From Diprion similis (Eukaryota; Arthropoda; Insecta; Hymenoptera; Diprionidae), in NCBI RefSeq assembly GCF_021155765.1, contig NC_060112.1, positions 2,914,001 to 2,978,000 on the forward strand: DNA of 64,000 bases. Direction: 5' to 3'. Numbering within the stretch: position 1 is the stretch's first letter; the number at the start of each line of letters is the position of its first letter. Made by a program: the position numbers and the translations under genes. The notes under the pieces are model-generated. The model searched no databases, was not told where the DNA came from, and saw only the letters and a list, made by a program, of their open reading frames with translations. This document shows positions 1 to 64,000 of the stretch, piece after piece.

Positions 1-103
1 ATGCGGTGTACGACGTCAACATATTCTTACCAATCTCTAATTCCTTGTTATAAGCACGTGCATGAAATTTGTGAAAATCGTTGTTTCATTTTTCATGTAT
101 TAG

Positions 104-3100
104 ATGGCGAGCCAGCGTTTACAAATTGGTGTGGTTCGACTTGGCTGCTTTTTTAATGCTCAACTATGCTATCACGGGCATACATCGTTTTCTCCTGGAT
201 GATGTGCAAAAAGGACACTTTAAGGCAGTTGTCGAGTATTGCAAAGCTTACAGCGACAAGATTCCTCTGTCTTTTGTACTCGGTTTCTACGTCAGTATCG
301 TCATGACCAGGTGGTGGAATCAGTACATGATTATTCCTTGGCCCGACTCTATCGCAGTTTTTGTTTCTGCTACTATTCACGGCCAGGATGAACGCGGAAG
401 ACTTATGCGGCGTACCATTGTGAGGTACGGTAACCAGGTAGACGATAATTAATTACCGAAACTAACAAGCGGTATGGTTAAGATGGTCTTTATACTGGTT
501 TTAAGATATATTAAATTTTCTGTTTAGGATATACCCAAGTCATAGTCCAGTCAAAGAGCTGTCCAGGTAGAAATAAGACGTAAACAAGATTTGAAAGTGC
601 AACCTAAGTTAATCAAGTTGAATTTTGTTGAAACGATGTTACCATCATACAGAAGAAATTAAAAAAGCATGAATTTCAACTATAATTGAATATCACAATT
701 ATCGCATCATTTGACCGATTTCAATGAACTAGAGCTGATTTTGTCCTTGAATGAATTCTCTACAAATCAACGTAAGTCATATTTTCTAATTCACTTATCA
801 GTTTATCGATAAAACTTGATGAGTGAAATAATTATAACTGATGAATAGTAAACAAAAAAAAAAAAAAAAAACTCAAACGTTATCAAATATCTGACTTTGT
901 AAATTTTTAGAGAATTCATTTACAAACGAAACGAGCCCTAGTTCATTACAATCAGTAAAACGACGCAATTTTTACATTATAGAAACAATTCAGCAATTTG
1001 AGCTCTTCAAAGTCATCAATAATTGTGGTATCGTCACTGTAATTTATGGTTTTCTAATTTTTTTTATATTGATGGATTATTGTTTGAATCAAATTCAGCT
1101 CAATCAACTTCAGTTTGACTTTCAAACCTTTTTCACATGACAATTGTGCCTGGACGGTTTTTTCACTTGACTCTACGTTTGGTTTTTTTTTTGAACATGA
1201 GATGATTTATTTCTTTATATATTTACTTATTTATGATTTATTTACGGGTTGCCCCTTTACTGATAACGAGAGAATATAACACAACGATCAGTCCCAATTA
1301 CATTTCGTATATCAAAGTTGCTCTACTTTACTCTTTCTTTCAGATATGTCTGCGTTTGCTTGACTTTAGTGCTTACCAACATATCGCCCAGAGTTAAAAA
1401 GCGATTTCCAACATTGGAACACTTCGTTGACGCCGGTTTACTGCTGGAAAATGAATTGTCGATATTCCAAAGCCTGAACGCCAAGTTCCCAAAGCCTGGT
1501 AAACACTGGCTACCCATAGTATGGGCCTCGAGCATCGTTACTCGTGCTCGAAAAGAGGGCAGAGTGCGTGACGATTTTGCAGTGAAAACTTTGATCGATG
1601 AGTTAAATAAGTTTCGGGGAAACGCCGGAAGGCTCATACACTACGACATGATCAGCGTGCCTCTGGTCTACACTCAAGTCGTCACGCTGGCAGTTTACTC
1701 ATACTTTTTGACCTGCATCATGGGAAGGCAATGGACAGGTGATTTATCGGCGGAAGCAATCGACTTGTATTTTCCCTTTTTTACGACTCTCGAATTTCTA
1801 TTCTACATGGGCTGGTTGAAAGTGGCAGAAACATTGATAAATCCTTTCGGCGAGGATGACGACGACTTCGAAGTTAACTGGATAATAGACAGAAATTTAC
1901 AGGTAATATTACCTGATTTTAAACGTCGTTCGGTTCAAGTTATGGGACTGAATCGCCAAATTTTTCATTCACATCAAATTACAGGTCAGCTATCTGATCG
2001 TCGACGAAATGCATCATGAACATCCAGAGCTTATTCGGGATCAATATTGGGACGAAGTATTTCCAATGGAATTGCCTTACACAGCGGCTGCCCAGCCTTT
2101 CCGAGAAGAACATCCCGAGTCTTCAACCGCTGGTATTCAACTCTCCGCTGCTCAACAAGAATTGCAGCCATCATCGGTCAGGATTGAAGATCTGGCACCG
2201 GAGTACAATTCCAAATTTCACAATGATCTAGCAGACGATGCTGCATCGGGTATACACTTTACCGCAGGTGGAAAAATGTCAAGGTAATCTCGTCTCTGCT
2301 ATTTAACGGAAGATTTTTTTCGCTTTCATCAATTTGAACGAAATTTATGAAATTACGGAAACGATTCAGTTTCAAAATAGTTTGGAGTGTAATATTATTG
2401 CACAGTTTAAATTCAAATGTTTATAATTCAATAATCACTCATTGTTTGTCTCCTCCTTTTTTTATTTTGCACACTCCACTTACGCAGCCCAAACTGGCTG
2501 ATGGATTATTTTTACAACGGATTGTAAGTTGTTTTCTTGCAAAAAAAAAAACTTAATGCACTGTAAATCAATGTTGTATTGTTACGTTGGCTAACGTTTG
2601 ATCATGTTTCATGGAATTATTATCTGCTCTTAATTTTCATTTTATATAATTTGTTCGAACAATATAACGCATGTAATTGGCAGTTCTCTAGGCTGAGTAA
2701 CAATTTTTATACAATTATTGGAAACTTAAATTCTGAGTTAAAAACATCAGATAGATTTTCGAATTAATCTTCTTCAGTTTGGAACGCCTTGATGTCGATA
2801 GAAATATTATACTTCTGTACTAAATTACTATTGTTGTGCGTCTGTGTATATACGGTGTAAATTGACCAAACAGATACAGCTTTGTATCAAAAAAGAAGAA
2901 AAATTTATTCCATTTCTTCCTTTTCTTTATTTTCAATTACTTCACCCACACAGAAGTGGAAGCAGGGTCAGTACCAGAGAGCGCAGATTTAGCGGGGGCT
3001 CAACACCTAGTAATATTGGCGGTTCGCTCACGAGGGTAAACAGCGTAACTAACGTCCTACGGAGGCTTTTCAGTAGAGAGGATAGACCCGACGGTAATAA

Positions 3101-3920
3101 AACAAACGACGATACCAGGGCACCAGGAAAAATACCAAATTCAAACTCTGCAGCTTCTTTACAGCAGTCTCGATACGCCGGTATGAAACAATTTTTCATC
3201 CTACCAAAATGCTTGAAGATCCCAACTAAATAAAGTTCAACTAATGACTAATCGATGGCTGTTGCTCCTAGGTGGCGGATCGATGAGAATCGGAGTGATT
3301 GAGGAGGTTGACGAACAGATGACCATGACGTCGATGCGACCGGAGACTAGACCTCATGTGCAAAGCATTTTCCCACAGGGAGCACCACCTCCTTCTGCTC
3401 CTATGAACGTTCCGGGAACAGTTTCCCCAATCAATGGTCGAAATGGTGGTGAAATTCTGTCAACCAGCGCACCTGCTGCCGCAATCAGACTTCCCAGTGC
3501 GCCGAGGTATCGAATTAAACTTATTCCCATAATCCGACATGATAAAGGTCAGTTCCGTTATCTTTAGTCCCTTCCATTTTCAGAACCCAACGCAGTACAC
3601 AATCGGCTCGATCAAGTGCTCACTTCGAGTCTGCACCGGGCTTTGAGATGGGACCTGTCAACGATATGGATAATATTAGCATGAGTAGTACAAGTACGAT
3701 GAATTCGGACGACGAATTTTTAAAGCTCAAAACTGAAAGGGAGAAACAACGGCGGGATAAAGCGGTTTTAAAGCTTGCCCGAAGCATTAGCGCCCAGACG
3801 CAGATAAATCACGCAGGAAATCTTAATGCGAGTGATTCAGAGGCTCTTTTAACGGAGCTCGCGCAAACCTCTCGTATTTCGATTAGGCCTAGGAACGATA
3901 ACTACACCGATCACGTTTAG
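104..3920 (+). CDS. Best1: Bestrophin family calcium-activated chloride channel (5' end outside window)
   Basis: Plasma-membrane anion channel of the bestrophin family. Exons read as 104-424, 1344-1902, 1985-2283, 2954-3180, 3272-3506 and 3584-3920 (stop). All junctions keep phase and have GT-AG ends, giving about 658 residues. The start codon and roughly the first 30 residues lie upstream of base 1. Seen directly: the family core SFVLGFYVSIVMTRWWNQY near the beginning, FVSATIHGQDERGRLMRRT, SPRVKKRFP, HWLPIVWASSIVTRARKEGR, SVPLVYTQVVTLAVYSYFLT, and the acidic Ca2+-clasp segment NPFGEDDDDFEVNW at the end of exon 2. The tail (exons 4-6) is Ser/Arg-rich, low in complexity and poorly conserved, as is usual for this family. 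Exon 3 ends in KMSR and joins exon 4 by a split Arg codon. An orthologue of Drosophila Best1 is the best fit; which insect paralogue it is stays an inference. Confidence 0.93.
560..1157. repeat. Foldback (long inverted-repeat) element, family A copy 1, in bestrophin intron
   Basis: The two halves of this stretch are diverged reverse complements of each other. The left outer end (GTCCAGG near 561) matches the right outer end (CCTGGAC near 1149). Both arms then share CTTTCAAA and a cluster around a GAATTC motif next to the central spacer (about 762 and 912). Arms are roughly 190-230 bp with an AT-rich centre that holds an A-run. There is no ORF. It is related to the element at about 51.5-52.2 kb. 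No clean target-site duplication could be read. The ends are approximate. Confidence 0.6.
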
Positions 3921-6418
3921 CGCCTGAAATAATTTAGGTGAATTCTTTTCTCTTTCTTTCTCTTCGTCTATACTGTATTACATTTCATCGTAGGTGCGTT
4001 AAACGATCTGCACTTCAAGTGGAATTCTCCCACTATCGATAGTTAACAGTGATGACACGGAATTCATGAGGTGTGTGGATTTCCGTCGACTAATGTTTTT
4101 TCGTACGACACTAGCGCTTTTTTAAAAGTCTTTTTGTCATGTATATTACCGTCGTAAAGACACACTTGTCACTGCTCAATATTTGAGACACGTATTACAT
4201 TCCCGTAATACATAATGTTGTTACTATATGACGAAATCAGTATAAAAAGAATTGTTTTAAATATATACTCTATGGTAAGCAATTCCATGCAAAGTCGAAC
4301 TGTACTTAGAGAATTTTTATAGTGAGTAACGTTTATTATTCAATTCACAACATGTTTTGTTGTTTTTTGCTATTTTCTTTTTTTTTTATGCAACGAGACG
4401 CGATAATTTTATCGCACTTGTAAATATTAGTTGAAATTCAACAAATTTAGTATCTTGTATAATTTTATCTAGACCTAGGTATTTAGAATTTAGTAATTCA
4501 AGTTTGTATTTAAAAATCAACACGAGTTAGAGAAGCTTCAATGATCGGTTAAACTAGTTAGATTATTTTAATTATTTGATTGATAACTTTAGATGCTAAA
4601 CTAAATCGAATAATACCTGGGTTGTGGTCGGCTAAGTTTATTATATTTTCTTTGATTTTACTACGCATATTATTTATATCCACGAGTGACGAGATATATG
4701 AAACGTCGTTGACGTATTATTTATTATTACTAATATTATTATTGTTGTTGTGTTTATTTTTATTATTTTTAAAGAACAAACAAGCGGTCATAGGCTAACG
4801 GTGCTGTAGGTTTTTTTTCGTTCGTTACATATCGTATTTTGCGATAAATATTTATAAACACATGAAAAACTTGAAACGATACAGATCCTTCGATATGGTC
4901 AAAGTATTATCTTATATCTACTAATGTGTTTTTCGAATCATTCGCTGTTGAAGACAATTGTCTGAAGATGATAACACTCATAATAATAAACCGCCAATCT
5001 TGTGTGGCGTAGTTCCTCGTATTATTATTGTTATGAGTGTTGTTATTGTTTTCTTTTCATTTTTTGTGAAATGGCGAGAGATAATAATAGATAAGAGAAT
5101 AGATAGACATCAAAGTTAATCATTCGGTAATCAAGAATTGTAACCAGAATAACGCTTCCTTGCACTCGGAATCCAGTTTACGAAAATTAATGAAAGTGAA
5201 ATTCGCCTACGCACTTTTTTATTGCGCCGTACAAATATTTAGGAAGTTTAAAATACATATTATACCGTTGTACTGAAATTACGAAAAAAAAGGAACAACA
5301 TTTTACCTGCACAGTGCAATTTTACTAGCCACGTATTTAAGTACGAAATAAATAAATTATTTAAGCCTTATTATGTCACATATAGGCATATTTTCGGGTG
5401 CCTTTACGCTGTGCCTGCGTTTTTAATACGGAAAGTTTTAGGTGACCCATTAGCTTGTTATTCACGCTATGCTCAAATTCACGCAATGCTCAAATTTCAA
5501 AAACTTATACTTACATATATTCTCTAAGAAGTATTGAAATCTGCTAACATTCCGACAATAATATGTTTTCTCCACATTTATATAACGAAATCGCAAATTT
5601 CTCTTCGTAATATGTTGGGTAGTAATATATTTATATTACGTATATTCAATACCCTTTGCTACGATATTGTACTTAAGTAATTATCTATAACATAGATAAC
5701 CTAATTAAGGTCTGGAAATTTGAAGGAAAAAGAGCGTATATTAGACCAGTCACTGACTATAGTATCCAATTAATTATACGTATTTTTGTTTGTTTTTCAA
5801 TTCTATGAAATCTGTATTGTTCTGTTGCAACGATGCGTTAAATACAGAATGATGCGGCTAGCTTAAGCTATATATAATAGGAAACAAGTACTGAACGAAT
5901 ATAAACTATTTTTTATTGGTTGTTCTGTACGTAAAACATTGTCATTTAAGATAGGCTCGCTGTCTCGTTATATGGTTCAAATTTATCTTGTATGTTAATA
6001 CTTTTAATTATTAATTCTCGATTGCCATCCAAAGATTCCAAGGATTGGATAATTGGTGCTTGACTTGTGCGCTGGGTTACACGTCAGTTATCATTGTTTT
6101 ACCAGTATTATGGTTTTGCAACAAATAACCTATGTCAAATCGCATCTATATGTGTAATAAGCAATAAGGGTTTCTTTAAATTTTAAAAGACGATCAAAAA
6201 TTTTTTGTAAGGTTTCGGAAGTTGAGGTATATTACAAAAATCTTCGAAGAACGTGTTTTATTCATAATGAAGACAGATGAAAAGAATAAAAGATAATAAT
6301 AATTATTAAAAATTGTAGTTATTAAATAGATAGCAATTTTGGAAATGTTGAAAAAATTAGTAATTTCTTCAAGTAAATAAAAAATAAATTTGAAGTGATT
6401 TTTCCTAATTGCGATTTA
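3921..6418. other. Intergenic, convergent side of bestrophin and HemK
   Basis: AT-rich stretch between the bestrophin stop and the HemK stop, so it holds the two 3' untranslated regions. I saw no coding exon here: the short reading frames (for example 4580-4798) are TTA/TTG-rich low-complexity sequence. A 70-base hairpin is noted separately at 4970-5044. Confidence 0.6.
4970..5044 (+). other. Hairpin, about 17-bp stem plus inner stem
   Basis: AACACTCATAATAATAA (4973-4989) pairs with TTATTATTGTTATGAGTG (5022-5039), with one mismatch. An inner GCCA/TGGC pair lies around the loop. The size suits a precursor microRNA or a structured 3' UTR element downstream of bestrophin, but AT-rich palindromes also arise by chance. 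Confidence 0.35.
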
Positions 6419-8203
6419 TCAGTCTAATTTTGATAATTCAACAAACCTATCGTTGTTGCAATAATCTTTGTACGTGTGTTCGAGCTTTAGTTTCAAATCT
6501 GTATATTTTTTGGTGAAGAATTCAATGTATTCCGGATGCATAGGATCGACTTCCATGAACAGCAAACCTCTGGGAATCAATGCTTTTGACGCATACTTCA
6601 GGACTGCTTTTATCAAGTTTAAACCATCCTTACCTCCGTCTAAAGCCCTGAGATCCTCATATCTGTTGAAAATAAATTAAAAACAGAAAGATCATTTAGA
6701 ATGGGACGTCAGTTCAATTTCTATTCATCGACAAGTTAAATCACGTCAAAGATCACACAATGAATTCTTTACATTTTTATTTCTGGTGCTAATTCCATTA
6801 ATTTTTCAGTCGGTATGTATGGCGGATTGCTGACGATTATATCGAACTGCTGCTTGTCAAAATCAATACCATGATCAGAGTCATTCAGAGATTTAATTGT
6901 ACCGTTCTCCCTAAGAGCTGCGTTTACGATTCTCAACTTCTCCTGCAGTCCTAAAATCTCAGCATTCTGTCTGGTCAATTCGCAAGCGTATAAACTTTTG
7001 TCTACAGACGTGCACTGAATCTAAAAATGAATTAAAAGGTAAGTTGGTACATTTGACATGGAGATAATCAATCGATGACCATTAGAAATCCGACAACAGG
7101 GCTGCAAACAGAAAACTTTCTCTGCAACAGATGAAAAGGGTAACTTTTCGACTTGAAAAAGTGTTTGTAATAAACCAGATATTAAATAAATGGAATTGCA
7201 AAGAACGGGGAAAAACGAATTAAGAAGTGAGACTTTATTGCCTGTGATGTTGCCATTTGGTTGCTCGCGTGAACCAAAGCTAAAGAGATAGCTCCAGAGC
7301 CGCAGCCGATATCCAGTACTATGTAATGACTATTCTTAGCTTCCGCCATTCTCTTGAGCACGACGTCAACAAGAATTTCGGTTTCTGGTCGTGGTATGAA
7401 GATGGGAGGGACTAGTTTCAGCGTAATATCTCTGAAGTCCCATTCACCGATGATATATTGCACAGGCATTCTGAAAAATTATGTGGACTGCTGAAAAACA
7501 TGCGGCATTGAATAAAGTTAAACATGAAATATTGCATGAACAAGAACTGCGCACCTTGACATTCTGCATTGACAAAGGGATTGAAGCTTGATTATTTGGT
7601 CTGGGGACAGCCGCTGTTCCGGCGCATCAGCCAAGTCCATTATCTGAATAAGGTGTTGGTACTGTAGGGCTGGATGTCAGATTCTTTCTTAGAATACAAG
7701 AGATACACCCCCCTTATGGTCTATGAAGAAATCTGGGATTACAAATTTTAAAAGCGGTTCTCCTCTCATTTTACTTTGATGTTATGTCTGATCCCGGTTT
7801 GCAATTACAGACTGATAGATCATAGATTCTTAGGTCTGCTGATGCATTGCGTTAGTGTAAATATCCCCCTTAATGGTGTCAAAAGTTTTTTATGATCATA
7901 ATTTTCTATGAATCTTAGGCATACCTTTTTCGAGCCGAGTACGTGAGCGAGAATATGTTCGATTGATTCAACAGGTTCCGAAATACCCTCATTTTCAAAC
8001 CGGTGACTCCAGTGTTTGATTATTTCACAAATTGTATCAGGCTCACCCTCGTTGATTCTTGTGCTAAGATATTTCAGCCCATTTGTCAACTCTTTTCTCC
8101 TTATCTTCACGGTATGGGTTTTGCAACCTGATAACATCGGCCCCCTACAAATTCGCAACATTTTTAATGTCATCATTGTTTTCAATAATGTAAATTTTAA
8201 CAA
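6419..8203 (-). CDS. HEMK1: HemK-type peptide-chain-release-factor N5-glutamine methyltransferase
   Basis: S-adenosylmethionine-dependent enzyme that methylates the glutamine of the GGQ motif of release factors; this longer eukaryotic form acts on mitochondrial factors. Exons on the minus strand: 8203-7925, 7643-7555, 7470-7242, 7020-6773 and 6662-6419, 362 residues with all phases consistent. Visible: a basic, hydrophobic N-terminus that could serve mitochondrial import; the helical domain ending RMPVQYIIGEWDFRD; IPRPETEILVD; SAM motif I VLDIGCGSGAISLAL; and the catalytic VSNPPYIPTE motif in exon 4. The small exon 7643-7555 is needed to join HVLGSKK to MPVQYII. Intron 3 must begin with GC (GCAATA after CAG) to keep frame. 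The start at 8203 is the most upstream Met; internal Mets a few codons later are possible. HEMK2/N6AMT1 is excluded by the HemK-type N-terminal domain. Confidence 0.93.
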
Positions 8204-9855
8204 ACTTCTTTTCTCCTCTACGGCTTATATCACACACAGGCGCATGAATATAATTTAACTCGGTTGTCGCCAGATGACGCCAATTCCGTATTTACATGAT
8301 AAGGTATTGACGCCTACGAGACCTTACAAAATTTTTTTATGTGATATCCAAGTTGCGGCTCAACCGGCGTATTAAAAAAATCAATCAACTGAAATTCGGG
8401 ATGCAGGTAAGGATGCATAGACACTGAAGGAGATAATTAGGTGTGCAGATGGAAAATTCCATTAGTATCGTCAGATAGAATGTCGAAAAATAATTGACAC
8501 GTATTTTTTCTTATTTTAATTCAACGTTCCCTAACAAAGATATAGCAGTTTGAAATTGACGCGCAACGCACAATGTGCTTAGATATAGATATACTACAAT
8601 GTGAAAAATGTGTAACATTATGACGTCACGCGGGATTCGATTTACTATATCTTTGTTAATAAAAATTGAATTGAAAAAAGAAAAAACATGTGTAAATTAC
8701 TTTTCGACATTCTATCTGACGATATTAATGAAATTTTTCATTTGCACATCTAATTTTTTTTCGAAACTGTCGCTAGAATGCATTTGGATTTCAACTTAAC
8801 TAAAAATTTCGGATACAAGCTGATCCAATGGAGTTATTGAATTATGAATCAATTATTTCTGATCTACAGCATCGAATAGTTTTCAAGTATCGTTTATATG
8901 GAAGAACAATTATAGTATATTCTGTTTCGATAGGTTTTGGCGCAGGGCTTTCATGAAACTCGCAAGATCTGACGATATAAACAGAGAGGCAATAATCTGG
9001 GTAGATGAATTATCAATCCAGCATGAATCCGCTTTAACCACTATACTACGAATTAAAAATGTAAAAATTTAAGGTTGATTGTAAGCATATTATATATATA
9101 CACATGCACACACATATATATATAGAGGGATGATATTAGCTGCGCAATTAGAGCACCACTTCATCATATGTTACATCGAATTATGTGCGTTTAATAAAGA
9201 AATACATTTATCATTCTTGTTACCATTTTTATCATCGCGCGAATATGTATAAAAGGAAAGAGTGACCTTGATAGTAGCGGTTTCGACACTGATATGATCT
9301 CGTAATTATTTATAGTGGAGCGTGTGTGTAAGAAAACTGTGAACCTATAACGAAAGCGAAGTCGATGACAGAGTTCGATAATACTCTCCTCTGAGGTTCT
9401 TTGCTCATAAAGGGAGTCAACCATAGCTTCTCGAGGCTCACGTGTCAGTCGCCGAGTGACCGTCAACAAAACGAGATCATTTTGTTCCTCTACATATTAA
9501 TACATACAAGTACATTAATTTTATCAAATTTATCATCACCAGCGCGTGGATTTAATTTCGTTGTACACGTGAATTGAGTATAACGTGCCATCTAACTTCT
9601 GCACACTCGTTTAGTTTCCTCTCTTTGCATTGAATCAAAGTTTGACAACAAGAGAATTTCAAAGAAGTTGACTCTCAATTCTTTCTTGGATTACAATCAT
9701 TCGTATTGGAATTATTAATTTTATCGTAGACGATTTTTTTTATTCACTTTTTAATTTCTTTAAGTAATTGTACAAAATTCATCACACATTATCTGTTTTC
9801 TACCGCGTTAGGCTCTGGTGAATATACAGAACGCCGTGAGAGATTTGTCTGAGCG
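8204..9855. other. Divergent intergenic region between HemK and vermilion
   Basis: Shared upstream region of two divergently transcribed genes. It holds one foldback element (8435-8755) and a TA/CA microsatellite near 9094-9124. The minus-strand frame at 9191-9469 matches no family I know and looks like chance. No TATA box can be assigned with confidence. Confidence 0.5.
8435..8755. repeat. Foldback (MITE-like) element, family B
   Basis: About 320 bp made of two arms of about 130 bp in inverted orientation. AATTAGGTGTG at 8435 pairs with CACATCTAATT at 8745-8755, and both arms carry ATCGTCAGATAGAATGTCGA and AACAAAGATATAG in opposite senses. The centre is a 60-bp spacer. No protein is encoded. 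The size and structure fit a non-autonomous palindromic DNA transposon. No convincing target-site duplication is visible. Confidence 0.7.
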
Positions 9856-14695
<4,840 letters not shown>

Positions 14696-15662
14696 ACTAT
14701 AATTCACGCATCCGAATGATATGCGATTTGCTTCATGTCAACACCGGAAAGGGGGATAAATGAAGAGTCAAGTTTTACGTTCATGAGACGTAGTAAAGTT
14801 ATTATAATAATTCTGGCAATAATTCAACACATCTACTTATAAGTGTGTCACAAGATTGTATCGCTCTGTTTCCTAATCACAAACACCTAAATCGAGCTAT
14901 CAGAGCAAACATTCTGACTTAGACGTTCACATTTGATGGCTAAAGGATAATATTGTGTAAATAGTTTCGTATGTTATTTTATTTATCATACACCCGATTT
15001 ATTGAAGAGATCAAATTTTTATTCGAACATATTCGTCAGTACTGAATCACAGGTTTTACATTTTTAATGATATTGGTGTACTTTAGCAGATTACGTGTCT
15101 AGTTGTAGATTTGAGCGGGAATAATAAGAATGATGGTAACGTTCTCGTTTTGAGTCTATATTTTCTTAATTTTCACGATAGAAATTGAAGTTATTTTGAG
15201 TTTTTAGCTTCCTACCCATCCGGCATTTGAATACTTTCTGTATAACTAGTAATATGCTTGATTTTAAACGTATAATCGACGAGTTAATTAATTTTAATAT
15301 GTAGATAATTTCCTAGCAACAGTGGTACGCTAATACTGTCGTACGTATGCGAACGTACTTATATTAAGAGACCTGTGTTACTTATTGAAGTTATTAATTA
15401 TTGCGAATACTATACACATGTACCTATATTTATAAAATTAAAAAAAGATAAACATATAACGTGCATACTATCGATGTGCCTGTGTTGCATATTAAAACGT
15501 TACTCGCGTAAAACTACACATAAGTAAAGTTTTTTCCTCATTTCACACATTAAATTTTGAACAAACGAATTGCAGCCACAGCGTATTTCATAAAAACAGT
15601 ATGTTGCATGAAAACATACGTAATATGAGTATAAAAAGGAAGAGCCACGCGACTTTTCTCAT
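14696..15662. other. Convergent 3' region, vermilion and cathepsin O
   Basis: Untranslated and intergenic AT-rich DNA between two convergent stop codons. No gene or repeat was recognised. Confidence 0.6.
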
Positions 15663-17528
15663 CTACGCGACATCCAATGACGATACTTGATTGGCGATAC
15701 CTGCGAACAGAATTCAACAGTGCAATAAATCCGCGACCAATGGTTGAAAAACAAAAGAGAGAAAAAAAATACCAAATAGAAAAGTAATCTCTCACCGCAA
15801 AGATTACCGTAAGCTGCGAGGTACAGGTAACCATTTTCGCCAAAATTCTCACCCCAAGAATTTCTGACAATGTAAAAAGGTACGGAGGTGCTCAAATCGT
15901 AGCCAACGATCTGAACCGCGTGATTCAGACTCTTGAACCCGCCGTCACAGTGGAATTGAATTACACCTCCCAGATAGTTTTGCCACGATAAAGCATTCAC
16001 CGCTGCAGCAACTGGACCATGGCTGACAAGGATTTCCATCAACGATTCTTCGGCGTCTACGTAACTGGCGGTAAAAGAAAAAGCCATACTTCCAGAATTC
16101 CGAGCAATTAGAACACCTAAGCGATGTTTTTTAGAGTTTCGAATGAGTAAACGGGTGGCATGCAGTTCAGGCGTATACGTACTTGTCGCACGTGAAATCC
16201 ATAATCTGCACGCCAAATGTCCCAGCGGATGACGAATCTTCCCTGAAAAACAGATTAATATTGATATTGCAAAGAGGATCATTTATTTCAATTAATACAT
16301 CGACGTGGTCATTTTATACTTCTTCAATTGGCAAGTGTCCGTTCTCCACGTCATCGGGTACGCGGGTTCCTCCTGGATTTTGACCCGCGTTGCCGTCAAC
16401 CACATCAACAGACTGCAAATATCACCGCCGTTGCAACCGAAGTTACTATTTCCGGCGCAATCAATCATCTGATAATGAAAACAACGCATCAGTTTCTCGT
16501 GAACAATGTGTTGGTATATTTCAGTCCATACTGCTGCATTTTATACCTCTTGAACACTGAGTGCGTGCAACGTGCCATTTTTGATCGCAAACATCGTTTC
16601 GGCTACTTCAACGGTGCTGAATGCCCAGCAAGCACCACAATTCATTTGGTTTCGAATCGGCGTCACGAATCCGGTTTCTCTCCAGTCGAATTTTACTGGT
16701 AACCCGGTGGTAGATCGCCGCAATCTGTTCTTCTCACTGCTGCCGTCTCGATCTTTAGTATTATCCCGATTGTGCCGGTGCGAGTGATGATGTGAGTGAT
16801 GGAGATGCCGCATTCCTCGAGAGGATAAATCAGGGCGTAAATAAGAGTTCGCAAACTCGTCCTCGGACATGTCGGAAAATTCTGTAACCCCGTATCGAGC
16901 ACTTTCTTTCGATGTTCGCTTGGCGTTCATCTCCTCAATGTGTCGGAGGGATTGCTAATTTTATTCAAACAAAACAATTGAAATCGCTAATGTAACATTG
17001 TCTGTTAATTATAATTTATCGTGATATCATTCAGACTCTGACGCATAGAAGCCTCAGCCTTGTGACGGTAGCGGCATAAATAAGATGCGTATAAATTTTA
17101 TCGCAACGGTTATAACGTTATACGTAAATATTTGTGAACAAAAATGACAAGTGAGCGATAAAGCCGCAGACTTAGATAAAGCAGCCGCGGAAAGCCTCAC
17201 AAATATGTCTACACGTGTTACAGCGTGAGCGATAATTGGCTTCAGAATATGGCGCGAAATCTAACACAGTGCTCATTTGAATTGAATCAATTTGGAGGTA
17301 ATCAGATTGTAGACAGTCAACGCCACCTACCTGAAACTTGCGAAATCTTTCGTCGTACTCTGCAGGTGATCTTGTATAAGGTTTCTTAAATTTTTCAACA
17401 TAAGTCTTGAACAATTTTAGGTCGTTTTCGGTGTTGTCGGGCTCGATCTTGATCGGTATTGCCAGGAAGCACAGACTCACGACCCCGATTGTGGTTATCA
17501 CCGTTTTCCACTCCATGACAATTGGCAT
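15663..17528 (-). CDS. CTSO: Cathepsin O-like papain-family cysteine peptidase
   Basis: Secretory/lysosomal C1A cysteine protease made as a pre-pro-enzyme. Exons on the minus strand: 17528-17331, 16954-16547, 16468-16320, 16242-16183, 16064-15796 and 15700-15663, 373 residues with all phases consistent. Visible: an N-terminal hydrophobic signal (TTIGVVSLCFLAIP), an I29 pro-domain (YGVTEFSDMSEDEF), the oxyanion Gln and active-site Cys in RNQMNCGACWAFS, the cathepsin O-type DCAGNSNFGCNGG, SWQNYLGGVIQFHC, the active-site His in LNHAVQIVGYD and the Asn in IVRNSWGENFG, ending CGIANQVSSLDVA. The last phrase and SWQ.YLGG point to cathepsin O rather than L or F. The protein is about 50 residues longer than vertebrate CTSO because of a His-rich stretch (HLHHSHHHSHRHNRD) at the end of the pro-peptide. 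Start: the Met at 17528, or the one four codons on at 17516, is equally possible. Confidence 0.9.
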
Positions 17529-17940
17529 GAAAAATTTTACATTACAGATTTACACAGCTTTATTATATCAACAAAGTACACTACCCTGTTTCTAACCTAT
17601 ATCAACAATCCGGAGTATACGTGCAAGCGACAACTAAATATACCTCCCGAGAAAATGTATTGTTATCTAATTACTGAGGTGCCTCCTGCTTATAATGACT
17701 ATTCTTTTATTCAATTAATCCCCACCGCAACTGCGGCCTGACCTAGCCTCTCTGTTCTTCTTATGCGGGATGCCTTATCGTGTCGCCACGATGATGCACA
17801 CGCACCCCGCACACTCGGCACATATTACTTATGTGATTTGTAAACACATAGGTGTGTAGTTACATACGAAGCTTTCACATTTCATCCATTCTCTTATCTT
17901 CGCTCCTGCTGATAGACAAAAGTGCAATTACACGTGCAAA

Positions 17941-17990
17941 GCCAACTGACTGTCGTCAGGCGTAGCAGTGAATCTACGCCTGATAGTGGC
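17941..17990. other. Compact hairpin with perfect 10-bp stem
   Basis: TCAGGCGTAG (17956-17965) and CTACGCCTGA (17974-17983) form a perfect 10-bp stem with an 8-nt loop. Flanking GCC and GGC can pair further out with bulges. It sits about 290 bp upstream of the RpS3 start codon. It could be a structured RNA or a dyad protein-binding site; no known RNA family is recognised. Confidence 0.4.
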
Positions 17991-18239
17991 AATCCTCTGC
18001 GCTTGCTGCACAATAAAACAACTGTATTATTGAATATTGAAATTACAAAGAAAATTTTTGTACAAACTTGTACCTTACAGCTTGAATAATTTAAACTATC
18101 CTTACATACATATAATTTTTCCCTCTTCAACGAATCATCTCATCATGTCTGAGCGTTGAATGGGCTTAAAAAAGACGCTGATTTGATTGCGAGTTGCGCG
18201 GTCGAGTCCCATTTCCGTTTCCAGTCGGAGGGCCCTTCA

Positions 18240-18262
18240 GTTTTCCGTCTCCTTTCTCGTAA
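18240..18262 (+). promoter_or_regulatory. Probable 5' TOP pyrimidine tract of RpS3
   Basis: An uninterrupted C/T-rich run (TTTTCCGTCTCCTTTCTC) ends about 15 bases before the RpS3 ATG. Ribosomal-protein genes of animals start transcription in such tracts and are translationally controlled through the TOR pathway; the role here is inferred from position. Confidence 0.5.
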
Positions 18263-18273
18263 CAGCGCTAATC

Positions 18274-19705
<1,432 letters not shown>

Positions 19706-19997
19706 TTCCGCAGATCTTAAAATTAAAACTTTTTGAAAGATCAATCGCTTTCTCAGTTAATCACAATTTTCCCTTCCCTGGCGAGATCTCTGTGCTGACT
19801 GTAAAAGTGGACTGAAGAGAGAAAGACGCATAAATTATTACATTTGACTTTTATTAACTGTTGGAAAAAAGTACAAATTATTAGAATAGGTAGGACAATT
19901 TTTGTTTCCGAATATTATTTTTTACTGCATCTTTCCTTGGATACATTTTTGCGTATTGTGTTTAATCCGAATTTTCGATTTTCGCCATCGTTACTCA

Positions 19998-21914
19998 TCA
20001 CCATACAATTTTCCATGAACTTCTAGATTTGCATCTCTCACCTCCGCACAATTGATTGAACGTCATGTTCGATGGAAAACCTATTATTTCTCTATCTTCT
20101 TGGATTCGGAAAGTGAATGTCGATTCATGCGTTCCTATGAAGTACCTGGACGTGATTAAGAACATTGATTAGTTCTGTGGTCAGTAAAAATTAATAGAAA
20201 CTTACCTCGCCTTTGAACAAATTATTTGATCTATAATAGCAACACCCCCATCTTTATACAACTTTTTAACAGTATCTGATGGTGTGTATCTTGTTACTGT
20301 ATACATATGCAGCAGTGATTTAAGCTCATTGTATTCTAGAGAAAGAAAAATATCGTATAACATATGATATTTTCACAAATAGTTGTAGCGATTTTAAGAA
20401 GATATTCATACCGTTATTCTCTGCATCTGTGGCTACAAAAATCGACTGTAAATTTAGTTCCTCCATTTTGCTACTCAACTGAGATGCTGCATTCTTTATT
20501 GTCGGTACAGAACCTGCGCGGCCTGTTAAAAAATCGCGTCTTCTAAGGTGCACGCATAGATATGGTCCTCCCAACGCATTTCTTTTGCTCTATGAAAAAT
20601 AAAAAACATATTCGTTTTTATCACTTTACAGTGTTTCACGGCAAAAGAAATGAAATTAAATTGACGGATTATTTTTTTCTGAATCTATTACTTTCTCCTT
20701 GGTCCAGTCCGCAGGCAGATCTGTCTTGTCCTTAGTGTCATTTGAATTTAAATATCTCTGCCTGAAATCATCAGCGATCTCATAGAGAGCGGAATTATAT
20801 CTCATGCTGCGTCTTGCTGCCCAGTATTCTTTTGTACCGTAAGAATCATGAAGGGGAATCTCCATGTGGTCGAACATCACAGAGCTGGAACATGAATCAA
20901 TTTAGTTATTATTTCCTTTCATTTTATCAGACTTCCGATAAAATTTCTACCTGTAAATATCAGGATAGAGATTTTCCTCAAGACCAGACATAGTGCCATG
21001 ATAAACTAGGCACTTTACTTCGTTAGCAGTGATATTTGAGTAGCCCCAAAACTTTGAGCCGTAGTTGCCAGAGCTAGAGGCTTGGTACTTTCTCAACGCA
21101 TCAGGGGTACAGTTGATGAGCTGATTTTTATCATCAAAGTTACCAGTCTCAAACATTTTTTCATCATTTTGTAAAATGTAGACACGATCTATCGCCAAGG
21201 TTTTGCTGTCCGGTGAGTATTCTGTAAATAAAGAGGGTGTTGTTACAGTTCTTTGTTTTGCCAATCTTAGCTTGCCAAGTAGATACCTTTGATGAATTCG
21301 TGCATCTCTATCACTGGTACATATTTCTGCAAACTCTTCAAGTCGAAGAACGTACTCCATGGTATCTGCTTCTGGGGACCAATGTCCGTGCTTCTCCAAT
21401 GGTACAAATTCCCTGCATAATCATTGTTACAAAGTGTTAGAAATCTCTTTATTTTGGGGTCGATTCATGCATTAAATTTTTTTCGATTATGATAGTAATA
21501 GGAGCGGTTACCCCACGGTGGCAGGACAAGGTGCCACTGATAGCGCTTTTTACTTTTCTGTGACAAGTTTCTAACAAAGATCGATGTTCGGAGGTAGACG
21601 TCACGCCTGAGGTTGAATCCTTCGGGGGGATTCACATCGTACAATATGTACCTGAAAATAATTCATTCGTTTCGTTGAGTGAGTGCAACGGTGGGTTGAT
21701 GTCAATGAAACTTGAAGGTCCTCATGCGTTAAAATCGGAAAAGCTAGGTTAGGTTAAACCTCTTGCTCGTGAATTCGGTGTGCCTAGAGCAGTTTTCATC
21801 ATCTAAGTCATATCCATTTGTCTTTGCACAAAATTCTGGCGCTTGCGCAACGGTCTCGTGAGTCAAGTCTGTTGAAATTAACAAAAGAAAGTACAAAATA
21901 TCCCAGGCGACCAT
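19998..21914 (-). CDS. POFUT2: GDP-fucose protein O-fucosyltransferase 2
   Basis: Endoplasmic-reticulum GT68 glycosyltransferase that adds O-fucose to folded thrombospondin type 1 repeats. Exons on the minus strand: 21914-21760, 21651-21512, 21412-21287, 21221-20951, 20884-20692, 20589-20412, 20335-20206 and 20145-19998; 446 residues, all phases consistent. Visible: a signal peptide ([14 protein letters not shown]); the GDP-fucose-binding [20 protein letters not shown] with the catalytic Glu in [51 protein letters not shown]; the second motif [28 protein letters not shown]; and the third motif [19 protein letters not shown]. The third exon is read in a different frame from the longest open frame there and is confirmed by its fit to the family ([20 protein letters not shown]). 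The start Met at 21914 gives a good signal peptide. Its upstream region leads into the satellite array. Confidence 0.95.
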
Positions 21915-22197
21915 TGCAAATTCTGAAACAATAAAACATGAGGCGGAGGGGAAGGGGATGAATAAATTATCGAGATTATACGCAAGATGCGCATGGGGTA
22001 CGCCGTGCGGCCGACGGTGGCGCTGCAAACTGAATATGCCTAACCAACATAATCCACTCAGGCAAAACTTCATCCGTTGACTGGGAATGTTTGACCGTCT
22101 CTGGATTAATGCCAGCATCTGTAACGTGAGGTTGAAATTGTGTATAAGCTCGATGTTATTTATCAAAAAAACTCAACATCGTTGATTGACCCGGGGA
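21915..22197. other. POFUT2 upstream region
   Basis: Short non-repetitive stretch between the POFUT2 start codon and the first decayed satellite monomer. It has a GC-rich part near 21995-22025 that may belong to the promoter. No gene was seen. Confidence 0.5.
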
Positions 22198-23579
22198 TCT
22201 TTCGTTTTTTGGCTGTAAATCTTGATCCGTTGCTCGCAGCGTATTCGGAGTACGCGCAGTCGGTTCCGCTTGCAGGCTTACGTCGATGTGGTGAGTGAAA
22301 AATTTGGTCACGGCATTTTTCAAATCGACGCAATTTCCGCGAATATCCAAGGGGTATAGCCTTGCTTTTTTTGAAGCAGATAATCTTTCGTCTCAGAATC
22401 CATTCGTGTCACCTAGTTTCTACTGATTACAACCACAGAAACTCAGAAAACACAACAAAAAAAGCGAAGGACCTATAGCAGAGAAATTACGACGCAAAGA
22501 CCAGCAGCTTGAAAATTGAGAGAATACATCTTTCGTTTTTTGGCTGTAACTCTTGATGTGTTGCTCGCAGCGCATTCGGACTGCGATCAATCGATTTCTC
22601 TCGCAAAATTACGTCGGAATAGAGCATGGAAGAATTCATTGCGGCACTTTTCAGAATCGTCGAAATTTTCGCTGAAAAACCAAAGGGGTTAGCCTTACTT
22701 TTTTGGTCATTTTTGGAGCTGAGTATTTTTTCGTCTCGAAATCGATTTGGATGACCCTTTCTAGATGAATTGGACGCCCAGGAACTCAGAAAACACATCA
22801 ATAAAAGCGTAGGACCAACAGCAGAGAAATTACGACGCAAAGACCAGCAGCAAAAAAATTGAGAAAATACGTCTCTCGTTTTTTGGCTGTTACTCTTGAT
22901 GTGTTGCTCGCAGCGCATTCGAACTGCGATCAATTGATTTCTCTCGCAAAATTACGTCGAAATAGAGCATGGAAGAATTCATTGCAGCACTTTTCAGAAT
23001 CGTCGAAATTCTCGCAAAAAAACCAAAGGGGTTAGCCTTACTTTTTTGGTCATTTTTGAAGCCGAGAATTTTTCGTCTCGGAATCTATTCGTATGACCCT
23101 GCCTAGATTCATTGGACGCTCAGGAACTCAGAAAACACAACAAAAAAAGCGAAGGACCTATAGCAGAGAAATTACGACGCAAAGACCAGCAGCATAAAAA
23201 TTGAGAGAATACATCTTTCGTTTTTTGGCTGTAACTCTTAATGTGTTGCTCGCAGCGCATTCGGACTGCGATCAATCGATTTCTCTCGCAAAATAACGTC
23301 GGAATAGTGCATGGAAGAATTCATTGCAGCACTTTTCAGAATCGTCGAAATTTTCGCGAAAAAACCAAAGGGGTTAGCCTTACTTTTTTGGTCATTTTCG
23401 GAGCCGAGAATTTTTCGTCTCGGAATCGATTTGCATGACCCTTTTTAGATTAATTGGACGCCCAGGAACTCAGAAAACACAACAAAAAAAGGGAAGGACC
23501 AACAGCAGAGAAATTACGACGCAAAGAACAGCAGCATAAAAATTGAAAAAATACGTCTCTCGTTTTTTGGCTGTAACTC

Positions 23580-26500
23580 TTGATCTGTTGCCCGCAGCGC
23601 ATTCGGACTGCGATCAATCGATTTCTCTCGCAAAATTACGTCGAAATAAAGCGTGGAAGAATTCATTGCAGCACTTTTCAGAATCGTCGAAATTTTCGCA
23701 GAAAATCCAAAGGGGTTAGCCTTACTTTTTTGGTCATTTTTGGAGCTGAGAATTTTTCGTCTCGAAATCGATTGTTGTGACCCTTTCTAGATTAATTGGA
23801 CGCCCAGGAACTCAGAAAACACATCAAAAAAAGCGTAGGACCAACAGCAGAGAAATTACGACGCAAAGAACAGCAGCATAAAAATTGAGAAAATACGTCT
23901 CTCGTTTTTTGGCTGTAACTCTTGATCTGTTGCCCGCAGCGCATTCGGACTGCGATCAATCGATTTCTCTCGCAAAATTACGTCGGAATAGAGCGTGGAA
24001 AAATTCATTGCAGCACTTTTCAGAATCGTCGAAATTTTCGCAAAAAAACCAAAGGGGTTAGCCTTACTTTTTTGGTCATTTTTGGAGCCGAGAATTTTTC
24101 GTCTCGGAATCTATTCGTATGACCCTGCCTAGATTCATTGAACGCTCAGGAACTCAGAAAACACAACAAAAAAAGCGAAGGACCTATAGCAGAGAAATGA
24201 CGACGCAAAGACCAGCAGCATAAAAATTGAGAGAATACATCTTTCGTTTTTTGGCTGTAACTCTTGATGTGTTGCTCGCAGCGCATTCAGACTGCGATCA
24301 ATCGATTTCTTTCGCAAAATAACGTCGGAATAGAGCATGGAAGAATTCATTGCAGCACTTTTCAGAATCGTCAAAATTTTCGCCAAAAACCAAAGGGGTT
24401 AGCCTTACTTTTTTGGTCATTTTTGGAGCCGAGAATTTTTCGTCTCGGAATCGATTGTTGTGACCCTTTCTAGATTAATTGGAGGCCCAGGAACTCAGAA
24501 AACACATCAAAAAAAGCGTAGGACCAACAGCAGAGAAATTACGACGCAAAAAAAAGCAGCATAAAAATTGAGAAAATACGTCTCTCGTTTTTTGGCTGTA
24601 ACTCTTGATCTGTTGCCCGCAGCGCATTCGGACTGCGATCAATCGATTTCTCTCGCAAAATTACGTCGGAATAGAGCGTGGAAAAATTCATTGCAGCACT
24701 TTTCAGAATCGTCGAAATTTTCGCGGAAAATCCAAAGGGGTTAGCCTTACTTTTTTGGTCATTTTTGGGGCCGAGAATTTTTCGTCTCGGAATCGATTTT
24801 TGTGTCCCTTTCTAGATTAATTGGACGCCCAGGAACTCAGAAAACACACCAAAAAAAGCGTAGGACAAACAGCAGAGAAATTACGACGCAAAGACCAGCA
24901 GCAAAAAAATTGAGAGAATACATCTTTCGTTTTTTGGCTGTAACTCTTGATGTGTTGCTCGCAGCGCATTCGGACTGCGATCAATCGATTTCTCTCGCAA
25001 AATTACGTCGGAATAGAGCGTGGAAGAATTCATTGCAGCACTTTTCAGAATCGTCGAAATTCTCGCAAAAAAACCAAAGGGGTTAGCCTTACTTTTTTGG
25101 TCATTTTTGGAGCCGAGAATTTTTCGTCTCAGAATCTATTCGTATGACCCTGCCTAGATTCGTTGGACGCTCAGGAACTCAGAAAACACAACAAAAAAAG
25201 CGAGGGACCTATAGCAGAGAAATTACGACGCAAAGACCAGCAGCATAAAAATTGAGAGAATACATCCTTCGTTTTTTGGCTGTAACTCTTGATGTGTTGC
25301 CCGCAGCGCATTCGGACTGCGATCAATCGATTTCTCTCGCAAAATTACGTCGGAATAGAGCGTGAAAGAATTCATTGCAGCACTTTTCAGAATTTTCGAA
25401 ATTTTCGCAGGAAATCCAAAGGGGTTAGCCTTACTTTTTTGGTCATTTTTGGAGCTGAGAATTTTTCGTCTCGGAATCGATTGTTGTGACCCTTTCTAGA
25501 TTAATTGGACGCCCAGGAACTCAGAAAACACATCAAAAAAAGCGTAGGACCAACAGCAGAGAAATTACGACGCAAAGAACAGCAGCATAAAAATTGAGAA
25601 AATACGTCTCTCGTTTTTTGGCTGTAACTCTTGATCTGTTGCCCGCAGCGCATTCGGACTGCGATCAATCGATTTCTCTCGCAAAATTACGTCGGAATAG
25701 AGCGTGGAAAAATTCATTGCAGCACTTTTCAGAATCGTCGAAATTTTCGCAAACAACCAAAGGGGTTAGCCTTACTTTTTTGGTCATTTTTGGAGCCGAG
25801 AATTTTTCGTCTCGGAATCTATTCGTATGACCCTGCCTAGATTCATTGAACGCTCAGGAACTCAGAAAACACAAAAAAAAAAGCGAAGGACCTATAGCAG
25901 AGAAATGACGACGCAAAGACCAGCAGCATAAAAATTGAGAGAATACATCTTTCGTTTTTTGGCTGTAACTCTTGATGTGTTGCTCGCAGCGCATTCGGAC
26001 TGCGATCAATCGATTTCTTTCGCAAAATAACGTCGGAATAGAGCATGGAAGAATTCATTGCAGCACTTTTCAGAATCGTCAAAATTTTCGCCAAAAACCA
26101 AAGGGGTTAGCCTTACTTTTTTGGTCATTTTTGGAGCCGAGAATTTTTCGTCTCGGAATCGATTGTTGTGACCCTCTCTAGATTAATTGGAGGCCCAGGA
26201 ACTCAGAAAACACATCAAAAAAAGCGTAGGACCAACAGCAGAGAAATTACGACGCAAAGAAAAGCAGCATAAAAATTGAGAAAATACGTCTCTCGTTTTT
26301 TGGCTGTAACTCTTGATCTGTTGCCCGCAGCGCATTCGGACTGCGATCAATCGATTTCTCTCGCAAAATTACGTCGGAATAGAGCGTGGAAAAATTCATT
26401 GCAGCACTTTTCAGAATCGTCGAAATTTTCGCAGAAAATCCAAAGGGGTTAGCCTTACTTTTTTGGTCATTTTTGGGGCAGAGAATTTTTCGTCTCGGAA

Positions 26501-26987
26501 TCGATTTTTGTGACCCTTTCTAGATTAATTGGACGCCCAGGAACTCAGAAAACACACCAAAAAAAGCGTAGGACAAACAGCAGAGAAATTACGACGCAAA
26601 GACCAGCAGCAAAAAAATTGAGAGAATACATCTTTCGTTTTTTGGCTGTAACTCTTGATGTGTTGCTCGCAGCGCATTCGGACTGCGATCAATCGATTTC
26701 TTTCGCAAAATTACGTCGGAATAGAGCGTGGAAGAATTCATTGCAGCACTTTTCAGAATCGTCAAAATTTTCGCAAAAGGGTTAGCCTTACTTTTTGGGT
26801 CATTTTTGGAGCCGAGAATTTTTCGTCTCAGAATCTATTCGTATGACCCTGCCTAGATTCATTGGTCGCTCAGGAACTCAGAAAACACAACAAAAAAAGC
26901 GAAGGACCTATAGCAGAGAAATTACGACGCAAAGACCAGCAGCATGAAAATTGAGAAAATACATCTTTCGTTTTTTGGCTGTAACTC
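23580..26987. repeat. Five-monomer higher-order repeat, two copies
   Basis: The monomers beginning at 23580, 23922, 24264, 24605 and 24947 reappear in the same order and with the same private variants at 25289, 25631, 25972, 26313 and 26655, an offset of about 1,709 bp. Shared private changes include GACGACGCAAAG after GAGAAAT in the monomers that begin near 24180 and 25900, GAGGCCCAGG instead of GACGCCCAGG, and ACACACCAAAAAAAG. The type order is a-b-a-a-b in both copies. Confidence 0.85.
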
Positions 26988-29037
26988 TTGTTGTGTTGCC
27001 CGCAGCGCATTCGGACTGCGATCAATCGATTTCTCTCGCAAAATTACGTCGGAATAGAGCGTGGAAGAATTCATTGCAGCACTTTTCAGAATCGTCGAAA
27101 TTTTCGCAGAAAATCCAAAGGGGTTAGCCTTACTTTTTGGGTCATTTTTGGAGCCGAGAATTTTTCGTCTCAGAATCTATTCGTATGACCCTGCCTAGAT
27201 TCATTGGACGCTCAGGAACTCAGAAAACACAACAAAAAAAGCGAAGGACCTATAGCAGAGAAATTACGACGCAAAGAACAGCAGCATAAAAATTGAAAAA
27301 ATACGTCTCTCGTTTTTTGGCTGTAACTCTTGATCTGTTGCCCGCAGCGCATTCGGACTGCGATCAATCGTTTTCTCTCGCAAAATTACGTCGGAATAGA
27401 GCGTGGAAGAATTCATTGCAGCACTTTTCAGAATCGTCGAAATTTTCGCAGAAAATCCAAAGGGGTTAGCCTTACTTTTTTGGTCAGTTTTGGAGCCGAG
27501 AATTTTTCGTCTCGGAATCGATTTTTGTGACCCTTTCTAGATTAATTGGACGCCCAGGAACTCAGAAAACACATCAAAAAAAGCGTAGGACCAACAGCAG
27601 AGAAATTACGACGCGAAGAACAGCAGCATAAAAGTTGAGAAAATACGTCTCTCGTTTTTTGGCTGTAACTCTTGATCTGTTGCCCGCAGCGCATTCGGAC
27701 TGCGATCAATCGATTTCTCTCGCGAAATTACGTCGGAATAAAGCGTGGAAAAATTCATTGCAGCACTTTTCAGAATCGTCAAAAGTTTCGCAAAAAACCA
27801 AAGGGGTTAGCCTTACTTTTTTGGTCATTTTTGGAGCCGAGAATTTTTCGTCTCGGAATCGATTTTTGTGACCCTTTCTAGATTAATTGGACGCCCAGGA
27901 ACTCAGAAAACACATCAAAAGAAGCGTAGGACCAACAGCAGAGAAATTACGACGCAAAGACCAGCAGCAAAAAAATTGAGAAAATACATCTCTCGTTTTT
28001 TGGCTGTAACTCTTGATGTGTTGCTCGCAGCGCATTCGGACTGCGATCAATCGATTTCTTTTGCAAAATTACGTCGGAATAGAGCCGGAAGAATTCATTG
28101 CAGCACTTTTCAGAATCGTCAAAATTTTCGCAAAAAATCCAAAGGGGTTAGCCTTACTTTTTTGGTCATTTTTGGAGCTGAGAATTTTTCGTCTCAGAAT
28201 CGGGTTGTAAGACCCTTTCTGGATTAATTGGACGCCCAGGAACTCAGAAAACACATCAAAAAAAGCGTAGGACCAACAGCAGAGAAATTACGACGCAAAG
28301 AACAGCAGCATAAAAATTGAGAAAATACGTCTCTCGTTTTTTGGCTGTAACTCTTGATCTGTTGCCCGCAGCGCATTCGGACTGCGATCAATCGATTTCT
28401 CTCGCAAAATCACGTCGGAATAGAGCGTGGAAGAATTCATTGCAGCACTTTTCAGAATCGTCGAAATTTTCGCAGAAAATCCAAAGGGGTTAGCCTTACT
28501 TTTTGGGTCATTTTTGGAGCCGAGAATTTTTCGTCTCAGAATCTATTCGTATGACCCTGCCTAGATTCATTGGACGCTCAGGAACTCAGAAAACACAACA
28601 AAAAAAGCGAAGGACCTATAGCAGAGAAATTACGACGCAAAGAACAGCAGCATAAAAATTGAGAAAATACGTCTCTCGTTTTTTGGCTGTAACTCTTGAT
28701 CTGTTGCCCGCAGCGCATTCGGACTGCGATCAATCGATTTCTCTCGCAAAATCACGTCGGAATAGAGCGTGGAAGAATTCATTGCAGCACTTTTCAGAAT
28801 CGTCGAAATTTTCGCAGAAAATCCAAAGGGGTTAGCCTTACTTTTTGGGTCATTTTTGGAGCCGAGAATTTTTCGTCTCAGAATCTATTCGTATGACCCT
28901 GCCTAGATTCATTGGACGCTCAGGAACTCAGAAAACACAACAAAAAAAGCGAAGGACCTATAGCAGAGAAATTACGACGCAAAGAACAGCAGCATAAAAA
29001 TTGAAAAAATACGTCTCTCGTTTTTTGGCTGTAACTC

Positions 29038-32000
29038 TTGATCTGTTGCCCGCAGCGCATTCGGACTGCGATCAATCGTTTTCTCTCGCAAAATTACGTC
29101 GGAATAGAGCGTGGAAGAATTCATTGCAGCACTTTTCAGAATCGTCGAAATTTTCGCAGAAAATCCAAAGGGGTTAGCCTTACTTTTTTGGTCAGTTTTG
29201 GAGCCGAGAATTTTTCGTCTCGGAATCGATTTTTGTGACCCTTTCTAGATTAATTGGACGCCCAGGAACTCAGAAAACACATCAAAAAAAGCGTAGGACC
29301 AACAGCAGAGAAATTACGACGCGAAGAACAGCAGCATAAAAGTTGAGAAAATACGTCTCTCGTTTTTTGGCTGTAACTCTTGATCTGTTGCCCGCAGCGC
29401 ATTCGGACTGCGATCAATCGATTTCTCTCGCAAAATTACGTCGGAATAGAGCGTGGAAGAATTCATTGCAGCACTTTTCAGAATCGTCAAAATTTTCGCA
29501 GAAAATCCGAAGGGGTTAGCCTTACTTTCTTGGTCATTTTTGGAGCCGAGAATTTTTCGTCTCGGAATCGATTTTTGTGACCCTTTCTAGATTAATTGGA
29601 CGCCCAGGAACTCAGAAAACACATCAAAAAAAGCGTAGGACCAACAGCAGAGAAATTACGACGCAAAGAACAGCAGCATAAAAATTGAGAAAATACGTCT
29701 CTCGTTTTTTGGCTGTAACTCTTGATCTGTTGCCCGCAGCGCATTCGGACTGCGATCAATCGATTTCTCTCGCAAAATTACGTCGGAATAGAGCGTGGAA
29801 GAATTCATTGCAGCACTTTTCAGAATCGTCGAAATTTTCGCAGAAAATCCAAAGGGGTTAGCCTTACTTTTTGGGTCATTTTTGGAGCCGAGAATTTTTC
29901 GTCTCAGAATCTATTCGTATGACCCTGCCTAGATTCATTGGACGCTCAGGAACTCAGAAAACACAACAAAAAAAGCGAAGGACCTATAGCAGAGAAATTA
30001 CGACGCAAAGAACAGCAGCATAAAAATTGAAAAAATACGTCTCTCGTTTTTTGGCTGTAACTCTTGATCTGTTGCCCGCAGCGCATTCGGACTGCGATCA
30101 ATCGTTTTCTCTCGCAAAATTACGTCGGAATAGAGCGTGGAAGAATTCATTGCAGCACTTTTCAGAATCGTCGAAATTTTCGCAGAAAATCCAAAGGGGT
30201 TAGCCTTACTTTTTTGGTCAGTTTTGGAGCCGAGAATTTTTCGTCTCGGAATCGATTTTTGTGACCCTTTCTAGATTAATTGGACGCCCAGGAACTCAGA
30301 AAACACATCAAAAAAAGCGTAGGACCAACAGCAGAGAAATTACGACGCGAAGAACAGCAGCATAAAAGTTGAGAAAATACGTCTCTCGTTTTTTGGCTGT
30401 AACTCTTGATCTGTTGCCCGCAGCGCATTCGGACTGCGATCAATCGATTTCTCTCGCAAAATTACGTCGGAATAGAGCGTGGAAGAATTCATTGCAGCAC
30501 TTTTCAGAATCGTCAAAATTTTCGCAGAAAATCCGAAGGGGTTAGCCTTACTTTCTTGGTCATTTTTGGAGCCGAGAATTTTTCGTCTCGGAATCGATTT
30601 TTGTGACCCTTTCTAGATTAATTGGACGCCCAGGAACTCAGAAAACACATCAAAAAAAGCGTAGGACCAACAGCAGAGAAATTACGACGCAAAGAACAGC
30701 AGCATAAAAATTGAGAAAATACGTCTCTCGTTTTTTGGCTGTAACTCTTGATCTGTTGCCCGCAGCGCATTCGGACTGCGATCAATCGATTTCTCTCGCA
30801 AAATTACGTCGGAATAGAGCGTGGAAGAATTCATTGCAGCACTTTTCAGAATCGTCGAAATTTTCGCAGAAAATCCAAAGGGGTTAGCCTTACTTTTTGG
30901 GTCATTTTTGGAGCCGAGAATTTTTCGTCTCAGAATCTATTCGTATGACCCTGCCTAGATTCATTGGACGCTCAGGAACTCAGAAAACACAACAAAAAAA
31001 GCGAAGGACCTATAGCAGAGAAATTACGACGCAAAGAACAGCAGCATAAAAATTGAAAAAATACGTCTCTCGTTTTTTGGCTGTAACTCTTGATCTGTTG
31101 CCCGCAGCGCATTCGGACTGCGATCAATCGTTTTCTCTCGCAAAATTACGTCGGAATAGAGCGTGGAAGAATTCATTGCAGCACTTCTCAGAATCGTCGA
31201 AATTTTCGCAGAAAATCCAAAGGGGTTAGCCTTACTTTTTTGGTCAGTTTTGGAGCCGAGAATTTTTCGTCTCGGAATCGATTTTTGTGACCCTTTCTAG
31301 ATTAATTGGACGCCCAGGAACTCAGAAAACACATCAAAAAAAGCGTAGGACCAACAGCAGAGAAATTACGACGCGAAGAACAGCAGCATAAAAGTTGAGA
31401 AAATACGTCTCTCGTTTTTTGGCTGTAACTCTTGATCTGTTGCCCGCAGCGCATTCGGACTGCGATCAATCGATTTCTCTCGCAAAATTACGTCGGAATA
31501 GAGCGTGGAAGAATTCATTGCAGCACTTTTCAGAATCGTCGAAATTTTCGCAGAAAATCCAAAGGGGTTAGCCTTACTTTTTGGGTCATTTTTGGAGCCG
31601 AGAATTTTTCGTCTCAGAATCTATTCGTATGACCCTGCCTAGATTCATTGGACGCTCAGGAACTCAGAAAACACAACAAAAAAAGCGAAGGACCTATAGC
31701 AGAGAAATTACGACGCAAAGAACAGCAGCATAAAAATTGAAAAAATACGTCTCTCGTTTTTTGGCTGTAACTCTTGATCTGTTGCCCGCAGCGCATTCGG
31801 ACTGCGATCAATCGTTTTCTCTCGCAAAATTACGTCGGAATAGAGCGTGGAAGAATTCATTGCAGCACTTTTCAGAATCGTCGAAATTTTCGCAGAAAAT
31901 CCAAAGGGGTTAGCCTTACTTTTTTGGTCAGTTTTGGAGCCGAGAATTTTTCGTCTCGGAATCGATTTTTGTGACCCTTTCTAGATTAATTGGACGCCCA

Positions 32001-32115
32001 GGAACTCAGAAAACACATCAAAAAAAGCGTAGGACCAACAGCAGAGAAATTACGACGCGAAGAACAGCAGCATAAAAGTTGAGAAAATACGTCTCTCGTT
32101 TTTTGGCTGTAACTC
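29038..32115. repeat. Three-monomer higher-order repeat (1,026 bp)
   Basis: Monomer subtypes at 29038, 29380 and 29722 recur almost unchanged at 30064, 30406 and 30748, exactly 1,026 bp on. A third round starts at 31090, skips the middle subtype (31432 is the third type), and restarts at 31774. Markers are AATCGTTTTCTCTC plus TTGGTCAGTTTTGG in the first subtype, AATCCGAAGGGG plus TTTCTTGGTC in the second, and TTTTTGGGTC plus the b-type tail in the third. This is the youngest, most homogeneous part of the array. Confidence 0.9.
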
Positions 32116-35100
32116 TTGATCTGTTGCCCGCAGCGCATTCGGACTGCGATCAATCGATTTCTCTCGCGAAATTACGTCGGAATAAAGCGTGGAAAAATTC
32201 ATTGCAGCACTTTTCAGAATCGTCGAAATTTTCGCAGAAAATCCAAAGGGGTTAGCCTTACTTTTTGGGTCATTTTTGGAGCCGAGAATTTTTCGTTTCA
32301 GAATCTATTCGTATGACCCTGCCTAGATTCATTGGACGCTCAGGAACTCAGAAAACACAACAAAAAAAGCGAAGGACCTATAGCAGAGAAATTACGACGC
32401 AAAGACCAGCAGCATAAAAATTGAGAGAATACATCCTTCGTTTTTTGGCTGTAACTCTTGATGTGTTGCTCGCAGCGCATTCGGACTGCGATCAATCGAT
32501 TTCTCTCGCGAAATTACGTCGGAATAGAGCGTGAAAGAATTCATTGCAGCACTTTTCAGAATCGTCGAAATTTTCGCAAAAAATCCACAGGGGTTAGCCT
32601 TACTTTTTTGGTCATTTTTGGGGCCGAGAATTTTTCGTCTCGGAATCGATTTTTGTGACCCTTTCTAGAATAATTGGACGCCCAGGAACTCAGAAAACAC
32701 ACCAAAAAAAGCGTAGGACCAACAGCAGAGAAATTACGACGCAAAGACCAGCAGCAAAAAAATTGAGAGAATACATCTTTCGTTTTTTCGCTGTAACTCT
32801 TGATCTGTTGCTCGCAGCGCATTCGGACTGCGATCAATCGATTTCTTTCGCAAAATAACGTCGGAATAGAGCATGGAAGAATTCATTGCAGCACTTTTCA
32901 GAATCGTCAAAAGTTTCGCAAAAAACCAAAGGGGTTAGCCTTACTTTTTTGGTCATTTTTGGAGCCGAGAATTTTTCGTCTCGGAATCGATTTTTGTGAC
33001 CCTTTCTAGATTAATTGGACGCCCAGGAACTCAGAAAACACATCAAAAAAAGCGTAGGACCAACAGCAGAGAAATTACGACGCAAAGAACAGCAGCATAA
33101 AAATTGAGAAAATACGTCTCTCGTTTTTTGGCTGTAACTCTTGATCTGTTGCCCGCAGCGCATTCGGACTGCGATCAATCGATTTCTCTCGCAAAATTAC
33201 GTCGGAATAGAGCGTGGAAGAATTCATTGCAGCACTTTTCAGAATCGTCAAAATTTTCGCAGAAAATCCGAAGGGGTTAGCCTTACTTTCTTGGTCATTT
33301 TTGGAGCCGAGAATTTTTCGTCTCGGAATCGATTTTTGTGACCCTTTCTAGATTAATTGGACGCCCAGGAACTCAGAAAACACATCAAAAAAAGCGTAGG
33401 ACCAACAGCAGAGAAATTACGACGCAAAGAACAGCAGCATCAAAATTGAGAAAATACGTCTCTCGTTTTTTGGCTGTAACTCTTGATCTGTTGCCCGCAG
33501 CGCATTCGGACTGCGATCAATCGATTTCTCTCGCAAAATTACGTCGGAATAGAGCGTGGAAGAATTTATTGCAGCACTTTTCAGAATCGTCAAAATTTTC
33601 GCAGAAAATCCAAAGGGGTTAGCCTTACTTTCTTGGTCATTTTTGGAGCCGAGAATTTTTCGTCTCGGAATCGATTTTTGTGACCCTTTCTAGATTAATT
33701 GGACGCCCAGGAACTCATAAAACACATCAAAAAAGCGTAGGACCAACAGCAGAGAAATTACGACGCAAAGAACAGCAGCATAAAAATTGAGACAATACGT
33801 CTCTCGTTTTTTGGCTGTAACTCTTGATCTGTTGCCCGCAGCGCATTCGGACTGCGATCAATCGATTTCTCTCGCAAAATTACGTCGGAATAGAGCGTGG
33901 AAGAATTCATTGCAGCACTTTTCAGAATCGTCAAAATTTTCGCAGAATATCCAAAGGGGTTAGCCTTACTTTTTTGGTCATTTTTGGAGCCGAGAATTTT
34001 TCGTCTCGGAATCGATTTGAGTGACCCTTTCTAGATGAATTGGACGCCCAGGAACTCAGAAAACACATCAAAAAAAGCGTAGGACCAACAGCAGAGAAAT
34101 TACGACGCAAAGAACAGCAGCATAAAAATTGAGAAAATACGTCTCTCGTTTTTTGGCTGTAACTCTTGATCTGTTGCCCGCAGCGCATTCGGACTGCGAT
34201 CAATCGATTTCTCTCGCAAAATCACGTCGGAATAGAGCGTGGAAGAATTCATTGCAGCACTTTTCAGAATCGTCGAAATTTACGCAGAAAATCCAAAGGG
34301 GTTAGCCTTACTTTTTGGGTCATTTTTGGAGCCGAGAATTTTTCGTCTCAGAATCTATTCGTATGACCCTGCCTAGATTCATTGGACGCTCAGGAACTCA
34401 GAAAACACAACAAAAAAAGCGAAGGACCTATAGCAGAGAAATTACGACGCAAAGACCAGCAGCATAAAAATTGAGAGAATACATCTTTCGTTTTTTGGCT
34501 GTAACTCTAGATCTGTTGCCCGCAGCGCATTCGGACTGCGATCAATCGATTTCTCTCGCAAAATTACGTCGGAATAGAGCGTGGAAGAATTCATTGCAGC
34601 ACTTTTCAGAATCGTCAAAATTTTCGCAGAAAATCCAAAGGGGTTAGCCTTACTTTCTTGGTCATTTTTGGAGCCGAGAATTTTTCGTCTCGGAATCGAT
34701 TTTTGTGACCCTTTCTAGATTAATTGGACGCCCAGGAACTCAGAAAACACATCAAAAAAAGCGTAGGACCAACAGCAGAGAAATTACGACGCAAAGAACA
34801 GCAGCATGAAAATTGAGAAAATACGTCTCTCGTTTTTTGGCTGTAACTCTTGATCTGTTGCCCGCAGCGCATTCGGACTGCGATCAATCGATTTCTCTCG
34901 CAAAATTACGTCGGAATAGAGCGTGGAAGAATTCATTGCAGCACTTTTCAGAATCGTCAAAATTTTCGCAGAAAATCCGAAGGGGTTAGCCTTACTTTCT
35001 TGGTCATTTTCGGAGCCGAGAATTTTTCGTCTCGGAATCGATTTTTGTGACCCTTTCTAGATTAATTGGACGCCCAGGAACTCAGAAAACACATCAAAAA

Positions 35101-36990
35101 AAGCGTAGGACCAACAGCAGAGAAATTACGACGCAAAGAACAGCAGCATAAAAATTGAGAAAATACGTCTCTCGTTTTTTGGCTGTAACTCTTGATCTGT
35201 TGCCCGCAGCGCATTCGGACTGCGATCAATCGTTTTCTCTCGCAAAATTACGTCGGAATAGAGCGTGGAAGAATTCATTGCAGCACTTCTCAGAATCGTC
35301 GAAATTTACGCAGAAATCCCAAAGGGGTTAGCCTCACTTTTTGGGTCATTTTTGGAGCCGAGAATTTTTCGTCTCAGAATCTATTCGTATGACCCTGCCT
35401 AGATTCATTGGACGCTCAGGAACTCAGAAAACACATCAAAAAAAGCGTAGGACCAACAGCAGAGAAATTACGACGCAAAGAACAGCAGCATAAAAATTGA
35501 GAAAATACGTCTCTCGTTTTTTGGCTGTAACTCTTGATCTGTTGCCCGCAGCGCATTCGGACTGCGATCAATCGATTTCTCTCGCAAAATTACGTCGGGA
35601 TAGAGCGTGGAAGAATTCATTGCAGCACTTTCCAGAATCGTCAAAATTTTCGCAGGAAATCCGAAGGGGTTAGCCTTACTTTCTTGGTCATTTTTGGAGC
35701 CCAGAATTTTTCGTCTCGGAATCGATTTTTGTGACCCTTTCTAGATTAATTGGACGCCCAGGAACTCAGAAAACACATCAAAAAAAGCGTAGGACCAACA
35801 GCAGAGAAATTACGACGCAAAGAACAGCAGCATAAAAATTGAGAAAATACGTCTCTCGTTTTTTGGCTGTAACTCTTGATCTGTTGCCCGCAGCGCATTC
35901 GGACTGCGATCAATCGATTTCTCTCGCAAAATTACGTCGGAATAGAGCGTGGAAGAATTCATTGCAGCACTTTCCAGAATCGTCAAAATTTTCGCAGAAA
36001 ATCCGAAGGGGTTAGCCTTACTTTCTTGGTCATTTTTGGAGCCCAGAATTTTTCGTCTCGGAATCGATTTTTGTGACCCTTTCTAGATTAATTGGACGCC
36101 CAGGAACTCAGAAAACACATCAAAAAAAGCGTAGGACCAACAGCAGAGAAATTACGACGCAAAGAACAGCAGCATAAAAATTGAGAAAATACGTCTCTCG
36201 TTTTTTGGCTGTAACTTTTGATCCGTTGCTCGCAGCGTATCCGGACTGCGATCAATCGAGTTTTCTCGAGAAAATACGACTGAATAGTGCATGATAGAAT
36301 CGTCAGCAGCATTTTCCAAAATCGTTGAAATTTTTGGCAAAAATCCAAAGGGGTTAGCCTTACCTTGTTTTCAGAGCCAAAAATCTTTTGTCTCAGTATC
36401 TATCAGTTTGAGATTTTTCTAACACATTACAACCCCGGGAACTCAGAAAACGCAGCAAAATTAGCGTCGGACCAACAGCTGAGCAATGATGGAGGAAAGA
36501 CCAGCAGCAAAGATTTTCCGAAAAGGATGCTTCGTTTTCCAGCTGTAACTCTTGATTCGCTCCTCGCGGCCTATTTGGAGTGCGCACAATCGGTTCTTTT
36601 CGCAAAATCACGACTATATAGTGTTTTCAAGAATTGATCCCATCACTTTCCAATCGTTCAACATTTGCGCCGAAAATCCAAAGGGTTTAGCCGTACTTTT
36701 TTTCGGAGCAAAAAATCTTCTGTCCCAAAATCCATTCGTAAGACCTCCTTCCAACTAATCACAAACCCAGGAACTCGGAAAACGCAGCAAAAGGAGTTTT
36801 AGATCAGCAGCAGAGAAAAGATGGAGGAAAGCCCAGGAGCAGATATATCACGAAACGCTTTTCGTTTCTAGAGTCTAACACTTGATCTGTTCCTCGCAGC
36901 CTCTTTGGAGTCCGCGCAATCGGATATGCTCATAAAACTTCGTACATACACATAGTGTGTGAAAGAATTGATTTTCACGTTTTTTTAATC

Positions 36991-38871
36991 TTTGATTTAT
37001 GCCATGAGCAACACAGAAAGACATGAAAATAGCAATGGACTGACCTTGGCGGAAATATGACGAAAGTGCATCGCATGTCGTTTATTGACTTATTTCAATC
37101 CGTGTTACTTCTAACAATACAATATTATACACATCGTATTCGGCGGAGGTGCATTGCACCTTCGCGTATGGCGAAACCTAATATGTACTCACAAACTTCA
37201 TTCATTACCATCTCTTATATATACTACTCTTCATACGCTGCTCAAGGTAACATTTATCGTACACCTCCATTCCAAGATAGTAGTCAGTTTTGTATTTGTC
37301 AAGTAATGTTCCACGGTTTTTTGTATTAGTTTCACGTACTTCGTCAGTATCGAGCAACTTGCCCACGTATTACACACTGACACCCGAACACTTGTTCTAG
37401 GATTAGGGCGTAATAAACATACTGAAACTGAAGCGAAACGAAACTTCCTAGCTATGAATTCGTTATTTCCCTTTTCCAAGTGTTCAATAACCGGCTGAAA
37501 ATTTCATGTTCTTTGGCCGTTTCTATCAATCTGTAGTCTGTAGCGAGTCGAGATTGCGCAAACGATTCCTCTTGCAAAATTACGTACACATAGTGCATCA
37601 GGGGATCGATTCCAGCAGCATCCAAATTCGTCCAAATTTTCACCACAAATCCGAAGGTGTCAACATCAATCTGTTGAGCAAAAATTTTTTTAGACTCCAA
37701 TCCTCTACGCAGGGAACGGACAGTCAGAAAAAGAATCAGTATCAATCGGAAAAAATGGTTTAAATTGATATCAATTATTCATTTTTAACGTTAATGAAAA
37801 CACTCTTGATGAGTGTGAAATTGTTACTCGTAAGAAATCGGTCTTGAGGTTTACTGATTGTTGTAATGGATATTTTTAGAGTAATTGGAACTTGGAAAAT
37901 AAATAATGGAGTCAGTATTAATAAAGAGTGAGTTATAAATTGGCTTGTTATAATATGGAAGAAAAGTATACTTGTGAGAAGTGAAATAAATATACGTACT
38001 TGCAGAAAACGCTGCGTTCAACGTACTTCCATCGAAGAGAAAAGTGTTCTAGAATTTTTCGAATATCCTAAAAACATGAGACATTGAATTTTCGTAATTT
38101 ATTATTTTAAAACTGCCCAACATATCAAAAATTTCTTCATTGAAACGTTCTTGAAAAGATGGAAACTAAAAATGAAGTGGTTCAAAATTTTTTCAAAATA
38201 TTTGCATCTGAAAGTTGACATCGTAAAAAACTTTTAAAAAATTACTTGAGCATCTTGGAGATGCTACTGTCACCTATAAAAGGTCTGATACATTCAGGTG
38301 AATATAAATGATACACATCCGTGTATTCGATCGACATTTATTATTTCTGCTGCGGGATTTTCTCAACTTTTCAATTTCACAATGGCGACGATGTGTTACC
38401 AACGTTTAGCACGCTATGGTTGTTGGTTATGAAGAACTTCTTTTACCGACGTGGTTAGTTCCTTGGTCATACTCTTTGCCTTGGTCGATAATACTTAAAG
38501 CTGCTAATACCTCCAGACCCGCCCAGACCATAGAACTCCAGACCCGCTAAAATGTTACAAAAAATAACTTTAGGGTTGATTCTCAGTCAACAGATGAGGC
38601 GAATTCCTCTCTACTCATAAACATGCAAGATAATGTAGTTTCCAATTTTACCGACCAGAATAATTTGCACCATTCTATTATCGTTCATTCTCAGTTGGTT
38701 GGTAAAGAGGCGGCTTGCCAAGAGGCGAAAAAAATATTTCTATCTTCGAAAAACAGAAGCGCATGCTGTATGTACAGTACATACATAAATATCGTGCACG
38801 CGAAGATCGGTCGCTTGGTAAATCATACGAGTAATAAAAGAAAATAAATTAAAACTAAGAACTAAAATAAA
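36991..38871. other. CARNMT1 upstream region
   Basis: Between the satellite end and the CARNMT1 start codon. It holds the orphan monomer (37490-37740) and otherwise AT-rich sequence. The frames at 37057-37329 and 38623-38847 have no recognisable homology and no sign of coding. Confidence 0.5.
37490..37740. repeat. Orphan, highly diverged satellite monomer
   Basis: Separated from the array by about 500 bp. TTGCAAAATTACGT, CATAGTGCATCAGGGGATCGATTC, CCAAATTTTCACC and AAATCCGAAGG line up in order with the monomer landmarks, followed by a GAGCAAAAATTTTTT equivalent of the hairpin region. It is a decayed relic of a formerly larger array, or an early dispersed copy. Confidence 0.6.
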
Positions 38872-41475
38872 ATGGATGCGTCGCCGAATTCTTATTCCCG
38901 AAAAATGCACAATTCGTACGAAGACGAGGAGGAGAGAATGCACTTTCTCCGCATAGTATCGGCCTTTAAATACTACAGGTAAATTATTCTTGAACTGTTA
39001 AGAGTTGGACCGCTTTGCTCTCGCTGGGGATTGAATACCGAGCGGCGACATAACCTATCACTGCCTTTTTCCCCACTTACTCCGGAACGTATTTTTAGTC
39101 CGATGAGCCATTCTGACTCTCGGTGTTTTCGCAACCAGCAGGAAACTGCCGGCATGCGATCACCGGAGTTTGATTTCGGAATACTTTGCGACTGTCAATA
39201 CTTCGCACGGTTCTTGTCAACAACCCTTTTCTCAACAGCATGAGAATTTTCGTTCTCTTTACAGACCCCATTCTCTACAACGGGTGAAGAAAACGGAAAC
39301 CTACTTCATGTCTCTGCCTGGTCATCATCAGAAGCTACTCTCCAAGTACAGAGAACAACTCCAAGAGATAAAAAGATGCATTGAGAACAATGACCACATT
39401 ATTAAACTCATCATCAAAGATGTCACTCATATTTTTGAAAACGTCAGTCCGACGACTGCTCAAACCGAGAGTGTAAGAAACGTTTTTCATCGTTTGGTGC
39501 ATCACCATACCTTCGACTTTTATCTTTGCATCTTAGATCAATTTTTACAATTAACCCAATCCGAATGTCGTGCGTCGCTGGAGACCGGAGCCGTTTTTCT
39601 ATTGTGCCATTTCTCAGAATTCAAGTAAGGGAAAAATACCAATTCGCGCTGTAAAAAAATTTTGGTCAGCTGGAACCCTACGTGTGGTCATGGTGTGCCC
39701 TTGAAGTAGAAGTATTCAAGAGTTTTCAGAAATTTTATCAAATTTTTTCATTGCAAAATATGTGTTCTAACATGCTTAGTGTCTTTAGCGACCCACGATC
39801 TCCTGAACAGGGACCGACAAAGCAACACCCTGATCGGGTTAAGGATTCCCCAATATTGACATTTGCGTCGGCGACAGTTCTTCGTTTTGCAACGTATATC
39901 CAATATGTTGTACATAATTCATATTCTGTGTTTCTTTATTTCACGAAGTTCACAAGAGCAATGACAAATGATTGCCATTTAGAAAAAGAAGGCTCACAAA
40001 TACATAGTATATACCTTGAGTCTTAATTCTCTGTAGTAGATCTGGAAAATATGTTCCGTATATATTATATATACTCTTTGGAACTTCAATTAATTATTGC
40101 TCGCCACAGAAGTGGTTAACTTGAAAAAATTGCATTGAACCTCGTTGAATCTCAACGATTAATTTTCACAGAAATATATTCTATTGTACGAAACATAGGT
40201 AGGTCTGATTCTAGACGCCAAATCCTCGACCAGTCATGGCTGACCAGGAAAAAGTACAAGCGACAATAAAGCAGCTGGTTAGAGACTGGAGCGAAGAGGG
40301 TGCCCAAGAAAGACTGTCCTGTTATCAACCTATCATAGATGAAATACTCCAACAGTTTCCCCCTGATTTTTGGTAAAGGAAATTGATTCGCTTAATGGAA
40401 GGTAGTCTTGGTCAAAGGTTCTTTGTCCTAGACCAAAACATTATAATTTACAAATTGAATCTAACTTACTGGATGTATTTTCAGTGTACCGTCAGAAGTG
40501 CAAGTCCTAGTACCTGGCGCAGGGCTCGGAAGACTTGCATACGAAATAGCCAGACGAGGATACACGTGTCAAGGAAATGAATTTTCTCTCTTCATGCTGT
40601 TCGCTTCACATTTTGTCCTGAACAAGTGAGTAGGAATAAGTGTGGATTATTTAATATGATAGTGGATTCATATGCTTATTTAATAATCGTAACCTGTTGG
40701 GATAATAAATTTTTATCATTGTTTTGTAGATGCAGGGGAACAAACACGTACCAGGTTCATCCCTGGGTTCATCAATACATGAACAACCTCAAGCCCGAGC
40801 ATCAAACGCACGCAGTTTCATTTCCCGACGTAAATCCTAGCGATCTTCCCGAAAATGCACAGTTTTCCATGGCTGCGGGTGATTTTTTGGAGGTAGATAA
40901 TCTGTCTTGATTTATTACCTGTATAATCGTTTAACAGCCACTTTAGTTCCTCTAATTCTAATTGATTCGTTCCAGGTGTACACAGAGGATAATCACTGGG
41001 ACTGTGTGGCGACTTGCTTTTTCATTGACTGTGCGAACAACGTAGTACAATTCATCGAAACAATTTATAAAATTCTGAAGCCTGGCGGAGTTTGGATAAA
41101 CTTGGGGCCGCTATTGTACCACTTCAGCGATATACCGATGGAAGATTCGATAGAACCGAGCTACGAGGCTGTCCGCGAGGTTATAGTGGGCCTTGGATTT
41201 CGGATGGAGGTCGAGATCCTTTACATATCGTCTCTTATAAAATTCATTTTCCCAGACTGGGTTCTGTTGAGTAATGTTTAATTCACAATTTGTTTTTACA
41301 GAGAGAGGATACCCACGTAAAAACCCGTTATGCGCAGAACACGAACAGCATGCTGCAGTACGAGTACAACAGCGTGTATTTCGTCTGCAGAAAACCTAAG
41401 CCAAATTCGTCATCGGATTTAAATAATCATATTAATGGTTCGGAATCTAACGGTTCGCAGGAGCAGGAAAATTAA
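38872..41475 (+). CDS. CARNMT1: Carnosine N-methyltransferase (CARNMT1/UPF0586 family)
   Basis: SAM-dependent enzyme; the family methylates carnosine to anserine and, in later work, histidine of C3H zinc-finger proteins. Exons 38872-38978, 39265-39472, 40215-40372, 40485-40625, 40730-40892, 40976-41209 and 41302-41475 give 394 residues, close to the vertebrate length, with all phases consistent. Visible: [44 protein letters not shown], the SAM-binding [89 protein letters not shown], and a C-terminal [11 protein letters not shown]. Two donors were chosen by phase and family alignment: GTAAGA after GAGAGT at 39472, and GTCGAG after ATGGAG at 41209. The short Asn/Ser-rich tail after CRKP is not conserved. 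An AATAAA signal lies near 41737. Confidence 0.93.
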
Positions 41476-43332
41476 ATGCCAGAGCTTACGGGTTTTTCCG
41501 CGTATGTTGTTGGATAAATTGGACATTCTGCGAGGCTGAAAAAAAGTAAAAAGAAATGAAAGAAATACCTGTAGGAATTACCGCGCTGATTACGTGTTGT
41601 TGACTGGCGCTCAATTAAAGCGGTTGTACAGTTGGATCAAAGACACTTTTGCCAAATTGATACTATAGGCTCTGAAAGGTCACCATTTATTTTTACATTA
41701 GAGAAAATTATGGAGAGGCGTAGAGTTGGAGAAACAAATAAAATACAGTAAAATAAAGGAATGAAATCAGTCGACTTGGTATTCGAGACCCTGGGGACGT
41801 TCAAACTTTGAATGAATCAATTGTACGTACAATGTTGTATTAATTGGAAGAAAGAAACGTTAGAATTTTATTAGTTGTGTTCATATAATGTGTATAAGAA
41901 AAGCGTTTCAAACACTTCGTTCAGAAATACAAAAGCATATATATCATGAGTGAATTTTCTACATGATTCGTTGATAAGTACGATTTACAGAAAATTTCAG
42001 TCATACTTTAAGTACAAATGAATTGCACTCTTCGCAGTTGCAAGGTAAATGATCAGAGTACATCGCACATGTTATTTTTTGTTTCGAAATCCAACACTGT
42101 TGACATTATTTTTATTGTTGTTACTACATATAAAACAAATACGTGTTATATTGCATCATCAATAGATCATAAGCGCATTCCTGACTGAATACTTCTCCCA
42201 ATTATATATGTCCTTATGAAATTAGTAAATAGTTGACCAATTTTTAATGTGAAATGAAATACGGACATTTTCGAAGCGAAAATGTCTCACAATTGATTTT
42301 GCTAACAAGCATGAATAAATATAATTGCTATATTACTTTAAAACTTGCTATTGAGGAAAAAACAAAAGAAAAACTATCCTAGTTGACAGTATAAATAAGG
42401 TGATTGATATCTGTGATTGGCTAAAGCTGTTAATTAAGATCAACTTCAGTACCTTTCATATTTCGTCTTATCGCGTGAAATGCATTCTAAGGTTTGGAGT
42501 TGAAGCATATACGTTACCTTGGGTTTAGAAACACCCTTTTGCGATATAGAATAATCTTCCATGTTTAATGTTTATAGATTTACGCAGCTTTAACGGACAA
42601 AAATAAAAATAATGAAATATTGTAACATAAATGCGTGAGTAGATAGATGTATTATATGTTTATAACACTACCACTGGTAAAACCGAACCATAAGTCGTAC
42701 GCAAAAATTGTATGCAAGGTCTTACCTTATCACTTAGTTGGGTGGAATTTGTATCGTCCATTGAAAAGATACCACAGGCATGACACAGCAGGTATCTCAG
42801 ACACATGTAAATTTCATTTCAAATGATTACTATGAGTTGAGGAAATCCTTGATATAAGTTAAACCTTAATATAAGTATAAAATGAAACACAGACAACTCG
42901 ATTATTAAAATATATTAATAGTGCCTTTTCAATGCTTGGAAAATATGTGTATGTCAATTATTTTGTACTGATCGATTATTCAATTCAATCAGTGCATGTA
43001 TAACGAATTTTTTGTTCTTTTCCTCTTTCATTACACACGTGTGTAATAATATTGACAAGCTAATCATAGTAATAAATATGTATTTCACTGTGAATCAAAG
43101 TACCAAATTAAACTCGTGTACATATAAAATTCAATTAGACATAAGTATATGTAAAAGTACTTGGAACTAATATGTAAAATATAATTGTAGAGCGTCCATA
43201 ATGTTCTACAATATAATTTTTTTAGTAAAAAAAATTGTCGCTAAAATTCTATATCACGTCCTCAATCGATCCATACTCTGTAAGCTATTCATTCCATTCT
43301 TGAGTCATAAAATATATAGTACAAAAATATAC
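41476..43332. other. Convergent intergenic region, CARNMT1 and KTI12
   Basis: AT-rich, no coding exon. It contains a probable CARNMT1 poly(A) signal (AATAAA near 41737) and a perfect 10-bp hairpin at 42264-42286. Confidence 0.6.
42264..42286. other. Perfect 10-bp inverted repeat with 3-nt loop
   Basis: GACATTTTCG, then AAG, then CGAAAATGTC. It lies about 790 bp beyond the CARNMT1 stop. There is no T-run after it, and eukaryotic pol II genes do not use such terminators. It may be a protein-binding dyad or chance. Confidence 0.35.
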
Positions 43333-44482
43333 CTACAAACTTTTATTCAAATATTGTACAAATAAAGGTGCTATTTGACTAGGCTCGCTTTGCTGCATTT
43401 TACTGTAGGTCAAGAACTGCCTCCTGAGTCTGGTCAACTGCGGTCCAGTTCCACAACGATTGACTGTCAATCCGTGACCTGGGATTTTTATGTTACTTTC
43501 AATACCAAGAGTTTGCTTTGCCGATAAAATGGCCTGAAAAATGAGAGCATAGGTATAAAAATGTGTTACATTCTTAGTAAATAATCAACGAGTAATAACT
43601 TACGCTAACAATTTCCTGTGTTACTTTGTCTAACTCATACAAATAATTGGTAGATGAAAGAGGAGGCTGAAATAATAAATATTGTACGTATTACAATTCA
43701 CTGATATGTTTGAAATTGTTAGTCTTTTTGAAAATTTCAAATACTTACGCACTGAGTGCTCATGTTTGGTTTTGGAGCCTTTACGTTATACAGAGCAGAG
43801 TAGATTTCCTCGTTTTTCAATTCATCTTCTGGAGATACAGCAAATAAGGGAGAATCCCAACGATTTCTGCTATCTGGTGCCTCATACCTTAATCAAATAA
43901 TGCAGGGAGAATGAGTAAAGAGATTTGCAAATTGAATCAGGATGTGCATCGTGCAAAGTAAACTACTTGCCTAGCTACTAGAGCATCGAATATTTCTCTA
44001 GTATATCTATGCTCCTGGTCTTGCTGATTGTTCAACATCCAAGCGTGCTCGGCGGGGATTTCACAGTGGATAGTGCACTGAGGGGTTTTGTAAAGTTTCG
44101 ACATGCAGTGCAATTCGTATCGATATCCCTTTATGTAGTTACTGCCATCCAGAATCAAGGTGTCGTTTGGATTCAGTCGCCTTTGCACCTCAGACTTGAG
44201 ATCACCACGGATGCTTTTCTCCTTCCGCGAGTCTGTACATTGGTAAAAACATAATGTTTTAATTTTTTAAACAGCAGACGAAGAGTGGAATACACCGAAG
44301 TAAACGGGCAGCTGCTTACCTGCGTAGAAAGTATTCTTGTCGTAACCAGCCTTCACTATTGCATCTAATTCACTAACTATTTCAACTTTCTTTCTATGAT
44401 TTTTTTCCAAGTATTCCTTGAGCTCTAAGGCTCTTGAAGATTTTCCGCTCGACGGTATCCCCGTCATCACTATCAACGGCAT
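43333..44482 (-). CDS. KTI12: Protein KTI12 homologue (Elongator-associated ATPase)
   Basis: P-loop protein related to the selenocysteine-tRNA kinase PSTK. It binds tRNA and Elongator and is needed for wobble-uridine modification. Exons on the minus strand: 44482-44320, 44232-43971, 43887-43749, 43666-43604 and 43533-43333, giving 275 residues. Visible: MPLIVMTGIPSSGKSSRALE with the Walker A loop, EIVSELDAIV, DSRKEKSIRGDLKSEVQR, Walker B-like DTLILDGSNYIKGYRYELHC, EHAWMLNNQQDQEHRYTREI, VARYEAPDSRNRWDSPLF, and a C-terminal RLRRQFLTYSK. Intron 2 (43970-43888) starts with GC in the strong context AG/GCAAGT; a GT donor one step on (CAA/GTAGTT) would break the phase and the invariant RYE.P segment. 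The start Met is the first ATG directly before the P-loop. Confidence 0.95.
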
Positions 44483-44657
44483 TTCTACTTTTGAACTTGC
44501 TGGTGTTATCACTTTAAACCATGCGTACCATAACCTATAATAAACGCGATAAAGAATTGGTCTACGTTATCGACTGAGCGAACTCTATGCCTACAGCGAA
44601 TGGAGAAAAAAGATACGACAGAAGATTACAATGGATGTTCTATTTATTTATAACGAA

Positions 44658-44927
44658 GCATTTTTCGATGCGCGGACAATATATCCATGCATGTAAGAAT
44701 ACGTAGTATAACATAAAATGGTAAAGATTCAATATTAGTCTTTTATAATGTCCGGCGACGTGATTTCGCAAGGTGAAAAAAATTTTCGTATAGCATTTTT
44801 CGATGCGCGGACAATATATCCATGCATGTAAGAATACGTAGTATAACGTAAAATGGTAAAGATTTAATATTAGTCTTTTATAATGTCCGGCGATGTGATT
44901 TCGCAAGGTGAAAAAAATTTTCGTACT
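44658..44927. repeat. Tandem duplication, 2 copies of 135 bp
   Basis: The unit beginning GCATTTTTCGATGCGCGGAC at 44658 repeats from 44793 with only a few differences (ACATAAAA/ACGTAAAA, GATTCAAT/GATTTAAT, GGCGACG/GGCGATG). It lies between the KTI12 start codon and the chitinase-like 3' end. The apparent protein repeat on the minus strand is just its translation. Confidence 0.85.
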
Positions 44928-45027
44928 ATAATTCATAGTCACATTTTAGCCGGCGTGAATTAAATTTGGTATGATTTAAATTTTCAGAGTAATTATACAA
45001 AAAATTCATCGTATCTTTGGATAAGAT

Positions 45028-46635
45028 CTAATACACGTGATGTGTCTCATTCAGATCATCGCGAATAATATTCGCGACAGCACGTGTCAATGGGAATGTC
45101 GAATTCCGGTGCAAAGTCGCGTTCCAATCATCCGTGTTTAGAGAAAATATCATTGCGCCACCGAATCCTGAAGATCGTATCCAGTTCGCCTGAAGAAAAG
45201 AGGAAACAAGTTTAGAGATTAAACGAAAGTTAACACAAGAAATCAATGTACTTACTTTTTTTTTCATCACTAATCGAGTTCACTCACCTTTGTAGTGACG
45301 CTAAGAATATCGTCATACGATATCCATTCTGTGTCCTTGTAGGCATACGGCACTTGACTTGAGTTTTCAAAGACACGCGTGGCCGAATTATTAAGGAAAC
45401 TGCAGATTGTTGGATATGATGCAAAGCCGCTGTAACCCAGCAAGCCATATCCACTGCAAGGGGCTTGCAGTCCGTGATTTTCAGCGTTTTCTAATTTAAA
45501 CGAATGTCCGTACGTGGGTATGCCAACGACAATTTTATTTCGAGGCATTCCTTTTTCCACCCAGTAATTCGCTGAATAATTCACATTCATGGTGGCAAAC
45601 AAACCGGCATCCTTCCGGTTCCGATAAAGCGGGGCGTTGAGACCGGTGAAGGGCAATTCAGGAGCATAGAAATGATAATCGTAGGCCATTAAATTAATAA
45701 AGTCCACATGCCTGGAAAATAAGAATTGAATGTTTTCAAATATTCCAGATCATAAAAGTTCTGGGCACAACATATGAGTTTGAATATGATTATGCTCACT
45801 CTGCTATCTCAGGTACATTGTAGCATTGGTCTATCATAGCTTCAGATGCAGCAACTGCTACGGATAAAACTAATTTGTGTTTTCTCCTAGTACATGCCCT
45901 CTTCAACTCGTATAACAGCTGGACAAAGTGGATCCTTTGACGACCATCAGCATCTAGCCATGCTGGGAATTCCCAGTCGATATCAAGACCGTCGAGCTGC
46001 AGAGATTTGGCTGCTGCTAATACTGACCTAATGAATCTGTAAATAGACAGGTAAACAGTTGAGGCACAATTGGCTGCATAGATCAATTTGAAAGAAAAAC
46101 ATTCGTTTATGCACAAAAATCAGTCATACTTTTTCCTATTTGCATGGTTTCGGACCATCACTGGAAATCCAGTCGATATTTCATTCATACCGGCGACGCT
46201 GATCATAACCTTCAGCTGTGGATTGTTGCTCTTCAATTTGACGACATCTTTGTAAATTTTCTCATTTCCACCGAGGTTGACGGTACAGTTGACGACACTG
46301 GCAAATCCGATTATGACATGAGTGCAGAGGTTTGGATCGACGCTTGAAACACTTAGATGTGTCGTTGTGTCGTTCCCTGGTATTGTTAAGTAGCAAACAA
46401 CCTTGCCACTGAAAGATTTCAAGGAAATTAAACGAGGTCTCAAAGAAGGTAAAAAGGCAGAATTGAATTACAATTAACTTCAAACCTGCTCAACGAGGAT
46501 GCTGCGTATTTCTCGTTTTCCAGCCATGAAGGCGTGAAGAGAATCTGAACGTCGATTTGTAAGAGGATAGCAGTCAAGAATATCCCGCCAAAGAATATCA
46601 GCGCTACGAAGAAGATGACTGGTTTGGTATAATTT
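45028..46635 (-). CDS. Membrane-anchored GH18 chitinase-like protein (first exon not found)
   Basis: Glycoside hydrolase 18 protein. Exons on the minus strand: 46635-46486, 46408-46130, 46036-45800, 45711-45288 and 45189-45028; 416 residues plus an unplaced N-terminus. Visible: a membrane segment VIFFVALIFFGGIFLTAILL near the start; GKVVCYLTIPG; THVIIGFASV; LKVMISVAGMN; the catalytic motif LDGLDIDWEFP with all acidic residues present; HVDFINLMAYDYHFYAPE; VVGIPTYGHSF; and GFGGAMIFSLNTDDW near the end. With a near N-terminal membrane anchor and no chitin-binding domain, it is most like insect Cht11-type or other single-domain GH18 proteins, probably type II, with the catalytic domain outside. 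The catalytic Glu suggests it is active on chitin-type polymers. No ATG in the 46640-46760 region joins the first exon in phase, so the start must lie further upstream. Confidence 0.85.
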
Positions 46636-47556
46636 CTGCAGACATCAAAATCACCATGACTTATTACCTGTATCGCGTTAGATTTAATTTTTGTTCATTT
46701 TTAGTCAACGTATCATTACTATGGATGTGTAATTATTGACTACTCACTGCATAATGAGTCCGTTTTTCAATCCTTTTCATTCACATAATTCAATAGGTTA
46801 TTGGAGACTCAACAATAATAGGTTCATCATCGACACGTATGTCGTAAGTCGTGTCTTCATACTTGCTCATAGCGGAAAAATGTTGCTCATTGTTTGGTCA
46901 ACAGTTGTAATGATTGTATAAATGCGCGTTATGCATGAGGTGCAGTACGAACTTTGATCCATTTTCCTATTAGATATGATTTACACTGAAATACTGAATA
47001 TGTATGCATAATAGGTATAGGTATACGTAGATATAGAGGGCCATACTGATGAATTGACTCCGTCGGTAAGAAAGTGAAATTCTAGTCTTTGTTGGCGTCT
47101 AATTTAAAAACTCTCCGAAGAAGTTCATGTCTTTATTAAATTTGTTACTCCATTTCTTATTTTATTGTTACTATTATTATTATTATATGTAATAATTTCA
47201 TCGCTTATATGATTAGCTATTCTGAAATTGAGATCAAATAGAAATATTTTAGGTTACAATACTAGTATATTGCCTAAAAAACAAACTTTACAGATATATT
47301 TCTATTTTAGCTTACTGCTCCTCTTCTCATATTCGCAAATCGCCGATTTACGTCTAACGTACCATCTTACTACTATACCTGTGTATTCGCAAGGTTTCAT
47401 TATTACCGTATCTACATTTGTTTAGTTACTTTGCAAATGTATCCGACAGTATTTGCACTTGTAAAATTCAAAAAAAAATATACAGTAACAATATGGAAAG
47501 AGTAAAAATAATCTGGAAGCAAAAGTTTAGTATGTATTCTACGCTATGAATATCAG

Positions 47557-48337
47557 GGATTCCACCCCATACCGATTTACGTCTGACTCTCACCATCGGT
47601 GTTGCTTTTTATTTTTGAATGTGGTGTAGTGTGTACAAAAAAAAAAGTCTCGCCGTGTTTTAGATTTATTTTTTACCAAGGATTTGATGTTCACTGCTCT
47701 CAAAAACACGCAAATGTGATTTTCGAATGAATAGCTCCAATCGATTGGCTTCAACTTTTTCTATTGAATTCTTTATTAAAAAACGAAACTTTTGAGACCA
47801 AGATGGAAGTGGGTGAGCTTATTCGTTTAGAAGCTACAAGCGAAACAAATAATTAAAAAGTGGGGATGATCGAGTTAAATATAAATTCAAAAAACACATA
47901 TTTATATTCTATTTGATTTTTCCTATTTTTGCGATATTGTTTAGAAGCTACAGGTGAAACAAGTAATTGAAAAGTGAGTAAAAACGAATAAAGTATAAAT
48001 TTGTGTTATTTTAAATTCATTTTTAATTCAAATTTTTCCACTTTTTGATTAATTGTTTAGACTGTAGCTTATAAATCAAGTGAAATCGTAAACGAAGTGA
48101 AATCTTCAATTTTTAACAAAGTATTCAGGAGAAAAATTTGAAGCCAAACGATTGGAGCTATTCATGCGAAAATTGGATTTTCGTATTTTTGAGAGCAGTA
48201 AGGATCAAATCCGTGGTCAAATAAACCTAACACTCGGTGAAAAGTGTTTTTTTTTGTAGATTTCACACCATGCTTAAGAAGAAAAACAATACCTGATGGT
48301 GAGAGTCAGACGTAGGTTGGTTTGGGGCGGAATGCCT
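47557..48337. repeat. Foldback element, family C (about 780 bp)
   Basis: Arms of about 205 bp (47557-47762 and 48131-48337) are inverted copies: TACGTCTGACTCTCACCATC on the left matches GATGGTGAGAGTCAGACGTA on the right; GGATTTGAT, CTGCTCTCAAAAA, GAATAGCTCCAATCG and TTGGCTTCAA are also shared in reverse. Weaker pairing continues into the centre. The spacer contains a diverged internal direct repeat about 114 bp apart (GTTTAGAAGCTACA at 47825 and 47939). No ORF was found. The terminal bases look like GGATTCCACCCC and its complement. No target-site duplication could be fixed. Confidence 0.75.
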
Positions 48338-49375
48338 CAAATATATATGTGTAACATAACTTTGCAGGCATTCTTTTTAATCTGTATTTGTTAATTTCAT
48401 TTATTGACTTTATAGCAACAGTGCACGTATGTCAAAATTATAAAAATACAGTTTGCGCTTCAGGATTATTCTAAATGTGATGATTTTTTTTCATACCGAC
48501 GCCGATATACGTATTGTTCCAACACCTATTCTTGATAAATTTTTTCTCAATTACTTATTTCAATTTGATCAAATGATTAACATTATATTAAATACATATT
48601 TATACCTATTTGCGTTCATTGTTTAAAGCGAATTGAAATATTATTCGTAAAATCTGGAAAGGAACTTATTGCTAGACAATAAATGTTGATAAAGTCTTTT
48701 GCGATCCATCATTTTAATATCCTATAATTTCTATTTGTTCTTTTTATCTTCGCTGACACAGGCTGCAGTAACTGATCAAATTTGTATTATTATTCCTTGG
48801 TATCAAAATTCGCCAACATTTCTGAACCAATTGCTTGTAGAAGTGTCTCTTGAAAGTGTCATTATTTTCTATTTATAATATTTTTCTTATTATGTAATAA
48901 AGAGAAATGATGTCAAATTTTATGCTAACAAACTCGCAGCCTGTGACAGTGCGCAACAGGGTTTTCGATTTATTCCTGCTTTTTATTGTTATTCCCATGT
49001 GAATTTTGAACAAACTACGATATTGGTATGTTAAACGGTACAGTTCATTTTGTTATGGTCATCCTTCTCTATTATGACTAACTTTCGGATGGATAAAGTC
49101 GCAATGACGCTCACTGGTTAGTTTCATAACATAGTTATTACTCGAAGCTACGTATTTCATAGCAACTAAATAATATGATATATAATACAATATAAACGGT
49201 ATGTGTAATGACTAAAAGCTAAAACAGTCTCCACTCTAAGTGCTGAACGCTGTGATTTGAGTAGCAAAGTCTTTTTCTTGTGTTTTTATCTCGTTTTCAA
49301 TCCAGTCAAATTGTCATGTGATGTGATTACATCATCCAAGACCATACGCATAAAACATATAAATATAAATATACG

Positions 49376-49410
49376 TGTGTGTGTGTGTGTATACACACAC
49401 TTTCTATTTA

Positions 49411-49446
<36 letters not shown>
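49376..49446. repeat. GT then AT microsatellite inside a palindrome
   Basis: A short (GT)n/(AC)n palindrome (TGTGTGTGTATACACACAC) is followed by an (AT)n run of about 36 bases. CTTTCTAT before the AT run pairs with ATAGAAAG after it, so the whole stretch can extrude as a cruciform. Confidence 0.8.
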
Positions 49447-49448
<2 letters not shown>

Positions 49449-51220
49449 TACATAGAAAGTTCGTTACTAAAAAACCTCGATATGTAACCGTCCCTAAGAT
49501 TAAGTAAAACATAAGAATATGTATATTAATATTGCCTCGGACCACATAGTCTCTCTCGCTCACCCTCTTTTTCCTTCTTACGTTAGCTACATCATCAAAT
49601 CTTGCACATCATTGTGTGAATTAAATCTACCCATTTTCAAATTTTCTCCCTTTAATCCTAAATGTTAAAATTACCTGTATATGCACGATAATTATCTAAA
49701 ATCGATGCTGTAGTTACACAATAATAATGATATAATGATAATGATGATGATGATGATAATGATGATATTAATTATAACAACCATAATCATAAGCTAATGA
49801 GCTAAGTTATCTCTTCAGCTTTGCTTAAACCGTGATATGTAAAATCAAACAATAATTTGTATCTAAACGCAGCACTCGTCATTTTCCCTTCTCTTTCTAT
49901 TTTTCATTTGTTTTATCGTCAGATTTCAATTTTGATAAAACTGATGATATAATTGAACTACTTAACAATACAATGTACCTCTAGTTCAAGTGCACAACAG
50001 CCAACGAATTAGATAATCTTGTTTTTTCGTGGATATCAAAGTCTTTTTTCAGAAATTTCCTCATCTTCAAAAGATCACAATCATTATCATGCAATTTGTT
50101 TACATGTAACTATAAACAAAAATTGAAATAAAAATACCATTTTGTTATTATAATAACCACCTTTCCACTCTCTCTGAATCTTCATCCATTATGAAATAAC
50201 AATTTGATATGAAACAACAATTCACTAACCACAATGGGACGTACGCATTTAAAAAAGTCACCGATTCAAATTCTAATTCATAAATGAACCGGCTACTTTT
50301 AATTTGCCATTCGCTTTCTTTTTTTTTTCTTTTTTAATTATTCGGCTAATATTTTAATAAACATACATTATCAATGTCTGTGTATATATAACAACTCTCA
50401 ACAATCTACGACAACGGGAATTAGATAATAACTTCATTGACTCGTCTCTACACGTTATCATTCATTGATCGAATAGTCGTAGAGGTGTTAATTCTAGTAT
50501 AACAAGTTAAAAGCAGCGTGCACGGTGTTATATTGTTCAAAATTGCATTTTCCATTATGCTTTATCGTTAGTAGCAATATTTGGCGTAAGTCAAGTAGGT
50601 CAGGACATAATTTTTAACTTCAATGAATAATCTTTTCTGCCATTTGCTATAAATATACTAAATTCAAGTCATTTTAATAGTTTCATAATACGCGGGGGTT
50701 CAAGCTTGTAGAATATTTTTGTATTATACAATTTTAAATTTACGGATTCTTTTTTTCATTAAAACCTGTCAGTGACTATAAAGATCGGCGAGAGTGCCTT
50801 TCTTTTTTTCACAATCAATTTTTGTACCATAGCTGAAACACTTATTCGCTGGACAACTTTTCTTGTGAATTTTGCGGATTCGTTTACAGCAGCACCAAAT
50901 CAGCGGTGAGTATTTGTCAACATCGAACTATAATACACGTATAAAGTACCGTTGATTGTTATTTGACGCTAAAAATGTAATTAAATTATGTAGATATTCG
51001 TACCTAGAAGCTTTTTTGTTGTTTGAAGACAAAAAAGAAGAAAAAAAAACAAACTCACAAATCAAACGACAATTAGAGATTCACACACGCAGACATGCAC
51101 ATACAAGCAAACATACTTTCTTCACTGGTAGACATATACAATTTGTTTAAAAAGTCGTCAATCAGGTACCGAACCCACATATTATTTCGTTATGACTTAA
51201 CTTTTTTCGTCTCTTTTCTT

Positions 51221-54200
51221 TTACAAAAAGACAGTATGGGTTTGCGGTAGCTTGAAGGTAGCTATACTTCCAATGAACAATGCCGTTGCTGTCAGAAGTG
51301 CTGGCGCAATTAGCGGTGCACCAATCAGAGTCTGGTAAGTAGCTGTGCCTATCAAGCCCGATAATCGTATGCCGGCTGTCATGAAGCCAAAACCGGTACA
51401 CCTTGAAACAACAAAGAGTGTTTCAATATTTTTCTTCTGGATTTGACAATGAAATGGAGGAACCGATTTTAGGGATGTAGCGAATATACAGCCTAGTTGC
51501 AGAGCTGTCGAGGCAGTAATATGACGAAGGGAAAGTTTGAAAGATCAAATGGAGTTATTCAAAAGGAATTTAGTTGACATATAATTCCTCTGGCATAGGA
51601 AAAAAATCAAAAATTTCAGGTACAATAGCACAATGATTGGTGAGTTTGAAGAGATCGCATTATTGAATTATTTCTACAACGACAAGATCGCATCGTTTAA
51701 CCTATTATAACAAAATAGGGCTTACTTCATTTTTAAATGAATTCTCTACAAATTTGCAGATTCAGATTTTGGATAACGGTGGAGTATTTTTTTATCATAA
51801 GGCATTTAGCTAACTGTTCTACACTTGTTATGACTTTAATAATCACTTGTTTTTGATCAACTTAAATGATAAATAGGAAAAACCTGACAGACTGTTGGTT
51901 TATAAAGAATTCATTCATAATCGAAATCAGCGCTGGATAATTAACATCGGTCAAATGGTACAATTTCTAAATTGTCAAAATGATTCAATAACGTGAACTC
52001 TTTAAATTCATCAATAATTGTGCTATTGCAGCTGAAATTGTCAGGTTGCAAAATTTTTTTTTATCAAGTCAATATTGCGACAAAATAATTTATATATAAT
52101 AATAATAATTCAATTAACTTCAGTTGTATACTTTCAAACCTTCGTAACATCATTTGACTGGCCTGCAAATGTTTGATACATACTTATAATGTGCAATAAC
52201 TCACCTTAGATGCGTAGGGAAGCTCTCGACTGTAGCCAAGGTCAGTGAGGTCCAGGCGACTGCAAAAACCACAATAAATCCTCCCTCGAAGCCAAGAATT
52301 GCCAAGCTGTTTGTGCCCACAAGCATGAGAGAGAGTGCAGCCATAGACGACAGGAACAATGATATGCCTGTGAAAATGAAACGTTTGTTTGTGAAAAGTT
52401 AACATGAGTAGGAAAGAAGACGAAACGCATGAAAGAGATGAAAGAAATCCCACCAATCATCATCGGCCGTTGGACAATGGTCAGCGCAAACCCAGCCAGA
52501 GCTGCCGCAGGGACGAAGGCCAACTGCGCCACGAGGTGGCCGTGCAGCGCCTCCTCAATGTATATGTTGTAGTCTAAGTCGAGACTTGGGCACGGACCGC
52601 TAAGGCTTAGCTCCGTGTTATTCTCCAATTTACATCTAATGAAGACTTGTGCCGACAGATCCGTGTCCACGAATCTGATTTTCAAACATTGTAAAGAAAA
52701 GTTGAGACATAAACTTCGAGTTGTGAAAAAAAAAATGTTATTCGTAGAATTAGAAAGTAGCAAAACGGAGTCAATCGATCGACCAACTCTATACTTACTT
52801 TGAGTCTACGATTGTACTGTCGGTGAAATGAGTTTTGCTAGATTTAATGCTGCTAAATTCGACGTTTTGAAACGTACAGTTGTCAAAATCGACGTGGCTG
52901 AATATCATTTTTGTGAATCTGAAAATTTGATGGTATCAGATGTTTGTAAAACGTTTTTTGAATTATTTTTTACTAGCTAGATGATAAGATTCAGTGATGA
53001 GGATAGTAGAGATATTTGAACAACAGAAATAAAATTTCAACCACTTACTTGCAGTTGATAAATTTAGAGTTTTTGTATTGAAGATTTTCCAAAGACCCAT
53101 TAAAAACTTGTCCATTGTGAGTCTTGTCGGCATAGTGTATCGTCTGAGCTTCGTATTCTGTCGCTCTAAGAAGTTTCAAATATTCAGGACACCATGCCAT
53201 CAGACCATAGAGGCTGTTGTGAAAGACAAAGTACAATGTTAATGAAAAATCAATGGGTGAATTTCTACATGCGTAAGAAACATGTTTCTACAGTTTTATG
53301 CAGATAGGAAAGAAAAAAAGAAAAGGATCCCTACCCAAATGCGGCAGCTATCCAAATGATGAGTAGAACGATTGTGATACGTAGATGAGGAGGTGAGAAT
53401 AGCTGCAGAAAAGAGTTCCAAAACTGTAACGAAAATAGAAAAATATATTAAAAAAATAAATTTAATAAGTAAATTTAATAAGTAAATCGTTATTGATTGA
53501 ATCGTTTATCTTATTAATCATTTATGATTCGTTATCTGTTTTCATACAAAGACACCCAGTCTGTTTTTTTTCATAACTTTAAAGCAATGAGTTAGTTTTC
53601 GAAAACTTGTCACACGCTAAACACATTGAAAACCGATTAATACACATCGTGTAAGATTGTTTGAGTTGCAAAATAATTAAATATCTATCTTGATGGTAGT
53701 GTCATAAAAAGAAGTATCCAGAAAGCACAGTGGAAAAGTTTGCTATGTACCAACCATTTCAATGGAGTACAAAATATCAGCTAAAACACTGGCGTGTGTG
53801 GCTGGTGAAGGCGGAGACAATCCTCTGGGCCGCTTGCTCGGCAATTCCAATTCTGAGAGCTGATACTGAGCACCTGTTCCGCCTTTCCGAGCGTTATTCT
53901 TTTTGTATATTCTCTGCAAAGGCACAGGATGCGTGAGAAAAAAGTCAAATAGGTAAATTCTGGGGCTTTGACCAGGAGCAAAAGGAAAAACACTGCTCAC
54001 CTGGTACACCATCATTGCCTCGACGTCTCTTCCCGCCTCGACAAGGTAGCGTGGACTTTCCGGCAAAAATACAAGCCCAATTGTTGCACTAAGTGCAGGA
54101 AGGCAACAAAGCAGAAGAAATCTATGCCAGGCACTAAAGTGCTCCTTGTTCTCGAGAACTACCATTTCCCCTGTCGTCGGCACAACGGCCCAGGCCAAAA

Positions 54201-57200
54201 GCGCCGCATAAACACCACCCAGAGCTCCGGCGCCAACTAGAGCACCGGTCCAACAGCCTCTGCTGGACCTAGGACAGCATTCTGCGAGGTACGCGAAAGC
54301 CAAAGGAAGTGCTCCACCAACGCTGTTTAATTACATCCAAATATTATTAATGGTTGAAGAATTGCAATGGATTTGTTTATGCCTGTTCTCTTTTTTTTGA
54401 ATAAGCTTTCAGCTCACCCAATTGCAGAGCAGAATCTAGCGGTCATGAAAGTGCCGTATGTTGGCATAAAGGTAGCGACGCCGCTGAACAGAGCATGTAC
54501 TGCCATTGCGGAAAGCAGCGCTCTCCGTCTTCCCAACCTGTCACCTAGTCCTCCCCAGCATAATCCCCCAAGGGCAAGACCGACCAAAGTTATATTGCCT
54601 GAAATCCGTCGGTGAGGTGAGATTTAAGAGATGAGGAGCATCGACAAGTTGAGCGAAAATGATAAGGATTTTGTGGTCGAGATTGAAACAAGGTAAAGTA
54701 AAAAGTCTGAATATATTGTTACCAAGCCATCCTTTTTCATTGTCTTCTATGCAGAGCTCGACTTCGGCGCTGGGTAGGATGTAGGGTACTACGAAGAACT
54801 CGACGGTGTCTGCGGCGAGACTCAAACCGGCACACAGTGCGACTAATGCTTGAAAGGAACCGACACCAGCCTGAAAACACATACGTATATTAAATCGAAG
54901 GTTTTTAGTAGAGAACTCGAGTCGAACATGAACCATAGAATAATCAATGACTGATTTTTTATTATTGCAAGTCGTTTGGGATCTGCGTTTCCGAATTTTG
55001 AAATTAATTCATTTTAATCTGACAACAAAGAAAATTGACGGACAGGTCTTGACTGAAAAAATGCAAAGAATCAATCGACTCCGTACGGTTATTTGCCAGG
55101 AAGATAAAATTAACCGCAGATGTAGAAATTGGCCGTGAGGGGTTGGCAGGCTGGCAACACAGCTTCAACCCCCCTAGACAAAACAAAACATAACCTGACG
55201 TCCGTCTCAACGGATCTGAGGTGCGAATGAGTCAACGAATGAATGCGAGATGCCTTGGGGGGCGGAATATTTACGGTCGCGTCTTCCGGGATGTCGGGAA
55301 ATTCGCGAGAGCTGCACTTGAGGGAAGTCATCGAGTTTTCGAGGCCCGGTGGCACGTCCATCGTCGAACAAAACTGTTAGGTCAGGAATTTTATAATAAA
55401 AAGAAACCAGCACAAAACCCGTCCGCACATCTTGCCGCTGGCTGCTGGCTGCTGTTAGCTCAAGTCAAGACCGGTCGCGCCGACTCGAGGCAGACGATTC
55501 AGCGCATATCTGGCAGCTCAAACAGAGAGGCGGCTGCAAGGGTCGACGATCCCCGCGATCTTCGCGGGGTTCGAGCAGTCTAATTACACCCAGAAACCGG
55601 AGTTTCTTGACCTGTGCCGTTACGCGGGTCAAAATCCGACCCCGCGACGCCTGGCTAGCGATTTTTGTCGTCTGGGATCTGCATTCATCGATCGCATTTC
55701 TTATTTCTAGCCTGTTTTCCCTGCTGCGCACTCGTTCATCGGGGTTTTTAAATTTTCATCGAATAAAACGCGCACTGATTATTTAAACTTTTGAATAATC
55801 AAACGCGCGCATGGTTTGGTCGGCAACTGGTGGTGCACGTGTGAGTTGCTAGAAATCGATATGCAGGCGCTGCACTGATTACAAATTATCTGTACTTAGA
55901 TTTTTTTCTTATTATTTGCAATCTGTTGCTCTTCTGTCTACTTTTCATAGATTCTAAGAATACAGATAGAATTAACAAGTTATTCCATCATCGTCGATGT
56001 CACACGTTTTCTGAGCAAAATAATCGACTGTGCATAGAAGCAGAGATTTCGAACGATTATAGGTATGAAATTGTCGGGGAATTAGTCTCCGGCTGCGTTT
56101 TAACAATCAGCTGAGTAAATCCATCGTTAGTTCACGACAGAGGACTGAGTCGTATATTAATGAGCGACGTCGATTCCGTTTCAGGCTTGCATCGCGATTT
56201 CACGGCTGAGCGTTACGGTCGTTACGTATGCGCTAAAATAATCACCGTCTAGTTCAACGGATCGTACGTACACATATCAGAGGTGCAAAGTGCCAGCACG
56301 AAATGCGATTGGAAAAAGCATTGTACCATTTCAAAATGTGTTAGGAAAAGATGCTACCACAAATTGCGATTGGGAAAGTTAAGTTCCAAGCATATTAAAA
56401 AATCCTTAATTGTATTTAAAAGGCCTAGGTAAACCCCGTTTAGACACCAGTCGATCAGGCACTAGAGTTATTTGACACCAAAAATAATGGAAAGCCTCGT
56501 TGGACACCAGCGGTGTCGTGGAGGTGGACTACATGGGGCCCCAAAGATTTAATAAATATATAAATGCTTGATTAAAACCAAATTTGTCAAAAAATGGGAC
56601 CGCAGCGTTTCTTTTACACGTCTGACAATTTTGGTTTCGATCGGGCATTTATAAATTTAATCAATCTTTGTGGCCTGATGGGGATGTGTTCGCAAAACCA
56701 CTCGTATCCAATCAGGCTGTGTCCAATAATTCTCTGTGTCCGATTGGGCAGTGTCCCAAAGGGCTGGTGTCCAATACGGCTTCCGATTATTTTTGATATC
56801 CAATAACGTCAGTGTCCAATCGGCTGGTGTCCGAACGGGTTTTTGCCCTCTAAAAAAACTAGAATCATGTATTTCTGCACCTTGGATCGATGAAAAACCG
56901 TGAAACTGGAAAGTATTCGAATTGAGAATTTGAGATATATAGCGTGTTTACGCGTCTGATACATCGGTGTATCTAGTACAATCGACGCGTATATATTTCT
57001 GAGAGGTTTTTTTTTTTTTAAGAAACTTGCTGCTCAACGCCAGCAGACAGGAAACTCAGTCTGCATTTTGAACAATATAGCTTATTCGGTTGCTTATCAG
57101 CCTGTGTTCAGCGAGGAGTTTCAAAGAAAACACCGAGTACATGCAATTGGCTCGTTTCCGATTATAATTACTGGCTCGAGTTCTAAAATAGCTATGTGAT

Positions 57201-57632
57201 CACTTCAGTGTTCATTCATACAATATTCCCACTTGTCCACGACTGACGCACGTCGTTACGCGCGAATCTAATCGCGCGTATGATATAACGATGACTTACC
57301 TGCTTGATAGCGTCCTCATGAAATTGTGCGAGGAGGGTCGCGTCGGCGGTGGAATCGATCAGGTCGTGTTCAGCGGGGTCAGCCGATGCAGGAGTTACAC
57401 CTGCGGCAGCGGCGACGGCGGCACTGCCTGGACCCTGGGAAGACATCTCCTCGGTATACAATAATCCGGCTCTAATTGTAACGGAGCGGTGACCACCGGT
57501 TGCAGGATGTTGATGAGCCGACGGTGCGGTTCCTACCGAACCCACTGACCCCTGGACAGATCCCACAACGGATCCCGTGCTCCCGCCGCTCCCCGCAAGC
57601 CACAGTAAGCTCTCCTCCTCGGACGAGGGCAT
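51221..57632 (-). CDS. SV2-like synaptic-vesicle major facilitator transporter
   Basis: Twelve-helix MFS protein of the SV2/SVOP group. Minus-strand exons: 57632-57300, 54870-54723, 54598-54418, 54322-54001, 53913-53755, 53423-53335, 53213-53049, 52918-52799, 52674-52454, 52367-52205 and 51401-51221; 693 residues, all phases consistent. Visible: a Ser/Gly-rich cytosolic N-terminus; FQALVALCAGLSLAADTVEF; the MFS A-motif GGLGDRLGRRRALL; FLPESPRYLVEAG; a basic, Pro-rich central loop; and a large luminal loop between helices 7 and 8 (53.2-52.6 kb) with pentapeptide-type repeats (FSHVDFDNCTFQNVEFSSIK), the beta-helix seen in SV2 proteins. Then come VAWTSLTLATVESFPTHLR and a short C-terminus. The luminal repeat argues for SV2 against SVOP or organic cation transporters. 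The donor of the 53755 exon (ATG/GTTGGT) is unusual. The start at 57632 is the first ATG of the exon, and a further upstream exon is possible. Confidence 0.88.
51503..52165. repeat. Foldback element, family A copy 2, in SV2-like intron
   Basis: Same family as the element at 560-1157. Right-arm landmarks GAATTCATT, ATCAATAATTGTGCTATTG, CAATTAACTTCAGTTG and CTTTCAAACC also occur in the right arm of copy 1. The left arm (about 51503-51745) carries them in reverse complement, including CAATCATTGTGCTATTG read on the minus strand. Arms are about 240 bp and the spacer about 170 bp. It lies wholly in the last intron of the SV2-like gene (51402-52204). The ends are approximate. Confidence 0.6.
54871..57299. 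other. First recognised intron of the SV2-like gene
   Basis: About 2.4 kb. It includes a CpG-rich block (about 55220-55720) that may be an internal promoter or an unrecognised alternative first exon, and a foldback element at 56421-56850. A perfect 8-bp GC hairpin (CCCCGCGA/TCGCGGGG, 55551-55569) sits in the CpG-rich block. No coding exon could be supported on either strand. Confidence 0.5.
56421..56850. repeat. Foldback element, family D (GGACACCAG-rich)
   Basis: The left arm 56421-56512 and right arm 56761-56850 are inverted copies: AACCCCGTTTAGACACCAG against the complement of CTGGTGTCCGAACGGGTT, then AAAAATAATGGAAGCC-like and TTGGACACCAGC blocks in the same order. The short motif GTGTCC(A/G)AT recurs about every 20 bases in the right half, so the element may have grown from a small repeat unit. 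No ORF. Confidence 0.6.
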
Positions 57633-60600
57633 CACTGCCACAAACCATCTGCGTAATATACATGCATCGTCGCTATTACCTAGTTGTAATAACCCTCCGG
57701 CAACTATACAGATTATATCGTTGCTGTATGATGGGTCTGCGGAATTGATCTAAACGTGTGTGCGGCTGCATGCAGACTGATATTATTACACGGTATACGT
57801 ATAACGACGATTCAGACGTTATGAGATGCGTCGATGTTTCGCCTGATTAATCTATAGTTTTGGTCATTATATAATCTTCCTGACTATTTTACAATTTTTT
57901 ACTATTCTCAAAAAATATAGTTATAAATAAAAGATTCGCGTGAAATTTATATAAGGGCAAATGAAGGTGAACTGATGATTTAGAAAGGGCAGAATGTATT
58001 CTCAGTTGCCGAAATGCAGGCGGATTTCGTTAAAATGTAACCTGAGATGCATAAATGTAGGGGCATTTACGCTAACAAATTATTAACACGACTCATGGGA
58101 AATTTCCACGAAATAATCCTTCTGCAAGAAGGCAGGGAATGATCGCGTCTTAATCTCCGGTTTGAAGAGAGTTTATCTCAGTTTGTAAGACCGATCTAAT
58201 TATAATCCCCAGCTAATTAACGAATTGAGAACGACGAATAATTAGTGGCCGTGGTTCACCAGCCCGACAATTGATTGGCAATTTCTGTGTAGGTACACTC
58301 TTTTTTCGCCACAACACGAATTGCGCACCCATTTATAATATTACAACATGTCGATCCGCATCGGGGCGACGACAGGTGTGTATAAACGCCAATTACACCG
58401 GGCGACGATTGTGCACTCGAATAAGTGTGTCATTAAGCGATGAAATAATTAGCGCGTATTATTAGCACGTCATGTATCATCTGCTGCAGGTATAATTTAT
58501 GATACACGGTGTCTAAAATCAACGCTGCGTTATCAGCGAGTTTACTTCTTGCGAAATCACGGTCACTATGTATATACACAGGTGTATATATATGTGTGTA
58601 TATATGTGTATATACACAGGTGTATGCTGATATATTTACAGTGTGCGGTGCGTGAACTACGCATTATAATAATATATGGAATAAGGTCAAATCGCATACT
58701 ACAACGTGATTCCGGCCGAGTATAAGTAGTGCAGTTCAGCTGCATGCTGGCTGAAAGACGAGTAGATTGATAGGTAAGTGAGGCAGAAGATAGAGAATAA
58801 GAGAAATGAATATGCCTAGAGGGGAAACAAAATTAGCGAGTGGGCATGTTTGTGTATTCCAATGAAATATTTGCGCATTACTTTTTGATTTTCGTATTCT
58901 TACCTGGTTTAAAGAACTTTGCATAAATGCTATCAACAGATATCTTAATCGGGAACCAACGATTATCCTCTGCAAACTGACCGCAGCGAACTTTCGACGC
59001 GAACCCGATATCTTGTAATTATTATGTATGAATGTATGCAGCTTACAGCGCGAGGCGTGTTACAATTATGTAAAGGTTGATGCAAATTTTAAGTAAAAAA
59101 TGTAAGAAAGTAATTAATAATGAAATGTAATATCAGTTTTGCGGGTAAATGCAGCGACGAGTTGAAGTGTGTTTATTGTTCTACTTGCTTTGCATAATGA
59201 TATAATCACTAGATTCCGATCACGTAACACGCGTTATATTCTTTATTATCGATTATGTTCATCGCTATACGTATACTCACGCAACATTTCACTCTATCTC
59301 AGTGTACGAAATTATTATAATATTGAACGCGAAATATATACGTTGTACTTCATATACATATATAGATACGTATACATATATTCGCTTGTTGGAAGGTATG
59401 CCGCGTTTTTAAACGTTGTATTAAAAACTATGCGTCGAGTTTGAAAAATAGCTGTGTGTATAAATAGGCGGATTTTCTCGTTTCGGAAATTGTCCAAAAG
59501 TCAATACTTAACATTTTTTTAATCTGTTTTACGCAATTCCCAAATTTCCACGTTTCTATATGGTTGACGAGTTTTATCAATAGATTCGCTACCGGGATAA
59601 CAATAATAATCACAAAGACGATGATAAAATTAATATGTAAAGTTAAAAACAAACGTATTGTAAAACGCTGCGATGTAATAAAACGTGCCGGGTACAAAGA
59701 TGATAACAGATTTACGCCGTTATATTATATACACTGAACGTTACAGAGTTAACTGAAACTGAACTTGAACTTCCTGCTAATCACAGGTTGCGTCAGAGTT
59801 ATGTAGTTCCTACTCTTACAATTGCGCCACTTAATTTAAAAAAAATTAACTTATTCAATCGATTTTTTGTGTACTCACTATGGCGAACTATGAATATAAA
59901 TTATACGTGATACGCAGCACCCAAATAGCACTGTGTGTTTTGTCATAGATTATATTTTTTGATCTTTTCTCCTTCGACGATGAATTATGCGATACGATAT
60001 GTATATATATTTACTGTTAAATCCGATATGTTTTAAGTGATTTTTGAGAGCCTAACTGTGATCACTACCCGACGAAATACGATATGAAAGAGATCACGGT
60101 GTCCGGGTGGCATTTTAACGTATTTAGAATATTTTCGTTCGGTTTTGGCAAACCGATTTTTAGATTATCATATTTTTGCAAATGGATAAAATGAAAGAAA
60201 ACTTGTCCTGTATTATTATTATTATTTCTTGTTGTTTGTTGGTTTTTTTTGGCAAAGGTACTGAAAATGGTAGGAAACACTCGCGTATTATCGATCTGAA
60301 ACCCCCGTCGGCTATACTAAACACGGAGAAAACAGTCGTTCCTTCGTCGACGATGTTTGGACGAGGAATGATATTCGACGCTTTTCTGCACCGCTCGGCG
60401 CTCTCGTCACAGTCCCGCTGCCGCCTGAAAATCGATAATTTAGTTATCAAGCTCTGACATACTGCACATGTACGGCATTTGTGCGAGACAAGAATCTCGC
60501 CTGGACGAAGGCGCTTCAATTAGTACCGCGAGCGAAGAGACGAGGAATTCCAAATTTTTTCCGTGCCGAAGTCTTACACTCTCGTCTGAATTCTCTTCCT

Positions 60601-62573
60601 GCGCAACTCGCTTCCCGCGAAAAATTTCGAACTTCGAACGTTGCTGAAAAACAAATTTCCTGAGTTCTAAACTCGTCTACAATGCAACATCGCGGTGAGA
60701 ATATCGCCTACACGATTCTGGGGGAGAAACAAAGTCGGGAGCGAGTCTTGTTTGCTAATTGATGAGGACGGATACCGTAATTATAGTAGGTAGCGGGGAC
60801 CGGGCGAGAGATAAGAAATTGCGCAGTCAAGATGCTCGCTGCACACGCATCGTGCAGTCATCGTTTCCTTCCATATTATCAAAGCCGCGATTCCGCACCT
60901 GCGACGTGAATTTTCCGCCCTCTTTTCCCCGCGCCCTGTAGACTTCAACTTGCGTATGTATTTACGGATGAATCGGTACGGTCACGTTGCAGCTGCATAA
61001 TCAGCTCCTCGGAGAAGATAAATCGAAATATATTTACACAGTATACAAGCAGGGTGAGTGAGTGATATCGGAGCTATGAAGACAAGTTGATAAGATCTGT
61101 GGAATGCCTGTAGTATATCTTATATTTATACTGGGAATTTATATAACGGTTATTTTCATTCCATTTTTCGAAATTATTTGAAAATACCTTGCTAATCCAG
61201 CATTTCATCCGCTTTTTCTGTGGCCCTTTGTTTCCTCCTTATATATCCGGAAAGGAAGGAAACGCGATCAATGTTGAACAGCAGTCTTTGGATCTTTCGT
61301 TCCTCCAGAAGGCGGAGGAAGTTTTGCTTGGTTTTACTTTTTATCAGTGTCTAGTCATTTTTACGAATACGCATTAATGTGCCACTAGTTTCGGTCGTTG
61401 CTCTTCTGATCGTCGTCGTCGTCGTCGCGTTTGCAAAGATAAGGGAAAGCACTTGTCACACTGTATTTCTGCCGCTCGTATTTCGCCTGAATCTCAAGGC
61501 GAATGGAAGATTTGAAGACACTTTAGACGGCTGAAAAACGTGAAACTTAGCGCCAAAAGTGATTTCAGTAAACTGACATGAAATTTCTCTGCTTCTTCGA
61601 AGCTTATTGCCGAAATTCAGAGCCGAAGGTCTCGCCGAGTAGATTAGATAATAACTAGTTCGTATAATCACTCATTTCTTCAGAGACGCGATAAGGGGGA
61701 ATAAAAGCGGAAGAAAGACGCTCTTGGCCAAAAAATACGTGCCCGTAAGCTTCGGTGGCGCTCGTTACTCAGCCGTTAGTAAACAAAGCCGATCGTAAAA
61801 CTCCGGGGGTCTGTGACTACACACGGCGGCGATCCGTCGGGAGCAGATACTCGGCTAACAATGAGCGTTTGCACAGGCTGTGCGGCTGCCACGCGATGAC
61901 TGAGCACGTGTGGGACTTGGGACAATTGATATACATATATGTAGTCCAAAGTCTGTCCTCCGCCGCGCGTTGTTACATCGCCACCCGGTAACAGAGGGCA
62001 AATTTGTTTAAGTTGATTGCTGCGCGGTTCGCTGCACAGACAATGAGAAAATTTGAATATACACGTCTATTATTACCCGTATCTTAATTGTTATTATTTT
62101 TCGTTCTTTCCATTTATCTTATAACAAAATTGAGTATACAATCGTTCGTGCTGTTATCTCTCGCACTTTGATGAACAAGTTTTTCGTCGAACACTCAAGG
62201 TATACCGCAACGAATCGTGCGTATCAAGTCGTGTTTTACCGTTATTCGTAATGTAATATTTTCTCATTTTATTGACTTCGGTTGTTGTACACCTTCGGAT
62301 GCACCGACACTACTTATGTTTTCATGAATAATAAAACGGTTACGCCCCTATTTTTTCTCTCTTCCTCTTTAACTCGAAAGAATTAAAATTGATATATTAA
62401 TTACCTAAATTAAAGTATTACACAAAGTTGGATCCGTACTAGTCAGAGTCGCTATTGACCTTCTCCTGTTCGTTGGATCCGTACTAGTCAGAGTCGCTAT
62501 CGGCCTACTCCTGTTGATTGAATCCGTACTAGTTGGAGTTGATATCGGCCTACTCCTGTTCATGGGATCCGTA
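57633..62573. other. Long intergenic region without recognisable genes
   Basis: About 5 kb between the SV2-like start and the RNF113 stop. It contains a TGTATATACACAGG-type palindromic microsatellite (about 58568-58632), a short GTC run near 61411, and the 45-bp repeats next to RNF113. Frames such as 60160-60519 (-) and 61755-61991 (+) have no homology I know and no splice context. Upstream non-coding exons and promoters of the SV2-like gene may lie here. Confidence 0.5.
58568..58632. repeat. Palindromic TA/TG microsatellite
   Basis: TGTATATACACAGGTGTAT occurs at both ends of the tract, with a (TA/TG) run between them. It is self-complementary in parts. It is simple-sequence DNA with no further meaning visible. 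Confidence 0.7.
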
Positions 62574-63999
<1,426 letters not shown>

Positions 64000-64000
64000 G

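Follow-up and report, generated by a model that had tools for sequence, protein, structure and literature searches.

A low-copy satellite array of 342-bp monomers with decayed edge copies between the divergent genes POFUT2 and CARNMT1 of Diprion similis

In the window analysed here, a stretch of 64,000 nucleotides, monomers of 342 bp are arrayed head to tail over 22197-36994, between the divergent genes POFUT2 and CARNMT1. The array is a satellite, consisting of non-coding head-to-tail tandem copies with a homogenised centre and divergent edges. In the explanation that we favour, and consider likely, it is a small low-copy array in gene-dense DNA, long resident at its site, the centre of which has been homogenised by unequal exchange, and which is tolerated between two genes and has no sequence-specific function. 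Such exchange, by unequal crossing-over and/or gene conversion, would duplicate and delete whole-monomer blocks and thereby keep the centre alike, while at the edges exchange would be rare, leaving old monomers to decay by mutation.

The geometry of the array is observed directly. Tandem Repeats Finder gives a period of 342 with 40.8 copies and 93% matches (score 24175) at 22436-36363, and a query with a single monomer gives 45 plus-strand matches with E<1e-5, all within 22197-37680. A profile built from 40 full copies recovers the same 45. On the minus strand, the single monomer gives four weak matches (E 0.089-0.82) and the profile two (E 0.27 and 0.2), all of them inside the array. The 45 plus-strand copies comprise 40 full central monomers (22436-36098), four divergent edge copies (L1 on the left, and R1, R2 and R3 on the right) and a detached relic, R4; up to 36994, with R4 outside, 44 whole or partial monomers are counted. 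The spacing of a landmark in the monomer (40 intervals from 41 matches) is 341 or 342 throughout, except for intervals of 333, 335, 332 and 683, the last being the length of two copies. The original prediction had described a 342-bp head-to-tail array, and its period and position are confirmed by Tandem Repeats Finder and by the monomer and profile searches; the limits of 22198-36990 and the figure of about 43 monomers that it gave were essentially right. The base composition of the array is 58% A+T. With the edge copies added to the profile, a search of both flanks (1-22196 and 36975-64000) recovers R4 alone (E 4.4e-42); the runner-up has E 0.23, and there are zero matches in the flanks when they are reversed.

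On average, any two of the 40 central copies (plus strand) are 94% identical, and 109 of 343 alignment columns are variable. Whole-monomer duplications can be seen directly within the array. Among the top 40 exact repeats listed, the eight longest (433-1407 bp) are displaced by whole numbers of monomers (2, 3, 5, 5, 8, 8, 11 and 13), to within 2 bases, and the longest of them occupies the plus-strand block 28754-31186, where 1407 bp at 28754-30160 are identical to 29780-31186 (offset 1026, or 3 monomers). Monomers at lag 5 are more alike than expected by chance (p 0.015, corrected for 20 lags), while similarity at lags 3 and 8 is lost after correction over 20 lags (p 0.11 and 0.094), and adjacent monomers are no more alike than others (p 0.91). 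The multi-monomer offsets of the exact repeats, together with the similarity at lag 5, point to block duplication by unequal exchange, which we infer to be the agent of homogenisation. Alternative agents may be gene conversion or the recombination of the array with a circular copy; a central block brought in by the latter would also have in-register junctions.

Identity to the central consensus drops outward on both sides, and this gradient is likewise a direct observation. All edge copies are on the plus strand. In pairwise alignments, identity on the right is 87.5% for R1 (36099-36411, chimeric), 74% for R2 (36435-36746), 70% for R3 (partial; 36766-36974, extending to 36994 in the single-monomer search) and 69% for R4 (37503-37680, monomer positions 97-276), and on the left it is 76% for L1 (22197-22416, partial, monomer positions 95-325). 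The joint alignment gives 83, 70, 69 and 67% for R1 to R4, and 76% for L1. The chimeric nature of R1 is evident along its length: 119 of its first 120 alignment columns are identical to the central consensus, later blocks have 70-90% identity, and the switch from central to divergent sequence falls within one monomer, in register. Between R3 and R4, a possible degenerate monomer piece (monomer position ~312 through 77) lies at 36980-37076 on the plus strand. It is weak, scoring 20.0 against the consensus (maximum of 200 shuffles, 19.5), and is unsupported with R2 and R3 as reference, where its score of 18.5 is below the shuffle maximum of 21.5. An insertion at 37077-37502 was considered and finds no support: the ends of the segment are not linked to any inverted repeat, and no direct repeat could be assigned to its flanks.

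The inner edge copies of the two sides have many identical non-consensus states. L1 and R2 have 24 such states in 220 sites (5.3 expected, p 1e-9), L1 and R3 have 12 in 114 sites (3.4 expected), and R2 and R3 have 24 in 204 sites (6.0 expected); the divergent part of R1 and R2 have 23 in common (5.7 expected). Among the 24 states common to L1 and R2, 14 are seen in no central copy; the remaining 10 are also present there, in 1 to 18 of the 40 copies. When only sites invariant in the centre are counted, the excess persists for L1 and R2 (10 versus 2.4 expected, p 1.7e-4) and for R2 and R3 (15 versus 3.8, p 7e-6), and is not significant for L1 and R3 (5 versus 2.2, p 0.07) or for any pair with R4 (p 0.46-0.92). 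With all sites counted, the comparisons of R4 with L1, R2, R3 and the divergent part of R1 have p values of 0.14, 0.12, 0.038 and 0.0014, respectively, uncorrected in a set of ten comparisons. L1 and R2 do not form a tight group, since they have states in common, yet each has many private changes, and L1 is overall closer to the central consensus (167/220) than to R2 (155/220).

From the non-consensus states that inner edge copies of the two sides have in common, we conclude that these copies do not descend from the central consensus. In our reading, both array edges keep an older monomer form, and the centre would have been homogenised later and not quite completely. Such states, common to both edges and directly observed, are predicted by unequal exchange. 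Weaker homogenisation at array ends is described for satellites in the part of PMC10048060 cited here. Most likely, the array evolved where it is now located and has long been resident there.

The neighbourhood consists of ordinary genes. The 5' part of POFUT2 lies at 20205-21914 on the minus strand, with the start codon read at 21914. Its exon at 21510-21650(-) matches chains of POFUT2 in the PDB (best E 5.8e-13) and also Pfam O-FucT (E 3.1e-5; 24.2 bits, below the curated cut-off of 31.5). Pieces down to 20205 are assigned by eye, as is the ORF at 20947-21420(-), which has no match in Pfam or the PDB and is given to POFUT2 on that basis only, and the join of exon 1 and exon 2 is a manual reading of the sequence. 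CARNMT1 lies at 39308-41281 on the plus strand, from the first in-frame Met to the end of the last matched ORF. The ORF at 39107-39628(+) matches PDB 5yf0 (E 2e-9) and no Pfam family, and the ORF at 40901-41281(+) matches Pfam CARME (E 2.7e-32). The divergent flanks proposed from the first inspection are thus borne out by the Pfam and PDB matches and by head-to-head start codons, read at 21914 and 39308. The array begins 283 bp from the start codon of POFUT2; on the other side, the first Met of CARNMT1 lies 2.3 kb beyond the end of the array and 1.6 kb beyond R4. Gene content and introns suggest an arthropod, probably an insect. Elsewhere in the window, Bestrophin, KH, KTI12, GH18, sugar transporter, Trp dioxygenase and papain-type domains are found. 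The array therefore sits among single-copy genes, their single-copy status being assumed.

The monomer has no coding signal, as is observed directly: the consensus has 2 to 6 stops in each of its six frames, and N/S ratios, compared as plain values, range from 0.69 to 1.10 across frames, none standing out. A coding repeat protein, considered on account of 90-aa minus-strand stretches that recur in many monomers, is not supported, given the stops in all six consensus frames and the lack of any frame that stands out. Neither consensus strand folds better than shuffled sequences (z -0.10 and +1.05), and an imperfect inverted repeat within the monomer is borderline, its score of 34 being reached by 23 of 500 shuffles. 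Across the window there is no Rfam match at the gathering threshold, and ARAGORN, run in its bacterial setting, reports no tRNA.

Signals of a centromeric kind were sought in the consensus alone, both strands of which lack the CENP-B box motif in its strict or relaxed form. Alpha-satellite dimers are built of two 171-bp halves; at a shift of 171 the consensus has a weak self-match of 0.310, which exceeds the mean (0.255) by about 2 sd, and the score of one half against the other (19) falls inside 60 shuffles (mean 16.6, maximum 23). There is no significant 10-bp dinucleotide periodicity (p 0.46). No block is conserved between centre and edges: 57 of the 172 columns compared are invariant, the best 17-column window has 10 invariant columns (p 0.59), and the longest invariant run is 4 (p 0.78). 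The longest invariant run among the central copies alone is 12 (p 0.69). The array has an observed/expected CpG ratio of 1.41, compared with 1.23 for the left and 1.19 for the right flank; CpG is undepleted, which suggests that there has been no heavy methylation decay. The hints of a boundary, silencing or centromere role raised at the outset accordingly find no support in the sequence: the consensus has no CENP-B box and no fold better than shuffles, and neither a conserved motif block nor a coding signal was found. The array would be tolerated in the upstream space of two genes, most likely without sequence-specific function. Its neutrality is probable, given the absence of such signals, and these negative tests leave room for a chromatin effect of the array.

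Other explanations were weighed against these results. The array could be a euchromatic outpost of a major centromeric or pericentromeric satellite of the host genome, like TCAST1 of Tribolium, which we regard as rather unlikely. Its unit of 342 bp is about the length of two nucleosomes, and one- and two-nucleosome lengths occur in many centromeric satellites, units of 300-340 bp being favoured (in the part of PMC10218199 cited); the array is also internally homogenised. On the other side stand the lack of a CENP-B box on both strands of the consensus and the decayed relics at both sides, which argue for long local residence over a fresh seed. This explanation concerns origin and is compatible with the one that we favour. 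An assembly artefact, or a badly wrong array length, is the least credible of the alternatives. Exact repeats of up to 1407 bp could let an assembler gain or lose blocks, which makes the copy number uncertain, but the copies differ mutually (the 109 variable columns), and the grading of the array into decayed copies at both sides is unexpected from a false join.

A regulatory role is improbable as well. The array might influence the two divergent genes, either as a boundary in chromatin or by nucleating heterochromatin, and so tune their promoters or keep them apart, as would fit its start 283 bp from the POFUT2 start codon and the behaviour of TCAST1, which is described in PMC4537270 (cited in part) as suppressing associated genes after heat stress with enrichment of H3K9me2/3, the effect being stronger with more copies. 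Against this, no motif block is conserved from centre to edge, the longest central invariant run is no longer than chance allows, and the consensus folds no better than shuffles on either strand. Less probable still is a more elaborate picture, in which the satellite is confined to this locus, has kept its old edges where they are, and regulates or insulates the divergent pair, with copy number determining how strongly POFUT2 or CARNMT1 is expressed.

The long-resident, homogenised low-copy array favoured here resembles satellites described in other insects. The original prediction found its placement beside genes unusual; genes do flank the array, but the surprise was overstated, since gene-near satellites in euchromatin are documented in Drosophila (1.688) and Tribolium. 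For Drosophila 1.688, the part of PMC7642928 cited describes complex satellites that lie close to genes in euchromatin. Like the array, 1.688 (359-bp) has a complex monomer of similar length (the ~360 bp subfamily) and forms euchromatic arrays, many of them near genes (PMC7642928). Unlike it, the 1.688 family also has, as far as the cited part describes, long heterochromatic arrays, and its euchromatic arrays are short and X-enriched, whereas the present locus is one array of 44 copies; the two are likened by description, not by sequence. In Tribolium, euchromatic complex satellites include the dispersed TCAST1 elements (PMC4537270, in part), compared with which there are about 44 copies here and any silencing effect is putative. 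The cited part of PMC10218199 describes 46 low-copy Tribolium satellites, whose units favour lengths of 140-180 bp or 300-340 bp and whose longest arrays hold 5 to 84 of them. The array falls in the 300-340 bp class and in the 5-84 range of these low-copy T. castaneum satellites, some of which are scattered in euchromatin (PMC10218199). It differs from them in base composition, lying just outside their 59.2-80.1% A+T, and in that theirs are described as mainly near transposable elements; the likeness is again one of description, not of sequence. The parts of PMC7919458 and PMC13192020 cited are also consistent with a known kind of satellite. With 44 copies, the array is towards the long side compared with reports from euchromatin, which are mostly of single repeats or short arrays.

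Searches for relatives of the monomer gave little. Two monomer patterns run on genome contigs, and a second pattern run on viral contigs, had zero matches in these collections, which are described as containing no insect genomes. Six monomer words had no match in paper texts, and no paper joining 342 bp, satellite DNA and Hymenoptera was found in the papers searched. One exact 19-mer of the monomer occurs in viral contig L001, perhaps an RNA-phage contig, and 37 bases around it align (E 5e-5 for that contig alone); we take this match as chance.

The array is a real low-copy satellite among genes, probably neutral, and a further example of a documented type. It leaves current views unchanged; interest would rise if the monomer were private to this locus and the array length affected either gene. 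With its graded, decayed edges beside unique genes, it neatly illustrates how a satellite array is renewed from its centre, and it could serve to gauge exchange rates in long-read population data.

The decayed right edge of the satellite array is split by a stretch of ∼426 bp (37077-37502) in which no monomer sequence is recognised. The break falls between positions ∼77 and ∼97 of the 342-bp monomer, and the stretch, to which no terminal repeats were assigned, is possibly an insertion into this edge. Within the monomer consensus of the central array (22436-36098), GAATTC forms the centre of an imperfect dyad (consensus positions 159-247), the score of which was equalled or exceeded by 23 of 500 shuffles.

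Outside the array, a 135-bp unit is tandemly duplicated at 44657-44925 (97% matches), and the KTI12 open reading frames lie ∼90 bp downstream of this duplication. Further along the window, at 62428-62606, a 45-bp unit is repeated in four copies (85% matches).
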